A stretch of 64,000 nt of DNA from Nannochloropsis salina CCMP1776 (Eukaryota; Sar; Eustigmatophyceae; Eustigmatales; Monodopsidaceae): the NCBI GenBank assembly GCA_004565275.1, contig SDOX01000005.1, forward strand, positions 1,400,765 to 1,464,764. Direction: 5' to 3'. Position numbers and translations under genes: made by a program. How positions within the stretch are numbered: position 1 is the stretch's first letter; every line of letters starts with the position of its first letter. Shown piece after piece: positions 1-64,000 of the stretch. The notes under the pieces are model-generated. The model had not been told where the DNA came from. It saw nothing but the letters and a program-made list of their open reading frames with translations, and did no database searches.

Positions 1-782
1 GTTGCTTGCCAGCGAGGCCCCCGTTAAGCGACATGTCCAACCCCTTTCCTGTTTAAAATTCATCAAAACGGCATCCATGTCATGATCCCGTGCCTGTACA
101 TTCAAAATACATGTGCAGCACGAGGGCATTGCATCTTGTTTTTCAAAAATTGCACAATGCCCCGGGCGACCTTGAGTTGTGTCTTAATGTTCCCAAACCT
201 CGCGTCCGGCTGGTGAGACAATCGGACGCGAAAACACCCACATGGTGACATTTCCAAAATTATCCCGGTTTTATCCCGGTGCGCATCAATTTTTTTTTAG
301 TTATCTTCGTGCGTATGATATTTGCAAGTACGGGAGTCGGCACGAGGTAATGGATTTCAGGAAGCACACAAGAAAGAACTCGAACGATCGTATTCTTTGG
401 GGGGGGAGGTGGTCGAGACCTGTAGAAGAAATGTGCAGCCATCTCCACGAACCTCTTTGTCTCCCTTTCAATCGTAACCTTGTAGCCTTCGTTGTCGGAC
501 AGCTTTTCTCACAGGCTGCAGGGGGCAGTGGCGCATTTCTTCAATTGCTGTGTCCCAATTTGGCCTCACAGCGCGCTTTCGCCGCCCTCTCTGAACCCCT
601 GGGCCCATAGAAAGTTTGCGTCTAATCAAATAATAAAACCCAGCACACAACCAGGCACTTAAAAGTCTTGTCTTCGAATCGCAAAGCGACACTCGTGCTA
701 CTTTTCTGCTGCCAGACGAATTTCGAATCGCATACTTGTTCGAGTGCAGCGCCTTCTCACTTTGAAGCCTGTAGCATCTTCA
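1..782. other. left-edge spacer, no supported gene
   Basis: AT-richer sequence upstream of the sulfotransferase gene. On the minus strand a stretch from about 495 down to 260 stays open and reads somewhat like protein (it contains NEGYKVTIERETKRF), so it could be a 3' exon of a gene leaving the window to the left. No family is recognised and no clear splice acceptor was found. The rest shows nothing I can name. Confidence 0.3.
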
Positions 783-2252
783 ATGACATCCAACATTCCA
801 AGAACTTTTCCATGCTTTAGACGGGCATTGACCATCATGACCGCGCTCGCCGTGGGATTTGGCGTCCTCTTTACAAACATGTATGCCCCCAGAAATGCTG
901 CCACCACGGAAATGTCTGCCCGGGGTTTGCATTCGCAGACCGCCAAGACTCGACTGAGGATCGGCGACGTGACCGCATTAGCTAAAGCCCCCTTTGCTCA
1001 CTGGGCCAAGGCGGACGCAAGCGGTGCGTCAAGGACGTCCATGGACACTCAAGATATCACCAGAAAGCGCAAGAATGAGGAAGTGGAAAAAATGGAGGCG
1101 AAAGAACCTTTGGTGGGAGGCAGCCTGTGGCGTGCTTTGGAAGCAGAGTTACGGGAGCGCCCTGATTTCGAAGCTTTGACATCCACCAAATCCGTGCGCC
1201 CTTTTCGAACACAGGCCAAAATGGCACAGACACAGGCTTGTTTCCGGGCGCGCAAGGGCACCGCTTTCTTGTTGCACATGCGAAAAGCAGGTGGAACGAC
1301 CTTACGGAATTATCTGAGTGCCTTGGTGAAGAATGCCCGCGAACAACTGGTTTACGTGGCCGAAGGGCGGACTTTCAATGTGTCCTGCTTCCATGACCAG
1401 GGTGAGATGATGATTTTGACCTCCCTGCGACAGCCTCTGGCGCGGATCTTGTCCTCCTACTGGTACGAAGGTCGGTACGATTATAAACCTGCCCCTTTGG
1501 TGCCCGGCACGGACCCCGCCTTGGCTGCCGCGATCTACGACGAGACCAAGGCGAAGGCCGCCGTGCCCCTTTCCTTCCAAGACTGGGTTCGGTACGTCCG
1601 GCAGATGGATTACGTCCGCTGGACCCGGGCCAGTGCGCGGGGAGTCTGGTACTCGGTGGACAATTACTACGTGCAAACGTTGACAAACCGATACCGACAT
1701 AACACCTACGCAGAGGTGGGAAAGCACGACTACGAGCTGGCCCGACGCATCCTCGCGAGTTTTGACGTGGTGATGATCACGGAATGGATGGGGTGGGCGA
1801 ACCAGACGGCTTACGTGCAAGAGAGCTTGGGGGAAAAGGGGAAGGATCCTAGCAGGGGGATGAACCAGAGGAACAAGCTGATCCGCGTGCGTGACGACAC
1901 GGAAATCGACCGGGAGATGTTTGCGTCGGTCTGGCGGGCCAATACGTGGGACTTACTCCTGTATGAATTTGCGAAAAATCTGGTGACGGAACGTTTGGCG
2001 GCTTTTGAAAAAGAAAAGCTGCAAGTCGGGCATCAGGAACGGAGCAAACGCGCCCTCTCAGCGGACAATCGCAGCCGCCAGGAGGGAGAAAGGAAGGAGT
2101 TGGTCTGTCAGGCGTCCAGAAATGACCCCCGCTGGAGGCGGGACAGGAGACAGGACTACTACAAACCGAACCCGGATTCCTACTTGTACGTTATGCCCCA
2201 ATGCATGGACCCCCAGATGCATGTGGAGACACTTAAGACGGACCTGAGATGA
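783..2252 (+). CDS. type II membrane sulfotransferase
   Basis: Single-exon protein of about 489 residues. The first ATG in the open frame is at 783; an upstream GTG at 744 is ignored. A short cytosolic tail is followed by one hydrophobic segment (residues about 13-33, ALTIMTALAVGFGVLF) and then a luminal domain, the layout of Golgi sulfotransferases. The motif FLLHMRKAGGTTLRNYL (near residue 165) fits the 5'-phosphosulfate binding loop for PAPS, and TSLRQPLARILSSYWYEGR fits the 3'-phosphate binding segment with its Arg and Ser. By family these enzymes move sulfate from PAPS to glycans or similar acceptors in the Golgi. It is closest in style to the heparan sulfate 2-O-sulfotransferase/Sulfotransfer_2 group, but the acceptor cannot be told. 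The C-terminal 80 residues are charged and unassigned. A PAPS transporter gene lies about 32 kb to the right. Confidence 0.8.
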   Translation: MTSNIPRTFPCFRRALTIMTALAVGFGVLFTNMYAPRNAATTEMSARGLHSQTAKTRLRIGDVTALAKAPFAHWAKADASGASRTSMDTQDITRKRKNEEVEKMEAKEPLVGGSLWRALEAELRERPDFEALTSTKSVRPFRTQAKMAQTQACFRARKGTAFLLHMRKAGGTTLRNYLSALVKNAREQLVYVAEGRTFNVSCFHDQGEMMILTSLRQPLARILSSYWYEGRYDYKPAPLVPGTDPALAAAIYDETKAKAAVPLSFQDWVRYVRQMDYVRWTRASARGVWYSVDNYYVQTLTNRYRHNTYAEVGKHDYELARRILASFDVVMITEWMGWANQTAYVQESLGEKGKDPSRGMNQRNKLIRVRDDTEIDREMFASVWRANTWDLLLYEFAKNLVTERLAAFEKEKLQVGHQERSKRALSADNRSRQEGERKELVCQASRNDPRWRRDRRQDYYKPNPDSYLYVMPQCMDPQMHVETLKTDLR

Positions 2253-2790
2253 CGGGCAAGGCGCTGTTTGAGCATGTGATAGGCTATGCGGCGTCATTGG
2301 TGGCTCGATAGGTCACGTTGACTCTTGGCTTTTGGAGGTCAGGGTGAGAGGAAGGCTTTGGAGAAGGGCAAAGTACCAGGAAAAGATTGACTTCGGGAGG
2401 AATTTGTGTGGAAGGATTGTAAAATTGATTACTGTTCTGAAACTCAGACGTAAGGTACGTCTCCAAATGTGAGAAAAGGGAGAGGAGAAAATATCCAGCA
2501 ATTGGCGTGGCAGATCTGAAAATTTGCACGGCCAGCGTAAATGAGAATGAAACATCACTGGAAAAATGAAGGGGGGGGGAGAACCGAGACACAGGTCAAG
2601 GGCTGGAGCCACAGACCCCACGCGTTTCCTCCCCCTTCATGTAAGGACCATGTAGCTTTCATCATCATTGTGCTTACAACCGGCAGCCCATGTCCAGCCA
2701 AGAAGAGTCCGGTCTAACTCCTTGCACACCTCCCCTTCCGAAGCCCCGTGCAATGGCGTTCACCCGGCCCCCTACATCCAGCCTCGAAAC
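2253..2790. other. convergent spacer
   Basis: Shared 3' region between the sulfotransferase (+) and the MtnA-MtnK gene (-). I see nothing beyond presumed 3' UTRs; the short open frames here lack protein-like composition. Confidence 0.5.
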
Positions 2791-5778
2791 TCAAACTTTC
2801 CTGGCTAAGGCCGCTACTGCCTCAATGCTGGCGTACTCCACTCCGTGTACCACCAAGGTCCGAGCCATTTTCAATGCCCGCTTCTCGCAGGCCGCCCGCA
2901 CTTGAAGATCCGCAATCGATTCCAAGTCCTCCACGTGCGCGATCCCGATGATCCTCCGAATCATTTTGCAACCGGCAAAGCCCAGCGTATCCCGTAGGAG
3001 GTCTTGCACAAACACTTTCTGGGCTGCTCTCAGCTCCTCGGGCTTTGCGTAGGCGACCCGCTTGAAACCTTCTCCCTGATGCGTCGCCGCGTCAGTCCAC
3101 AAAGCAAGAAATTTGGCGCAGAATTCCTGCCATATCGCCACGGACGTGTCCAGGACCCACTCAGCATACTCGTGCCGTCCTCCCCCGTCCGATGCCCGCC
3201 CCGCCTGGCTGAAATAATTCAGCCAGAAATTTGCCAAGAGAGCCCCGCACTCGAAGCCCATCGGCCCATAGAACGCGAATTCGGGGTCGATTACGACGGT
3301 GGATCCCTCCTTGACCATCACGGAACCCGTGTGTAAGTCCCCGTGGCACAAAGCTTCCGTGGAATCCATGAATTTCGCTTTCAATTTCCCCACAGCCACT
3401 TTTAAAGCCTGGTCTTGCCGAAACTGGGCGACCGTCTCGTCCAATGCCGGGCTTGTCCAACGATTGTGCGCGACCTCCGGGCAGTAGGGTTCGGTGAAGA
3501 CGACAGCTTCCGTCAAGGCGCACAAACCATGGTTACCTGACCAGAAGGCCACCGCCTCCCGTTTGGAAGGGCCGGAGAGGTGGAAGGAGGAAGTGAAGAA
3601 AAGGTTCCGTGCCATAAATTCGCTGAGAACGAGGGTTGGCCGTGGGGATTGGTAAGTAAGAGAATGCAAAAAGGGAGTCTGAGTGCGTGCGGTATACTTT
3701 CGTATGTTTGGACGTTGTTGTTATTGATTGACGCTACGTTGTGTGCCGGCAAACCGGGAAAAGGAGATGTAGCCGGGCGGGTCGGCCCATGCATCCTCAA
3801 CCAGGGGGACACGGAGAAGATTCCGAGCAGATCGCCCGACATACGCACCTCAAGTCGGCTGCTAGGGTGGAAAGGACGTCGCCTCTTATCAAAGCTTTCC
3901 GAAGGATGATATGGGGGGGAGGCACGAACTGCATGACAATCAGGGCCAGTGCCCTATTAGAATAGTAGACCTGAGAGATACCATGCGGGGAAGACGTCAG
4001 CCCAAGTAACAGATTAAAGGCTTCCGAAATATGGCCCAGAAACTGATAAAAACAAGCTCAGGGATCCTCCATATCCTCCCCCTTTCCCGCCGTACCTCCG
4101 GCACCAGCCTTGGCGTGTGACGGCCCTCCTCCTGCAATGCGGCGGCCTCGTAGAAGGCCCGGTCCAGCGTCAAGGGCCACGATTCCCCCACGCAGCGCAC
4201 GTAGGGCAGGGCTTGCTTGACGACCACGGTGTTTTTCGGACCTTTGACGATGAAAACTAGATTCAAATTCCCATCTCCGACCTCGGAGATTTCCACCTCG
4301 ACCCCTGTCCGGGCCCCCAGCAGGTCCCACACGTCTCGCACGTGTTTCTGAAGGAAAAGCGCCACGTTCTCTTCGCTCAAAGCCACGTATACTGAGGAGG
4401 GAGATGGGAGGTTGGCGCTCTCCAACTCCATGGCAAGGGTCGGGGCTGTGGCATCCGGCAAAGACGATGGTATTTGATGCGCCCCCTCGCCTTTCAAAAA
4501 GCCCGGGATGTCAAACGTCATCCGCGTTCCATGGCCCACAGTCCCGTTACTTTTCCTCCTGGAATCGCCCGTCTCCTGTGTTGGAACGCATGGCTTCGCG
4601 TCTGTAGCCCCAGCAGAGGGGAAAGGGTGGATCACGCCCTTCTCTGTGATGATCCCTGTGATCAAGGAGGCGGGGGTCACGTCAAAGCCTGGATTCCATA
4701 CCGCAATCTCTTGGGGCGCCACTTGAATCCCCTGCACCTGCGTCAGCTCCCGCGCGGGCCGTTCTTCAATCTCTATCTGATCACCGGATGCCAAGGACAG
4801 ATCGAACGACGTGAACGGCGCTGCCACATAAAATGCAACCCCATGATGTTTCGCTGTCACTGCCAATTGATAAGTCCCGATTTTGTTAGCCGTGTCGCCG
4901 TTCGCTGCGATCCGGTCCGCACCCACCACAATCGCGTCCAAGCCCTGCGTGGCCATGAGGAAGGAGACCATCGAATCCGTGATTAAAGTACCCGGAAGTT
5001 GGTCTTGGACCAATTCGAAGGCGGTCAAACGAGCTCCTTGGTTGTAGGGACGCGTCTCTGTGCAAAAGACACGTGCCAGCCGCCCCTCTTTGTGCAGTGA
5101 TCGGATGACGCCTAGGGCCGTGCCGTACCCTGCCGTAGCCAAGGACCCTGTGTTGCAATGCGTAAGGACTTTCACTCCTTGTCCTGGCAAGAGATTTGCC
5201 AAGATGGCAGCGGCCCCGTGGTCTCCTATTGCCTGGTTTGATTCCACGTCTTCCTTGAGCATCTGCTCCGCGAACGTTACCACCGCGCTGACCAATGGGG
5301 CTGCGTTTTGGACACCGGCCCCTACCGCGTCATGTTTCTTGGAGGTAGCCTGACTCAAAAGCAGGACTTCGTCCATGGCGGTAAAAAGGTTCACTGCAGT
5401 GGGTCGAGACGTCTTCAAGTAGACTACAGCTTCCTGTAACCATGCCGCTGCTGCTTGTAACGAGGCAAAGCCGTCCTTCCCCTGCACGTTACTTTTTGCG
5501 CTCATCTCCACCGCTAGGCTCAGCACCGCGACTATGGCGATTAAAGGCGCACCCCTCACATTCATATCACGGATGACCTTCCACGCATCCTGCGTCGTCT
5601 TCACCGGTATGTATGCTTTCTTGTTCGGTAGCAGAAGTTGGTCCAATACTTCCAACGAAGGTTGTTCTGACTGAGGCGTACGCGGCGTATAGATCAGGGA
5701 TTGGAGGGCTCCTGGAGACGGGCGGTTGACATCATCGGTCATGATTGGCAGTCGCTTAAAATGAGATCGTGTGGTCAA
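2791..5778 (-). CDS. mtnA-mtnK: fused methylthioribose-1-P isomerase / methylthioribose kinase
   Basis: Two exons, 5778-4096 and 3678-2791, with a phase-0 GT-AG intron (4095-3679) whose acceptor is inferred; about 856 residues. Residues about 25-375 are Mtn[13 protein letters not shown] at the start, RGAPLIAI, the active-site cysteine segment [18 protein letters not shown], and the aspartate segment [21 protein letters not shown] linker of about 80 residues, poor in motifs, follows. The rest is MtnK, with [13 protein letters not shown] at the nucleotide loop, CHGDLHTGS (catalytic loop) and [15 protein letters not shown] (metal binding). MtnK phosphorylates 5-methylthioribose with ATP and MtnA turns the product into methylthioribulose-1-P, so one polypeptide would carry two consecutive steps of methionine salvage, with the later step at the N-terminus. 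There is no targeting peptide, so it is probably cytosolic. Bacteria and plants usually encode these as separate proteins. Confidence 0.88.
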
Positions 5779-6202
5779 GTAACCTAGATGTATGCTAGAA
5801 AGATGCCGTTCTAATTCGTGTTAACGTCAATGTCGAGGATATGTGCTGATGCAGTTGCACATCTCTGCGCTGGGAATCCAAGAATCTTGACTGAAGGCCG
5901 CAAAATGGGCCGAATGGGCGAAGAATTAGACCCCACTGTGCGTCTAGACCGTGGTTCTGGACCTCGCCATACCCTAGCCTTACTATGTTTTTCAAAAAAT
6001 TGCTAGGATCATGGATTTGTGTTTCGCTTTGATGGGCGGCGGCTGCTTCCCCTACTTCTAGTCACTAGTTTGGTAATAACCTCCCTATCAGGTTTAGGAT
6101 TTCCCCACAGGCACTTAAAGCAAAAAGAAGGTTATACTCCACGAATGCGTCTCAAACTCGTTCAAAGCATGTACATGTTACTTTTCAAGATCTACTGCGT
6201 GC
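5779..6202. other. spacer between two minus-strand genes
   Basis: About 420 bases holding the promoter side of the MtnA-MtnK gene and the 3' side of the RNA methyltransferase gene. No further signal is seen. Confidence 0.5.
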
Positions 6203-8173
6203 TCACCGCGTCCGGTCGAATACCGCCAACGTTTCCAAATGATCCGACCCCGGGAAAAGGACGAAGCCCTCCGCATGCACCAGGCGCCAGCCACTGTCCA
6301 TCAAGGCCATCGCGTCCCGTTTCAACGCCTCAAATCCGCAGGAAACATACACGATTCTCCGCAGCGTCCCCGCGTACGGGTCTTTCCTGTCCACCAAATG
6401 AGCCACCACCTCTGACTCCAAGCCCTTCCGTGGGGGGTCCACGATTAGCACGTTCGCCCCGTCGGCGTGTCCGGCTTCTAAGGCCTCCAAGGCCGTGGCG
6501 ATGATGAACGACACTTTCTCCCGCTTTTTCGCCGGCAATGCCTGCAATGTCTTGTCCACGCACGGTCCCAGGTAGGGGTTGATGTCGGAAAAACGCAAGG
6601 CGGCCGCTTTTCCCAGCATATTCAGACCGATCACTCCCCCCCCGCCGTACAACTCACAGACGACGCTTTGTGCCGGCACGAATTCCTGCGCACGCGCCAC
6701 CAGCTTTTCAAAGCCGTCCAAATTTCCCTGTCGGAACAACTGCGGGGTCAGGTAGAACAAAGTCTGGGACGGACCGATTTTTTCGGTGAGAAAGTCGGCG
6801 CCAAAGAGCTTCGTCCACGACCTTGCCTCCCGGGCGAAGATGGTGTTGCCCGGTCCCGTCCTGAAGTTCACCCAAATCGAATGCCACAATCCACCCGAGG
6901 CATCGGCGGCTTTCAAGGCCTTCAACAAGCGGGAGAGTTCCCCGCCTGCCTCCTTCTTTCCCGGGGCGTTCCAGACCAAGGTTAGTTGAACGCGCCCGGT
7001 CCGACGTTCGACGGCGACTTGGACGTAGCGGAGGGAACCCCCCAGAGAAGCCGGGTCAAAGGCCCGCGTCTTCATCGTGACGGTCGCCTCCGTCAATACT
7101 TGGACGGCCCGATTGATGCTGGGGTGGTGGACGCGGCAGTTTGGGATCGGCAACACCCGATGGCTACCTTCTTCGTACAAACCGAGATGGCATCCCCCCC
7201 ACTTAGAAAGCGGGGCCACGGCCAATTTCGCCTGCGTCCGCCACCCGTGCACGCCCGTGGCCAGCCCCAGGCTAAAATTGTCGTACCGGGCGACCCGTTG
7301 GAAAAAAACGCGGGCGTTCTCCATCACGGGGGTTTCGACCAAGCCGCTTCGATAGAAACACCCAGAGCAGGCCCCAAAATGCTCGCATTGCAAGGCGTCG
7401 TCCCGTCCTCCCCCCGCCTGCCCCCCTGCGAGGCCGTCCTTGAACAGTAGACCTTCCTTCCCGAAACGCTGGATCTTCACCCGGCGCAATTTGTCGTCCA
7501 TAGCCGCTTGCTGCCTCTTCTCCCTTCGCTGTTGGACTCGGGAAGGCCGTTGCCACCCCCCCGCCCCATTTTCCTCCTCCAATCCCTCTTCTCGGTGTCC
7601 CTTCCCTTGAGACTGTGACGACGCCGCCTTTCTGGCTTTCTGGCTGTTTGGACGGGCGTCCACGTCGAAAATTTCCGGGGGCGCCGCCGCCTCAGGGGTC
7701 AAGTGCTGCCCCACCGCCTCCGATATGGGCCCGCTGCCCCTGGGTTCATGGAAAGAGGAAGGAGAGGAGGAAGGAGGAGAAGGACGCATTCGAGCGGTAT
7801 TACTTCTGTCTGGGCTATCGCTGCTGTCTGCGGCCCTCTTCCTGCCCGGTATCTGATTGAAAGAGAAGGATTTCGATGACATCTTTCTTGCAAGGCGTTT
7901 AAAACGCGGAGGATCCCCTTTGCCAGCCTCAGGGTCCGAAGAGCCGCTGTTTCTGCTGTTACCGTCACCGTTGGTACTTGCAGAAAGATCAGTGCGGCGA
8001 TGTCGAAGGCCCTTGGCACCAACGGGGGTGAAATAGGCGCAGACAGAATGGAACACACAAATCTGATGAGGGAGACCCGTCCAAGTGGATGGGAAGGGAA
8101 AAGAAGATAAAAACACACAGATAAATGTAGCGAAACGCCTGGACCGATGGCACAAAATGTGGATTGAGATCAT
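6203..8173 (-). CDS. TRM2/RumA-type RNA (uracil-C5) methyltransferase
   Basis: Open frame of 656 residues. Signature elements in order: CEHFGACSGC (about residue 260), the C-X5-C-X2-C part of the [4Fe-4S] site of RumA-type enzymes; VCELYGGGGVIGLNMLG, the SAM-binding motif I; LIVDPPRKGLESEVV, the DPPR motif; and IVYVSCGFEALKRD, where the Cys is the nucleophile that attacks uracil C6 (the usual motif is SCNP; here it is SCGF). The family makes 5-methyluridine in tRNA (U54) or 23S rRNA. The first 240 residues are Ser/Arg/Pro-rich and of low complexity. The frame starts with a hydrophobic stretch (FATFICVFLSSFPFP) that could be an organelle presequence, but a start near 7885 (MSSKSFSF) is also possible, so the N-terminus and the compartment are unsure. 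Confidence 0.82.
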   Translation of the reverse strand: MISIHILCHRSRRFATFICVFLSSFPFPSTWTGLPHQICVFHSVCAYFTPVGAKGLRHRRTDLSASTNGDGNSRNSGSSDPEAGKGDPPRFKRLARKMSSKSFSFNQIPGRKRAADSSDSPDRSNTARMRPSPPSSSPSSFHEPRGSGPISEAVGQHLTPEAAAPPEIFDVDARPNSQKARKAASSQSQGKGHREEGLEEENGAGGWQRPSRVQQRREKRQQAAMDDKLRRVKIQRFGKEGLLFKDGLAGGQAGGGRDDALQCEHFGACSGCFYRSGLVETPVMENARVFFQRVARYDNFSLGLATGVHGWRTQAKLAVAPLSKWGGCHLGLYEEGSHRVLPIPNCRVHHPSINRAVQVLTEATVTMKTRAFDPASLGGSLRYVQVAVERRTGRVQLTLVWNAPGKKEAGGELSRLLKALKAADASGGLWHSIWVNFRTGPGNTIFAREARSWTKLFGADFLTEKIGPSQTLFYLTPQLFRQGNLDGFEKLVARAQEFVPAQSVVCELYGGGGVIGLNMLGKAAALRFSDINPYLGPCVDKTLQALPAKKREKVSFIIATALEALEAGHADGANVLIVDPPRKGLESEVVAHLVDRKDPYAGTLRRIVYVSCGFEALKRDAMALMDSGWRLVHAEGFVLFPGSDHLETLAVFDRTR

Positions 8174-8789
8174 TTGTTTGACATGAGGATGTCATTGCTC
8201 CATGTCAAGGAGCCTGTAAGGTCACAAAGGGGGGGGTCAATGGAACAGGGGGTATCCTCACCATCAGAAACATGATGGTGAAGGAAAGCCGCCTGCAAAG
8301 GCGTGTCTTGCGCGGTCTTCTCCGTGGAAGTGCCATGGGTTCTATTTGTATTGTGTGCATGAAAGATATGAGAGGGAGGGGCGTGAAACATCGACATCAA
8401 AGGATACCGTAGCAAAATCATGGAAGCGACATAACACCCGTCAAAGCCAAGTTGAACCGGACAGAGAGGTATTCAATGTAAAGCTGCCAGCTCGCACTCA
8501 TTCAAACTCTTCATCACATAGTTCAGGCACTTGACGTGGATCGTATGCTTCGTCAGAGAAGCAAGGGGCTGCTGGAACGAGTGCATTGAGATCGCTGTGG
8601 TAAATTTATCAGCTCCACTTGTCTGGTCGACCTGCAGCTTCCTTATCCCTTCGTGATCGCCGCGCCTCGCACCCACCCCCTTACTCGTGGCTAGTTTTTG
8701 CGGTACGAACTCGGCACTGGCAACGTCACCACAAGTATCGATATTTTGTGAAAGAGAAACAGGTGGCTGGCGCCAGTTAGTTTGAGGAG
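8174..8789. promoter_or_regulatory. divergent promoter region
   Basis: About 600 bases between the RNA methyltransferase (-) and the Sac phosphatase (+), which point away from each other. Both promoters must lie here. I could not pick out a convincing TATA box or repeated operator. Confidence 0.4.
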
Positions 8790-11645
8790 ATGCGCGTTAG
8801 GCATAACCAGCCTGTCTCAATGCGCTCGAGACTCCTCTTCCTCCTCGTTTTCCTGGTCATCTTTCAAAGCACTTCGTCCTATCAGAGCACGGCAGCTCAC
8901 CATACATATTGCTCATCACCCTGTAAATGGCTGGTCACGGTTCGAGGCGGTATCGGTAATGCAAGCTCCCCAGCCCTTCCTTCCCCTGCAGGCATCACTC
9001 CTCCCACGACCTCAATAACCTCCCCTGTCCCGTGGGGGCCGCCCTCCACCTCCTCCACTGCAAGGCTCACGGGCAGTCGGGCTTTACGCCAGCTGCACAT
9101 CACCAAAGATGTCCTCGTGCTGGAATCGAGGCTGAGCAACGACGTGGTTGTCATTTCTAGAAGCCTTTCCTCCGGCAGCGACCCTCTGCGCGTGAGGAAG
9201 CAGCCCCGGACAGACCCCCTCCCCCCTCCCTCTCCCTCGCCCTCCGCCCCTTCCTCCCCTCCCTCCCGCCCATCCTCCTTGCCCATTGAAGGTGTGTACG
9301 GCTTCTTCCACCTGCCTTCCGGTCCATACCTGGCGGTGATCACGGGCTCTGAGGAGAGGTATCGGGGCCACGGAATGGAGCTTCGTCTGATTACCAAGGT
9401 AACCCTGATCAGAATCAGTAGTGCTGGCGTCAACAAACGTCGTGACATTAGGACTCATGACAGTGGTGGGACCAGCAGCCTGAACGACAGCGGTCGACGG
9501 AGGCCCGAAGGGGAGGGAGGGGAGGAAGGAGGGGAGGAGGGAGGGGTAGAGGAAGGGGAGGGGAGGAGGAAGGTCAAGGCGACAGTGACTTCGGCAATCA
9601 CACCAGGCGATCAGAAAGAGATAGAAGAGGAGAGGCTCGTAACGGGTCCCGAGATGGGCGTAGATTTCGACGAAGAGGAGCACCAAGGGATGGGGGAGGC
9701 AGGGGCAGCGGGGGAGGAAAGGCAGGAGGAGGAGGAAGCTGATGCCCGGCATTTGGCGTTGCTGCGGATGGCCTTCCGGGCCCATGACCTGTATTTCTCG
9801 TCCACGTGTGACGTGACCCTTACAGCGCAAGGCCGTGCCGATCTTTCGCAACCTCCTTCTCCCTCTTCCTCCCCCTCTTCCTCCTTCCCTTCCTCCCTCC
9901 TCCCCGGCGCAACGCCCGCCCGTCCCAAGGCGCGGAAACTCCTCTTGCCGCTGTGGCAACGGGCGGACGACCGTTTCTTCTGGAACCGACCGTTACTCCA
10001 GCCGCTGGTTGAGGCCGGGGCGGATGAATGGGTGCTGCCGGTGATGAGCGCGTATGTGCAAGCGGTTCGAAACGTGTCGTGGACTGAGGGCGAGAGGGAG
10101 GGCAGGAGGGAGGGCGGGAGGGAAGGCGGGACGCTGGTCCTGATCTCGCGACGGAGCTGTCGGCGGCAAGGAAGGCGGTTTGTAAAGAGAGGAATAGACT
10201 CGGAGGGAGACGTGGCCAATTTCGTGGAGACGGAGCAACTCTTGATCGCGCCGCGCAAGGGAGGGACAGGGCGGGAGGGGGGGAACGGGGGAGGGAGCGG
10301 GGGAGGATTGACATCCTTGGTGACGGTACGCGGGAGCCTTCCCTTGCTCTGGTCCTCCCCCGCCAATTTGAAGTACACGCCCGCGGTGCATTTGCACGGG
10401 ACCGTGGAGGCCAACGTCCGGGCGATGGCTCGGCATTACGGAGATATGTTGAGCCGTTACGGGGTCGGAGAAACAGGAGGGGAGGGGCCAGGTGGGGTCC
10501 CGGGGGTGACGCTGGTGAACTTGATCGATAAGAAGAAGGTTCAGGGGAGGCTGGGCTTGGCATGGAGGAAAATCCACGCCCTGGTCATGGGCGTGCTGGA
10601 GCGTCCACAGACGGGCCGTCCCTTCCTCCCGCCCTCCCTCCCGCCCTCCCTCCCGCCTTTCCGGGTGGCCATGACCTGGTTCGATTTCCACGCAGAATGT
10701 GCACAGATGCGGTGGGAGCGACTGGGGCTCCTTTTGCACGCCCTCCGTCCCTCCCTGGAGGGCCAAGGCTTCTTCCACATGGACGCCGCGGGCCGTGTGG
10801 AACGGCGGCAGGTAGGGGTGGTACGGGTGAACTGCATGGATTGCCTTGACCGGACCAACGTGGTGCAAAGCGTCTTGGCACGCTGGTCCTTGCGACGGCA
10901 GGTGGAGGCATTGAGGGAGGGAGGGGTCGAGGACGGGGAGGAAGGAGGGGCGGGAGGGAGGGAGGGAGAGGAGGAGGTCTTGAAGTTGCCCTACCCTGGC
11001 TTGGAAGCCGCCTTTCGTTTGTTGTGGAGTGGGAACGCCGACGCCCTCAGCGTCTTGTACGCCGGTACCCCCGCGTTGAAAGGCGACTACACGCGCACGG
11101 GGAAGCGGACAAAGACGGGCATGGTCGCCGACGGCTTGAATTCCGCCAAGCGGTACGTGATCAACAATTTTGTGGACCGGGAGAACCAGCAGGCGGTGGA
11201 GATTTTGTTGGGGAAGGAGGATGGGAAGGAGGGCGGGAGGGAGGGATGGGTGGTGTGGCCGGCGGAGGAAGGGGCGGAGGGAAGTGGAAAGGAGGGGAGC
11301 GAATGGAGAAGGGCGGTGGTGGCCGGTGGAATCGTCGCCAACGAAGAGATGCTGGGTGAGAAACTCTCTGAGGTCGTACCACCCCTACTGAAGGAGGGGG
11401 AAAGGGAGGGAGGGAGGGAGGGTGATGGAGGACTGGACGTGGGGGTGGGACGGGAGGAGGAAGCAGAGGATGTTCATGGGATGGAAGAGGGAGAAGGGCA
11501 GGAAGAAATTGGAGGGAGGATAAGAGGGAGGGAGGGAGGGAGGGAGGGAGGGGGAGAGGGAGGGAGGGAGGGAGGGCTGGGATGGGACGTATACACCAAC
11601 GAGAATCTGGCACGCGACGCCGCGGCCCACGCTGCACAAGGGTGA
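8790..11645 (+). CDS. Sac-domain phosphoinositide phosphatase
   Basis: Intronless 951-residue frame. Nearly all Sac landmarks are present in order: GVYGFFHLPSGPYLAVITG, LYFSSTCDVTLT, RFFWNRPLLQPL, LVLISRRSCRRQGRRF, VANFVETEQ, VTVRGSLPLLWSS, TWFDFHAECAQMRWERLG, the catalytic RVNCMDCLDRTN (Cys nucleophile near residue 685), and GTPALKGDYTRTGKRT with VINNF. The family removes phosphate from PI4P, PI3P and related lipids at ER/Golgi membranes. The N-terminus has a hydrophobic stretch (RLLFLLVFLVIFQS), so it may be a signal anchor; the two C-terminal membrane helices of yeast Sac1 are not seen. The protein is about 330 residues longer than Sac1 because low-complexity inserts ([18 protein letters not shown]) coded by GGGAGG/CCCTCC repeats sit between core blocks. 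The last 120 residues are almost only such repeats. Confidence 0.9.
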   Translation: MRVRHNQPVSMRSRLLFLLVFLVIFQSTSSYQSTAAHHTYCSSPCKWLVTVRGGIGNASSPALPSPAGITPPTTSITSPVPWGPPSTSSTARLTGSRALRQLHITKDVLVLESRLSNDVVVISRSLSSGSDPLRVRKQPRTDPLPPPSPSPSAPSSPPSRPSSLPIEGVYGFFHLPSGPYLAVITGSEERYRGHGMELRLITKVTLIRISSAGVNKRRDIRTHDSGGTSSLNDSGRRRPEGEGGEEGGEEGGVEEGEGRRKVKATVTSAITPGDQKEIEEERLVTGPEMGVDFDEEEHQGMGEAGAAGEERQEEEEADARHLALLRMAFRAHDLYFSSTCDVTLTAQGRADLSQPPSPSSSPSSSFPSSLLPGATPARPKARKLLLPLWQRADDRFFWNRPLLQPLVEAGADEWVLPVMSAYVQAVRNVSWTEGEREGRREGGREGGTLVLISRRSCRRQGRRFVKRGIDSEGDVANFVETEQLLIAPRKGGTGREGGNGGGSGGGLTSLVTVRGSLPLLWSSPANLKYTPAVHLHGTVEANVRAMARHYGDMLSRYGVGETGGEGPGGVPGVTLVNLIDKKKVQGRLGLAWRKIHALVMGVLERPQTGRPFLPPSLPPSLPPFRVAMTWFDFHAECAQMRWERLGLLLHALRPSLEGQGFFHMDAAGRVERRQVGVVRVNCMDCLDRTNVVQSVLARWSLRRQVEALREGGVEDGEEGGAGGREGEEEVLKLPYPGLEAAFRLLWSGNADALSVLYAGTPALKGDYTRTGKRTKTGMVADGLNSAKRYVINNFVDRENQQAVEILLGKEDGKEGGREGWVVWPAEEGAEGSGKEGSEWRRAVVAGGIVANEEMLGEKLSEVVPPLLKEGEREGGREGDGGLDVGVGREEEAEDVHGMEEGEGQEEIGGRIRGREGGREGGGEGGREGGLGWDVYTNENLARDAAAHAAQG
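11525..11576 (+). repeat. GGGAGGG tract inside the Sac coding sequence
   Basis: Nearly pure (GGGA)n on the coding strand, read in frame as Gly-Arg-Glu-Gly repeats. It has the run spacing of a G-quadruplex former. Confidence 0.85.
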
Positions 11646-11928
11646 GGGAGGAAAGGGGGGGCACAGAGGCTGAAATTGTAGATATGATGGACTAGAAAAC
11701 TGAGTGGTGGCACCCGAATAGTTGAAAGTAGAATTTCCCGCCGATCCAGTCTACTCCCGCAAATCAGCAGAATCGCGTGGTGCTCGTCCAGAAAAGCAGC
11801 CGCAAACCATCGCGTCGAAAGCTTTATTCGTTAGTCGCCGCAATCCTGACATTTTACGATTTGATATCTTCCCGTTTCACTTCTTCACCCTCCTTCCCCC
11901 CCCCCTCCTCTCCCGCCCCCGGGGGCAT

Positions 11929-13428
11929 TCATCTCAACACGCTGCTCCCGCCCCCCGCCACCACCTTGCTCTTCGCCAAGAAGCCCTCCAGTTTCTTCAC
12001 CAAGGACGGCGGCCACCGCCGGATCCGCTGGACAAAGTCCAAGTCCCGGTAGGAGGCACAACCCGTCGTCGTCTGCTCGCAGGCAAACCGCCACTCCTTC
12101 TCGGCCCTCCCCAAATTCCCTTCCCCCCAAGCATGGGCCGCCAGGGCCACGTGCACGTCCACAAAGCCCGGCTGCCGCCGGAGGACGTCCTGCATGAGTT
12201 TCACCCCCGTTTCCTCATAGCCCAGCTCGTAGTAGGTGAGGGCCGCATTGGCCCGTGCCAGCAAGGCGTCTTCCTCGTCTCTGGAGGCCAAGAACAAGTC
12301 GGCCGAGGCCTCGAAGTCCTGGAGGGCGTCCTTGTACATGCCCAGTCGGGTCAACGCGTTCCCTCGGAAGGTCAATACGAAGGGGTTGATACCCTCCCCC
12401 TCCCCCCTCCCCAGAGTTGGATGGCCCGGCTGTAGTCTTGGACGGCTGCCTCCCACTTGCTCAGCCCCTCCTAGTCGAAGGAAAATAGAGGGGAGGCAGC
12501 GATTTTATGAGTGGATCAGGAAGATTTCGTGACGTCACGTCGGAATAGTGTTGCATTTGTGTCCGAGGACCTGACGCATCCCTCTTCCATGCCATCCCCG
12601 CCCCCTCCCTCCCTCCCTCCCCTCCCACCCTCCTCCACTCTCCATCCTGGACCATCCAGGCCCGTTTTCTACCCTCCTATCCTCCCTCTCTCTGTCCCTC
12701 CCTACCTTCCCCCCTCCCTCTCTCCCTCCCTCCCTCACCCATGCCAGTCCTCGTTGCACAAATACATCCGGGTATTCGCTGTAGGCGGCCTCCCCGCTGC
12801 CGTCCGTCTTGGTCCCGTCCACGCTCATGATGGAGAGCACCCGGTCAAAATCCTCGATCGCCGCCTCGAATTTCTTCAGGTCGACCTTCACGTTCCCACG
12901 GGCCTTGACCAGGGCCGCCATCTCGTCCCGCGGCCGCTCCAGTTGCTCCCAGGCTTGGACCGACTGGTCGAACAAGACCTCGGCGTTCCGCAGGTCCCGG
13001 TCATTGAAGGCTTGAAAGGCACGTTGGACTTGCTGGATTTGTGCCCGCGAAGGGTCTGCCGCCATCGCCGGGAGAGGGCTGAGGAGAAAAGGATCGGCAA
13101 AGCTGCTACCGAGGAGTAAGATGCTGATCTTAAAAAAGGCTTGGTGGACGTTGCCCGTGGATAAAGCATTGAACACTTCGAGACGAGAGTAGAAAGGCCG
13201 TTTCTTTGTCGGTGCATCTTGTTGGGCGCACGATAAAAGGGCGGATGGCGCCTTTGGTGTTATGACTCGACTTGAGCTTGCACTTGGCAGGGTAGTAACT
13301 CCAGTAGTACGTAACACGCCATGATGCTGAAAAGCACGAGACTTGGACACCAACATGGAAGACGCAAGCACCAGAACCAAGCAGGGTCGCCTTTTCAGAG
13401 AAGTACGCCGCCGCCTGGACCAGGGCAT
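11929..13428 (-). CDS. plastid-lumen TPR protein, apparent one-base frame break
   Basis: Exon 1 is 13428-12739 and exon 2 is 12470-11929, joined in phase 0 (…RGLAW then EGLSKWEAAVQDYSRAIQLW). The start chosen is the ATG giving MPWSRRRRTSLKRRP, followed by a hydrophobic core and SKSRAFQHH, a signal peptide plus Ala-Phe plastid signal. A second hydrophobic stretch ends in LPAMAADPS, which looks like a thylakoid-lumen cleavage site. TPR units follow (AFNDRDLRNAEVLFDQSVQAW, DLKKFEAAIEDFDRVL, SKWEAAVQDYSRAI, RLGMYKDALQDFEASADLF). It resembles lumenal TPR proteins of plants and algae that act as scaffolds; the partner is unknown. The frame that encodes AIQLW does not continue into INPFVLTFRGN: between about 12394 and 12414 the frame shifts in a run G4-A-G6-A-G5. 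One extra G would give an unbroken protein of about 410 residues. Confidence 0.78.
12471..12738 (-). other. intron of the TPR gene
   Basis: GT-AG intron of 268 bases. On the coding strand it begins GTGAGGGAGGGAGGG and stays purine-rich for more than 100 bases. It ends TTCCTTCGACTAG. Confidence 0.75.
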
Positions 13429-13959
13429 GATATTTTGGTGGCTATTGACGTGGTGTGGACGTGGGTAATGCATAAATAAGAGGAGGTTTGTTGCTGATGG
13501 CGCCAAAAGGGCTAGAAACAGCACGAAATGTTATACGCTCCGCGCTGTCAGCGCTACATTGTCATCAGCCTTTCTTTCGATATCCTGTGGATGATTTTTA
13601 AGCACAGAGAGCTAAAGCAAACTGCAGCGTAAGGATGCTGAGCCAGTGGGAGAATGCGCTGAAACCTCCCCCCCTTTTATTAGAACGTCGCAGACACCTT
13701 TCTAGCCAGACAACCCAGCCTTCCGTCATTGAACACGAATTTCTGTGCGACGCCATGCTACAGAATTTGGAATGTCTCCTTCTTCTTACGTGCGTGGAAA
13801 AAATGGAATTCACATTTTGGTAAACTCATTTTTAAACCAACTTATTCCTGATTCCTGCCCTTCGCTTTTCCACTTAGAGCAGGGTTAAAATAGCTTGACG
13901 TGTATCTCAGTTTCCACAGGCGCCATTAAGACCGGTGAAAGTCTTATTCTTTTCGAGAC
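13429..13959. promoter_or_regulatory. divergent promoter region
   Basis: About 530 bases between the TPR gene (-) and the RBM5/10-like gene (+). Promoters of both are expected here. No sharp motif is seen. Confidence 0.4.
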
Positions 13960-16900
13960 ATGCCTTCCCGGTACGTGAAATTCAAATGCTTTGCCTGATT
14001 TTCTTTTTCGTTTCTTTTTTGTTAAGTGTCTTATCAGTGCTCGATTCCTTCTCTCTCGATGCATGCTGATATCGAAGACACTCGATCACGACGGCCTGCT
14101 TTGCATTGGATAATTGCGCAGTAGTGAGTCGTACAGATGTCATCTTTTGCATGGATTCCCCTCTGAAAAAAGGCGAACACGGAACTGATTTCACTATTTC
14201 CTTCGTATTGGCAACCTCCCCCCCCCCTTCCGTCCACATTGCCTCATCCGATGCCATCCGCATCACCTCTCCCCCTCCCACTCTTATCCAGGGAGAGACA
14301 CACGTCCTCCTCTTCCTCGCGCAAGCGGAGCCGAAGCCGAAGCCGAAGCCGTAGCCGCAGCCCGTACAGCCGTCGTCGGTCTTCCTCGCGCGAACGTCGT
14401 CGCTCTCGCTCCAACCCGCGTGCTTCCCGCAGGCATCGGGACAGCCCCCGTCGGGACCGCCACAGAGAAGATTCTTCGTTATCGGACCGGCATGCCCGGC
14501 ATCGGCACGAGGCGGAACATGCACGAAACGGCAAGCCTGCGTACAGGGAGCCGACGGATCGATTTTCCCGCCGCCTAGGGGCTCTGCCGTCACCCTCGAA
14601 AACGCCCACGGCCTATATCCTGCTTCAAGGACTTACTCCGCACACCACGGAAGCCATGGTAAAGCCACCTATTCTTCGGTCTTTGCGCCCCTGCCCCTCT
14701 CATGCCTCTTGTGGTGGGGTATGGGCGACTCCTTCTCTCTTGTCCCGTCGGGGGCCCTCCCTCCCTCCCTGGTCGTTCCGTCCGCGGTATCGTGACATTG
14801 TGACTTTCGGCGAACCAGCCCACATGTATGCATTTTTATGTGTGTATATTTGTAGAGCTTGTTCACTCGATACGGACTGGTACCAACTTCCCGGCTTGCA
14901 GATCCCTCCCCGCCCCTCCGTCCACCCTCCCACAAGCTTCCCCTTCCCTCCCTCCCTCCCTCCCTCCCTCGCTCCCTCCCTCGCTCCCTCCCTCCCTCCC
15001 TTCCTCCCTCCCTCCAGGTGCGCGAGGCCGTGGCCCGCTACTACCCTGGTCAAATTTCTCTCTTCCCCGCCCCTGAATGCCAGGAGGACGCAGGGAGAGG
15101 GAGGGGACGAGGGAAGGATGGAGAGGGCGCCGGGGAGGGGCAGTGGGCCCGCGTGGATTTCTATTCGGTCGAGCACGCGCAGGCCTTGATGGAATCCTGT
15201 GGGGGGGGCAAGGGCGGAGGAGGAGGGGAAGGAGGGGGGGGGAAACGGCCCATCATGATCGACTACAAGATGGCAAGCATGGAGTATTGCCTGGCTCCGT
15301 CTCCTCCTTCCCTCCCTCCTGCCTTTCCCGTGCGTGGGGAGAGCCGCGGGCGGGAGGGAGGAGGGAGAAGGTGGGAGGAGGAGGAGGTGGAAGACAACGA
15401 AGAGATGCGACGGCGGCGGCGGGAAGGTGACTGGGTGTGTGGTGCGTGCGAGAAGAAAAATTATGCCCGGCGCCAAGAATGCTGCGGGTGCCTGAAAAGC
15501 AAGGAAAAATACGCGCTGTACCTGGCCCCTGCCTCCGACGACGAGAGGGGGAGGGAGGGGGGAAGAGAGGGAGGGAGGGAAGGTGGACGGCTCCAAGCGG
15601 ACGAGAGCGAGCTTCCTTCCCGGACATTGATCCTCAAGGGCCTCGCCTTTCATTCCAACGAGGCGTCGGTGCGAGAGGCCGTAGAGACCCACCAGGGCGT
15701 GCGGGTGACGGGCTGCTGCCTGCTCCGGGACCGCACCCGGGGGGGCGCCTCCAAAGGAGTCTGTTTCCTGGAAGTGGGGGACGTGGAGGAAGCCTCGTTC
15801 CTGGTCAGGGAAGGGAGGAAGGGAGGGGAAGGGCGAGGGCAAGGAGTGACCGTGGAGGGGAGGCGGGTGCGGGTCAATTTCGCCACAGATGCCTTTTCCA
15901 ATTTGGCGGGAAACCCCGGTCTGCTGCCCCCAAGCTTGTCGGCCGCTTCACCCCAGGCCTCTGTGGCCGCTCCCTCTGGACCTTGCGCTTCGCTTGATAG
16001 GGGGCCGGGGCCGGGTCTGGGGGGGGGAGGGAAAGCCCGGCCCGAGTGGCCTCCAACCTTTGAAGAAGGCGGCGGTGCTTACATCCTGGAGGCGCGAAGC
16101 GGCTTGTTTTGGGAAGGGAGGGCGGGCTTTTATTACAACCCGGTGACCAAGCTCTACTACTCCGTGGCCAAAGAGGCGTATTTTGTGCACGAGCAGGGGG
16201 CGGGGGGGGCACCGGGCCAATGGCAGCCGTACGTGCCTGCCGTGGAGGGAGGGGGAGAGCAAGGGAAGGAGGGAGGGAGGGAGGGAGGGAGGGAGGGAGG
16301 GAGGGAGGGAGGAGAAGGAAAGCATGGACAGGAACGCTCAGCGAAGGAAAGTGCAATGGCCTCGGAAAGGAAGGGGGAGGGCCAGGGTGGGGTGGAGGGC
16401 GGGGTGGAAGGGGAGGAGGGCGGGAAGGAGGGAGGGACGAAGGGCGGGCTGACGGGGAAGGTGAAAATCACGCTTCGGTCGCGGGGGCCGCCGACAGGAT
16501 TGGGAGGTGGGAAAGGAGGGATCGAGGGGGGAAAGGCCAGGCCGGCGGCAAGCGGGTGGGTGGGCAGTGTGGACGAGGAGGAAGAGGAAGAGGAGGGGGG
16601 GGAAGAAGGGAAGGAGAAGGAGGAAGAAGAGGGAGGGCGAGACGCAGCACGGATGGGGGTGGAAGACGTGGCGGGACCGCAGGAGCATTTCCTTCCCAGC
16701 CTTAGTAACGATGTCCTGCTTCCCACCCCCTCCCGGGCCACCCAACTCCTCCTTCCTCTCCCCCTCCTTCCCTCCCTCCCTCCCTCCCTCCCTCCCTCCC
16801 TCCCTCCCTCCGGGGAGGGTCCGCCCGTTTGCCTCCTGTGTCGGCGCGCTTTTGACAGCTGGGCGCAGGTTCAGAAACACGAAGCGAAGAGCAAATTGCA

Positions 16901-17441
16901 CGCCGAGAACCTGGCCAAAGAGCGGGCCCGACATGTGGAGGAGGAACCAGGGGAAGCCTCCACCACCTACCGTGACCGCGCGAGAGAACGCAGGGAAATG
17001 TACGGGCAGGATGATCGGCCCAAGACCTTGATGGCGGGAGGGAGGGAAGGAGGGAGGGAGGGAGGGCGCGGGTGGGGTCGTCGGCGGGACGAACGGGGGG
17101 GGCACCGGAAGGGAAGGGGAAGGCAGGAAGGCGGGAGGGAGGAGGAGGAGAAGGAGGGGGCGGAAGGGGACAAGCCCTTGGACGACGCTAACGTCGGGCA
17201 TCAGATGCTCAAATCTTTGGGCTGGAGGGAGGGCGAGGGTCTAGGGAGGGAGGGAGAAGGGATCCGAGAACCGGTGCGCGCGAGGCAAGCCCAGGAGGCG
17301 GGGAGCAAGACGGGGGTAGGGGCGGAGGGAGGGCGAGAAGGAAAGCGGATCTCCACACGGGAGGTGTACGATTCGAGGAAGGCGCAAATGGCAGTCGTGC
17401 GGGCTCGTTTCGAGGCTGTGGCTGAAAGCGAGGTGGGATGA
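13960..17441 (+). CDS. RBM5/RBM10-type splicing regulator with an RS domain
   Basis: Proposed exons 13960-13970, 14292-14658 and 15018-17441 (933 residues; phases close). Exon 1 is only 11 bases (ATG CCT TCC CG) before GTACGT and gives MPSR|ERHTSSSSSRKRSRSRS. Domains in order: an Arg-Ser region (residues 5-60); a first RRM (AYILLQGLTPHTTEAM, joined across intron 2 to VREAVARYYPG); a RanBP2-type zinc finger (WVCGACEKKNYARRQECCGC); a second RRM (RTLILKGLAFHSNEASVREAV … KGVCFLEV); an OCRE repeat region (YILEARSGLFWEGRAGFYYNPVTKLYY, cut by chance of wording only); a C2H2 finger (CLLCRRAF…H…H); and a G-patch (MLKSLGWREGEGLGREGEG). This is the domain order of RBM5/RBM10, which act in spliceosome A complexes and control exon choice. 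Long GREGG and PSLPPS inserts separate the domains. The tiny exon 1 is inferred; the rest is firm. Confidence 0.85.
14946..15016 (+). repeat. CCCTCC tract at a 3' splice site
   Basis: (CCCT)n run ending at CAG just before exon 3 of the RBM5/10-like gene. It serves as an extreme polypyrimidine tract. Confidence 0.85.
16265..16313 (+). repeat. GGGAGGG tract in the RBM5/10-like coding sequence
   Basis: About twelve GGGA units in frame, read as Gly-Arg-Glu-Gly repeats just after the OCRE region. Confidence 0.85.
16766..16812 (+). repeat. CCCTCC tract in the RBM5/10-like coding sequence
   Basis: (CCCT)n run read as [10 protein letters not shown] just before the C2H2 finger. It could be a retained intron, but no AG lies at its end, so it is taken as coding. 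Confidence 0.7.
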
Positions 17442-18189
17442 CAGCGGGGAGGAGGGAGGGAGGGAGGGAGGTTGCGGACCGTGCACCCGAGTGATGCAGC
17501 CCTGCAGATTTTGTAAAGCGTTAGGTAAAGAATCATAGACACGAAGTCCGCATTTGAGCTTCTCCGGGATGCCAGGGCATCACCACGAGGAGAAGCGTTT
17601 TGGGGTGTCCTTTCTTATCCTAACCTGTTGATATGCAGCCTCAGGACTCAGTCCTTGCACTGGCACACGCAGCTTCATTCCAGTACTTGTCGCACGGGAA
17701 CCTGGCATGTAGGAGATATGCAGGCCTTCTGGTCCCCGTCATCAATCTTGCATCTCCCGATGCCTGCGACTATTTGGAGGCCAGAGCTGGCTCGAGCCTG
17801 AATAGTGCCTTCGACCGCACAAGGACATCGAGGACTCCGTACGCAAAAGGTTGGGGACGCGCAAGGAAGAGAGCAATCACAAAGTCTAGGCGAAGATGTG
17901 CCAATCGGCCTTATCCTTGGCGTTGCTTGCTTTGTTCTTGGCACATTCTTGGGCCTATGTACATGTCTTGTCCCACACTTTTCCCCTGCACAATCTCTCT
18001 TATCTGGCCGGTAGCTCATCCCGCGCGACCCTCCCACTCCCTCTTTTCCCCTTTATGTTCCCGACATTGATGGCGTTTTCGCCCACCCCACGGCTCTGCA
18101 AATTAATGAAAACATCGTTCACGTTTGCTCACCTTTATTCCCTCCTTTTCATCGCCTCCTCCTCCCCTCCTCTTTTCCTCTTCTCCCCT
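17442..18189. other. convergent spacer with weak plus-strand open frames
   Basis: Between the RBM5/10-like gene (+) and the chitobiase gene (-). Around 17898-18014 one plus frame encodes a clean transmembrane-like helix (VPIGLILGVACFVLGTFLG). It could be the last exon of a small membrane protein, but no matching upstream exon was found. Not called as a gene. Confidence 0.3.
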
Positions 18190-19964
18190 TTACCTTGTTC
18201 CCACCTCATCCACCTCTTTCTCCCACTTCCGTCCAATCTCTACCTCTCCAGTCGCAGTATCCCCTTCCACGTACATCCTCAAAACCGCCCACATCGCGTC
18301 GGCCCCCTCCCCCTCCCTCCCTCCCTCCCCTTCCTCCCAAACATCATCAAACGTGTAGGGACCTACCCCCCGCAAGCCCAGCTGCCTGGCCAGGTCGTAC
18401 TTGACGCGCAACGATTCTGAGTCGTCGTAATGCACTTGGTGCACGCTGCCGTCCCCCGGGTCCACATAATTGTAAAACGGCGTCTGCATGTATCCGTCCC
18501 ACCGTCGGCCCGTGCTTGTCTCCCCCGCCGTTAAGCGGGCCTGAATCGTGCTGTACGGCACTTGCCTCCCAGCAGCATCCGAACAGCCTACGCCGCGGAA
18601 AGGAACCAGTTCCATCGCGCACGTCACAGTCGTGGGGTCCACGCGGCCGTCCTCTCCCCCGCCCTGCCCCCCGCCCTCCGCGCCTCCCTCCCTTCCCCTT
18701 TCCCCCCGCCCTGATCCATCCTCCCCCTGCTCCCCTTGCGGGATGCACCGATAATCGTAGCCGTACCAGGGCACGCCCAGTACCAATTTTTGAGGATCCG
18801 CCCCGAGGGTCAAATATTCGCAGAGCCCCCACGCTAAGGCCGGCAATGCCGCATTGGCGCTGGCCACACATTGGGCCATTATCTGAGAACGCGTATCGTA
18901 GCCCATGATGTAGCCCAGGTCCGCCGCCTCGATCAACCCTATGTTGTCGTAGTACCTCCCATCGACCCCATGCGGGCTCCAGGCAAGGCACACTGACACT
19001 TGAGATCCGGGTATCCTGGCGTGCAAAGCCGCGCGGGTCTCGGCCACCAATGACACGTACTTGGAATTGGCAGGATCCGTGGGGAGCAAGGGTGCTTCGA
19101 AATCGAACACGACGCCGTCCAGGAACTGGGCTTGAATTTCCGTTACGGTCGTTGCGATCCAAACGGCCCGCGCGGTGGCGTCGTCGCCGGCCAAGATGGG
19201 TAATGGCTCGGGGGCGGCCATGACCTAAGGGAGACACACGAAGGAGAGAAGGTGAGGCAAATTGGACAGGAGTACGAAGAACGTGGGAGAGGAATTTTAA
19301 ATGAGCAAAAAGCTTGGAATGGTGCGGTGCAGATAGGAGGAACGCCTTGATCCCCTGGGGTTGAGGGGCATAGAACTACGTGGGCGATGACGTTTTACAT
19401 TCTGTCACACACCCCCTTGCACGCATGTTTTCGAATGCGTTTGCTTCCCTTGACGACACTTTGAGGACATTGAAAAAGGAGAACGGGGGCCCATCCTACA
19501 GCAGCGCCGCACTCTCTATGTAATCTGGGGACAGCATTATCATGGTCATACTCTCCCTACGGAGCCAATTTGACAAGTGACAGGGCAGTTTCCCGTGCAC
19601 AAAAAACGTGATGGCAATGATGTGCCCTTATATGAAGACAGGGGGAGGCCGAATTTGATTGGCTTACCACTCTGGCGCCATGGGCGTGAGCTACGCACAT
19701 GAGTTGGGGCGACGGGTTCCAGGCAACTGTAGTTACCACATTCCAGTCATATCCCTCGAACCTGCTGTTATTACTGCCCCCGTTACGAAAACCAAACACT
19801 TCTTTCGCCCGTTGGCCTTGAATGGGTTGGCATAGAGTGATATTGCTACACGGGCAGCTCGGCACCCGCACCTGAGTCTCAGCCCGAAACGCGCATAGGC
19901 AGCAAAAAAGCAGGAAAGAGAAAAGGCTTACGACGATCCGCTTCTTTACGCGGCCGAGGAACAT
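18190..19964 (-). CDS. secreted/lysosomal GH18 di-N-acetylchitobiase
   Basis: Exons 19964-19668 and 19224-18190 joined in phase 0 (…HGARV then VMAAPEPLPILAG); about 443 residues against roughly 385 in the animal enzyme. A signal peptide (VVSLFSFLLFCCLCAF) precedes CPCSNITLCQPIQ, a cysteine-rich start typical of di-N-acetylchitobiases. EGYDWNVVTTVAWNPSPQLMC is also close to that group. The GH18 catalytic motif is DGVVFDFE (Glu as proton donor, Asp two residues before it); substrate-barrel segments LGYIMGYDTRSQ and LVLGVPWYGYDYRC follow. The family splits the chitobiose core at the reducing end of N-glycans, or other GlcNAc-GlcNAc units, inside lysosome- or vacuole-like compartments. A Gly/Glu/Arg insert of about 35 residues (coded near 18640-18750) interrupts the barrel in a loop. 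Confidence 0.88.
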
Positions 19965-21285
19965 CCCTATACGTTTTGTTTATGGAATGTTATGGAATTG
20001 TAAACTTGCCGTCAACATGTGGCCTTAATAAGAGACGAATGGTAAGTGGAACCGTCCCTGCATTGGATTCGGTACATGTGACATGCCAGCAACCCAGCCC
20101 CTGGAAAGAAAAAAACGATACACATGCAGGCAGCCGGGCTCGGAGTGCACGATATGCGTAGATATGTAATGCTCATGGCTCACTGTGAAGCATCAATAAT
20201 TTTAAACCCACATGCAACTATATCACATCAAGTCGACGACGAAATGAAGAAAAGGTCAAACGCTGCTGCTTCAGGATCTGCGCTTTTACGTAAAAAGGCA
20301 TCTTAAAAATAATGTGATACGGTTTAAACACTCATGCTCCAAGACTTCACGATACCAGGTGCAAATTGGGCGAAGGGACGGGATACTTTTGTCAAGAAGG
20401 TTGTATTTCTAGGGGAGTCTTCGCAAAGCACTGGACGCGTCTCCATCATGGAGGCGGCACACCAGATACTTTCACTTCCCTTATTTTGTGAGTACCCTCA
20501 TGCCAATCACCGGTCGTGAACAGAACATATATATATATGCTTTTCGCACCACGGACCCTTTTCGCCACCAGGAAGTAACCAGCCACAGCATTTGTGGCAG
20601 CATCATGTTGAAGTTTACAAGGAATACGCCCCAGACGCTCAGGCTCTTAAAAAAATGTCGATCCAGGTCTGCGGATGCACAAATTGCTCTGGAACCCCCT
20701 TATCCAATGCGGTGACATTAGAGTTTGTCTCTTAACTCCAAATTAAGAATGCATTGAGTGTACAAGCGTCTAAATCGACCACATCAAATGCGATTGAATC
20801 CCATCCGACGGCCATACCCACGGAAAAGACCTCTAGAGCAAAGGCATAAGCGGAATATCAGTTACAATTGATGCAATAGAAATTGCCCATATCCTTTTTC
20901 CATTCAATTCATAGACAGGCGACAGTGACGGCATCCACACTTCAGGTATGGTATAAGGTTTGTGTTATGATTTTTGCAAAGATGCAGAGCATGACCTGAC
21001 CTGTTGGAAATATTTTTTGAGGGCCAAGAGGGAAGCAGACAGTGAAAGGAAAGCAAATTGTACGTAGCTAAAATTAAATAAAAAGCGAGCGCTCGCGTTG
21101 AGACTATATGCATAAAAATGCCGATCATTTGGCGTATGAGCTCACGTGTCAATACGGGGAAAAGAAATCAGATTTACATCTCAGAGCACTCGCGCACTTA
21201 GTATTTTATTCATATACAATTGTGCAATGATGTGAAAACGCATGTTGGGCAAGGGACATGTCTTCTTGAGATCATTCCCCCGGGA
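19965..21285. other. AT-rich spacer, nothing recognised
   Basis: About 1.3 kb between two minus-strand genes. It holds the promoter of the chitobiase gene on its left side and the 3' end of the methyltransferase gene on its right. Open frames are short and not protein-like. Confidence 0.5.
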
Positions 21286-22495
21286 TCACGTTGGCTTTTC
21301 GTTATCTTCCTCCAGAACGACCCGTACCAGTACCAACCCCTCCGGCGCCGTCACTGCCAGCGCCCTACCCTCGCAGCCATCTTGCCTCCATTGCTTCTGC
21401 TCCCCGTCCCTCCCACTGCTACAACACTTCTTCGCGTCTGTGCAAACAAAACTTTCATCCCCATCGCTGTCACTGCGGCGTGAGCTCTTACCGTCCATGC
21501 TGTCGCCAGAACAACTGTCCTCCACTACTCGCAATCGTTGCCAAGCATCCTGAACTTCTTCCCTGCTCCACCTTTTGACAAGTTCCCACCTCATTCCTTT
21601 GCGTGCTTCTACTAAACTCAGGAATTTGTGCCCCGCGCATGATTGTTCGTGTGGGCACACGGAAGGATAGGAAGACCCGCTCACACAGGCGTCGATGGTA
21701 AGAAAGGCGACAGCAGAGGACCTGGGGATGTGTGAAAGCGAAGAAGAGGTTAAGATTGTCTATGTTACTACGGCCTTTGCGTCAATGGAGAAGGATCGTG
21801 GGGGAGAGATTCAAAGAAAGAAGACTGGTGGAATGAACCATCACTCAGACTGACCTGGTGGACGCTGACTTTAGCTTCGGAGATATTGAGAGCAGGGTGT
21901 GAACTGTATCCAGAAGTGCAAGTTGTGTCTGCAGCATTGGGGTCACCTCACAGCCAATGAGGCATAATTCATTCGCAGATCGACAGGCATCAACAAGGGC
22001 AGGAGCTAAGTTTGACGGACAGCAGCCCCAGGAAAGCTCCAATGCTTGAGCAGAGAAGTTAGTGGGGCAGGTCGCTCGTGCAGCCGTGTTCATAAAACGA
22101 TCAGAAAGGTTCAATGGAAGACTTGTGTGGAGGGTAGCGGGGATTGAGGCCCTAAAATGGGCGAGATTGACCTCACATAAGGCGTGTGTCTCGTCGGTGA
22201 GGAAACAATCTACGTACTTTCTGCCGCATTTTAATGCAGTGGCCAAGGCAACTAAACCGCATAATCCCGCGCCTGCCCCGAGCTCAATGATAGTCAAGGT
22301 TGTGTGTGGCTTCATTGGGCGAACTGATGGACCGAAATTAAGAAAGCTGCAGAGATACTCGCTTACGACGAAAGCAGCTGGCCAGACCTCCCCCCCAAGC
22401 AAAACCATGGACGCATCCTCGTATACCCAAACAACATCGTCCACAGATCTTATCTCATGATCAGTAAGGCGATATCCCACACGTTGACGAGGCAT
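21286..22495 (-). CDS. METTL21/FAM86-type SAM-dependent methyltransferase
   Basis: Exons 22495-21855 and 21721-21286 with a 133-base GT-AG intron (phase 2); 358 residues. The N-terminal half has VWVYEDASMVLLGGEVWPAA (the W-P-A approach segment of the lysine methyltransferase-16 family), motif I IIELGAGAGLCGLVALA, and ALELSWGCCPSN, matching the post-motif that usually reads L-x-W. The family methylates lysines on translation factors, chaperones or other proteins; the substrate here is not readable. The second exon contributes FLTIDACVSGSSYPSV and a charged tail (KRWSREEVQDAWQRL) that is not recognised. There is no targeting signal, so it is probably cytosolic. Confidence 0.72.
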
Positions 22496-22893
22496 AATGT
22501 GCCTGTGTGCAAGATAGAATCGTCATTTTTAAAATGTTGGAACAAACTTCGGGCTGGCAATGACGGTTGACAAAAGTAACGGTCTATGATACGCGACGCA
22601 TGTTCCTGGGAAAACTGTTCTTTCCCAGATGTCAACAAACTGGCTGGCTCCAGGGACACAGTTGTTCATCACAATGAGGCCTAATGATGAAAGTCTTCTG
22701 ATACATTATTAAGTTTCGTGTTCTCATGCCTGGAGGGAGCATATGTATCCAAGACGCGTGGGATGTTTTGCCCGGCCATTGAACCTCCTGTACTCATGTG
22801 GTCCCAATTTCATCGGAAGCACTGCGTTCGTCTCGCGCAAACATGATAGGGACTAAAAAATATCTAGTCTCACGGCTTTTATTCTTCCAAAAC
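22496..22893. promoter_or_regulatory. divergent promoter region
   Basis: About 400 bases between the methyltransferase gene (-) and the erythromycin-esterase-like gene (+). The plus frame is open from 22798, but its ATG at 22843 gives a less convincing leader than the one at 22894. Confidence 0.4.
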
Positions 22894-24879
22894 ATGAAAA
22901 CTGTCAAAATCGCTACCTTACCCGTGCTTGGTCTTGTAGCATCTGCAGCTACCCGCGCAGCCGCCGCCTTTGGCACCCCTTTTCTTGCGTCGAACAACAA
23001 TCGCGTTGCGCATCCTGCTGGCTTAAATCATCATCTATCCCCTTTGAAAACCTTTGTCTCTATTTTTGAACAAGTCTCAGATACACAGAATACCATGGAA
23101 TATGCCAAAGCAATGACCGAGACATTGGAGCAGCACAAGCTTCCTCTTCGCAGTGATCGGGACCTGGATCCTTTGTTGGAGTCCATCGGGGACAAGCGAT
23201 TTGTCTTCCTGGGAGAATCTACGCACGGAACACATGAATTTTATACATGGCGAGCACAAATCACGAAGCGGCTTATTGAAGAAAAAGGATTTAACTTTGT
23301 CGGCGTCGAGGGGGACTGGCCTGATTGCTACGTAAGTTTTTGGCAAAGTCGATCATCAAATTCTTCCGGAACTTTTCACTTTTTTGACATATCTGAAATT
23401 AATGAGGCATCCTCATATTCTACAGGAACTCAACCGTTACATAAAAGGATTCAAGGACTCAGCCAAGCATCCTTCTGGTAAGGTTCTTTAGGTCCAGAAC
23501 TTTTTTGGTATTTCGCCTGCGAAATAAGATATGATTTACCCCAGCCATAAATACCTCACACATTCAACAATAAGATGTGATGAAGGCCTATTTTAAGCGT
23601 TGGCCAGTTTGGATGTGGGGTAATTGGTAAGTGCGTGGGGATACACACGAGAGTCGATCGGACCTGTAAGTATTTTTTATGGGATATAACATTCGGGTCT
23701 GATGCATCGTTTCTTTGTTTCAGGACTTAGATTGCTCTCACAAGATTTGTGTGCCTACCCATACCTTAGGGAGGTTGCCGCTTTGACTGGTTGGATGCGT
23801 GAATTCAACATGAAACGTCCTGCACAAGAGCGCGTCGGCTTTTACGGTCTGGATGTGTATTCCCTGATGGAGTCCTTGGAAGCAATTGTCAAGTTCATGC
23901 GCAGTGTAGATGGGGATGAGTCAATTAAAAGTGCCGAGCGAGCTTTGGCCTGTTTTGAACGCGTGGCCACGATGGGGAAGGAAGACGTAGGCCAGGCGTA
24001 CGGGATGGCAGCTGCTCTTACCCCTTACTCATGTCGGAATGAGGTTGTGAAGTTGCTCGTAAAGGTGCGAGAAGAAGCCGCCAAATTGTCGGAAAGCCCG
24101 AATGACGAGGAAGCCAATGAAAATGCTTTGAGCGCAGAATTGAATACTAAGGTGCGTTTTATAACCAGTCGGGAGAAGAGTTCAAGGCAAGGCCGAAGAA
24201 AAACTCTTTTCGACCTATTCGGTTCCTTACTCATTTTATTCTTTCACTTGCATCGTCAAAGGTGGTATTGGATGGGGAGAAGTACTACCGGATCATGGTA
24301 GACGGAAGCGACGACTCGTGGAATGCCCGGGACACGCACATGCACGAGACCCTCCGACGACTTTCTCATTTTTACGGTCCCAAGAGCAAGGCGATTATTT
24401 GGGCGCACAACACCCACAATGGGGATGCACGGGCCACGGACATGGCGATGGGGGGGATGCACAACATTGGACAGTTGGCTCGGGAGACTTGGGGCAAGGA
24501 GCAAGTGCATCTGGTGGGCTTGGGCACATATCAGGGAAGCGTCATGGCGGGAAAGCGGTGGGGTGCGGATATGGAAGTTATGCCCCTGCCCCATGGCGTC
24601 CCTGGGTCTTGGGAACACATTTGTCACACAGCTGGCAAAGGTCAAGATATGCTGGTGGTTCCTGAGGTGCTACGGCAGCCTTTGTTCGAAAAACGCGTGG
24701 GACATCGTGCCGTAGGGGTCGTCTACAATCCATCGCGGGACCGAATGCAGTACGTGCCTTCAGTGATGAAAGCACGCTACGACGCTTTTGTTTTCCTCGA
24801 CACCACCCGGGCATTGCATTCGCTCAAACTTCAAGCAGATCCTACCGAAGTCCCGGAGACTTACCCGTGGGGGGTGTAA
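22894..24879 (+). CDS. erythromycin-esterase-family protein with plastid presequence
   Basis: Five exons: 22894-23331, 23426-23477, 23575-23626, 23770-24151, 24262-24879. All junctions are GT-AG and the phases close to 513 residues. The chosen start gives [19 protein letters not shown]…AAAAFGTPF, a signal peptide followed by Ala-Phe, the stramenopile plastid signal. The mature part has the Ere hallmarks: [16 protein letters not shown] (Glu, His, Arg of the active site), [11 protein letters not shown], a [17 protein letters not shown] block spanning exons 3-4, [18 protein letters not shown], and [17 protein letters not shown] with the second conserved His. In bacteria the family opens macrolide lactones or acts on other esters; many members have no known substrate. 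In an alga a macrolide role is unlikely, and a plastid ester or lipid substrate is only a guess. The bacterial affinity suggests old transfer, but four introns show it is fully domesticated. Confidence 0.85.
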
Positions 24880-26634
24880 TCGACCTTCCAGACTCAGGCC
24901 TGCACCTTGAGCGCACTGGATGCGTGATAAAGTACGCATGCAGTAGGAGATTGGATAGGAATTTGAAAAAAAACTCAGATCCAGGCAGAGAATTTTCGCG
25001 CATTGCAGCGCCAAATGCGGTGAAGATGCTTTTGTAGAGGAAAAAGACTCTCAAAGCTAAGCATAAGCAATGGGTGCGACGGGCGAGGAAAGCCGTACAG
25101 TCAAAACGATGATGCGTGATAATTCATTAACGCGATATCTTTTTGTGAAGAGGGCTCCGATGAGAATGTAAAAGGGAGAAGTTTATCTCACACACGTGCA
25201 GACCGCAAGATGGAAAAGAGAAAAGATGAAGACAAACAAAAGAAAAAGTTCAGATTTGCAATATTGCTGAAAAATGATGGCTAAAAAATGTCACACAGGA
25301 AGATTTACTTTATCTATTGATACATTGAGCAAGCACACACGTAATGTCTTTTTCCAGAACTGGGATTGAAGATATGGCTTGAAAGCCTCTTTGCATGCTT
25401 TTTCCAAGAAAATATCAAAATCGAAAGGTGCACTGTTTTGACTTGACCCATAGAGCGTATATTTCTTAACTTTCATGGCCCATGGCGTTGCCCTGGTCAG
25501 GTCGGAAGGGCGGAAGAGGTACAAAATGTTAAGGCGATGCCCGCCTTCCCAGCAGCAAGAAATACCTGAAGTTTTTTTTTGCGACGAGAACATGATCGCG
25601 GCTCAAATTCATAGAAAGGTGGCCTTTTTATTATTTTGGACGGAGGTTTGAGCGGAAAGAAGAACGAAGCCGAAGTAGTTCGGTAAAAGCGCTGGACATT
25701 GCAGCTCTTTTTGAGGGTGAGGAGGTTAGCTAAGCGGCGACTCGTAAGTTAGAGGAGCAGCAGGCGCAGCTTCGGGCAGACACCAGGAAATTGACCTCCG
25801 ATTGCTCCATGCATTACGAGTTAACCAGGCACTACAGGCACATGTGCGTAAATTATGCATCATTTCCCCTTTATCTTGCTCCTGACATTGTGGTGGGACC
25901 GTGAAAATTCATTCGACATAGTCCTTGGTCTTGGGGTCAGCTCGTTGAGTAAAAGATACTTTCTGAGAGCTTTCGATGACCTTGAATACGAAGGATCAGG
26001 GTCGAAAAGCATTTTCGTGTGCAACACTCTCGCTCGAGGGCCTTACACGGTCGGGTGACTATTGGCTGGGCCACATGAGAAACATTGATATCAAGTTATT
26101 GTTCCCAAAAAAAGTTTTACCCGTTTTATGGGCTGAAAACTTTTTAAGCACTCGGGAGGCACAGGACCCACCAGATCATTTTCACTTCAATTCTACTACT
26201 TCAGTGAGAGCCGAAGTTGGCCTCGGATGCTTATTTAGACGGGCGCTTTGTGAAATTTTAAAGACGTATCGAACAGAAGTCATGTCTTACTTATTGGAGA
26301 GAGGAGAACTACAGCATTTTTTGGGCATCTGTTGTTACATGAACGGGCAGTTGCAGTTGTCTATACAGGGTACCCTTCCATGAGGTTTCCTTCTTTATTC
26401 TTCTCGGTGTAATCGTCCCGTGTGAGATGTATTTTGCGGCAAGCTGCATGGAAGGATCAAATGTGCAATGTGAAGCACTGTCACTCGGTCAAAGTCGAGG
26501 ACTGGTGCGGGTATGGTGCCACCCAAGGTCTCCTGGCCTCTCCCTCGCTATCTTTCTGGAGCGTTTATCCGAACTTTCTCCTTGCGTTGTCCTCCACCTC
26601 ATCAAACTAGGTGTAAAAGCAAAAACTTCAGAAA
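24880..26634. other. AT-rich spacer, no supported gene
   Basis: About 1.75 kb between two plus-strand genes. Two open frames of about 100-135 residues (25291-25593 minus, 25976-26383 plus) have no recognisable motif and are more likely chance. The promoter of the POR gene is expected in the right part. Confidence 0.45.
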
Positions 26635-28317
26635 ATGGCTCCATTGAAGAAGTATATGCAGCCTGCAGTGGTGCTGGCTGCAGCCACGGCCAGCATGACG
26701 TCGGCCTTCCTGCTCCCCGCCATGCGCCCTGTCCCTGCCCCCACGACCGTCACCTCCGCAGCAAGGACGTCGCCGCTCTTCTCCCGCTCTTCCACGCCCT
26801 CTGTCGCGCCTGCCAGGCCCACCAAAGGCACGATTCTGTCGGCCACCAATTTTTTTGAATCATTTTTCGCGCCCAAATCCGCTCCCGGGGCCGGTGCCCG
26901 TGGGGGAAAGAGAACCATCGTCCTCACTGGCACGTCTTCGGGCCTGGGCAAGGCGACGCTCAAAGCGCTCTGTGCCCGCGGTGACAATTTCGTGATTTGC
27001 GGAGTCAGGGACATGGAGAAAATGCAGGCCGTGGCGGAGGAACTGGGCTTGGACCCGTCTTCCTACACGATCCGTCCCTTAGACCTCTCATCCTTCGCCT
27101 CGGTGAGGCGCTTCGCCAAGGAAGTGAAGGCGGTGAAGGGCGGTAAGCCTTTGGATGCCCTGGTTTGTAACGCGGCCGTGTACCTGCCTGCCCGTGACTA
27201 CCCGACATTCACCCCGGATGGGATCGAAGAGTCCCTCCAAATCAATCACCTCTCCCACTTCCTCCTGGTTTCGCTCCTGCTCGACGACTTGAAGAAGGCC
27301 AAGGACCCCCGCTGTGTGATCGTGGGCTCCATCACCGGGAACGACAACACCATCGCCGGGGCCTTTGTCTGGCCGCGGGCCTCCTTGGGGGACTTGAAAG
27401 GGATGCAGGAGGGGGCGAAGGAGCCTGTCTCGATGATCGACGGCAAGGATTTTAACGGGGCGAAAGCCTACAAGGACAGCAAGGTAACTACCACAAACGG
27501 GTTGGGAAAATACCATTTAGACATCGAACGTGGGATGGAGCCATGTCCAAGACCTGGACTTGACGCTGGACATGGGGGTAGAGGGTGAGGGGGGCGGAGA
27601 GTGCTCCTTGGCGCGACGGGGAGGAAGCGGCGGCCGGGCACAGGAAATGGGATTTCGAGGATTTCCCACTGAACCTCCCTGTGCCTGGCCTCGCGATGTG
27701 ATGAGTGTGGAAGGGTCAAGAACGTCGCCCGGTCTCAGCCAAGCCGCTACGATGCCAGACCTTCTTCTTCTCCACCCCTTCCCACCGCGATCCCTCGCAC
27801 CCATCTCTCTCTCTCCCCCCCTCTACCCTCCCCTCCCTTCCCTCTCCCTCAGATGTGCAACATGATGACCGTGAACGAGCTTCACAAGCGGTACCATGAC
27901 GCCACGGGCATCACCTTCTCCTCCATGTACCCCGGGTGCATCGCTGAAACGGCCTTGTTTCGGGAAAAGCGACAGTGGTTTCGGACGCTCTTCCCCCTCT
28001 TCATGAAGTACGTCACGGGGGGCTACGTCTCCGAAAACGAAGCCGGCGAGCGCCTGGCCCAAACCGTGTGGGACCCGGCGTTGAAGACCAGCGGGCAGTA
28101 CTGGTGCTGGAACGGTCAGGCCCAACAGTTTGGCTACTACGACCCTGCCACCAAACAAGTCCGAGGGGCGGGCGGGAGCGGCGGGACCGTGTTCCCTGGG
28201 AAGTTGGCAGGGCAAGTGATGGATCAGACCAAGGCAGAAAAAATGTGGGAGTTGAGCTCGGAGATTACGGGGGCGACATGGCCGAGCGTAGGGGTCCGGG
28301 AATTGGCGAACGTGTGA
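26635..28317 (+). CDS. por: light-dependent protochlorophyllide oxidoreductase
   Basis: Exons 26635-27483 and 27853-28317 (phase 0); 437 residues. The presequence MAPLKKYMQPAVVLAAATASMTSAFLLPAM is a signal peptide plus Ser-Ala-Phe plastid signal. The mature enzyme is a short-chain dehydrogenase: IVLTGTSSGLGKATLKAL (NADPH Rossmann loop), LVCNAAVY, INHLSHFLL, and the catalytic Tyr and Lys in YKDSK, which falls exactly at the exon 1 end and continues as MCNMM in exon 2. Cysteines typical of POR are present (ALCARGDNF, PGCIAETALF). POR uses light and NADPH to reduce protochlorophyllide to chlorophyllide in the plastid. The intron ends in a long CCCTCC-type pyrimidine tract before CAG. Confidence 0.95.
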
Positions 28318-29457
28318 GGGAACGGGAAGGAATATTGGGGAAGGGAAAGCGATGGAAGGGATGGAAGGAAGGGTGTGGATAGATCGGACGCAGGGAGAAG
28401 AGGAAGGCCGTCTGGGAAAGGCGGGTGGAGGGAGAGGCAACGGGAGAAAAGAGGGAGGAAATGAGGAGGGGCCAGGGAGGTGAGGACGTCGGCATTCGGA
28501 CGAGAAGGAAGCGGTGGGGGGAGTGGGGAGAATGCGGGGAGGTAGGGGAGCGAGGATGCGATAGGAGGAAGATGGGACCTGCGGGGTAGGGGAGGGACGG
28601 AAAAGCCGGAGGGAGGAAGGCAAGCGGCGGTCAGGATGAGAAAGAAGGGAAGGACGCTGGGGGGGAGAGGCGGGACTCGGGCGTAATATGGGCGGAGGAG
28701 GCTCTGCTTGAGCACAGGAAATGAAATATACACAGGGTGCACCATATCCTGGCATGCCCGGAGCAGGCGGTCGGGCAGGCCATGGGCGGATCGGATCGAG
28801 TCCCCTCCCCACCCCGCCTCCTGCCTCCTTTTGGCAGAGGACGTCGTGTTTCTTTCACGCGGGTCCACAAGTCGAGTTTCCCTCCACCACCTGTTTCCTC
28901 CCCCCCTTTCACACGTCCCTCTGACCTCCCCCTGTACGCGTCAGCGGCCGCCGACTTCCTCACTTTTTCCAACGCTTTCACAAGCTCGTGTGCAGTCATT
29001 TAAAAGTCAAAGTTATCATTGTGGCCCTGGTTCTGTCTTGGCCTCTTTGACCATCCGCCATCATCTTTGCAGCTTTGCCGCGATTTCGCGCCATTTTTTC
29101 CCCCTTCTCCATCATCCCTTCCCCAAAATTTTCATGCCTTCATCCACTCCCTCTCCTCATTTCAAACCTATCCCCCCCCATGCCATGGTCATTGCGATCT
29201 CTTTCCCATCAACCCTCTCGCCCTTCCTTCCGCCTCATGCTTCCTCCCACCCTGCCCCTTCCAACCACGACACACCGACCGATGGAACAGCCCCGGTGCA
29301 CTTATCCTCATCAAAGTCGTCATCAGTGCTATCCTCCTTTTCCCCTCTCCCCTATATGCCCCAATTTTTCCACGATGGAGGCGCGCCACCTGGCTTTTTC
29401 CTCCCTCCCACCCTCTCTCCTGCCCTCCCTCCCTCCCCTCCTCCTTCCCTCCCCTAC
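28318..29457. other. convergent spacer with one weak minus-strand frame
   Basis: Between the POR gene (+) and SufD (-). Purine-rich on the plus strand at 28320-28680 and pyrimidine-rich after 28800, which keeps several frames open by composition. One minus frame (28999-28631) starts MTAHELVKALEKVRKSAAADAY and looks slightly protein-like, but it ends in low-complexity sequence and has no recognised domain. Confidence 0.35.
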
Positions 29458-31604
29458 CTACACACTCAAGTACTCGTACTTCTTGGAGATGCCTACATCT
29501 GGGCACACGTCATAGAGCCGTTCACTCAGCCTCTTCTTCATTTTTTCGCACGGGATCTGGTTGTATACCTGAGCAGCGAAGCCCATCATCAACACCTGGC
29601 GTGCCTCTCGGCGTGAGATGCCTCTGGACTGAAGGTAGAAAGCTTCGTTCTCGTCGATATCCGCCACCGTGGCCCCATGCGTGCAGTCCACATCCCCCGA
29701 ACACACCTCCAAGGTGGGCATGGCGTCCACGGTGCAGGAGTCCGTGAGCATGATGGAGCGAATCAGCTGGTCCGCCGTCACCCCCCGGGCCCGCGGCTCC
29801 AATTTCATACGTCCCTTGAACACGCAGTGGCTGTCCCCACTCACAATGTTGCACTGGTACATGTTGCTCTCCCCGCCTTTCCGGCGATGGTGTATGTAGG
29901 AGTGGATGTCGAGTTCTTGTTCCTCCCCTGTGATGGTCACCCCCTCCGTGTCCACCCGTCCCTCCGTCCCGTTCAAGGTCGCTTGGAAATTGACCCGCCC
30001 CAACTCCCCCCCCACGTTCACAAACACGTTCTTGTAGGCGCTCAGTTTCTTGGTCGTGACAGAGACCGCGTCGAACATGAGGCCCCTCGGGCCCAGCTCG
30101 TTGGCGTGCAAGTGCTGCACTTCCGCCCGTCGGTCCACACGCACCGTGGTGCAGGCATTCGCCAAGGCTGTTCCTGAGCCTAGGTCGATGTAGGACTGGA
30201 CAAATTTTCCCGCCGAGCGTTTTCGCGCCACCACCGCCAAGCGCGGGTGGGAAACTCGCACGTCTTTCTCCCCCTCCGCCCCGCCCTCCCCTTGGCTGGA
30301 GGTGGAGACGAAGATAAATTGCACGGGCGCCGACATCTCTCCCCGTTCGTCCACCACCAGGCAGGCCGCGTCTTTCACACAGGCCTGGTTCAAGCACGAA
30401 AAGGGCAAGGAACCGGACGCCAACGTGTGCCGGAGCCCCACCTCTGGCGCCCACTCGATCTCCCGGAGCAACTCCTCCTGCTCCTCCTTCGAGAACTCAA
30501 ATATGCTGCCCGCTCTCCACCCCTCCTTCGGCCCTTCCTCCTTCAACCTCGCCACTTGGGACAGCTCGGGTCGGTGGACGCCGTCCACGAAGACCACGAC
30601 CCGCCCTTCGCACACCTCCAAGGTGTGTTCCTCGATCTTCGCCTTCAATGCGGTCACCTGGGCCGGCTGTAGGACCGCGGGAGGCTTCGATGGCCGTCGC
30701 CCATACAGACGGCTTAGATCCGTGAACCGCCATGCCTCTTCTCGCCGGGTCGGTGCCCGCGTTTCACCTGCCAGAAAGCGCTCCACCCCTTCCTCCGTGG
30801 CCCGCCCGAAGGCAGGGTGGGGGTCGCGGTCTGCCAAAACAGCGTTGAACCAGTCCTTAGCTTGTTCTTCGCGCGATGGTGGCTTGAGCGCGACGGTTTC
30901 CGCTTCAATTTCTTTGCTTGACTCCTCGAAAGATGTGGACCGGGGACGGTCGGCGAGGGCGGCCGCGAGACGGGTGTTCTGATGTGATGAGGACGGTAAG
31001 GGAGTGCGCGGCGGAGGAGATGAGAGACGTCATCATGCAAGTCTTCAAAACGAGTGACACAGCCGTACGAGGCCTGGATATGTGTCCATAGGGACGATTA
31101 AACCCAATAAAGTGTCGCATGAATGCATTGTGCTGAATGTAAGGAGGACACGAGGAGGTAGAGACATGACAAAGCAAGAACCCTAACCCAAAGCAGTGAG
31201 CACTCCACACACATCAACGAGCCTACATTTGCGATAGACTGGGACGCACTCTAGACCAGGAGTGCAAGAACACAAGGTTCAAGCTCATCATGCATGCTAG
31301 CTTGATAAACCCTAACCTCACTTTCTCGTGAAGCTTTTTAGCCAGCCAACCAAATCAATACGTGCACTACACCTTTCCTCTTCTCCTGTACGTTCTTCCT
31401 TACCCTTATGCTATGCTTTTGTTGTTGCTGATGATGCATTATATTGCTTGCTTTTTGTACTCCAATTCCCCCTTGCGCGGAAGGGTTGAAGGGGGCTAGA
31501 AAGGCTTGTGCGACTCCCACTGCTGCTGCTGCAGTTGCCGCCATTATGAAGCCCGTACTGGCCCCGCGTCGCCGCAACCCCGTGTATTGCTGCCTCGGAG
31601 TCAT
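29458..31604 (-). CDS. sufD: plastid Fe-S assembly protein SufD
   Basis: Exons 31604-31404 and 30978-29458 (phase 0); about 573 residues. Exon 1 ends …HSIR and encodes ATAAAAVGVAQAFLAPF, a signal peptide with the Ala-Phe plastid motif. A start at the inner ATG (31544) is equally possible. Exon 2 opens with NTRLAAALADRP and holds the SufD core: EAWRFTDLSRL near the start, the beta-helix stretch VQHLHANELGPRG-like segment (written here EVQHLHANELG), DIHSYIHHRRKGGESNMYQCNI, and the end block SGDVDCTHGATVADIDENEAFYLQSRGI. SufD joins SufB and SufC in the SufBC2D scaffold that builds Fe-S clusters for photosystem I, ferredoxin and others. In many red-lineage plastids sufB and sufC stay in the plastid genome while sufD is nuclear, which fits this gene. 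The intron contains two short CCCTAA telomere-like motifs. Confidence 0.92.
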
Positions 31605-32563
31605 CTTGATGCAGCACTAAATTGAGAAGGTTGGTTGGGATAGGAAGCAGGGCTTGTGAATTGGTTGAAATAGGGGAAGGCGAGGCATTTTTTGCGCTTG
31701 CATTGAGAACATCACCTCCTGTATCTATATCCATTGCTTAGCGCGCCGGATCAACGTATACACTCTGTCTCAGGCCATGGAAATCACCAAGTGCATATTC
31801 CGAGGCACGAATTTCCTACGCGAATGAGCTGGCATATGTTGTTACATGGCTGGCGTCCTTTTCCGTCAATTTGAGGGGGGTTAATCCAGCCCGGAGCTCG
31901 CTCGAGGCACGGGGATGATGAGGACGGAAGAACAACGCCCGGCCGGCGCGCAGGCACCCTGATTGACAACGAAGCACATTCCTCCATGCGCGTAAACCAG
32001 GCGGGTGGTCGTGTGAAATAAAAGCGAAAGCATGATGAAGCTGATTAGGTACCCACACGTGCGGGTGGAGGGCCTGGTGTTGCTGTATGCCGAGTTAATT
32101 GCCAGCACCACACGATCGTTAGTTAGTGCCTCCATCATGGGCGAATCGTCGACAGGAGATCCTGGGTCGGTGCTTTTTGCGTTCAGTGTACGCAATGTGC
32201 AAAATTATTGGTCAAAGGGCAGCTTCTATCGCTTAGTATGCGTATTATCATCAATTGATGGTGGACTGGATTGCCAAAAGTTTTTTCCTCCATCTTTCAT
32301 CGCGTGATTTCAGTTCCTTTTGGTCCTGCTCGTCTTTCGCCATCATCTAATCTGAAAAACCACCGCACGACCACCCTTTCGATAACCTTTCGCAGATTAT
32401 ACGAGGATATCCTCTTTCTTATTGCTGTGTACACATTAAATTTCTTATTGTCCGGTGATATCCGCGAACTTCACCCTATTTATACCATCCCTTTTTTTGT
32501 CTTTTTACGTTACACCGCAGGCCCATGCGGCGTGATCTTCACACTCCAGTCGCCTCAAAGAAG
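31605..32563. promoter_or_regulatory. divergent spacer
   Basis: About 960 bases between SufD (-) and the PAPS transporter gene (+). AT-rich after 32200. No coding sequence is supported. Confidence 0.45.
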
Positions 32564-35041
32564 ATGCAGCAAATGCATTCACATGAGCGCGAGATGGAAA
32601 AAGGAAGGATCCTTCGAATAAATGAAGCGTCCGGGACATCTGAAGCCGAGAAGATGAATCTGCTGGGGGTACGTGTAAGGAGGTGACCGCTCTCTAGTGG
32701 GGGAAGTTCTCCACATGGTTTTTGGGATCAGGCTGCCACAGACGCAGCAACTCCTATTCTATGTATATAAAGATATATATACTATATTATTTCCCAGTGC
32801 CCTGTACGACAATCTGTCCAGGATGAAGCTAATCGACCTGGCTTCCACTGATGCGCGTCAGAGCTTTTCCCCTCGCTTGATGCACTCACACACTCCCACT
32901 CCCATGTGCGTAGGAACTTCCCATTGATGACCCTGACACGCCCAAGAAGAGTTCTGCCCCGACGATGTCGTTGCTGTCCACTCTTGACACCCTTCCTCGC
33001 ATCTGGAAGTTCTGCCTGTTGGTTGTGGGACTTTTCTTCTTTTTTGGCGTGCACAACCTCTTGCAAGGTACCAAGAAAGAGTTTTCACGCCTCCGGGAAG
33101 TAGACCGTCGGCCCTTGATCCCCTTTCTTCCGTTTTATGTGTTCGTCTTTTCTACGTTGCGCGTTGGGACGGTCCCGAAATTTTCTCCCTCTTGCCCCCG
33201 TCAACACCTTCCCTGATCATACACCACCTAACCTGCTGCCTTCACTCCCTGCCACTGCTCTCCCCCCTGCCTCTCTCTCCGCCCCTCCCTCCCACTGCCC
33301 TTCCACCTGCCTCTCTCTCCGCCCCTCCCTCCAGAGAAAATCATGCACTTCCCTGGCTTCACGTTCGGGTGGTCGTTGGGTTTCTTAGAGGTGTTGGGAG
33401 TGACTGTCTTCTCCTACTGGGAGCGGCGATGGTACAAGGAAGCTGGCGTCCGGCGAGGCAGTTGGCGGAGCTATGTGGGCACGACGCTTTGCCTCATGGG
33501 GAGCTCATCCCTTGCAAATAAGGTTGGATAGAGGGAAAGGAGGAAGGGAGAGTGGGGAGGAAAAGAGGATACGCTGTCGGAGAATTAGCGCCAGGCCCTC
33601 TCCCTGCCGCTCATCGCCTCCCCTCTCAAGCGATATTCACTCCTATACCTCCCTCCCTCTTTACTTCCCTCTTTGCTGTCGCCCTCAACCCCTATCTCCT
33701 CCCTCTTGCTGTCTCTTTCTTCTTTTCTGATCCCCCCGTCAGGCGCTAGACTACATTAACTACCCCACGAAGGTCGTATTCCGCTCCTGCAAGCTCATCC
33801 CGACCATGGTTATCTCCAGGTAATCTCCTCCCTCCCGACCTCCCTACCTCCCTCCCTCCCTTCTTCCTCTTCTTACTCCCTCCCACACTTCCTCCGCCTC
33901 GCTTCCACAGCGTCATGAATCAGAAGCCGTTCAAGGGCGTCGAGTATGCCGCCGCCGTGGCTGTTTGTGTCGGGCTTATGCTCTTTGCCTTCGCAGATGT
34001 CCAAGTGGCGCCATCCTTTTCGCCCTGGTAGGGAGGGAGAGACAGGGGTGGTCAAGGCAGGAAAGTCTGGTCGTGAGGCTTTGATGATGAGTGGGCTGTC
34101 AGCAGGTCTAATCGAACAGGAACCTACCCCCTCCCCTGCCCTCCCTCCCTCCCTCCCTCCTTGCCTCCTCCTCCTTTTTCCTCCTTTTCCGGCTGCAGGG
34201 GCATCACTCTCGTTTCCCTCTCTGTGGTCTGCGACGCCGTGCTGCCCAATTTGCAAGAGCGGCTCTTTGCGGAGGGATCGTCCCGCCTGGAAGGTAGGTA
34301 AGATGAGCGGGGCGACCGGACAGAGGGAGGGAGGGAGGGAGGGAGGGAGGGAGGGGTCGAGCGATGCGTGGGAGCATATCATCGAGGTGGAGAAAGGAAA
34401 ATATGGCGGTAGACCTATCCTGGTCGGTGACTTGTTCCGGGGCGCAAGCGATGCCTGCCGCGAAGGACAACGCACTTCGCCTCCCTTTCATTTTTGCCTT
34501 CCTTCCCTCCCTTCCTCCCTCCCTGATATTCCTCCCAGTCACCTTCTACTCCAACATTTTGACGCTGGGCCTCATGTCCGTCTCCACACTGCTCTCGGGT
34601 GACCTTCTTGGAGCCCTCGCCTACGCCCAAGCCGACCACAAGGCCGCCGTCCTCCTCCTTGTCTATACCTTGCTCGCCTACGTCGCCATATCCCTTCATA
34701 TGGCTTTGGTCAAATCGTTCGGATCGGTGGCTGCAGTCCTGGTGGGGAACAGCCGGAAAACCATGACGATCTGCCTCTCCTTCCTCTTGTTCCCTAAACC
34801 CTTCTCGAATTTATACGTGGTGGGCGGCATGCTCGTCTTGGCAGGACTGACCGTCTCCGTATACGTGAAAAACATGGACAAAAAGAAGGGTGCTGACGAT
34901 GCGGTCTTAAATTGTAAAGGGGAAGTGGTTGGTCCTACGGCAGTGGGCAACGGAGGGTTGATTCAGCAACAGTACTTGCGAAAAGAGAACGAAGGAACGG
35001 GCTTGGCGTCGGAAGGACAAGGAAAGGCAGGCTTGTTTTGA
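32564..35041 (+). CDS. SLC35B3-type PAPS transporter
   Basis: Proposed exons 32564-32668, 32914-33066(+1 base), 33335-33522, 33743-33819, 33911-34027, 34199-34293, 34539-35041; all junctions GT-AG with matching phases. About ten hydrophobic segments, as in the drug/metabolite transporter fold. Diagnostic blocks for the PAPST2 group: LDYINYPTKVVFRSCKLIPTM, DAVLPNLQERLF, VGNSRKTMTICLSFLLFPKPFS, and VYVKNMDKKKG at the end (KNMDK is shared with the animal protein). It would exchange PAPS for PAP across the Golgi membrane and so feed lumenal sulfotransferases such as the one at 783-2252. The first exon (MQQMHSHEREMEK…) is inferred from phase fit; a start at 32965 (MSLLSTLDTLPRIWKF) is the alternative, and a TATATAAAG box at 32764 would suit it. 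Confidence 0.85.
32764..32772 (+). promoter_or_regulatory. TATA-like element
   Basis: TATATAAAG lies 200 bases before the inner ATG at 32965 of the PAPS transporter gene. In my preferred model it falls in intron 1, so it may be chance AT-richness or the sign of an alternative, shorter transcript. Confidence 0.2.
34319..34353 (+). repeat. intronic GGGAGGG tract
   Basis: GGGA repeats about 25 bases after a 5' splice site of the PAPS transporter gene; a complementary CCTCCCT run lies near the 3' end of the same intron (34501-34523). Confidence 0.8.
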
Positions 35042-35759
35042 AAAGAACTCTGCGTTTGTCGGATGACGGGCCTATAGTCACGTCAAATGTATATCGAAAT
35101 AGAATGGATCGTCCGATCGTGAAACAAGAAAGTACCACCTTGCAATGGTGCAACTTAGTCCGGTCAGTCTGACTGCGTGTAAATCCCTTCAAAGACCGAA
35201 ATTCCACAGACATGTGCCCACTTTGAGCATTTTAGTCCATGTCTCCCTGTGATGCTTTCGGTCGCTTTACTTCGATCATAGCGCACGACATTTTTTCACG
35301 AAAAGATTCACGGTGATCTCAAATCAAATCATCAATTTATATCGCAGGACATTGTCAAGCATAGTAAAATTACTGATGTACTGATTTTTGCGGTAAAAGG
35401 TCACCAAAGGACCTGATAACCTTATTTCCCACTCGAAATCACAATGCCACCGTGGGGCGGGGAGGTTCTTGTCGAGTAATAAGCAAAAGGCCTGAAGCGA
35501 CGAGGACTTTTCATTCCAGTACCATCCAAGATCTCGTACCTCTTATCTACTGCATTATGGTCGCACTATATGCTCTTCATCGTTGTACGATCTTATGGAA
35601 AGGGTATGCGAAAGGCGTCAAAAGAATTCCCACTTCTGGCCGATGGGATAATAAGCGATCATGCTTTTGATCAAAGAAACGAGTAAAAACCGTCAACACA
35701 CGAATTTTTCTCCTTTGTGACCCCCCACGCCCATTTTGACACCTTCAGGCTTAAATAAA
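35042..35759. other. AT-rich spacer
   Basis: About 700 bases between the PAPS transporter and the lipoyl-domain gene, both plus strand. Nothing recognised; the promoter of the lipoyl-domain gene is expected here. Confidence 0.45.
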
Positions 35760-38346
35760 ATGCTGGCATTCGCTTCGAGACGACTGGTAGTTGCCGGTGC
35801 TGTCACCCGGGCAGGTATGTAACAAACGTTGAATGGGTGGTTTCTCAGTCTTGAGCGTATGTTTATTGTATAGCTCCATTGCTTGTATTTCACGTACCAT
35901 GATACTTTACTATGTGTATCATTCGACATAACACGGAGATGTGGCTAGCGCAAGCCTGTGCCACATCACATTTGTCACGCGGTGCTCTCACTTATCTTTC
36001 TCGCCATTAATCTCAATCTTGGCGCCGCGACATTCAGGCAACCGAGGGGCGCTGCCACGCGCATCATGGCCGAAAAATCTCCCAAATACGGTGGAAAGAG
36101 CCACGTTTGCATCCCTTCCTGAGCATACTGTGGTGGGAATGCCCGGTACGTTCTGTGAAACGGGGCACGTCGGCACGCCGGCCTGCCCGTCGCGTGACTC
36201 GGCAGCCTCCACCTATTTCTGCCGCATTCTCCCGCAGAAATGGGAAAGGGGTCGGAGAAAGGGTTCGAGAGGGGGATGTTCTTCAGGATGCTCAAAGTTG
36301 GTTGCCGTTTTTCTCTTCGTGGACCTTTGTGAGGTCTTATTTGTGCTGTACTCGTCAATCAACCGTTGGCGGTCAGAGCCATGCTGTCCTGCGATAGATC
36401 CAGGCGTTCCAATACTGGATCTAGATTTTAAATAGTGTTCTTAGTCCACTCATTTCAATTCTCTCATGTCCGACACATCCATCCATGTTCAGCACTTTCG
36501 CCCACGATGACCCACGGGAATGTGGCGGTGTGGCACAAGAAGGTTGGTGGGAAGGATAGCCCTGGGGAGGGAGATGGAAAACTGGGGGGAGTCCCTCGGC
36601 CAAAAGCGTGAGCGTGGGTGATGAAAATGGACGGTTGGACGGAAAGGATGGATGGGACGTTTTTTGGGCCCTGGAGGAGGAAGCCCGGGTAGGGTTACGG
36701 TTGGGGTAACGGTTAGAGATTTGGGGGGAGGACGCGGCGGTGGTCAGGGGGGGGGGGGGGGGGTGGGGGGGGGGCAAGTATCAACATGAAGGTCCACTTT
36801 CTCGCTGGCTCACATTTCATCTGCACTTCTTTCGCTCCCTTTCTTCCCAGGAAGGCGATGAAATCGGGCCGGGCGATGCCCTGTGCGACATCGAGACGGA
36901 CAAGGCAACCATGGCCTTCGAAGCGCAGGTACGTCGGGGTGGCTACAAGGGGGAGGCGGCGACGCAGTGCCAGAGAAATGACAGCTGGAACAGCGGAAGC
37001 TGGGCGTCAAGTCTCACCCTTTTTGAGAAAGGGGTAGCGGGAGGTATTGATGAGGCTCCCTGCCGGGGGATAGGGTGGGAAGGGGAAGATGCCCCGCAGG
37101 CACCTTAGGCACCTTACCCACACCTTTGTAATTCGAGTGGAATTTTTCACCCGCCCCTGCACCGTCTTCTCCCCCCTGCATTTTCCCTATCTTTTTTCTT
37201 CCTTTCTTTTCATCAGGATGAGGGAGCCGTGGCCAAAATCCTAGTCGAAGAGGGCACGAGCGACATTGCCGTCGGATCACCCATCATGGTGAGCAGCCGT
37301 CCCTCCCTCCCTCTTTCCTTCCCTCCCTCTTTCCCTCCCTCCCTCCCTCTTTCCTTCCCTCCCTCTTTCCCTCCCTCCCTCCCTCTTTCCTTCCCTCCCT
37401 CTTTCCCTCCCTCCCTCCCTCTTTCCTTCCCTCCCTCTTTCCCTCCCTCCCTGCCTCCCTCGAACACTCCCCCGCTGCGCCCCTGCCCCCTTCCCACCCC
37501 TCTCTCCTCTCTTCTCCCACCCCTTCCCTCCTTCCCTCCCTCCTGTGTCAGGTCATCGTCGAGTCCAAAGATGACGTGGCCGCCTTCGCCGATTTTACGC
37601 TCCCGCAAGCCAGCTCCGCCCCCGCTGCTGCAGCCAAGGAAGAAGGTGCTCCTCCTCCCTCTCCCCCTCCCCCTCCTTCTCCTCAAGGCACGGCACCGCC
37701 TCCTCCCCCTCGTCCTCCTTCCCCGTCAAGCCCCCCCCCTCCTCCTGTCACGCAGACATCCCCTCCGCCGGCGAAGACTGCGTCCCCTACCTCCCCTCCC
37801 TCCCCCCCTACCTCCCCCCCTTCCTCCCCCTCTCCCTCGATACCAGATGAGTCCTATGCCTTCAAACGCTGGGGAACTTTCGCCCGGGGCGGGGCTTTGG
37901 CGAAGAGGTAGGAGGGAAGGGAATTTCGTGCCTGGCATGTCTTTTGAAAGAAAGGGGATTTCAGATGTCGGATTCAATCGTCTCATTGGCGGGTTTTGTG
38001 AGGCATCTGTGGCCCTCCTGTACACCTGCGAAGCTGGGAATGTTCCTCTTCTCCATGCATTTCTTTTTAAAAATCCCTCCTTTTTTTATCCCTTTGTTAG
38101 TCATTTGTGGGTCGTTGTCTTCTTTTCTGGTCTTGATCGCTGTCTCCTTTTCTATCATGAGAATGACTGTGAAAGGGATTAGGCTGATATTTAGCGCTCA
38201 ACGATTGAAGATATCTTAAACTAGCAGGCCATCATTTCTTCTGCGAAATCTGATCATTTCTTTACTCTCCCGTTGACCGCAGTCTTAGCAAGGCGCAAAA
38301 GGCATACGTGGATGCCTTCGGCTCCACTGGTCAAACGCCTTTGTGA
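35760..38346 (+). CDS. mitochondrial lipoyl-domain protein lacking E3-binding and catalytic domains
   Basis: Seven exons: 35760-35814, 36038-36145, 36493-36542, 36851-36928, 37217-37288, 37552-37907, 38283-38346. All are GT-AG and the lengths sum to exactly 783 bases (260 residues plus stop). The N-terminus MLAFASRRLVVAGAVTRAG is a mitochondrial presequence. Residues about 45-130 form a lipoyl domain of pyruvate dehydrogenase E2 type: LPEHTVVGMPALSPTM, then GNVAVWHKKEGDEIGPGDALC, IETDKATMAFEAQ (Lys of DKA is the lipoylation site), and PIMVIVESKDDV. A long Pro/Ser/Ala linker follows. The end reads SYAFKRWGTFARGGALAK then SLSKAQKAYVDAFGSTGQTPL. No E3-binding domain or acyltransferase domain (HxxxD) is present. 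It may be an E3BP-like or free swinging-arm component of a 2-oxoacid dehydrogenase complex; the tail is not recognised. Confidence 0.82.
37299..37452 (+). repeat. 36-base minisatellite, four copies, in an intron
   Basis: The marker CTTTCCTT recurs at 37313, 37349, 37385 and 37421, a period of exactly 36 bases. Pyrimidine-only units of CCCTCC type. It lies in intron 5 of the lipoyl-domain gene. Confidence 0.9.
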
Positions 38347-39623
38347 CAGGAAGAGATCAGTCTTACCGCCAGAGGTGGAGCATCCCGCAGAGTTTGATAC
38401 CTGTCAAATCAGGATTGGATCGTGTACGAAGGAAAAGGGAAGAGGTAGTCAAGGATAGAGAGGGCTTTTTTAAAAAAGGTTATGGGTATAGATTATGCTG
38501 ATGGATCAAATCAATCGATGCCAGTAGATTTCATCCATATATGAGGAAGAAGAAGTTGATCGATTTCATGGTCTGGGTACGAGAATTTAATATTGTCGCA
38601 GTTTTGCGGCACGATTTTTTTTCGGGATTAGCAAATTATTTCAATAAATTTTTCTGTCGCATTGTGTTTTGTTTTTCCATTTGATGCAGGAAAAATATCC
38701 ATATCTCCCGAAAATGACTGTAGCAACATGAATGAAGGTCCTCCCATGGCTTTTCAAATGCATCGATGTGCAGGACACAGGAAACACTACAAGGGGGCTT
38801 GCATGGGGGGCCTCACTAGACTCAACTGTTTGTGCAGGTTGACAACATAGTGAAAATCAATTCTCATGCCACTTCAACCGTCCCTTTCCAAGTGAGCAAT
38901 TTTTCTCTTCCTACCTGTTAGGGTTCATGCTTACGGTCCAATTCATTTATTACTTTTATTTTTCACGAAAATTGCACGTGTTTCTTTCGTGCATACAACA
39001 AGAATGGCACACTCGGTAGAAAATATACACGACAACAGCCTGGTGACTTTAAAAACTGTTTTCTTCTTAAGCCGCTATCCGCCGTGTGATAGTCGACTCG
39101 CGAGAAGTTCGTGACGTACGCTTTTAACGGGAGTTGCATTTGTATTGGGGCGCGAGTGAGAAAGAAAGCCAACATCGGTATCAACTCTCGTCAAAAATCA
39201 GGAGATACATCAACATCAAAAATTCTTGTTGTCATAAGGCGTCCTGAAGCTCGTTATTTTACTTACAATTTTGCATTATTCAGTAGTTTTGACGGGCATA
39301 TAGGAATGGCGTCAGACCTTAACGGCCCCGATGCCCCAGCAGAAGCCGTTATCTCCGTCTTATTTTCCTGTCATGTGTTCAAGTTCCTATTCTCTGTCCC
39401 CCGCATCTTTGGGCTTTGCCGGGGGATTTTCGTGCTCTCTGTAATTTTTGTACGTGACGAGTGTGTTTCTAGTGAGCAAGTACCCAGAGCTTCCCGTCGT
39501 TGGGAGCTGTACCTGTCTACAGACGTGCAACGTGGTGGTGCGGGATGTGGCGTAGGCAAGAAAGCTCTTGGGCTTGTGCTTACAGTTTAGGCGCTTAATC
39601 TTTTTCCTTTCAAACAGTGCGAC
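38347..39623. other. AT-rich spacer, possible upstream exon of the Zn2Cys6 gene
   Basis: Mostly AT-rich and empty. At 39306 an ATG opens MASDLNGPDAPAEA, which reads like a real N-terminus; it could splice to an acceptor (CAAACAG) at 39617 in the right phase, but the donor (GTTATC) is weak. A TTAGGG motif occurs at about 38920. Confidence 0.35.
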
Positions 39624-42600
39624 ATGGTAGCCACTCGAATTTCCAAGAATACTTGCACCGCCTGTCGAAGTGCCAAGGTAAGATTTGGATCAAGGATGCT
39701 GATGCAAAGGAGAATCTCGTGTCACATTTCACCTCGACCACTGCGAATCGAGCGAGTGACATTGTTCATGTCCTCACTTATGCATGGCATGTATTGCAAC
39801 TGTACCATACTGACAGATCCGATGCAGCCGTGGTGAACCATCGTGCGAACGGTAAGAGAAAGTACACGGATGTAATCCATGATTTTACCACTTTAGGAGC
39901 TCATTTTGATTTGGGCATCTCGAAGAATGTTCCTGACCATTGAGCAAGTGGTGTTAAGGGTAACCAAAAAGTCACGTCTCACCAGCCAGAAATTCAACGA
40001 ACCACTGGAGCAATACACAAGAAAGCCGACTGCAGTCTCATTTATTGTTGGATTCTCAAGATTTGCAATATCCGTTCCTTCCGCCTTACGCATTTCTTGC
40101 CCATAAACCCTGACCCCCGCACAGATGCACCAAATTAGGTATCGCATGTATTGAACAAGTGCGCACCCAAGGGCGGCCACGTAAGACCCAGGCCTTGACT
40201 TCGAGTCCGCATAACGGCGCACCAAACCCGCCATACCCATCGTCTCTCCACGCCTGCGGGTCGTCTGAGTCGGGGTCTTCGGCTACCCAAAGCATTGAGA
40301 ACTCCAGTACTGACGGTAATACTCCCGGCTTTCTACTTGCCACGCATGCAGCCGTGAACTCTGTTGGTGCTGCTCCTGGACGTCTTTGCCTCGCCGAGTA
40401 CCCCGTCTCCACCCTCGCTACCGACCTCTCCAATGGCTTTGCCAGCCTCCACTACCGGGGCCAGAGCGAAACAGAGAAAACCATCGCCGTCCTGTACGTC
40501 ACGTTTCTCACGATAGATGTCCCGACTTGGTGCAATGTGAGGGGGTGGAGCAACGCCATTGTATATTTTCCCCCCTCGTGTGGTCTGACAAGATTTCTCT
40601 CTTTGCCTGTCTCGTCTCCGTTACAGCCGCGCCTGGAACCTCATGTCGGGCACGCATCGGCAGGATAGCTCTTACGGGGCCTTCAATCAAGTGGTGCGAG
40701 CCTTGGCGCTGGACCACGTCACGGCCATTGTCGTACAGCAACGTCCTCCAAACTGCCGGGATATGCCGCCTGGTACCCCCCTGTATGGGCCCATGTCCGT
40801 GGTTTCTGACGACAGCGATCCTAGCGATCTTCTGCACGAAGGGTTTCGTGGTTTTGAAAGTGGAGAAGGGAAAGCCGTGGCGTACTATGTGATGGAAGGC
40901 GGGCACGTACGCCTGAGCGTCAATCCTCTCTTTGAGTCCATGCTCATGTCAATGACCGACGCCCTCTCCCTTCTCGAACATCACCGGATGCTTCCCATTT
41001 TCCTGTGGGGGTGCCTTTTCACCCCATTCTCCCAACGAAAGCTCTACGGTCGCTTGTCCCAGGCCATCTTTTCCGCCGCTTCGCCTGTAGGGGAAGTGAC
41101 AATGGATTTGGAGTGTCTGGGACGGAAAGGGGAACCCTTCTGGGGGCGCACGTCTGTACGGCATGTCGTGGAGGATGAAGGCGCCTACGCTTCTTGCATC
41201 ATTTCAATTGAATTGCTACGGGTCGATGAAATTTGTCCTTCGTATTCACCTCTGCATGCTGCCCGCCCAGTCATGGATCGGAACAGGCGATCTTCAAATG
41301 TGAACAGTGAAAAAGACGTCTCGGAAATGTATCCTGACAACACGACTGGACCTGTCGCCACCACTGCTTTCACAGGATCAAAAGCATCGTTTCGAGATGT
41401 AATGGGCCATGGGTGGGACAAGAATTTGGGGGGAGTCGGTGACAGCATCGTTGGGTCTGCCGCGAGTCTCAGGGGCAGGGAGCAGCTCCGTAATGACCAT
41501 AAACACAGGCCACTGACCCGCCGTCGGCACAAACGTAAATGTCAAGACATGAACGGGCCAGGGAACGGGACTGAGTTGGACTGGGAGGGCCTTGGTATCA
41601 GCCATGGTCATGACGGAGGCAGTCTGTGGAGGGAACCGGGAGGGGAAAACTCCCATTTTTACGTCTCTGAGCCGAAACTCGCAGCCATGACTGGATTTCA
41701 GGAAGCACATTCATGGCAGCAGCAGCCGCCGCATCAGAATATAGTTGTTCAGTCGCAGTCATCATGGGTGCAGCGACGACAAAATCAGACCAAGCACCAG
41801 ACTCACCAGGAGCAAAAGCAGACACTGCACCATTACCACCAATTACAGCCACACGAGCAGGACCAGGTGTGGCAAACGCAACGACAGCAAGAATCCTGCC
41901 ATCGTCAGCAGCAGTATCAAAACGTTCCAAAAGAATATTTTTACAATCCAAGTTCGCAGCCGCCCCCGCAGCAGCAGCAGCAGCAGCAGCAGCAACATGC
42001 CCAACGATCACGAGAATTTGAAGCATGGCAAAGTCAACAGCAGCCCTCCAGGCAGCCGCAACGACAACTGACTGACCAGTCTCAGCAAAAGCGTCAGCAA
42101 GATCAGCAGCTATGCTGGCAAGTCAAAGAAGAGGTTGCGACAACAAAAAGTAGTGGAGAGACTTCGGAAGGGATCGAAGAAGGAGAGCATAGGGGAGCAT
42201 GGAATTGTCCCGACGGGCAGAGCGCCTATCCGCATGAACCCAGCATCATGGAGTTTCAGACCACTCTGCTTTCCTTAGCAGCCTTTTCCGTACATGGCTC
42301 ACATATGGCAAACAGCCCTAGCGCGACCACTACCGGGAAGGTGTTTAGACAAACCTCGGCAGGACTGGAAGGGGCGGAGGAGCAAAAGATGGTCTCGACA
42401 GATGGTGGCGAAACGCTCGATTTTGATGATTTGATGAAATGCGACTTCGATTGGAGCATCCTGACTTCCTCGCCGCTCGTGCGTTTGAGTGGAGCTCCCC
42501 CCACACCACTGTTGACAAAGTCCCCTTCGCTGGTGCCTTTATCCCGTACCAACTCCATCACCACGACCACAACTTACATCCCGAAAAGCAGCCGGCAGCC

Positions 42601-42706
42601 GGTGGTCAATCCCCCTCTTTCTCTGCATTCGACCGTCGGTTGCCTACCATTGTATGTACAGAATGAGGGTTCGGACGCTGAAAGCTGGCTTACGACTGTT
42701 GTATAA
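39624..42706 (+). CDS. Zn(II)2Cys6 transcription factor with PAS-like region
   Basis: Exons 39624-39677, 39817-39851, 40125-40493, 40627-42706; lengths close to 845 residues. Splicing rebuilds the zinc cluster: CTACRSAK (exon 1), IRCSRGEPSCER (exon 2, 35 bases), CTKLGIAC (exon 3). The spacing is C-x2-C-x6-C-x6-C-x2-C-x6-C, a textbook Gal4-type cluster, followed by basic RPRK. About residues 200-340 (NPLFESMLMSMTDALSLL, MLPIFLWGCLFTP, GEVTMDLECLGRKGEPFW) resemble a PAS fold, as in the fungal AcuK/ERT1 group. The rest is disordered and rich in Gln and His (CAG run at 41969), with an acidic patch LDFDDLMKCDFDWS near the C-terminus that looks like an activation domain. Binding would be to DNA in the nucleus. 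Zn2Cys6 factors are mainly fungal but are known in Nannochloropsis, where one such regulator controls lipid yield. Confidence 0.88.
41969..41995 (+). repeat. CAG repeat coding polyglutamine
   Basis: Eight or nine nearly perfect CAG codons inside a 300-base Gln/His-rich part of the Zn2Cys6 gene. Confidence 0.9.
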
Positions 42707-43219
42707 TAGATGCGCTAGACTAGGCGGGGAATGAGAGCTAGGGCACTGTGCGAGCTTGTGCCCCTTGACAACTTAATTTAAACAATGCTGAGTATTGCAT
42801 ATGTATGTAGGACAGGAAGAAAGACTCTTCAATGTCTCCATAAAAAATATCCCGCCAGAAGACAAATTCACGAGAATCGAAAGATAATGGTGATTACGCA
42901 AGAGCATAATAAAAGCCATGCGCACGTCGAAAAGCACAACATCAATTCTAGCTGACTCATTACTAGTACAATATCTTCATTTATTTACTTACAATGTCAG
43001 TGAGGTCATTAGAAATATATGTTCATGCCGAGATCAAGTAGTGCCAAATTAAACATCACTATCGATATCCAACGAGATTGCTTGGGCTTTATAGGTTGAC
43101 AAAGCAGCTATGCAGCATTCTTTGACTTGTGCATGCTTTGCACAAGTGGGCCTTCTCTGCATGTATCGCGCCCTTTCCATCTTTCTCGTCCGTATTTCCA
43201 CCAAAAGGCAACGCTCGGC
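42707..43219. other. convergent spacer
   Basis: AT-rich 3' flanks of the Zn2Cys6 gene (+) and the DnaJ gene (-). Nothing else seen. Confidence 0.5.
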
Positions 43220-45474
43220 CTATTTTGGCACATAGAGCTCTACGATCAGGTCACCAAAGCCTCCACCCTGTAATGGTCATTTCTTTGCTTGAGGCACGCA
43301 GCAGGAGGGAACCCAACGTCCGTCCACTAGCCCGACACCTTTTCCGCTCCCCCCCCTTCTTTTCCCCGACCTCTCTCACCTTTTTCGGCATACCCCCTCC
43401 TTTCTCCCGCAGTCGAAGGAGGCTCCCATCCCGAGGCACTCTCCCTCTTTCCACTTTCACCTTCACCTCTCTTCCGTTCAAGAGGGGGACCTTGACGACG
43501 ATATCCTTGGCGGCCTACACACAGAAAAGGGAGAAGATCCCAAGAAATTACTAACTGAATTAACACCATGCAAACAAACCTCTCCTTGCGTCGATCTACG
43601 CTGAACATCAAAATTCCGGGGCCTTACCATGCTAGATCCACATTGAAGCCATTACCCCCCATCCGGCCCCCTAGACTTCCTCCACCCGCCAGGTTCCAAC
43701 ATCCCTCTTTCCTCCCCTCTCTCCACGTCTCCTCACCTGCGCGGTGCTCAATCCTTTCCTCCAGACCAGGTCGTCGCCACGCCGGGTGAAATACCGGTGG
43801 CGTGCCTCCACCAGGATGAAAACCACGGGTGGGAAAGGGGCCGAGGGAGGGAAGGAGGGAGGGCTGGAGGGAGCGGCGGCGAATTGGATCTTGGTCCCGG
43901 CCTTCCAGCCACGCTTTATTTCCACACGGAAGGTTTTTTCTCTGTACCGGAAGGAGCCAAGGGTGACGGAGGCGTAAGGCGACAGAGGTGTATTTGGGAA
44001 GTTTCCCGAGGGATAAGGAGGAAGCGAGGCAACGAGAAAAAGCGCGCAGAAAGCAAGGGGAAAACAGGCAATCCAGCCCTTCCAGCCAGCGTGCGGCACT
44101 CCGGAGTTCAGAATACACATACTGAATTCCTACTAAAACAAAAACCTCGCCGGCTCATTTTTCCCTTCCTCCCGCCCTCCCGCCCTCCCGCTTTACCTCC
44201 TCCCTGAGTGCACCGTCACATGCCTCGTGGTTCCGCGGTAGAGCTCCTCTAGACTACACACCATTTTTTCCTGCTTCGCAGGCTGTTGTTGCTGCTGCTG
44301 CCATCGTCGTTGTTGTTGCTGATACCCTTGGAAACCGCGAGAACCACCCATGGGATCCGGCCGTGCATTGGCGCTCGGGCTGGCGGAAGGAAGAAGGAGG
44401 GAGGGAGGGAGGAAGGGAGGGGCGTTGTGAGGTCATGTCTTATAAGTTTTGATGGCCCTGCACGATTCATTGGTGAACGCTCTGGTGCGGCTTTCGCTTT
44501 GAGCGCGTTTATTAACCTCAGCTGTGCACTGTCCGTTTCTCCGCCTTTACCTCTCGAGGCGACCTGCCTCCCCTGACCCTTTCCACAGTAATCTACCCAC
44601 CACTCACCCGAAAAACATGTCTCCAAAAAAGCGTTCAAAAACATCCTCCGCTGCAAAGCCTCCTCCCCCCCCCCTCCCCCTCCTCCCCCGTCGAAAGGGC
44701 TGGGCCCGCCTCGGTACTCCCTGCCGTTGAAGAAAAATCGAGTCCCGCCGTCACCCCCATTAAACCCTCTAGCCCGACTTGCTCCGCCGGGGAAACCATA
44801 ACCTCCTGGCCCCTGAGGGGGAACGCCGCCCGCCGAGGCCCTGTGGGAAAGCAAGGAGTGTAAGACGTTGCATCTCCCTAACGGATCTGCCTCCGTTCCT
44901 CGTTGTCTTGCGCGCCCAAACTAGTCATTTTTAGCCTTACCCAAGGGTGTATGACTGACCTATCCGTCGCCAAGACCGCCTCCAGTTTCTCCTTTTCTTC
45001 CTTTCTACGTTGTCCGTGATGATAATCCTAACCCTCACCCTAACCCGAACCCTCTCCACTCCTCCCTTTTCGCTTACCGCACGCCCTCTTCGCCGTATGT
45101 ATCGTAAATTTTTCGTTTCTTGGGATCACTGAGCACTTCGTACGCTTCAGTGATGGACTTGAACTTTTTCTCTGCCTCTGATCGTTTGTCTGGCGACACT
45201 TTATCTGATTCCATGGATAGAAAGGAAGACGTGAGGAGGAAGAGCAGAGTACAACTGATCATCCCTACTGACCTGGATGAGTTTTGACCGCCATGCGCCT
45301 GTAAGCTCTAGCTATATCTTTTTTGTTGGCATCGCGTTTCAGGCCCAAACGGGTATAGTAGTCACTTTGGCTGCGCGCGGAGGCACCAGCACCGTCCACG
45401 GCGAGGAGGACCAGGAATAGGAGCTTGAGTGACAGGAGAAGAAATGGGGAGTTGAAGGTCCGACCTCTTGCCAT
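43220..45474 (-). CDS. secretory-pathway type II DnaJ (Hsp40), apparent one-base frame break
   Basis: Seven exons: 45474-45273, 45204-45078, 44840-44608, 44379-44197, 43941-43737, 43514-43380, 43267-43220. A signal peptide ([20 protein letters not shown]) leads into the J domain: [30 protein letters not shown] with D supplied by the splice (HPD motif), and [15 protein letters not shown]. Then a Gly/Phe-rich region and the client-binding beta domains: [65 protein letters not shown], and the end [15 protein letters not shown]. No zinc-finger repeats, so type II. It should stimulate an ER-lumen Hsp70; no KDEL-type end is seen. Exon 3 contains a run of nine G (about 44670-44678) where the frame must change: upstream the phase gives FFFNGREY, downstream the sensible frame is [18 protein letters not shown]. 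One extra G makes every exon phase close (377 residues). Confidence 0.82.
45026..45053 (+). repeat. short CCCTAA telomere-like motif
   Basis: CCTAACCCTCACCCTAACCCGAACCCT in intron 2 of the DnaJ gene. Similar single motifs occur at about 31179, 31308, 36688 and 46673. Confidence 0.6.
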
Positions 45475-46896
45475 TCTTCTTCTCTTGCTACGAGGGAGGG
45501 GAGGCGGTAACGAACGCTGGCTCGAGCTGGCGGGTGGAACGATTGTAGGAGGGAGTGCAGGCATCCTCGGCGGAAGGGAAGGGTTCAGCATATACCCTTG
45601 TGTGCTCTATTGCGCACGTTCTCTTTCTATGCCTCTTCTCCTTGTTTGAGCGGATTCTTGGGACCTTGTATATATTTGATAACAGGAAGGGCGTGTGAGA
45701 TGAGCGCATTATTTTGTTTTGAAGCGAGCAGACAACCTTGTCCTCGACCAACGCTGCTCGCCACCTACATCAGAAAAGAACGCACGTTGTGAACCATGAA
45801 GGTTTTCGTAAAACATTGTCGCGCCACTCACACGCTTTGAACGCATTGAACTACCAGCATTTGACCGCCCTCAGTTTTCGAGTGACCTATGATAAATTAA
45901 TTTGTGCACAAAAGGGAGCCTCTGCACGAAAACCTACATGGGAGCTTATTTCGCGGAAATATTGCATCATCGCTCAGAGTTATTTTCCCCTTTTCGGCTA
46001 CATTGTTCTAGCGTGAGGGATAAAAACGAGGAACTAGCGGAAAGAACTCGTAAATATCCCTAAATCACCATTTCATTATTTCCGGGACATCCATTTTTTT
46101 CCTGAGAAAAGATAACGAAAAGCATCATCGGAGTATAAGCTCTAGATAAAATGCACGCGTGATCGCATGGATCAGCTTTGATGAAGACCAGTTGGTGTGC
46201 AATATTTCTAAAGCAATCTGATTCGGTTACAAATCATGCTCTGTTTCCATTTGGAGGACTATACAGCTGAAATTAAGATATCTCGTCTGGAACTGGGTCC
46301 TCTTTATGATACGGGGGCAGGAGAAGTGCCTTTCATTTCTTTGTGATTAATGAATTGGAGTCATGAAAACAAGCGTGGCTGGATAAATGAACACCTTGCC
46401 CCATTCTCAAGCATATAAATGCACAAAAAAAACATTTCGCGCTTCAGTTCTAACATACCCGTTCCATTCGTGTCCGCGGATATACAGATTATTTTTTTTC
46501 CCCTCTTTCGCGCCATTGTTGCGATCCTCAACCCGAAGCGGTTCCGGGACGGCGGGAACGAGGGAGACGGCTTTTTTTTCTCCGTGTACGTTAATTTTTT
46601 CCGCACAGCAAACTGGAGACTGCCAATCTAGACTCATGTGATGGAATTTCAGTGGTTATTCTATGCGGCCCAGGTTAGGGTGAAGGTTAGATGTGCCAGA
46701 GCTTGTGGCAGGTTCTCGCTCGCCAGCAACGGAGAGAGGAGGGAGGAGGTCGGTTTCCCGCCCTCCTCCACCTACAAAAATACACTACAAATTACGTACA
46801 TTAAATTGCCCTAATTCCTCCCATGATTCCTACAGGCTTATTATACTAGCATTTTTATTTATTCGAGGAAAGCATACCATTCATCAAGTCGTGAAG
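45475..46896. promoter_or_regulatory. divergent AT-rich spacer
   Basis: About 1.4 kb between the DnaJ gene (-) and the SAS-6 gene (+). AT-rich at 45800-46600 with no supported gene; a GGTTAGGGTGAAGGTTAG motif lies at about 46673. Confidence 0.45.
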
Positions 46897-49106
46897 ATGG
46901 CTCCGCAGTCCACTTCGCCGCGCCTACATGATAGCAGGGGGCGGGGCACGTGCAGAAGCAGCAATGTTGTCTTTGAACGCGCAAAACCCCTATTTGAAGG
47001 CACTTTGGACATAGAAGTGTGCCGTCAAGACATGCAAGGAGAGCAAAATCAGTCACAGGAGCTTTCCAGGGAGGTATGAAGCTATGTTTGGTTGGTCCCT
47101 TCGATGCCTCCTCTTTTCCTGCACGCGTTGAGCGAATGCCCGAGTTAGGCGCCTTCTTTAAACCGCATGTCTCTTCTTCTTCTCCCACATCTATATTTTA
47201 TAATTGAATGTCTACCATGTACAATTTTGTTGCGCCTTTGTCAGGAGCTCATTAGGCCCCTCTACCTGTCACTTTCCTCCCCACCTTATCGGTACAGATG
47301 GTACCTCTCACCCTCCGCGTCCTGACCGGCAATGCAAACTCCACATACGCAACATCTAATCAAGTTGGCAACTACAGCCGAAGCGAGCATGTGCTGCGTA
47401 TTGAAATAACCCAGTACGACGACCCCACCGAAGAGAAAGCCGGCGACGAGGACGCTGCCGCCTCCTACTTCCTCTACACGCTGGACGTATCCGAGAGCGA
47501 GTACCCGATTTTAAAGCGGGATCAGAGCCTGCTGGTCGACTTCGCCGATTTTCCCGACCAATTTATTGGCTTGGTCGCTCAGTGTCGGGTTTCCCATTCC
47601 AGCACCAACGCCTCCCAACGTTCATCTGCCGCATCTTGCGACACAACCCCAGCTGAGGTCCCCCCTCCCTACCGCGCCCGTCTCACTCTGGCACCCTCTT
47701 CCGCCTTGACGACTTCTCCTTCTTCTTCTGCGGTCTTCGCCATCGTGGAAGCGACGCCGTTCAAGGAGCTTTCCCACCTCTCCCTCGCGTTTTGTCCTCC
47801 CACTGACCACCACTTGAAGGCTTTCCTGGCCACTCGCCTGCAGCACTTGACTTTCCTGCATGCCGCGGCAGTGCGCACCCATCACTCCGTCTCCCACCTT
47901 CTCTCGGAGGAACAGGCCCGGAACCTCTCCTTGACCACAGCTCTCTCGAGCTTGAGACGTGAGAAGGAAGAAGAAGCAAGCACCCTGAAGAGGACGCACA
48001 TGGAGGCCATGACCACTGCCCTGGCTGAGCATAGCCGCGAGAAGGATCAACTGATCTCCAGGCATGAGTCTCAAATGAATGCCTTGCGAAAACGGTGCGA
48101 GGAGACGGAGCGCCGGCGGATGGAGCTGGCGGAAGCACGGCATGCCAACGAGGCGAAGCTGCGAGAGGTGACGAGACAGGTTGAACAACTCACGGACCGT
48201 CTGGCAGAATCAGACAAGAATACCCGGACACTGGTGGAAGAGAAGAAAGGACTGGAAGATGCCCTGAGGAATGCGGAGAGGCATTGGGACGAGGCGAAGC
48301 TCCGAGAGGAAGGACTTCTGCAAAAATTGAAGGGTCAAGACGATGTGTTGGAGCGGACCAAAGCTCTGCAGTTGGCGGCGGAGGGCGCTCGGAAAAGGAT
48401 GGAGGAGGCCCTGGAACTCTACAAAAACAATGCATTGGCATTGCAAGAGAAGCTGGAGGTTTCTGTTGGGGAAATTCAAAAAGGGAACATGATTATTCAA
48501 AAACTTCAAACTGAAACCCAGACACTCCGAGGGAAAATCAAAAACAAAAATGAAGTGCTCAAGAAGCAAGAAGCTTTGTTGGTGGAGGGACGTCGGGGCC
48601 AAGATGCAGGCGTGCACCGCCTAAGTGCCGTCGTGCAGGAAAACGGGCGTCTGACCCAAGAATTAGGCGCCTTGAAGACTGCCTTGGAAGAAAGCCGGCG
48701 AGAGAACGAGTCGAACCAACAAGTCATCACTTGGCTCAACAAGGAAATCAACGACTTGCAGCTGGGGCGAGGGAGTCATGGGCTCATGCATGCAACCGTT
48801 GGGGATATGGACGGTCCCAAGTATGGGAAAGCGAAACAGCACAATTCTTCAACAGCGGCCTCAGTAGCGACATTCATACCTTCATACAATACGCCTGCCA
48901 AGTATCGAGGGGATACTGTCTCACAGGCCACACCTAAGTCGCCAGTCAAATCAAATGCAGTTGACAAGGACCCACAGCAGTCAAAAAGTCCACTACCAAA
49001 ACACTCGCCAAGTCTAGGAGTGAACGTGTCCGCTTCTTCTATGTCTACTGCCGCCTCAACACATTATCTGGATGTGCTGGGACTCTCCGATCCCTACCAG
49101 CACTAA
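46897..49106 (+). CDS. SAS6: centriolar cartwheel protein SAS-6
   Basis: Exons 46897-47073 and 47298-49106 (phase 0); 661 residues. The N-terminal head carries the SAS-6 signature: VLRIEITQ, SYFLYTLDVSESEYPILK, the very characteristic LLVDFADFPDQFIGLVAQC, and AIVEATPFKELSHLSLAFCPPTDHHLKAFLA. From about residue 265 to 560 comes a long coiled coil (TLKRTHMEAMTTALAEHSRE onward, rich in Glu, Lys, Leu), then a low-complexity Ser/Pro tail. SAS-6 dimerises through the coil and makes nine-fold rings through the head, setting the symmetry of centrioles and basal bodies. The usual PISA segment is recognisable. The head has an acidic insert (DDPTEEKAGDEDAAA). Its presence implies that the organism, or a close ancestor, builds centrioles at some stage. 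Confidence 0.9.
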
Positions 49107-49854
49107 AAACATTACAGTAAAATGATGAAAGAAAAAGAGTGTGAAATGTGTACATGTCAGCGGAGTACAAACTGGATTGGTAAGAAAAAAAGTAAATTTC
49201 ATTTCAACACGTGCAAAATGGCGGCACCAAATAGAATTCTGCCTGTATTATTTCGTCATCAAATTATATTACTGAAAAGCTGGACTGCTTACGTTCACAA
49301 ATGAATTTACTCGGCTGCTAAGGGCTATTTTCTTGACCGCCTTTGTTCTTTGCAATTACAGCCGACAAATCTTTGCCGGGTCCCTGGACTCAGCTTTCAG
49401 GCTTGATTTTAATACATTTGGCCTTTAAAAGATGTGTGAAAACGTGTATTCGAAAAGGTGGCGTGTTTTGTCGGGCATACTAGTCAATTCCACACCTCGT
49501 ATGAAAGTCCACACCAAAGGTTTCTAAATTTTGAATTTTCGAATTTTCCGTTTAAAGGACCTCCGCATGTGCGTTGCAGCCACCCCAACGGACCCTCTCT
49601 TCTTATCCTGTCTATCCATTCGTCTAGATTACTCCTGACGTCCTTCTGTCATTATTGAGAATTCTGCATCCTATGCTACTACAGGAGTAATAGTGCTATT
49701 CCAATTTCAGTCACTCATTTACGATTTTCAAGTACACACTAATACCTCTTCTTTCACTTTTTATGTCTCATCTCCCTTGCAGTACTCATTGAACATATTG
49801 CCGCTCAAATCACAGGATTACTTTTGGCAGAAAGGTATCTATTACTAGGACCCT
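49107..49854. other. AT-rich spacer
   Basis: About 750 bases between SAS-6 and the secreted-protein gene, both plus strand. Nothing recognised. Confidence 0.45.
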
Positions 49855-52011
49855 ATGATGAAAACTCAGTTTTTATCGAAGCTGCTGGTGCTCGCGTTTT
49901 GTGGAGTGGGGTTAAGGTAAGCATGGGAAGCATTTTGCTTAAGGCATATGGGCCGCGCGACTTTTGACATCCTCCCAGCGATCCCTACGTATCCTCAAAG
50001 CTGCGAGTCTACTTTACATACGACACACTCATATGCAACATGTGTACATGTAAATGCCATCTTTTCAAGCATTCTTGTGGGAATGTTTGCTTTCTTCTTT
50101 CTTTGAATGCTGGATTTCATTCGTAAACAAGGCAACGAAGAGGGCTGTCAGCCCCTTGTTGAATTTGCCAAGAGGATGTGTCAGTCCCATGCTTCTAAGA
50201 TTAATTGTTTGAAACTTTCTTCTATTCGATACTGATCACCCAATACCTTTCCTTTATGCAGTCATGCCCAGCTTCAAAAGCAGGCGGCGTACGAGCATCA
50301 AGATGAAGGCGATCGTCTGGTACGAGATATTTCGAAAAGAATTCGCAACGGAGAAGATATTCCAGAGGCCTTAGTTCTTGGTCAAAACAAGCCGCATGAG
50401 CTGCGTCGCTCACTCTCGCAGAATCATCTCGTCCATCGGCAAGTCAAGAAAGCCGGCTCCTTGACTTCGCTGAGGAAGCTAGCCTTGTTCAATTTCGGAT
50501 CAAACAAGAAACTGGTCAGACGTGAGCGACCCCCTTCAATTTTTAATACTCAAGTATCCTCTGCTAGTGATCAAGCCCTTCGAACCCCCCCGCAAAGGAA
50601 CTGTGCCTGGCAGGCGTACATCACCGGAAAACAATACAATGTCGCCTACCCGGATTTACAGGCCATTTACCAGGTGCTTGTCATGCTGAAAACCACCGAG
50701 AAGAATATCTTTCGTGTCCGCGGCAGCTTCCCCCAGGAAGGTGTGCGCTACTTCTCCCTCCAATCCAACAATGTGGACGTGGGATTCCCCATCTCGACCA
50801 TCAAGGATTACGAAATCGAAGTGGACGACCCAGGGAATACACGCAATCCGTTTGCGGAGGACTCAGACCGACCCATCGGGACATACACAATAAATGTGAC
50901 GCCTCGAGGGGACCAAGGGCTCAAAAATGAGCTCAGTCTGTGTCCGGAATCGATGACCGATCGGCAATGTAGGAGTGTAAATGCGGTCATGCTCATGCGT
51001 TTCTACACCTCTGACCCGGACCGTCCTCCCGTCAGCTCCAAAACCGATCCACCCGCCAGCCAGCCCAACGATCGTTTGTTTGGCTATGCAACACCTCCCA
51101 TGGTGGAAGAGCGGCAGTCCAAATCCTGGACCGATGACAGGTCACGCGACCGATGGCGCGTCTTCCCTACTTGCGATCAGACCCGTTCCACTCAAGTAAC
51201 TTCATTGATTTCCAAGCATTTTTACGGAATGATTCCTCCCTTCGCGCCGCCCATCCGCCACAACAAGAACAACAACTTTGTGCTTTACCTCGGGGAAGAC
51301 ACGGCAACCGCAGGGGTATACCCGAACCTGGACGCTGCTTATTTGCTGGCAGTGGCCTGGCAACTTTCTCCAGAGCTGAAAGATAAACCCAAGAAGAGGT
51401 TGATGGCTCGCGTGACGGGCACCTTGCCCGTAACTTCCCGAAATCTCTTCACGGATCCCAAGATTGCGAATTACGAGGACGCGGACGTCCGTTACATGTC
51501 TTTCTCCTCCATTGCCTTGGTCTCGGGAGGGCCTACTATGGACACGTTGGATGACGCCGCCTTTTTGCGTTTCTACGAGCCCCAGCAACCGGAAGGAGAG
51601 GCGTGGAACCGCTCCTACTCCTTCGTCGTAGCCGATGACCCAGAGCGGACCTGCGGGTTGTATAATGCCTCGCAGGAGTTGTTCTTGTCCACCGTCCTGG
51701 ACGGAAAGCTCCAGGACTACTGGGGCATCCTCGACCGACAACTCATCCCCAAAACGCAACGAACCCGTCTGCCCGACCGCTCGAACGGATATGCTCGCTT
51801 GCAATGTGCGGATGCGTCGGCCTTGGATGCTTGTGTGGACCCGGACTATCTTAAATATGTCATGGAGGACTACTACCCTCGCATTCAGTGGTATACTTGT
51901 GACCAGGACGGGACATTGGAGGAGATCACCGATTACCTGGGCGCAATTCCGGTGAGCGAGTCGTTGACCAACAAGCAGAAGACACACAATGGAGGTGTTG
52001 GCTCCAACTAA
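49855..52011 (+). CDS. secreted protein with a duplicated domain, unknown family
   Basis: Exons 49855-49916 and 50262-52011 (phase 2); 603 residues. The exon join makes a near-perfect signal peptide: KLLVLAFCGVGL then SHAQLQKQ. A basic linker (RRSLSQNHLVHRQVKKAG) follows. Two related domains come next: the first (about residues 125-265) contains NVAYPDLQAIYQVLVML, VRGSFPQEGVRYFSLQSN and GTYTINVTP; the second (about 345-500) contains AGVYPNLDAAYLLAVAW, ARVTGTLPV, DVRYMSFSSIALVSGG and FVVADD. The order Y-P-x-L-x-A-x-Y, a strand with R-V-x-G, R-Y-x-S-x-x-S and a closing strand is shared, so this looks like an old internal duplication of a beta-rich domain. Six or more cysteines lie in the C-terminal half. 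It is probably extracellular or in the cell wall. I do not recognise the family. Confidence 0.75.
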
Positions 52012-52841
52012 TCGACGTCGTTGACTTGCTTTGTGCGCTATGACGAGTCGGGGAGGGAGCGGGGTTTGGAGGAAGCACGTGTCAAGGGGGGAGGAAGGGA
52101 GATTGGCGAGAGAGGACGAGTGAGAGGGAGTGGGAGAGACGATGAAACGGACTGTGATCGAAAGAGAAAGGAGGCGTGACGCGAAGAGAGAGATGTGTTC
52201 GTTATTGAAAAAGGATGAAGGAGAGGGGAAGCGAGAATCATCGAGTTCTTTGAGATGGTGTGATACCAAAGCAGCCTATGTTTGGATTCAGGCTCGCCGG
52301 CTTACCTACGCCAATCCCTTTCTCTTTCTCGTCTGCTACTTTTTTTTCCTTGAATTTTTTCTACCGGAAGAAGCAGTGAAGGCCGGCGAAAACGAGGGAC
52401 AAGTCCGCGCAAGGGGGGGAAGGAAATGGTGAAGGCTGCATGTGTGGAGGTGTATTTAATTTCTAAGGCTGGAGTAGGTGCTCGGTGGTATTTGAAGAGT
52501 ATGGTATACGTTTGCTACTTCATTTGTCACTCCAAAAGTAGTCGTAAGCACGGGAAGGATGAGGCGGTTTCGTCCTCAAATAAGCCACAAGAGAACCCTA
52601 GAAAATTAATTTCAATAGCGTCCGATAAGAAAAAGGACCGAAAAAGAACTCCCGCATATTTCCCCTATCTTTTCAGAAAACCAACGCCACCATGTTTACA
52701 GATTCTATGATTACTTTCTCGGCTATTTGCGAGTTGGCCGCCCTCTTCTTTTCCATGCCCCAGTTTATATTCCGAACCACCGAGGCCCCTTTCCTAAAGC
52801 TCATGTTCCGCGCAATATAATTCGCACGACAAGACCTCAGG
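52012..52841. other. convergent spacer
   Basis: Between the secreted-protein gene (+) and the FZL-like gene (-). Open frames of up to 100 residues here are charged, low in complexity and unsupported. Confidence 0.45.
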
Positions 52842-55800
52842 TCACACCAAGCGGGTCCTAAGTTTATTAATTTCCTTGTCAATGACCTCCACCTCCATAC
52901 CCAACTCTTGAATCTTGTTCTCCTCCACGGACACAAAGCGGGAATATGGGCCGATGCAGTCCAAGATCCGTCCGCGCACTTTCCCTAATTCTCGATCTAA
53001 GCGGACGGCCAAGGTGCCATCCATCTGTTGGCGCAATGCTTTTACCCTCCTTCGAAACTCCGCTCGTTGTGCCTGCCGACGGTAAGGCAGAACTACCAGG
53101 CCCAGTAAAGCAAGGCTGGAGGCAGTGATGAGCCCTCCTGAACAAGGGGGGTAACGGGGACGCCCAAGGTAGAGAGAGGGATTGGAACACGGAGAGAAAT
53201 ACGGAGGAAAAATAGGAATTTGCATGTGGTCAGACATGCCCACCATAGTAGGGTTGCAATGCCATGAATGACAACATGGCATGAAAAGCGCAACGAGGAA
53301 GAGGTAGAATGGCAAGAATTCGAAGTGCTTGAGCAACAAGAGTGAGTTTTTCATGGAGGAAAACAATATACCTGTGACGTCCAGCGCGTGGGTGGCCACC
53401 AAAGCGCCAACAGTGGCCGCCCCAGCCTCGACGGCTGCCGTTGCCATCACACCGGTTTTGATCTCTTCGGAAAGTTTTACAAATTCCTGAATCCCCGGCA
53501 CGAGGAATAGAGATAAAGAAGGGAAAAGATACTGTTAAAAAAGAAAAGAGAGGATATCAAGAAGAAGAAGCCCGTACCTTGTCTTTCTCATAGGTATTCA
53601 TGACTTCACCCACGTCCGCAGTCAGTTTGCTCAACACCTATGAATACGAAAAATCGTAAGAGGATTATATGTAACTAAAAGTACGAAAAGCACACACGCA
53701 GCACTTAATCAAATAAAGGAATAGGTTACAATGATCGACGAATCTCCAAGGAGGCACAGTGGATGAGAGCGTAAATTGGGTGCGAAACATATCACAGTGA
53801 CCGCGTGGAGAACAGGGATTAAGGAACATCAGTAAGACTTGTGTCTTTAAAGAATCACGCTTTTCCCCCCAAAAAAACAACGTGCGCGTCATTGAAGAAA
53901 CTGAATAACAAGAAATCCACGAGAGCAGAGGAGCATAAACCACTGGGAAGATGAAAGATAAACAACAGCTCACCTCCGCGCGAATGCCTTCAAAGCGCGT
54001 CTCTGTCACACTGCCTACCATTTGGCCATGTCGCGCACCGGGACGCCGACCCAAGAAATCCAGCACGGCACGACTCTGTTCCAGACGTAGAAATATGACA
54101 CGAGTTAGTTTCCGTGTGAAAGCAGAAGGTGTTTTCGTACAAGGATACCTTCAGACACCCACAATGGGTTGACCAAAAAAGGGGACAGGGGGTGCAGAAA
54201 GTAAGGAGTGAAAGAAGGAAAAGAGGTATGAATGAGGTACCTGCGTTCTAGCACGCTGAGCGACCAATTCCGACATGTCCAAGACAATCTCGTCTACGAC
54301 AGTCGCTAAATTTCCTACCACCTGTTGTTGAAAGCGCTTGGCAAAGGCCTGGGAAAGGCAGAGGCAACGAGGAGACAGGTATTGCAAAATGGACAAAATC
54401 GATTGAGCATGTAATGGAAACGTGAAAAACTAACAATTGGACAAAAGCAGGCGGAAAGGTGGAAAGGGAAAAGGCAGGGAAGGAGGCAGGGGGGTTCACC
54501 TGCGAGTCCCAAAGTTCCTGGTAATTGGTTAGGGTCACGTGGGCCGCCAAAAATTCTTCCGCCCTATCCACCATGTCGCGCAGGCATTTGTCAATCATTC
54601 CCTTCTCTCGCTCAACGTCCCTTTCCATGTCACGCATAAAGGCCGTCATTTGCTCGTCGACCAAAGCCAAAGTCTGGCGGGACGGGGGCGAAAGAGGGGT
54701 GGAGCGAGAAAGAAGATAAAAGAGAGGGTGAGGCCTCATTGATGGCAAAATGCTTGAATGCAGGCGCGCGCAATAGACAGAAGCAAACTTCCTTCGCCAA
54801 GAAAGAGATGAACGAGGAAATAAAGGCAAGCAACGAGGAAATGAGGGAGAGAGGGAGGGAAGGGAGAAGGCTGGACAGAGAGGCCGGGACGCACCGCGAC
54901 GTCCGATGATAAAAGCTTTCTTCTCTCGTCGAGCGTATGTCGCGCTTCATCCAAGAGCCGTTCTGCCACTATGGATGCCAAAAAAAGTAGGGATGTGAGG
55001 GTTGGATGGAGGATACAGAGGAGGGACATAGGCGGGATGATTGGAAAGAAAAAAGGGGGAAGAGAGGGAGGGAGGAAGGAAGTAAGAGGTCAGATTGCTT
55101 GCTGGTCACTGACCGCCTATTGGATTGAGGAGCTTGCTTTGTAATTTCGCCTCGTCCGTCAGAAGCGTGTCTGTCGTGGTATGGAAAGTAAGAATGGAAG
55201 GAAAAGGAAGTATGGGAAAAAGAGAGGATGTGAGAGGAAGAAAAACTTTATGTATAGATATGTCAGAGGGACGGTAAAGGTCCCTATCAACAATAAAGAG
55301 AGAGTCCAACAACCCGAGAAGATACTTTTTCTCACCTAGATATTTTTGCAAAGCTGCAAAATTGCTCGCTTGCCAGGCCAACGCCCCGGGACCCACCGTC
55401 GGAGAATGAGGCTTTGCGACTACCTTCGCCTCGAGGGCGAGCTTTGCGGAGATAGGAAAGACCTACGGGCGAAAAAGAGATATGGGGGGGACGAGGGAGA
55501 GAAATGAGAAGGGAAGAAAGAAGGAGAGCGGGGAGTTGAAGGCTACCGCCGAGCCAAAAAATCCCAGAGCCACAGGAAAGCACGCTGCGAGCACAGGAAT
55601 ACAAGGGACGTCAGTGAATGCGATGACGTTGGAAAAAAATCAAGAAGGCCAGCACCAGTGATGCAAAAAGGCACAATGCCTACCTTCAGGTCGGCCTCCG
55701 TTCCCAGGACTGCCCGGGCATGGGCGCGGACGTATTCGGTCACCTCCTCCACGTCCTCTCGACTCCTCAAATCGCATTGGTTCAAGACCAAGACCACCTG

Positions 55801-57518
55801 TAGGCGTGTCCGGGTGGAGGCAAATCAACACGAAGGCCCGCCCTCACGCACCTCCCTTCTTCCCTCCTTGCCGGGGATTTTTTAAAGACAAATCCATCCT
55901 CTCCCTTTCCCGATACCTTCTTGTGCCACTGCGCGATGGACGTGAGGAATATCCGTTCCGACTCGGAGAAAGGCCGGGCGATGGACGTGAGGAAGAGGAC
56001 GACGTCGGCCCGGGGCACGATCCGGTAGGTCAACTGGGGGAGGGAACGAAGGAGGAAGGAGTGAGAGAGAGACATGGAAAGAGGGATTTGCTTCTAGCGA
56101 CAAAAAGCGGGACACACTCCAGGCAAAGGCCGCGGACCGGTCGCAGACTACGCCAGTGCCGTGCCTGTAAGGACGCCCCCACGTCTCCTCCCCTCTCCCA
56201 AGCACCTCCACCCCGACCTGAGAATGCCGCTGTATCACCGCGTTCGTTCCGGGGGTATCCACCAGGGCCAAATTCTGCAACAAGGGAACGTCCAGAAGTT
56301 TTTCCTCCACCTCGTCAATCATCTGCCCTTGGGCATCGGCGTATCGGGTGGGAGCCCCCGCCCGGTCCACATGCTTGACGAAGCAGATCTTGGCAGTAGT
56401 AGGGGTTACGCCTGGTGCGAGGAAAAGAGAATTCAACGGTGAGTATTTTCGTGCTGCAAACGCGGGAAAATGGTTCTTTGAGGTTCATTTTTACCCAGGC
56501 GTAGTCACAAAACTGGGTTTTGGCCCTTTTGGTGATTGCTTGCGGCTAGTACCACCGACGAATCGGTGAATTGATACAGCTTCGTATATCGAGGCCCAGA
56601 AAACCCCCAGCAAATTTCCTCTGAAAAAGCCTTACGACCCTTGCTATCTAATTGAAATGAACGCCCTTCGTAGTCTCGAACATCCCAGAGGATGATTTGA
56701 CGATTCTTGCTCTCATAATAATGCCACATAAAAAATACCCCATACCGCCCCGCATGTGCATGCCGCATCATCCAGCTCCCACCCATGCCTTTCTCACCTT
56801 CTTTCAAGTATTTGTCTCCAAGAAGGGCGTTGATGAAGCGACTCTTTCCAGCATTGAACTCACCCACTACACACACCATGAAGAGGTCTTCCACCTGCAG
56901 AAAGGGGGGCAAAAGGGTCCACGCACGTCCATTCACGGGCAAGCATGTGTTAGGTCTGGACCCAGCTGTATCTGTGCCATTCTTTCTGTGCTTTGACCCT
57001 CTCAATTTACCTCCCAAACCGACCTGACAGATCGCATCCTTTAAAATGTCCAAATCCTCCTGCCCTGCCTCCATGGACGTCAACACTCGGTGCAGGCGCT
57101 CCAAGAGCGCTTGTTCCTCTTTCACGATGCTGGCTTGGGCATCAGTAAGGATGGGAGTGGCGTCTCGAACAGGAGCTTTCATGCTTTGAGTCACGGGTTT
57201 CACGGAAGAGGAACGACGAGGGGGGTAGGAGGTTGGAGGGGGGGGCGGACGGCGAGATGACGACGAGAACGGACAAAATCGGACAGAAACAGGACATGAA
57301 AAGCCGCCATCATAGCTTGGGAAATGGTATGCGCGCCGGTGGGACGCTATGTTTTGATGGGCGTGACCGAGGGTACTGCTTGCTTCTCGCCATCGCACCG
57401 CTTGCAAGGTAGTCCCGCAGGAGAGGTGACCACAAGCATAGGAACCATACTTTTTCCAGCTACGTCGAGGTATGCTACCACGACTGTTTAGAGCAGTCTT
57501 CCTCAGGCCAAGGAGCAT
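52842..57518 (-). CDS. FZL/mitofusin-like dynamin-family GTPase
   Basis: Fourteen exons, all GT-AG: 57518-57024, 56894-56798, 56411-56218, 56033-55917, 55797-55684, 55462-55336, 55170-55114, 54968-54895, 54673-54500, 54348-54241, 54075-53974, 53637-53578, 53486-53372, 53137-52842. They sum to 709 codons with every phase closing. GTPase motifs: G1 VVGEFNAGKS (about residue 176), G2 TPTTAK, G3 LVDTPGTN, G4 LNQCD, and FPISAK as G5. Helical dynamin-like stalk segments follow, then two membrane-associated hydrophobic stretches (TAAVEAGAATVGALVATHALDV and LITASSLALLGLVVLPY) and a C-terminal coiled coil (VEENKIQELGMEVEVIDKEINKLRTRLV). The family (cyanobacterial BDLP, plant FZL, mitofusin) fuses or remodels membranes. 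The N-terminus (MLLGLRKTALNSRGSIPRRSWKK) is Arg-rich without a signal peptide, so mitochondrial targeting is more likely than plastid. Confidence 0.9.
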
Positions 57519-58108
57519 CCTGGCGAAGAAGTCCCGCGATACGCGGGAAGGACGGCTGTCACTTGGGACCGCGGTCACTCCTTCACTCCCAGGGCGGAAA
57601 CAAAACGTACAATGCTGTGCGTGTCAATCAAACGAAAATACCGAATGAGGACGACTGCAGCGTTCTATCAAGATAGAAATGGATGAACTTTGGGGGGGGA
57701 AACATGAAAGACACACAAGTTATGTGCCTCCGCCCAAATTGTTCCTCAGAGTCAAATTCATCCAACGTCTCAGAACATTTCCAACGCCCCTTGCCCGCCC
57801 AGACCCAGCCATGCCTGTCTCCACCATGTCCAGGACAGGATGCTTCGTGCGAGTGACTGGCGGCGAGCACATGCAACACATGACGTGAATGGATGTTGGA
57901 CATCGGTTCCCTGCGCCTTTTTGACCGCCTTGGCGGCCCGTGGAGATCACTTTCGCTCCTCCAACCCCCCCAACCCATACTACCGCCACGCACGCAGGCG
58001 TTCCTGTTACCTTCGCACTTGTCACATGCACCCAACCCACGTCATCATCCACGGCTTAGGTTCCCTTTCTCACATGTGACTACGGCACAGGTTCTTTTTC
58101 CAGGCATA
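57519..58108. promoter_or_regulatory. divergent promoter region
   Basis: About 590 bases between the FZL-like gene (-) and the desaturase gene (+). TTTTTCCAG at 58095-58103 just before the desaturase ATG looks like an acceptor, so a 5' UTR intron is possible. Confidence 0.4.
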
Positions 58109-60599
58109 ATGTGTCCGGGACCTCAAGATGGGAAGGGCACTGGCCTGGTAGAGAATCCCTTGGTGGCAGCAGCTGCGGGCTTGTATGCGGAGAACGAGCA
58201 GCCAGGCAAGGACGAAGGAGTATGGGATTTTTTCCGTTCGTACACTGACGAGCCCCATAAGTCACGGTAAGAGGGGAGGACTGCTGTTAGGATAACGATT
58301 GACGAGCAAGCAAGCAATGGCAGCCCCCGATAGACATGACCCGGGGCGGGCACCTCGATGAATGCAACCCATTTCAGGATAATTTCGCACTATCCTACCC
58401 CATGACCATAGCATCCATCTCATGTCCCCCTCTCATTACCGCACGTTGGTTTTCTTGTCCAGGCGTGAGGCCATCTTGAAAGCCCATCCTGAGATCCGGA
58501 CGCTCTTCGGGCATTGTCCGTGGACCAAGTACAAGGCAGCCGCGATCATTTCCACGCAGGTAATGCGGCGAACGGGTGCGGTATGCAGCCTTTAGTGCGG
58601 AGCAGGGGAAAAAATGTCGCGCAGTCAAGGAAGGCGTAGTGTTTGAGAGGGTTGGGAAGGGGCATGGGCGTGTAGCCCGAAGAGAGGAAAAGTGCGGACA
58701 ATGGCTTGCGCGACGGACGAGCAGAGAGGGCAAAGGAGGAGGGACGGGGGACATATCCAGATGCAGTTAAGAAGGTGGCTTGCGTTTTATCTCTATCTCA
58801 TGCTCCCTCGAATCACCTCTTCATCCCCGGTAACCGCTCCCCCGTGGCTGCAGGTTATGGCCGCCGTGGTCCTTCGCCACGCCCCCTTTCCCCTCCTCCT
58901 TCTTCTCACCTACACCCTCTCGGGCTCCTGCAACCATTTTTTGACATTGATCATGCACGAGGTCGCGCATAATTTGGCATTCAAGCGTCTTTTTGCCAAT
59001 CGAGTCTTCTCCATCATTGTCAACCTGCCGTTGGGGATACCGGCCGCCATGTGGGTGTGGGAGGGCGGGCGGGAGGGAGGGGTACAGGCTCCTACATCGG
59101 TTTGACGAGTGGAAGAGGGAAAGGGAAGAGACAGAAGGGAGGGTCTGTTGCGTATTTTGGCGCGCCGGGGACAAGAAACGTTGGGGCAGTGGCGATCGTT
59201 TGCTCTCCAGACTGACCGGGCGCTGCATGTCGGCAGCGAAGAGATGGAAGAAGTGAAAGGGGAGGAAGGGGCGAAGGACGCAAGGGAGGACGCTAATCGT
59301 CTGGAAACGCCTCGGTTGCATGACCGGGCAGTGACCACCCTGTTTCTGGGGGTCATGCCCTCATTTTTTCCCTTTGGTATTTCCTCTTTCACGCGTCCGC
59401 AGCTCGTTTAAGCGCTACCACATGGAGCATCACAAGTATCAAGGCGATGAGACAGTCGACGTGGATCTCCCCACGGATGTTGAAGGTGAAATTGGAAGGA
59501 AATGAGGGAGGGAGGGAGGGAGGGATGAGAGAAGGAGGGGTGGTGAAGAAGCGGCTTCAAATCTGTTGCCAAGACGAAGAACATTTTGTGAGGGGATGCT
59601 CGGGAAGCATGAAAGAGGAAATGGGAGGAGCGGGGGATAGTGCTGAAAGGAAGCTTGGGTTCCTTGCATGACCCTTCCTCCCCCCCTTCCTCCCTCCCTC
59701 CCTCCCTTTGTCTCTCTCGCCCTCCCGTCCTCCAGGCAAACTCTTTCGCGGAGGACCTCTCAAGCTCCTCTTTGTTTTCCTCATGCCTGCCTTCTACTCC
59801 CTCCGTCCCCTCTTCGTCCGCCCAAAGAAGCCCAGCAATTGGGAATTGGTGAACGTGATTGCGCAGCTGACCTTCGATGCCCTGATTTTTTATATCCTGG
59901 GCTGGAAGTCACTTTTCTATCTTGTTGTCGGCACTCTTCTAGGTAACAATCATTCCGATCCTTTCCTCGTCCCATTTCAAACTGATTTTATTTTCCTTCC
60001 TCCCTCTTGTTCCCGTCCTTACTTGCGTTCACTGTTCCCGGTTCCCGACGACACCGACATGGCTGTCGCTCTTCTCCGCGCTTGACCCGCTTGTCATGCC
60101 CCATCTTTTTCGCACCCGCTTCAGGCATGGGGGTGCACCCCATGGCGGGGCATTTCATCGCCGAACACTTCGTTTACCAAGCCGGGCAGGAGACGTACTC
60201 GTACTATGGCCCTTTGAACTGGCTCTCCTTGAACGTGGGCTATCACAACGAACACCACGATTTCCCCAACATCCCCGGTATGCCCTGAGGCATTTCCCTT
60301 ATGTCTCCCTTGTTTTATCTTCCCTCCCTGCCTCCTTTCTCGCTTTCTGTCTTTCCTGCCTCACTCACGATCCTATGTTCCATTTGTTTCCAGTACCCAG
60401 CCAACGCATCGGTCCTTCCCCTTCCCCCCCCCCCTCCACTGTCCCGTCCCTCATTTCCTCCGAAATTTGCACAGGCACCCGACTCCACCAAGTTCGTCGT
60501 CTGGCTCCTGAGTTCTACATGCCGCTACCGCACTACTATTCATGGAGCAAGGTCATATGGGATTTTGTCACAGACCCCGCTGTGACCCCTTTCAAGTGA
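58109..60599 (+). CDS. DES1: sphingolipid delta-4 desaturase
   Basis: Seven exons: 58109-58266, 58463-58559, 58854-59050, 59403-59485, 59736-59942, 60125-60277, 60475-60599; GT-AG throughout and exactly 340 codons. Begins [12 protein letters not shown]; after a soluble start comes the DES lipid-desaturase N-terminal region ([32 protein letters not shown]). Histidine boxes for the di-iron site: [17 protein letters not shown], and [11 protein letters not shown]. Several hydrophobic segments ([39 protein letters not shown]) make it an ER membrane enzyme. The family inserts the 4,5-trans double bond into dihydroceramide, the last step to ceramide. Length 339 is close to the 323 of the animal enzyme. 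The end [17 protein letters not shown] is also typical of this family. Confidence 0.93.
59505..59525 (+). repeat. intronic GGGAGGG run
   Basis: GGGA repeats about 20 bases after the donor of desaturase intron 4; a CCTCCCTCC run lies near the 3' end of the same intron (59689-59706). Confidence 0.8.
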
Positions 60600-62207
60600 G
60601 TCCGATTGGCGGGAGGAAGGGGGGAGGGAAGGCAGGACTTTGGGGGGAGTGGAGCATGCCTGTGGAGGCACTGCTGGTTCGGACGTTCGATGTCCATATG
60701 AATCATAATTAAGTATAGTAACTGCTGAGACGGCAACAAAGTGACGGGAACTGAGAAATATCACTCTTTTTTCCACACGTCACAGCCGTGTGAAACGCAA
60801 CAATCTTTCAGAAGCTGACAGAATGGCATTGGCAGCTCGGGATTAAGCTGCAGCAACGCAAAATTTGAATTGAAGGGTAGATACAATGCAAAGAGAAATG
60901 ACACGCACACTAGATCCGACCTACTTCTGTATTGCCTTTCGGTATTGGAAAAGTGGCACTTATATGCCGGTTATAAAGCAACATCAACCATATAGAGAAA
61001 GGCTGCGCGAATGAATTGTTTGGGTTCTCAACATGAAGTCTGCTCTCCTGTTGCTCTGGTCGCTTTCTGTGGCTAGCAAGCCCTCACTAAATTGTGTCCC
61101 TGTTCTAATGTATTTTCATCATCCCATCTCTTAAGTCGCGAGTCACGCCGAAGGCTTCTTCGTCGTATGAGACGTTTTTCTAACAAGTACCACCTTTTAT
61201 TTCACACGATGAACATGTGGACATGTATGTCCACTACGTCACCTGCCGGAGGCTGACGGTCTCTGAGAGTGTTAGCAAAATTTAGCGCCAGACTAATTAA
61301 GTAGAATAATGGGTAGAGAGATCAAAATTGGGGTTGAAAGAAAAAAGGTATTCGCTGTGATTTTGATAATGGTAATGGTATGGCAGATATGGGGAAAGTA
61401 TTATGTACATAATAAGAATAAGGAACCAGTCGATACTCTAGTCGTTCCTTGTAGGTATCTATCCTATGTCTTTTGTAGATTTTCTTTTTGCACTCGTCTC
61501 TCCTTCCTCCAATCCTCACCTGCGGTGTGGAATCATTTCCATTTTCCACAATAAAATCAGGGCTCAAGCCTATCGCTCACTTTTCTAACTCTTGTTCGGA
61601 CAATTTTTGGTCCCTCATTTCCCTACCGAGTCGAATCTATGCATCAGGAAATTTAGTTTTTAATACTTGACCGAATTCGCAGGTCGTTCGCACGAGATCA
61701 GAGATGATCTGCAGATAACAAAATTCAGGACAGAGTCGCTTTTGAGAGCTTCTGCTTCAGGAATTAATATTTTTGATTGTCTGAGACATTCTTTGGTACA
61801 ATATTGATAAGCGCCTTTTTTAAGGAAAGCAAAGTATCTTGGCCATTCTTCTCACTGGCCGTTACTCGGTCTTATTTCGGAATTCCGGGCGAGGGTTCAG
61901 CGATTGGGAAATAGCTTTTCCCGGTCGTCCCTGACTCGCGTACTTGCCGTGTTCCGTACCGGAGTCGGCAGAACATTCCGGTGCAAACAACTCAACAGGC
62001 CTTGACAATAAAATAAGCACGATTTATTCAGGCCCCACGCTTGTCTTCAAAAAAAGTCAGAAATTCTGCGCTACATGCACGTACAAATTCAGATCGAGCT
62101 TTTTTGTTCAATCATCCTTCCTTCTTTCTGTTGCAGAGGGCTGATAGAAGAGCTCGTATTTCCGGAGCAGTCACTACACATTTCACTTTCCAGACGCGGT
62201 TGCATTG
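60600..62207. other. AT-rich spacer
   Basis: About 1.6 kb between the desaturase gene and the edge gene. No supported coding sequence; the promoter of the edge gene should lie in the right part. Confidence 0.45.
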
Positions 62208-64000
62208 ATGTCTGGGCCGGAATTGGCCGCTGCTATTGAGCCTCTAAGGCAGCTTGGCATCATGCCTGCCTTGATTGCGGGATGGTCGGCTTTTCCTGCT
62301 TTTATGTTGTTATTGACCTCCCAGCTAAATCATCTTTATATTCATTTTGCACCGTTCTTGCTTAGCATCGAAATGGAGCCGCAAGACCTGTCATTATTTT
62401 TCATCATAACATTCCGAGTGCTACTACTGCTCTTTTGTTGCCGAAACATGATCGCCTTTTCCTGGGATGTTTTCGTCGATTCGGTGAGACAATATCCTAC
62501 CATGAACCCATTGTTATTTCGAAACAGCCAAGAAGCGGCACGTGCTCTGGGCTATGGATCATTCCCGGCTCGTTTTATGGTATTGCTGCATCTGACTAGT
62601 GCTGTTTCATTGATCTGCGCCTTGCGGCTTGCAAGACGCTTCAAGGTCATAAACACGGAGAACAACGAACAACGTATTTTTCTTCTGTTTGCCTTCAATC
62701 TAATTCTCAAAACGCTATATTTTATACATGTCTTCTCAAGCTATCGACTAAATGTACTCAAAAGCTTTTTTTCGGTGTACGTTTCCTTCTCGGATGTACT
62801 ACTTGTTTCGTGGATACTCCGTTCGGACATCGGTTGCCTTATCGATATTCCCGGCATACAAAAGGCTTTTCCCTGGGGTGAGGCGAATGAAGAATACCAG
62901 CGGCAAATACTGACCCTCAATTTTCTCCTTTTGGTGATTGTAAATGTGTTACCTTTTTGTCTCTTTTCGATTTTGATGTGCAGAAAAGGAGTAAAAGTGT
63001 TGGAAGAACCGCAAGACTGGACAGTTGTTATGAGAAGTTGCAGAAATGTTTCCATGGCCATTGTCCTTGCAGGTTGGGTTTTTTCTCTATGTATGACTGG
63101 TTTATTGCCTTCATTTTTCTCCCTTTGCCTACTCATCAATGGTATCTCTCTGAATCGATTTCTATTATCTTCCGTCGTCGAAAGTATCCGATTCGGAGTC
63201 ACACTCTGGGTTGACTTTAAAAGCAACTTTGGGAGAGCACTTCGGTGGCTTGTGCAACCATACCGGGGACAGGCCTCGCTGATAGAGATGATGACGTCGT
63301 TTATATTGCCGGTATGTGGTGTACTTTTAATATTTCTATTGGTTGAAGCTCCACGGAGAGCAACGATTTGGACCTGCCTTCGGCTAGCAATAGGAATACA
63401 CTTCAATATCTTGTACAAATACCAAGTACAAGCGACGCGTTGGGGCCGACGCCGCAGTTTCTTCCAGCATGGCATCGACGTGGTTATTTTCCTTCCACTC
63501 GTTTCAATTTTAACGGTAGCAGTACTCAAGGCCTGGAGTCGCAGGTATGATTCCACTCGAGCTCTCAAGTTGGCGGGGCAGCAAACTCGTCCAGCTTCGT
63601 TCTTCCGAGTGGTAGGCGGTGCTCAATGTGTAAAAATTTCTTCCGTCATGGAAACTTTGGAACTTTCACGTACAAATGTTCGTGATGAAGTTGAAGCATG
63701 TGCGGTCTCTGCATTCCGGGCTAGCCATCCGTCATACACTTTTTGCAACACCTCAATTGGGGGGGCAAGCCTTCTCGACTACTCTCTGATATCGCTCTTG
63801 AGTTACCTGGACAAGGACAGCAGTGATTTTCATGCCTTGTTTGATCCAATGGCGGCAACAGACGATTGGGAATTAGAGCATGAGGATGCTTGGGGCCCGG
63901 CGACCCAAGATACAAGCCAAAATGATGATGCAGCTATGGTGGCAGTGACAGGCATCCCACGGGCACGTGTCTTACAGCTTTTCTCTCCAAGTCGGAATTT
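62208..64000 (+). CDS. multi-pass membrane protein, partial, open at the right edge
   Basis: From the ATG at 62208 (MSGPELAAAIEPLRQLG) the frame stays open for 597 codons to the window end, so the gene continues to the right. At least eight to ten hydrophobic segments are visible, for example PALIAGWSAFPAFMLLL, LFFIITFRVLLLLF, IFLLFAFNLILKTLYFI, NFLLLVIVNVLPFCLF, and LPVCGVLLIFLLV. From about residue 450 the chain is soluble and acidic (MAATDDWELEHEDAWG). No family motif is recognised. Codon use is less GC-rich than in neighbouring genes. A plus-strand frame this long with regular membrane segments is unlikely by chance. The antisense strand also holds a 275-codon frame, which is taken as a shadow. 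Confidence 0.7.
   Translation, partial: MSGPELAAAIEPLRQLGIMPALIAGWSAFPAFMLLLTSQLNHLYIHFAPFLLSIEMEPQDLSLFFIITFRVLLLLFCCRNMIAFSWDVFVDSVRQYPTMNPLLFRNSQEAARALGYGSFPARFMVLLHLTSAVSLICALRLARRFKVINTENNEQRIFLLFAFNLILKTLYFIHVFSSYRLNVLKSFFSVYVSFSDVLLVSWILRSDIGCLIDIPGIQKAFPWGEANEEYQRQILTLNFLLLVIVNVLPFCLFSILMCRKGVKVLEEPQDWTVVMRSCRNVSMAIVLAGWVFSLCMTGLLPSFFSLCLLINGISLNRFLLSSVVESIRFGVTLWVDFKSNFGRALRWLVQPYRGQASLIEMMTSFILPVCGVLLIFLLVEAPRRATIWTCLRLAIGIHFNILYKYQVQATRWGRRRSFFQHGIDVVIFLPLVSILTVAVLKAWSRRYDSTRALKLAGQQTRPASFFRVVGGAQCVKISSVMETLELSRTNVRDEVEACAVSAFRASHPSYTFCNTSIGGASLLDYSLISLLSYLDKDSSDFHALFDPMAATDDWELEHEDAWGPATQDTSQNDDAAMVAVTGIPRARVLQLFSPSRN

Follow-up and report, generated by a model that had tools for sequence, protein, structure and literature searches.

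Gene structure and active site

The window, the 64,000-nucleotide stretch analysed here, lies on a 1.56-Mb contig and contains on its forward strand a five-exon gene (22894-24879) whose coordinates and structure we confirmed by conceptual splicing and translation. The spliced product runs from ATG to TAA and comprises 513 amino acids. Exon 1 (22894-23331) encodes the presequence and the beginning of the hydrolase domain with the motif at residues 107-116. It is followed by exon 2 (23426-23477), exon 3 (23575-23626), which carries a ten-residue motif, exon 4 (23770-24151), which carries another ten-residue motif, and exon 5 (24262-24879), which carries SWNARDTHM and a 15-residue motif before the stop codon TAA. 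The four predicted introns are all GT-AG, and their lengths are never a multiple of three: intron 1 (23332-23425; phase 0, 94 nt), intron 2 (23478-23574; phase 1, 97 nt), intron 3 (23627-23769; phase 2, 143 nt) and intron 4 (24152-24261; phase 0, 110 nt).

The exon structure given by the first-pass annotation holds. In addition to the GT-AG introns and the open ATG-TAA frame, a BLASTP alignment with one Bacteroidota protein (226 identical columns out of 445) spans all four junctions and shows a gap of a single residue directly after junction 2. For introns 2 and 3, frame and motifs are preserved by three of the splice combinations tried, and we chose the version with the GTAAGG donor. The start codon at 22894 is not fully certain, given an in-frame upstream ATG 17 codons before it (22843-22893, forward strand), which would allow a longer N-terminus, and an internal Met68. 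When the first 38 kb of the window are taken in 2-kb steps, local GC content is 47-48.5% across 20001-26000 and 51-63% elsewhere. GC3 is 0.56 for this gene, 0.50 for the neighbouring methyltransferase and 0.62-0.77 for seven other ORFs.

The product matches Pfam PF05139 (Erythro_esteras) over the full profile (1-358 of 358) with 349.2 bits against a gathering score of 26.4 (E 5.2e-104). A PF05139 search of the 26.5-Mb genome returned two matches, both exons of the window gene, making it the only locus found. The active-site motifs reported earlier are indeed kept: both the GExxHG region (residues 107-116) and residues 356-365 are present in the translated protein. A legend in PMC4580454 gives the active-site residues of PF05139 as E43, T45, H46, G143, D145, residue 261, H290, N291 and H293. 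The algal protein has E108, T110, H111, G207, D209, H357, N358 and H360 at the corresponding places, as mapped by motif rather than by alignment to the sequence in that paper, and residue 261, whose letter is unprinted, was taken as R331. Where the alga has T110, 71 of 78 homologues have Ser.

The NCBIfam models of macrolide esterases give 11.8 (EreA), 40.7 (EreB) and 17.2 bits (EreD) against curated cut-offs of 750, 750 and 800, respectively. Membership in the resistance-type Ere group was rejected on these scores; judged by them, the window protein is not a resistance-type Ere. The closest solved structures in the structural match list are Bacillus cereus proteins, not EreC; ChaN and HopBA1 are among its lower rows.

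The N-terminal presequence

The protein begins with a signal-peptide-like segment (22894-22968, forward strand; residues 1-25), which includes a hydrophobic stretch at about residues 6-19 and leads into AAAAFGTPF (residues 22-30), with cleavage expected before Phe26 (FGTP). A transit-peptide-like segment follows (22969-23067, forward strand; residues 26 to about 58), whose 33 residues contain no Asp or Glu. The first Asp or Glu of the protein is residue 59, and Asp and Glu together make up 14.2% of the mature part. Where the transit peptide ends is not fixed; the first 43 residues past the cut contain two D/E, two K/R and eight S/T, giving zero net charge. Ahead of GExxHG the alga has 106 residues, compared with a median of 48 (range 31-94) in 78 homologues (77 Bacteroidota and one Myxococcales by title, with N-termini as read from ORF starts). 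Compared with the bacterial relatives, the algal protein is extended at its N-terminus by about 58 residues.

Our signal peptide call combines a custom profile of LHC presequences with hydropathy. The yardstick was taken from the same genome, in which 34 PF00504 matches (exon pieces) were listed; the 30 loci retrieved yielded 16 different LHC presequences, such as MRVIALLSLASMASA followed by FIAP and MKTAVLFLSGLVGAQA followed by FLTP. For nine of the 16, the reading frame was followed upstream from the match, and Phe follows the presumed cut in all nine; the other seven were found by a pattern that demands Phe and are uninformative on that position. Loci that repeat one gene or cover inner exons yielded no presequence for the profile, and L093, which an intron seems to interrupt, was excluded, as were the near-copy L106 and implausible pattern matches in L084 and L092. 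The window gene scores 9.5, where the LHC presequences range from 1.5 to 23.8 when each is left out in turn, and thereby stands above just four of the 16. The hydropathy of its signal segment (2.45) is within the LHC range (1.9-3.12), while its length of 25 residues exceeds that of the LHC signal segments (15-20). The ASAFAP-type site with Phe at +1 is present as AAAA/FGTP, with a score inside the range of the LHC presequences. The earlier description of a signal-peptide-like start followed by AAAAFGTPF was thus borne out by the positions of both elements, the profile score and the hydropathy.

Among 571 ATG-started stretches in the window with at least 50 open codons, nine reach a score of 9.5 with a hydrophobic segment. 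Adding Phe at +1 leaves three distinct places, namely the window gene, 26635/26656 on the forward strand and 31544 on the reverse strand. At the second place, a short-chain dehydrogenase gene (PF00106; 26617-27585, forward strand) appears to have its own plastid-type start, MQPAVVLAAATASMTSA followed by FLLP. At the third, a SufB/D-type Fe-S assembly gene (29461-31544, reverse strand) has a presumed first exon reading MAATAAAAVGVAQA followed by FLAP. At the level of sequence, and as measured against LHC presequences of the same genome, the predicted plastid address of the product is well supported. In Nannochloropsis oceanica, a passage of PMC3499364 reports, HECTAR recognised 44% of curated plastid proteins with zero plastid false positives, so a formal predictor could miss the window presequence.

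Bacterial relatives and phylogeny

Six exact peptide patterns, run against 84,980 prokaryote genomes, gave 378 stretches and 369 relatives, from which the best 80 were kept. By record title, these best 80 comprise 79 Bacteroidota (presumed where the title gives the genus alone) and one Myxococcales MAG, with best-segment identities to the alga of 44-51%. A protein search found matches in 30 of 198 Bacteroidota genomes, many of them weak, and in 19 of 188 Myxococcota genomes. Plasmids, our sole view of other phyla, contributed 202 matching records, all below 60% identity; the best among the 40 plasmid matches listed is from the haloarchaeon Halomarina (47.8%). This homologue (L119, 3001-4215) forms the first branch of the 50-row clade described below and is perhaps another cross-domain transfer. 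A single scan of viral contigs with exact short patterns, a weak probe, gave two pattern matches, neither of which encodes a relative.

The trees drew on the alga and on 122 loci in which a homologue aligned over at least 350 residues. Duplicates (L127, L156, L177) and distant sequences (L139, L140, L142, L143) were dropped from both trees, and the best-hit rows L003-L082 were thinned to the first 20 and every third thereafter, plus L034. The quick tree has 78 rows; the careful tree, which is also without L169, L170, L171, L172, L175 and L176, has 72. In the careful tree, whose other rows are all prokaryotic, the alga is placed in a clade of 50 rows (support 99/95) with 45 Bacteroidota, three Myxococcota and Halomarina. 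Its branch is long (0.92), which speaks against a recent bacterial contaminant. It has no well-supported closest neighbour, which shifts from L129 in the quick tree (SH-aLRT 92) to L051 in the careful tree (90/30). An arrangement in which the 45 Bacteroidota rows form a clade without the alga was not rejected by the AU test (p 0.33). The donor can be narrowed down to the 50-row clade and no further.

A gene for a PRTase or a DLH-like hydrolase lies within 3 kb at 44 of the 79 nearest bacterial loci found; the other 35 lack both at that distance. Up to 16 loci adjoin housekeeping genes, named by eye, such as enolase, citrate synthase and ribosomal proteins, and some relatives sit with HSP20, BON or ferritin-like genes. 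Neither PRTase nor DLH was found in the algal genome, in a weak search with one query protein each and without a positive control. Of 20 long ORFs of the window scanned against Pfam, 11 gave a match with E no higher than 0.001, and two of these score under the family cut-off. The matches include IF-2B, SacI, G-patch/OCRE, lysine methyltransferase, UAA transporter and SAS-6 and are eukaryotic in kind; searches of the window for Rfam families and tRNAs returned nothing. Taken together, the long branch within a supported bacterial clade and the eukaryotic neighbour genes speak for an old bacterial transfer that would now be a native algal gene, rather than for contamination.

Possible function and comparison with known systems

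We consider it reasonably probable that this is a nuclear gene of a red-lineage alga with a secondary plastid, that it goes back to an ancient transfer from a bacterium within the Bacteroidota-rich clade, and that its product is a plastid hydrolase for an ester or lactone produced under stress. The donor clade would hold non-resistance hydrolases of the erythromycin esterase family, and the introns and bipartite presequence visible in the sequence would have been gained after the transfer. The presequence would route the product through the ER, where the signal peptide would be cut before Phe26 and the remainder would act as a transit peptide into the stroma. The enzyme would then most likely be a soluble stromal hydrolase. 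Judging by the motifs of EreB/EreC and by conservation, its His111, assisted by Glu108, would activate a water molecule to attack an ester or lactone bond, and Arg331, His357 and His360 would line the pocket. Its most likely role, tentatively, would be the breakdown or repair of a stress-produced ester or lactone metabolite. This role is suggested by the many relatives with PRTase or DLH-like genes, by a few that adjoin genes for HSP20, BON or ferritin-like proteins, and by the fusion of distant ones to PCMT. Against it speak the 35 loci that lack both PRTase and DLH in the 3-kb surroundings, the housekeeping neighbours at up to 16 loci, and the placement of the PCMT fusions in a clade other than that of the alga. 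The donor's enzyme probably had a non-resistance role already, so that this role would not have arisen anew in the plastid, since the nearest relatives often stand beside PRTase or DLH genes and not in a resistance setting.

Other destinations of the enzyme have to be weighed against import into the stroma. The length of the signal segment, greater than in the LHC set, would suit an enzyme with a signal peptide only, secreted or held in the ER or periplastidial space and acting on extracellular or envelope esters. We regard this as unlikely in view of Phe at +1, which a passage of PMC4329603 describes as crucial for plastid import, of Pro at +4 and of the 33-residue acid-free stretch that follows. 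Translation from Met68, or variable transcripts, would instead yield a cytosolic enzyme downstream of a 5' UTR that is open by chance, and Met68 does lie near the usual bacterial start (at about algal residue 59). The upstream codons, however, are not only open but hydrophobic and acid-free and contain AxA/FxxP. Their score is reached by nine of 571 stretches, and with Phe at +1 by three places, of which the two besides this gene coincide with or precede recognisable genes. We regard a start at Met68 as very improbable.

As to origin and activity, the protein is bacterial in kind, as contamination or misassembly would have it, but the introns, the 1.56-Mb contig, the eukaryotic genes on both sides, a best identity of about 51% and the long branch leave that explanation a negligible probability, and we rejected bacterial contamination on the first three of these. 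Plastid ribosomes are macrolide targets, and a macrolide esterase moved to the plastid could shield these bacterial-type ribosomes from environmental macrolides. The protein has the fold family and catalytic motifs of EreC, and PMC4580454, in the part that describes the Chrysochromulina tobin homologue, reads that protein as a resistance-kind erythromycin esterase. We nevertheless find such an activity quite unlikely here: the EreA, EreB and EreD scores are far below their cut-offs, the nearest solved structures are the B. cereus proteins, not EreC, and PRTase or DLH genes near 44 of 79 loci would be unexpected for a resistance cassette. The hydrolase could also have become a dedicated plastid enzyme for a plastid-specific ester or lactone; bold candidates are acylated xanthophylls such as vaucheriaxanthin esters, which are characteristic of eustigmatophytes, or an oxidised plastid lipid lactone. 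We hold this to be a long shot; if true, it would give the non-resistance part of the erythromycin esterase family, for which we know of no physiological substrate, its first one.

Many proteins are annotated as erythromycin esterase without a demonstrated resistance function. A plastid-addressed member that is the sole family locus found in a small algal genome offers a clean case for knockout and metabolite analysis. It is also a warning that algal family members should not be taken as antibiotic resistance, as printed for Chrysochromulina in the description mentioned above.

Among the relatives found, proteins of Bacteroidota such as L004, L027 and L051 come closest, being as much as 51% identical across some 445 residues and having the motifs in common; L004 even has the C-terminal PETYPxGV of the alga. 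Unlike the alga, they have a shorter N-terminus, are intronless and frequently lie near PRTase or DLH genes. The B. cereus proteins BcR135 and BcR136 (PDB 3b55/2rad and 2qgm) are 19-22% identical to the homologue compared, and to our knowledge have no established function. EreC has the fold family and catalytic motifs of the window protein, which falls far under the family cut-offs of the macrolide esterases EreA/EreB/EreC (EreA/EreB/EreD models). Fusions of PCMT to Erythro_esteras in Sinorhizobium and Azospirillum contain a full-length PF05139 domain as well, but carry an N-terminal isoaspartate methyltransferase where the alga has its presequence, and fall in a different clade of the tree. 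These fusions lie on plasmids (Sinorhizobium L113, 3227-5200; Azospirillum L122, 2200-4212) and are annotated as methyltransferase only.

Algal members are already in print, in the parts of the papers that mention them: the family is reported from Aureococcus anophagefferens (PMC10756674, citing Gobler 2011) and from Fugacium kawagutii (PMC11453091), and Ctob_004084 of C. tobin is a family member of 523 amino acids (PMC4580454). By its description there, the last has its catalytic His at residue 56, compared with His111 here, and less room for a presequence. Among the papers that our searches of the open-access literature listed, covered by title and the opening of the abstract, we found no eustigmatophyte or plastid-directed member described. 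The first-pass annotation had presented the protein as a eukaryotic, intron-bearing and organelle-directed member serving something other than macrolide resistance; the introns, the presequence and the Ere scores support that view, while a eukaryotic member as such is not new, and the proposed recruitment of the fold for plastid chemistry stays a conjecture. Within an already known family, this new member stands out by its plastid-type presequence.
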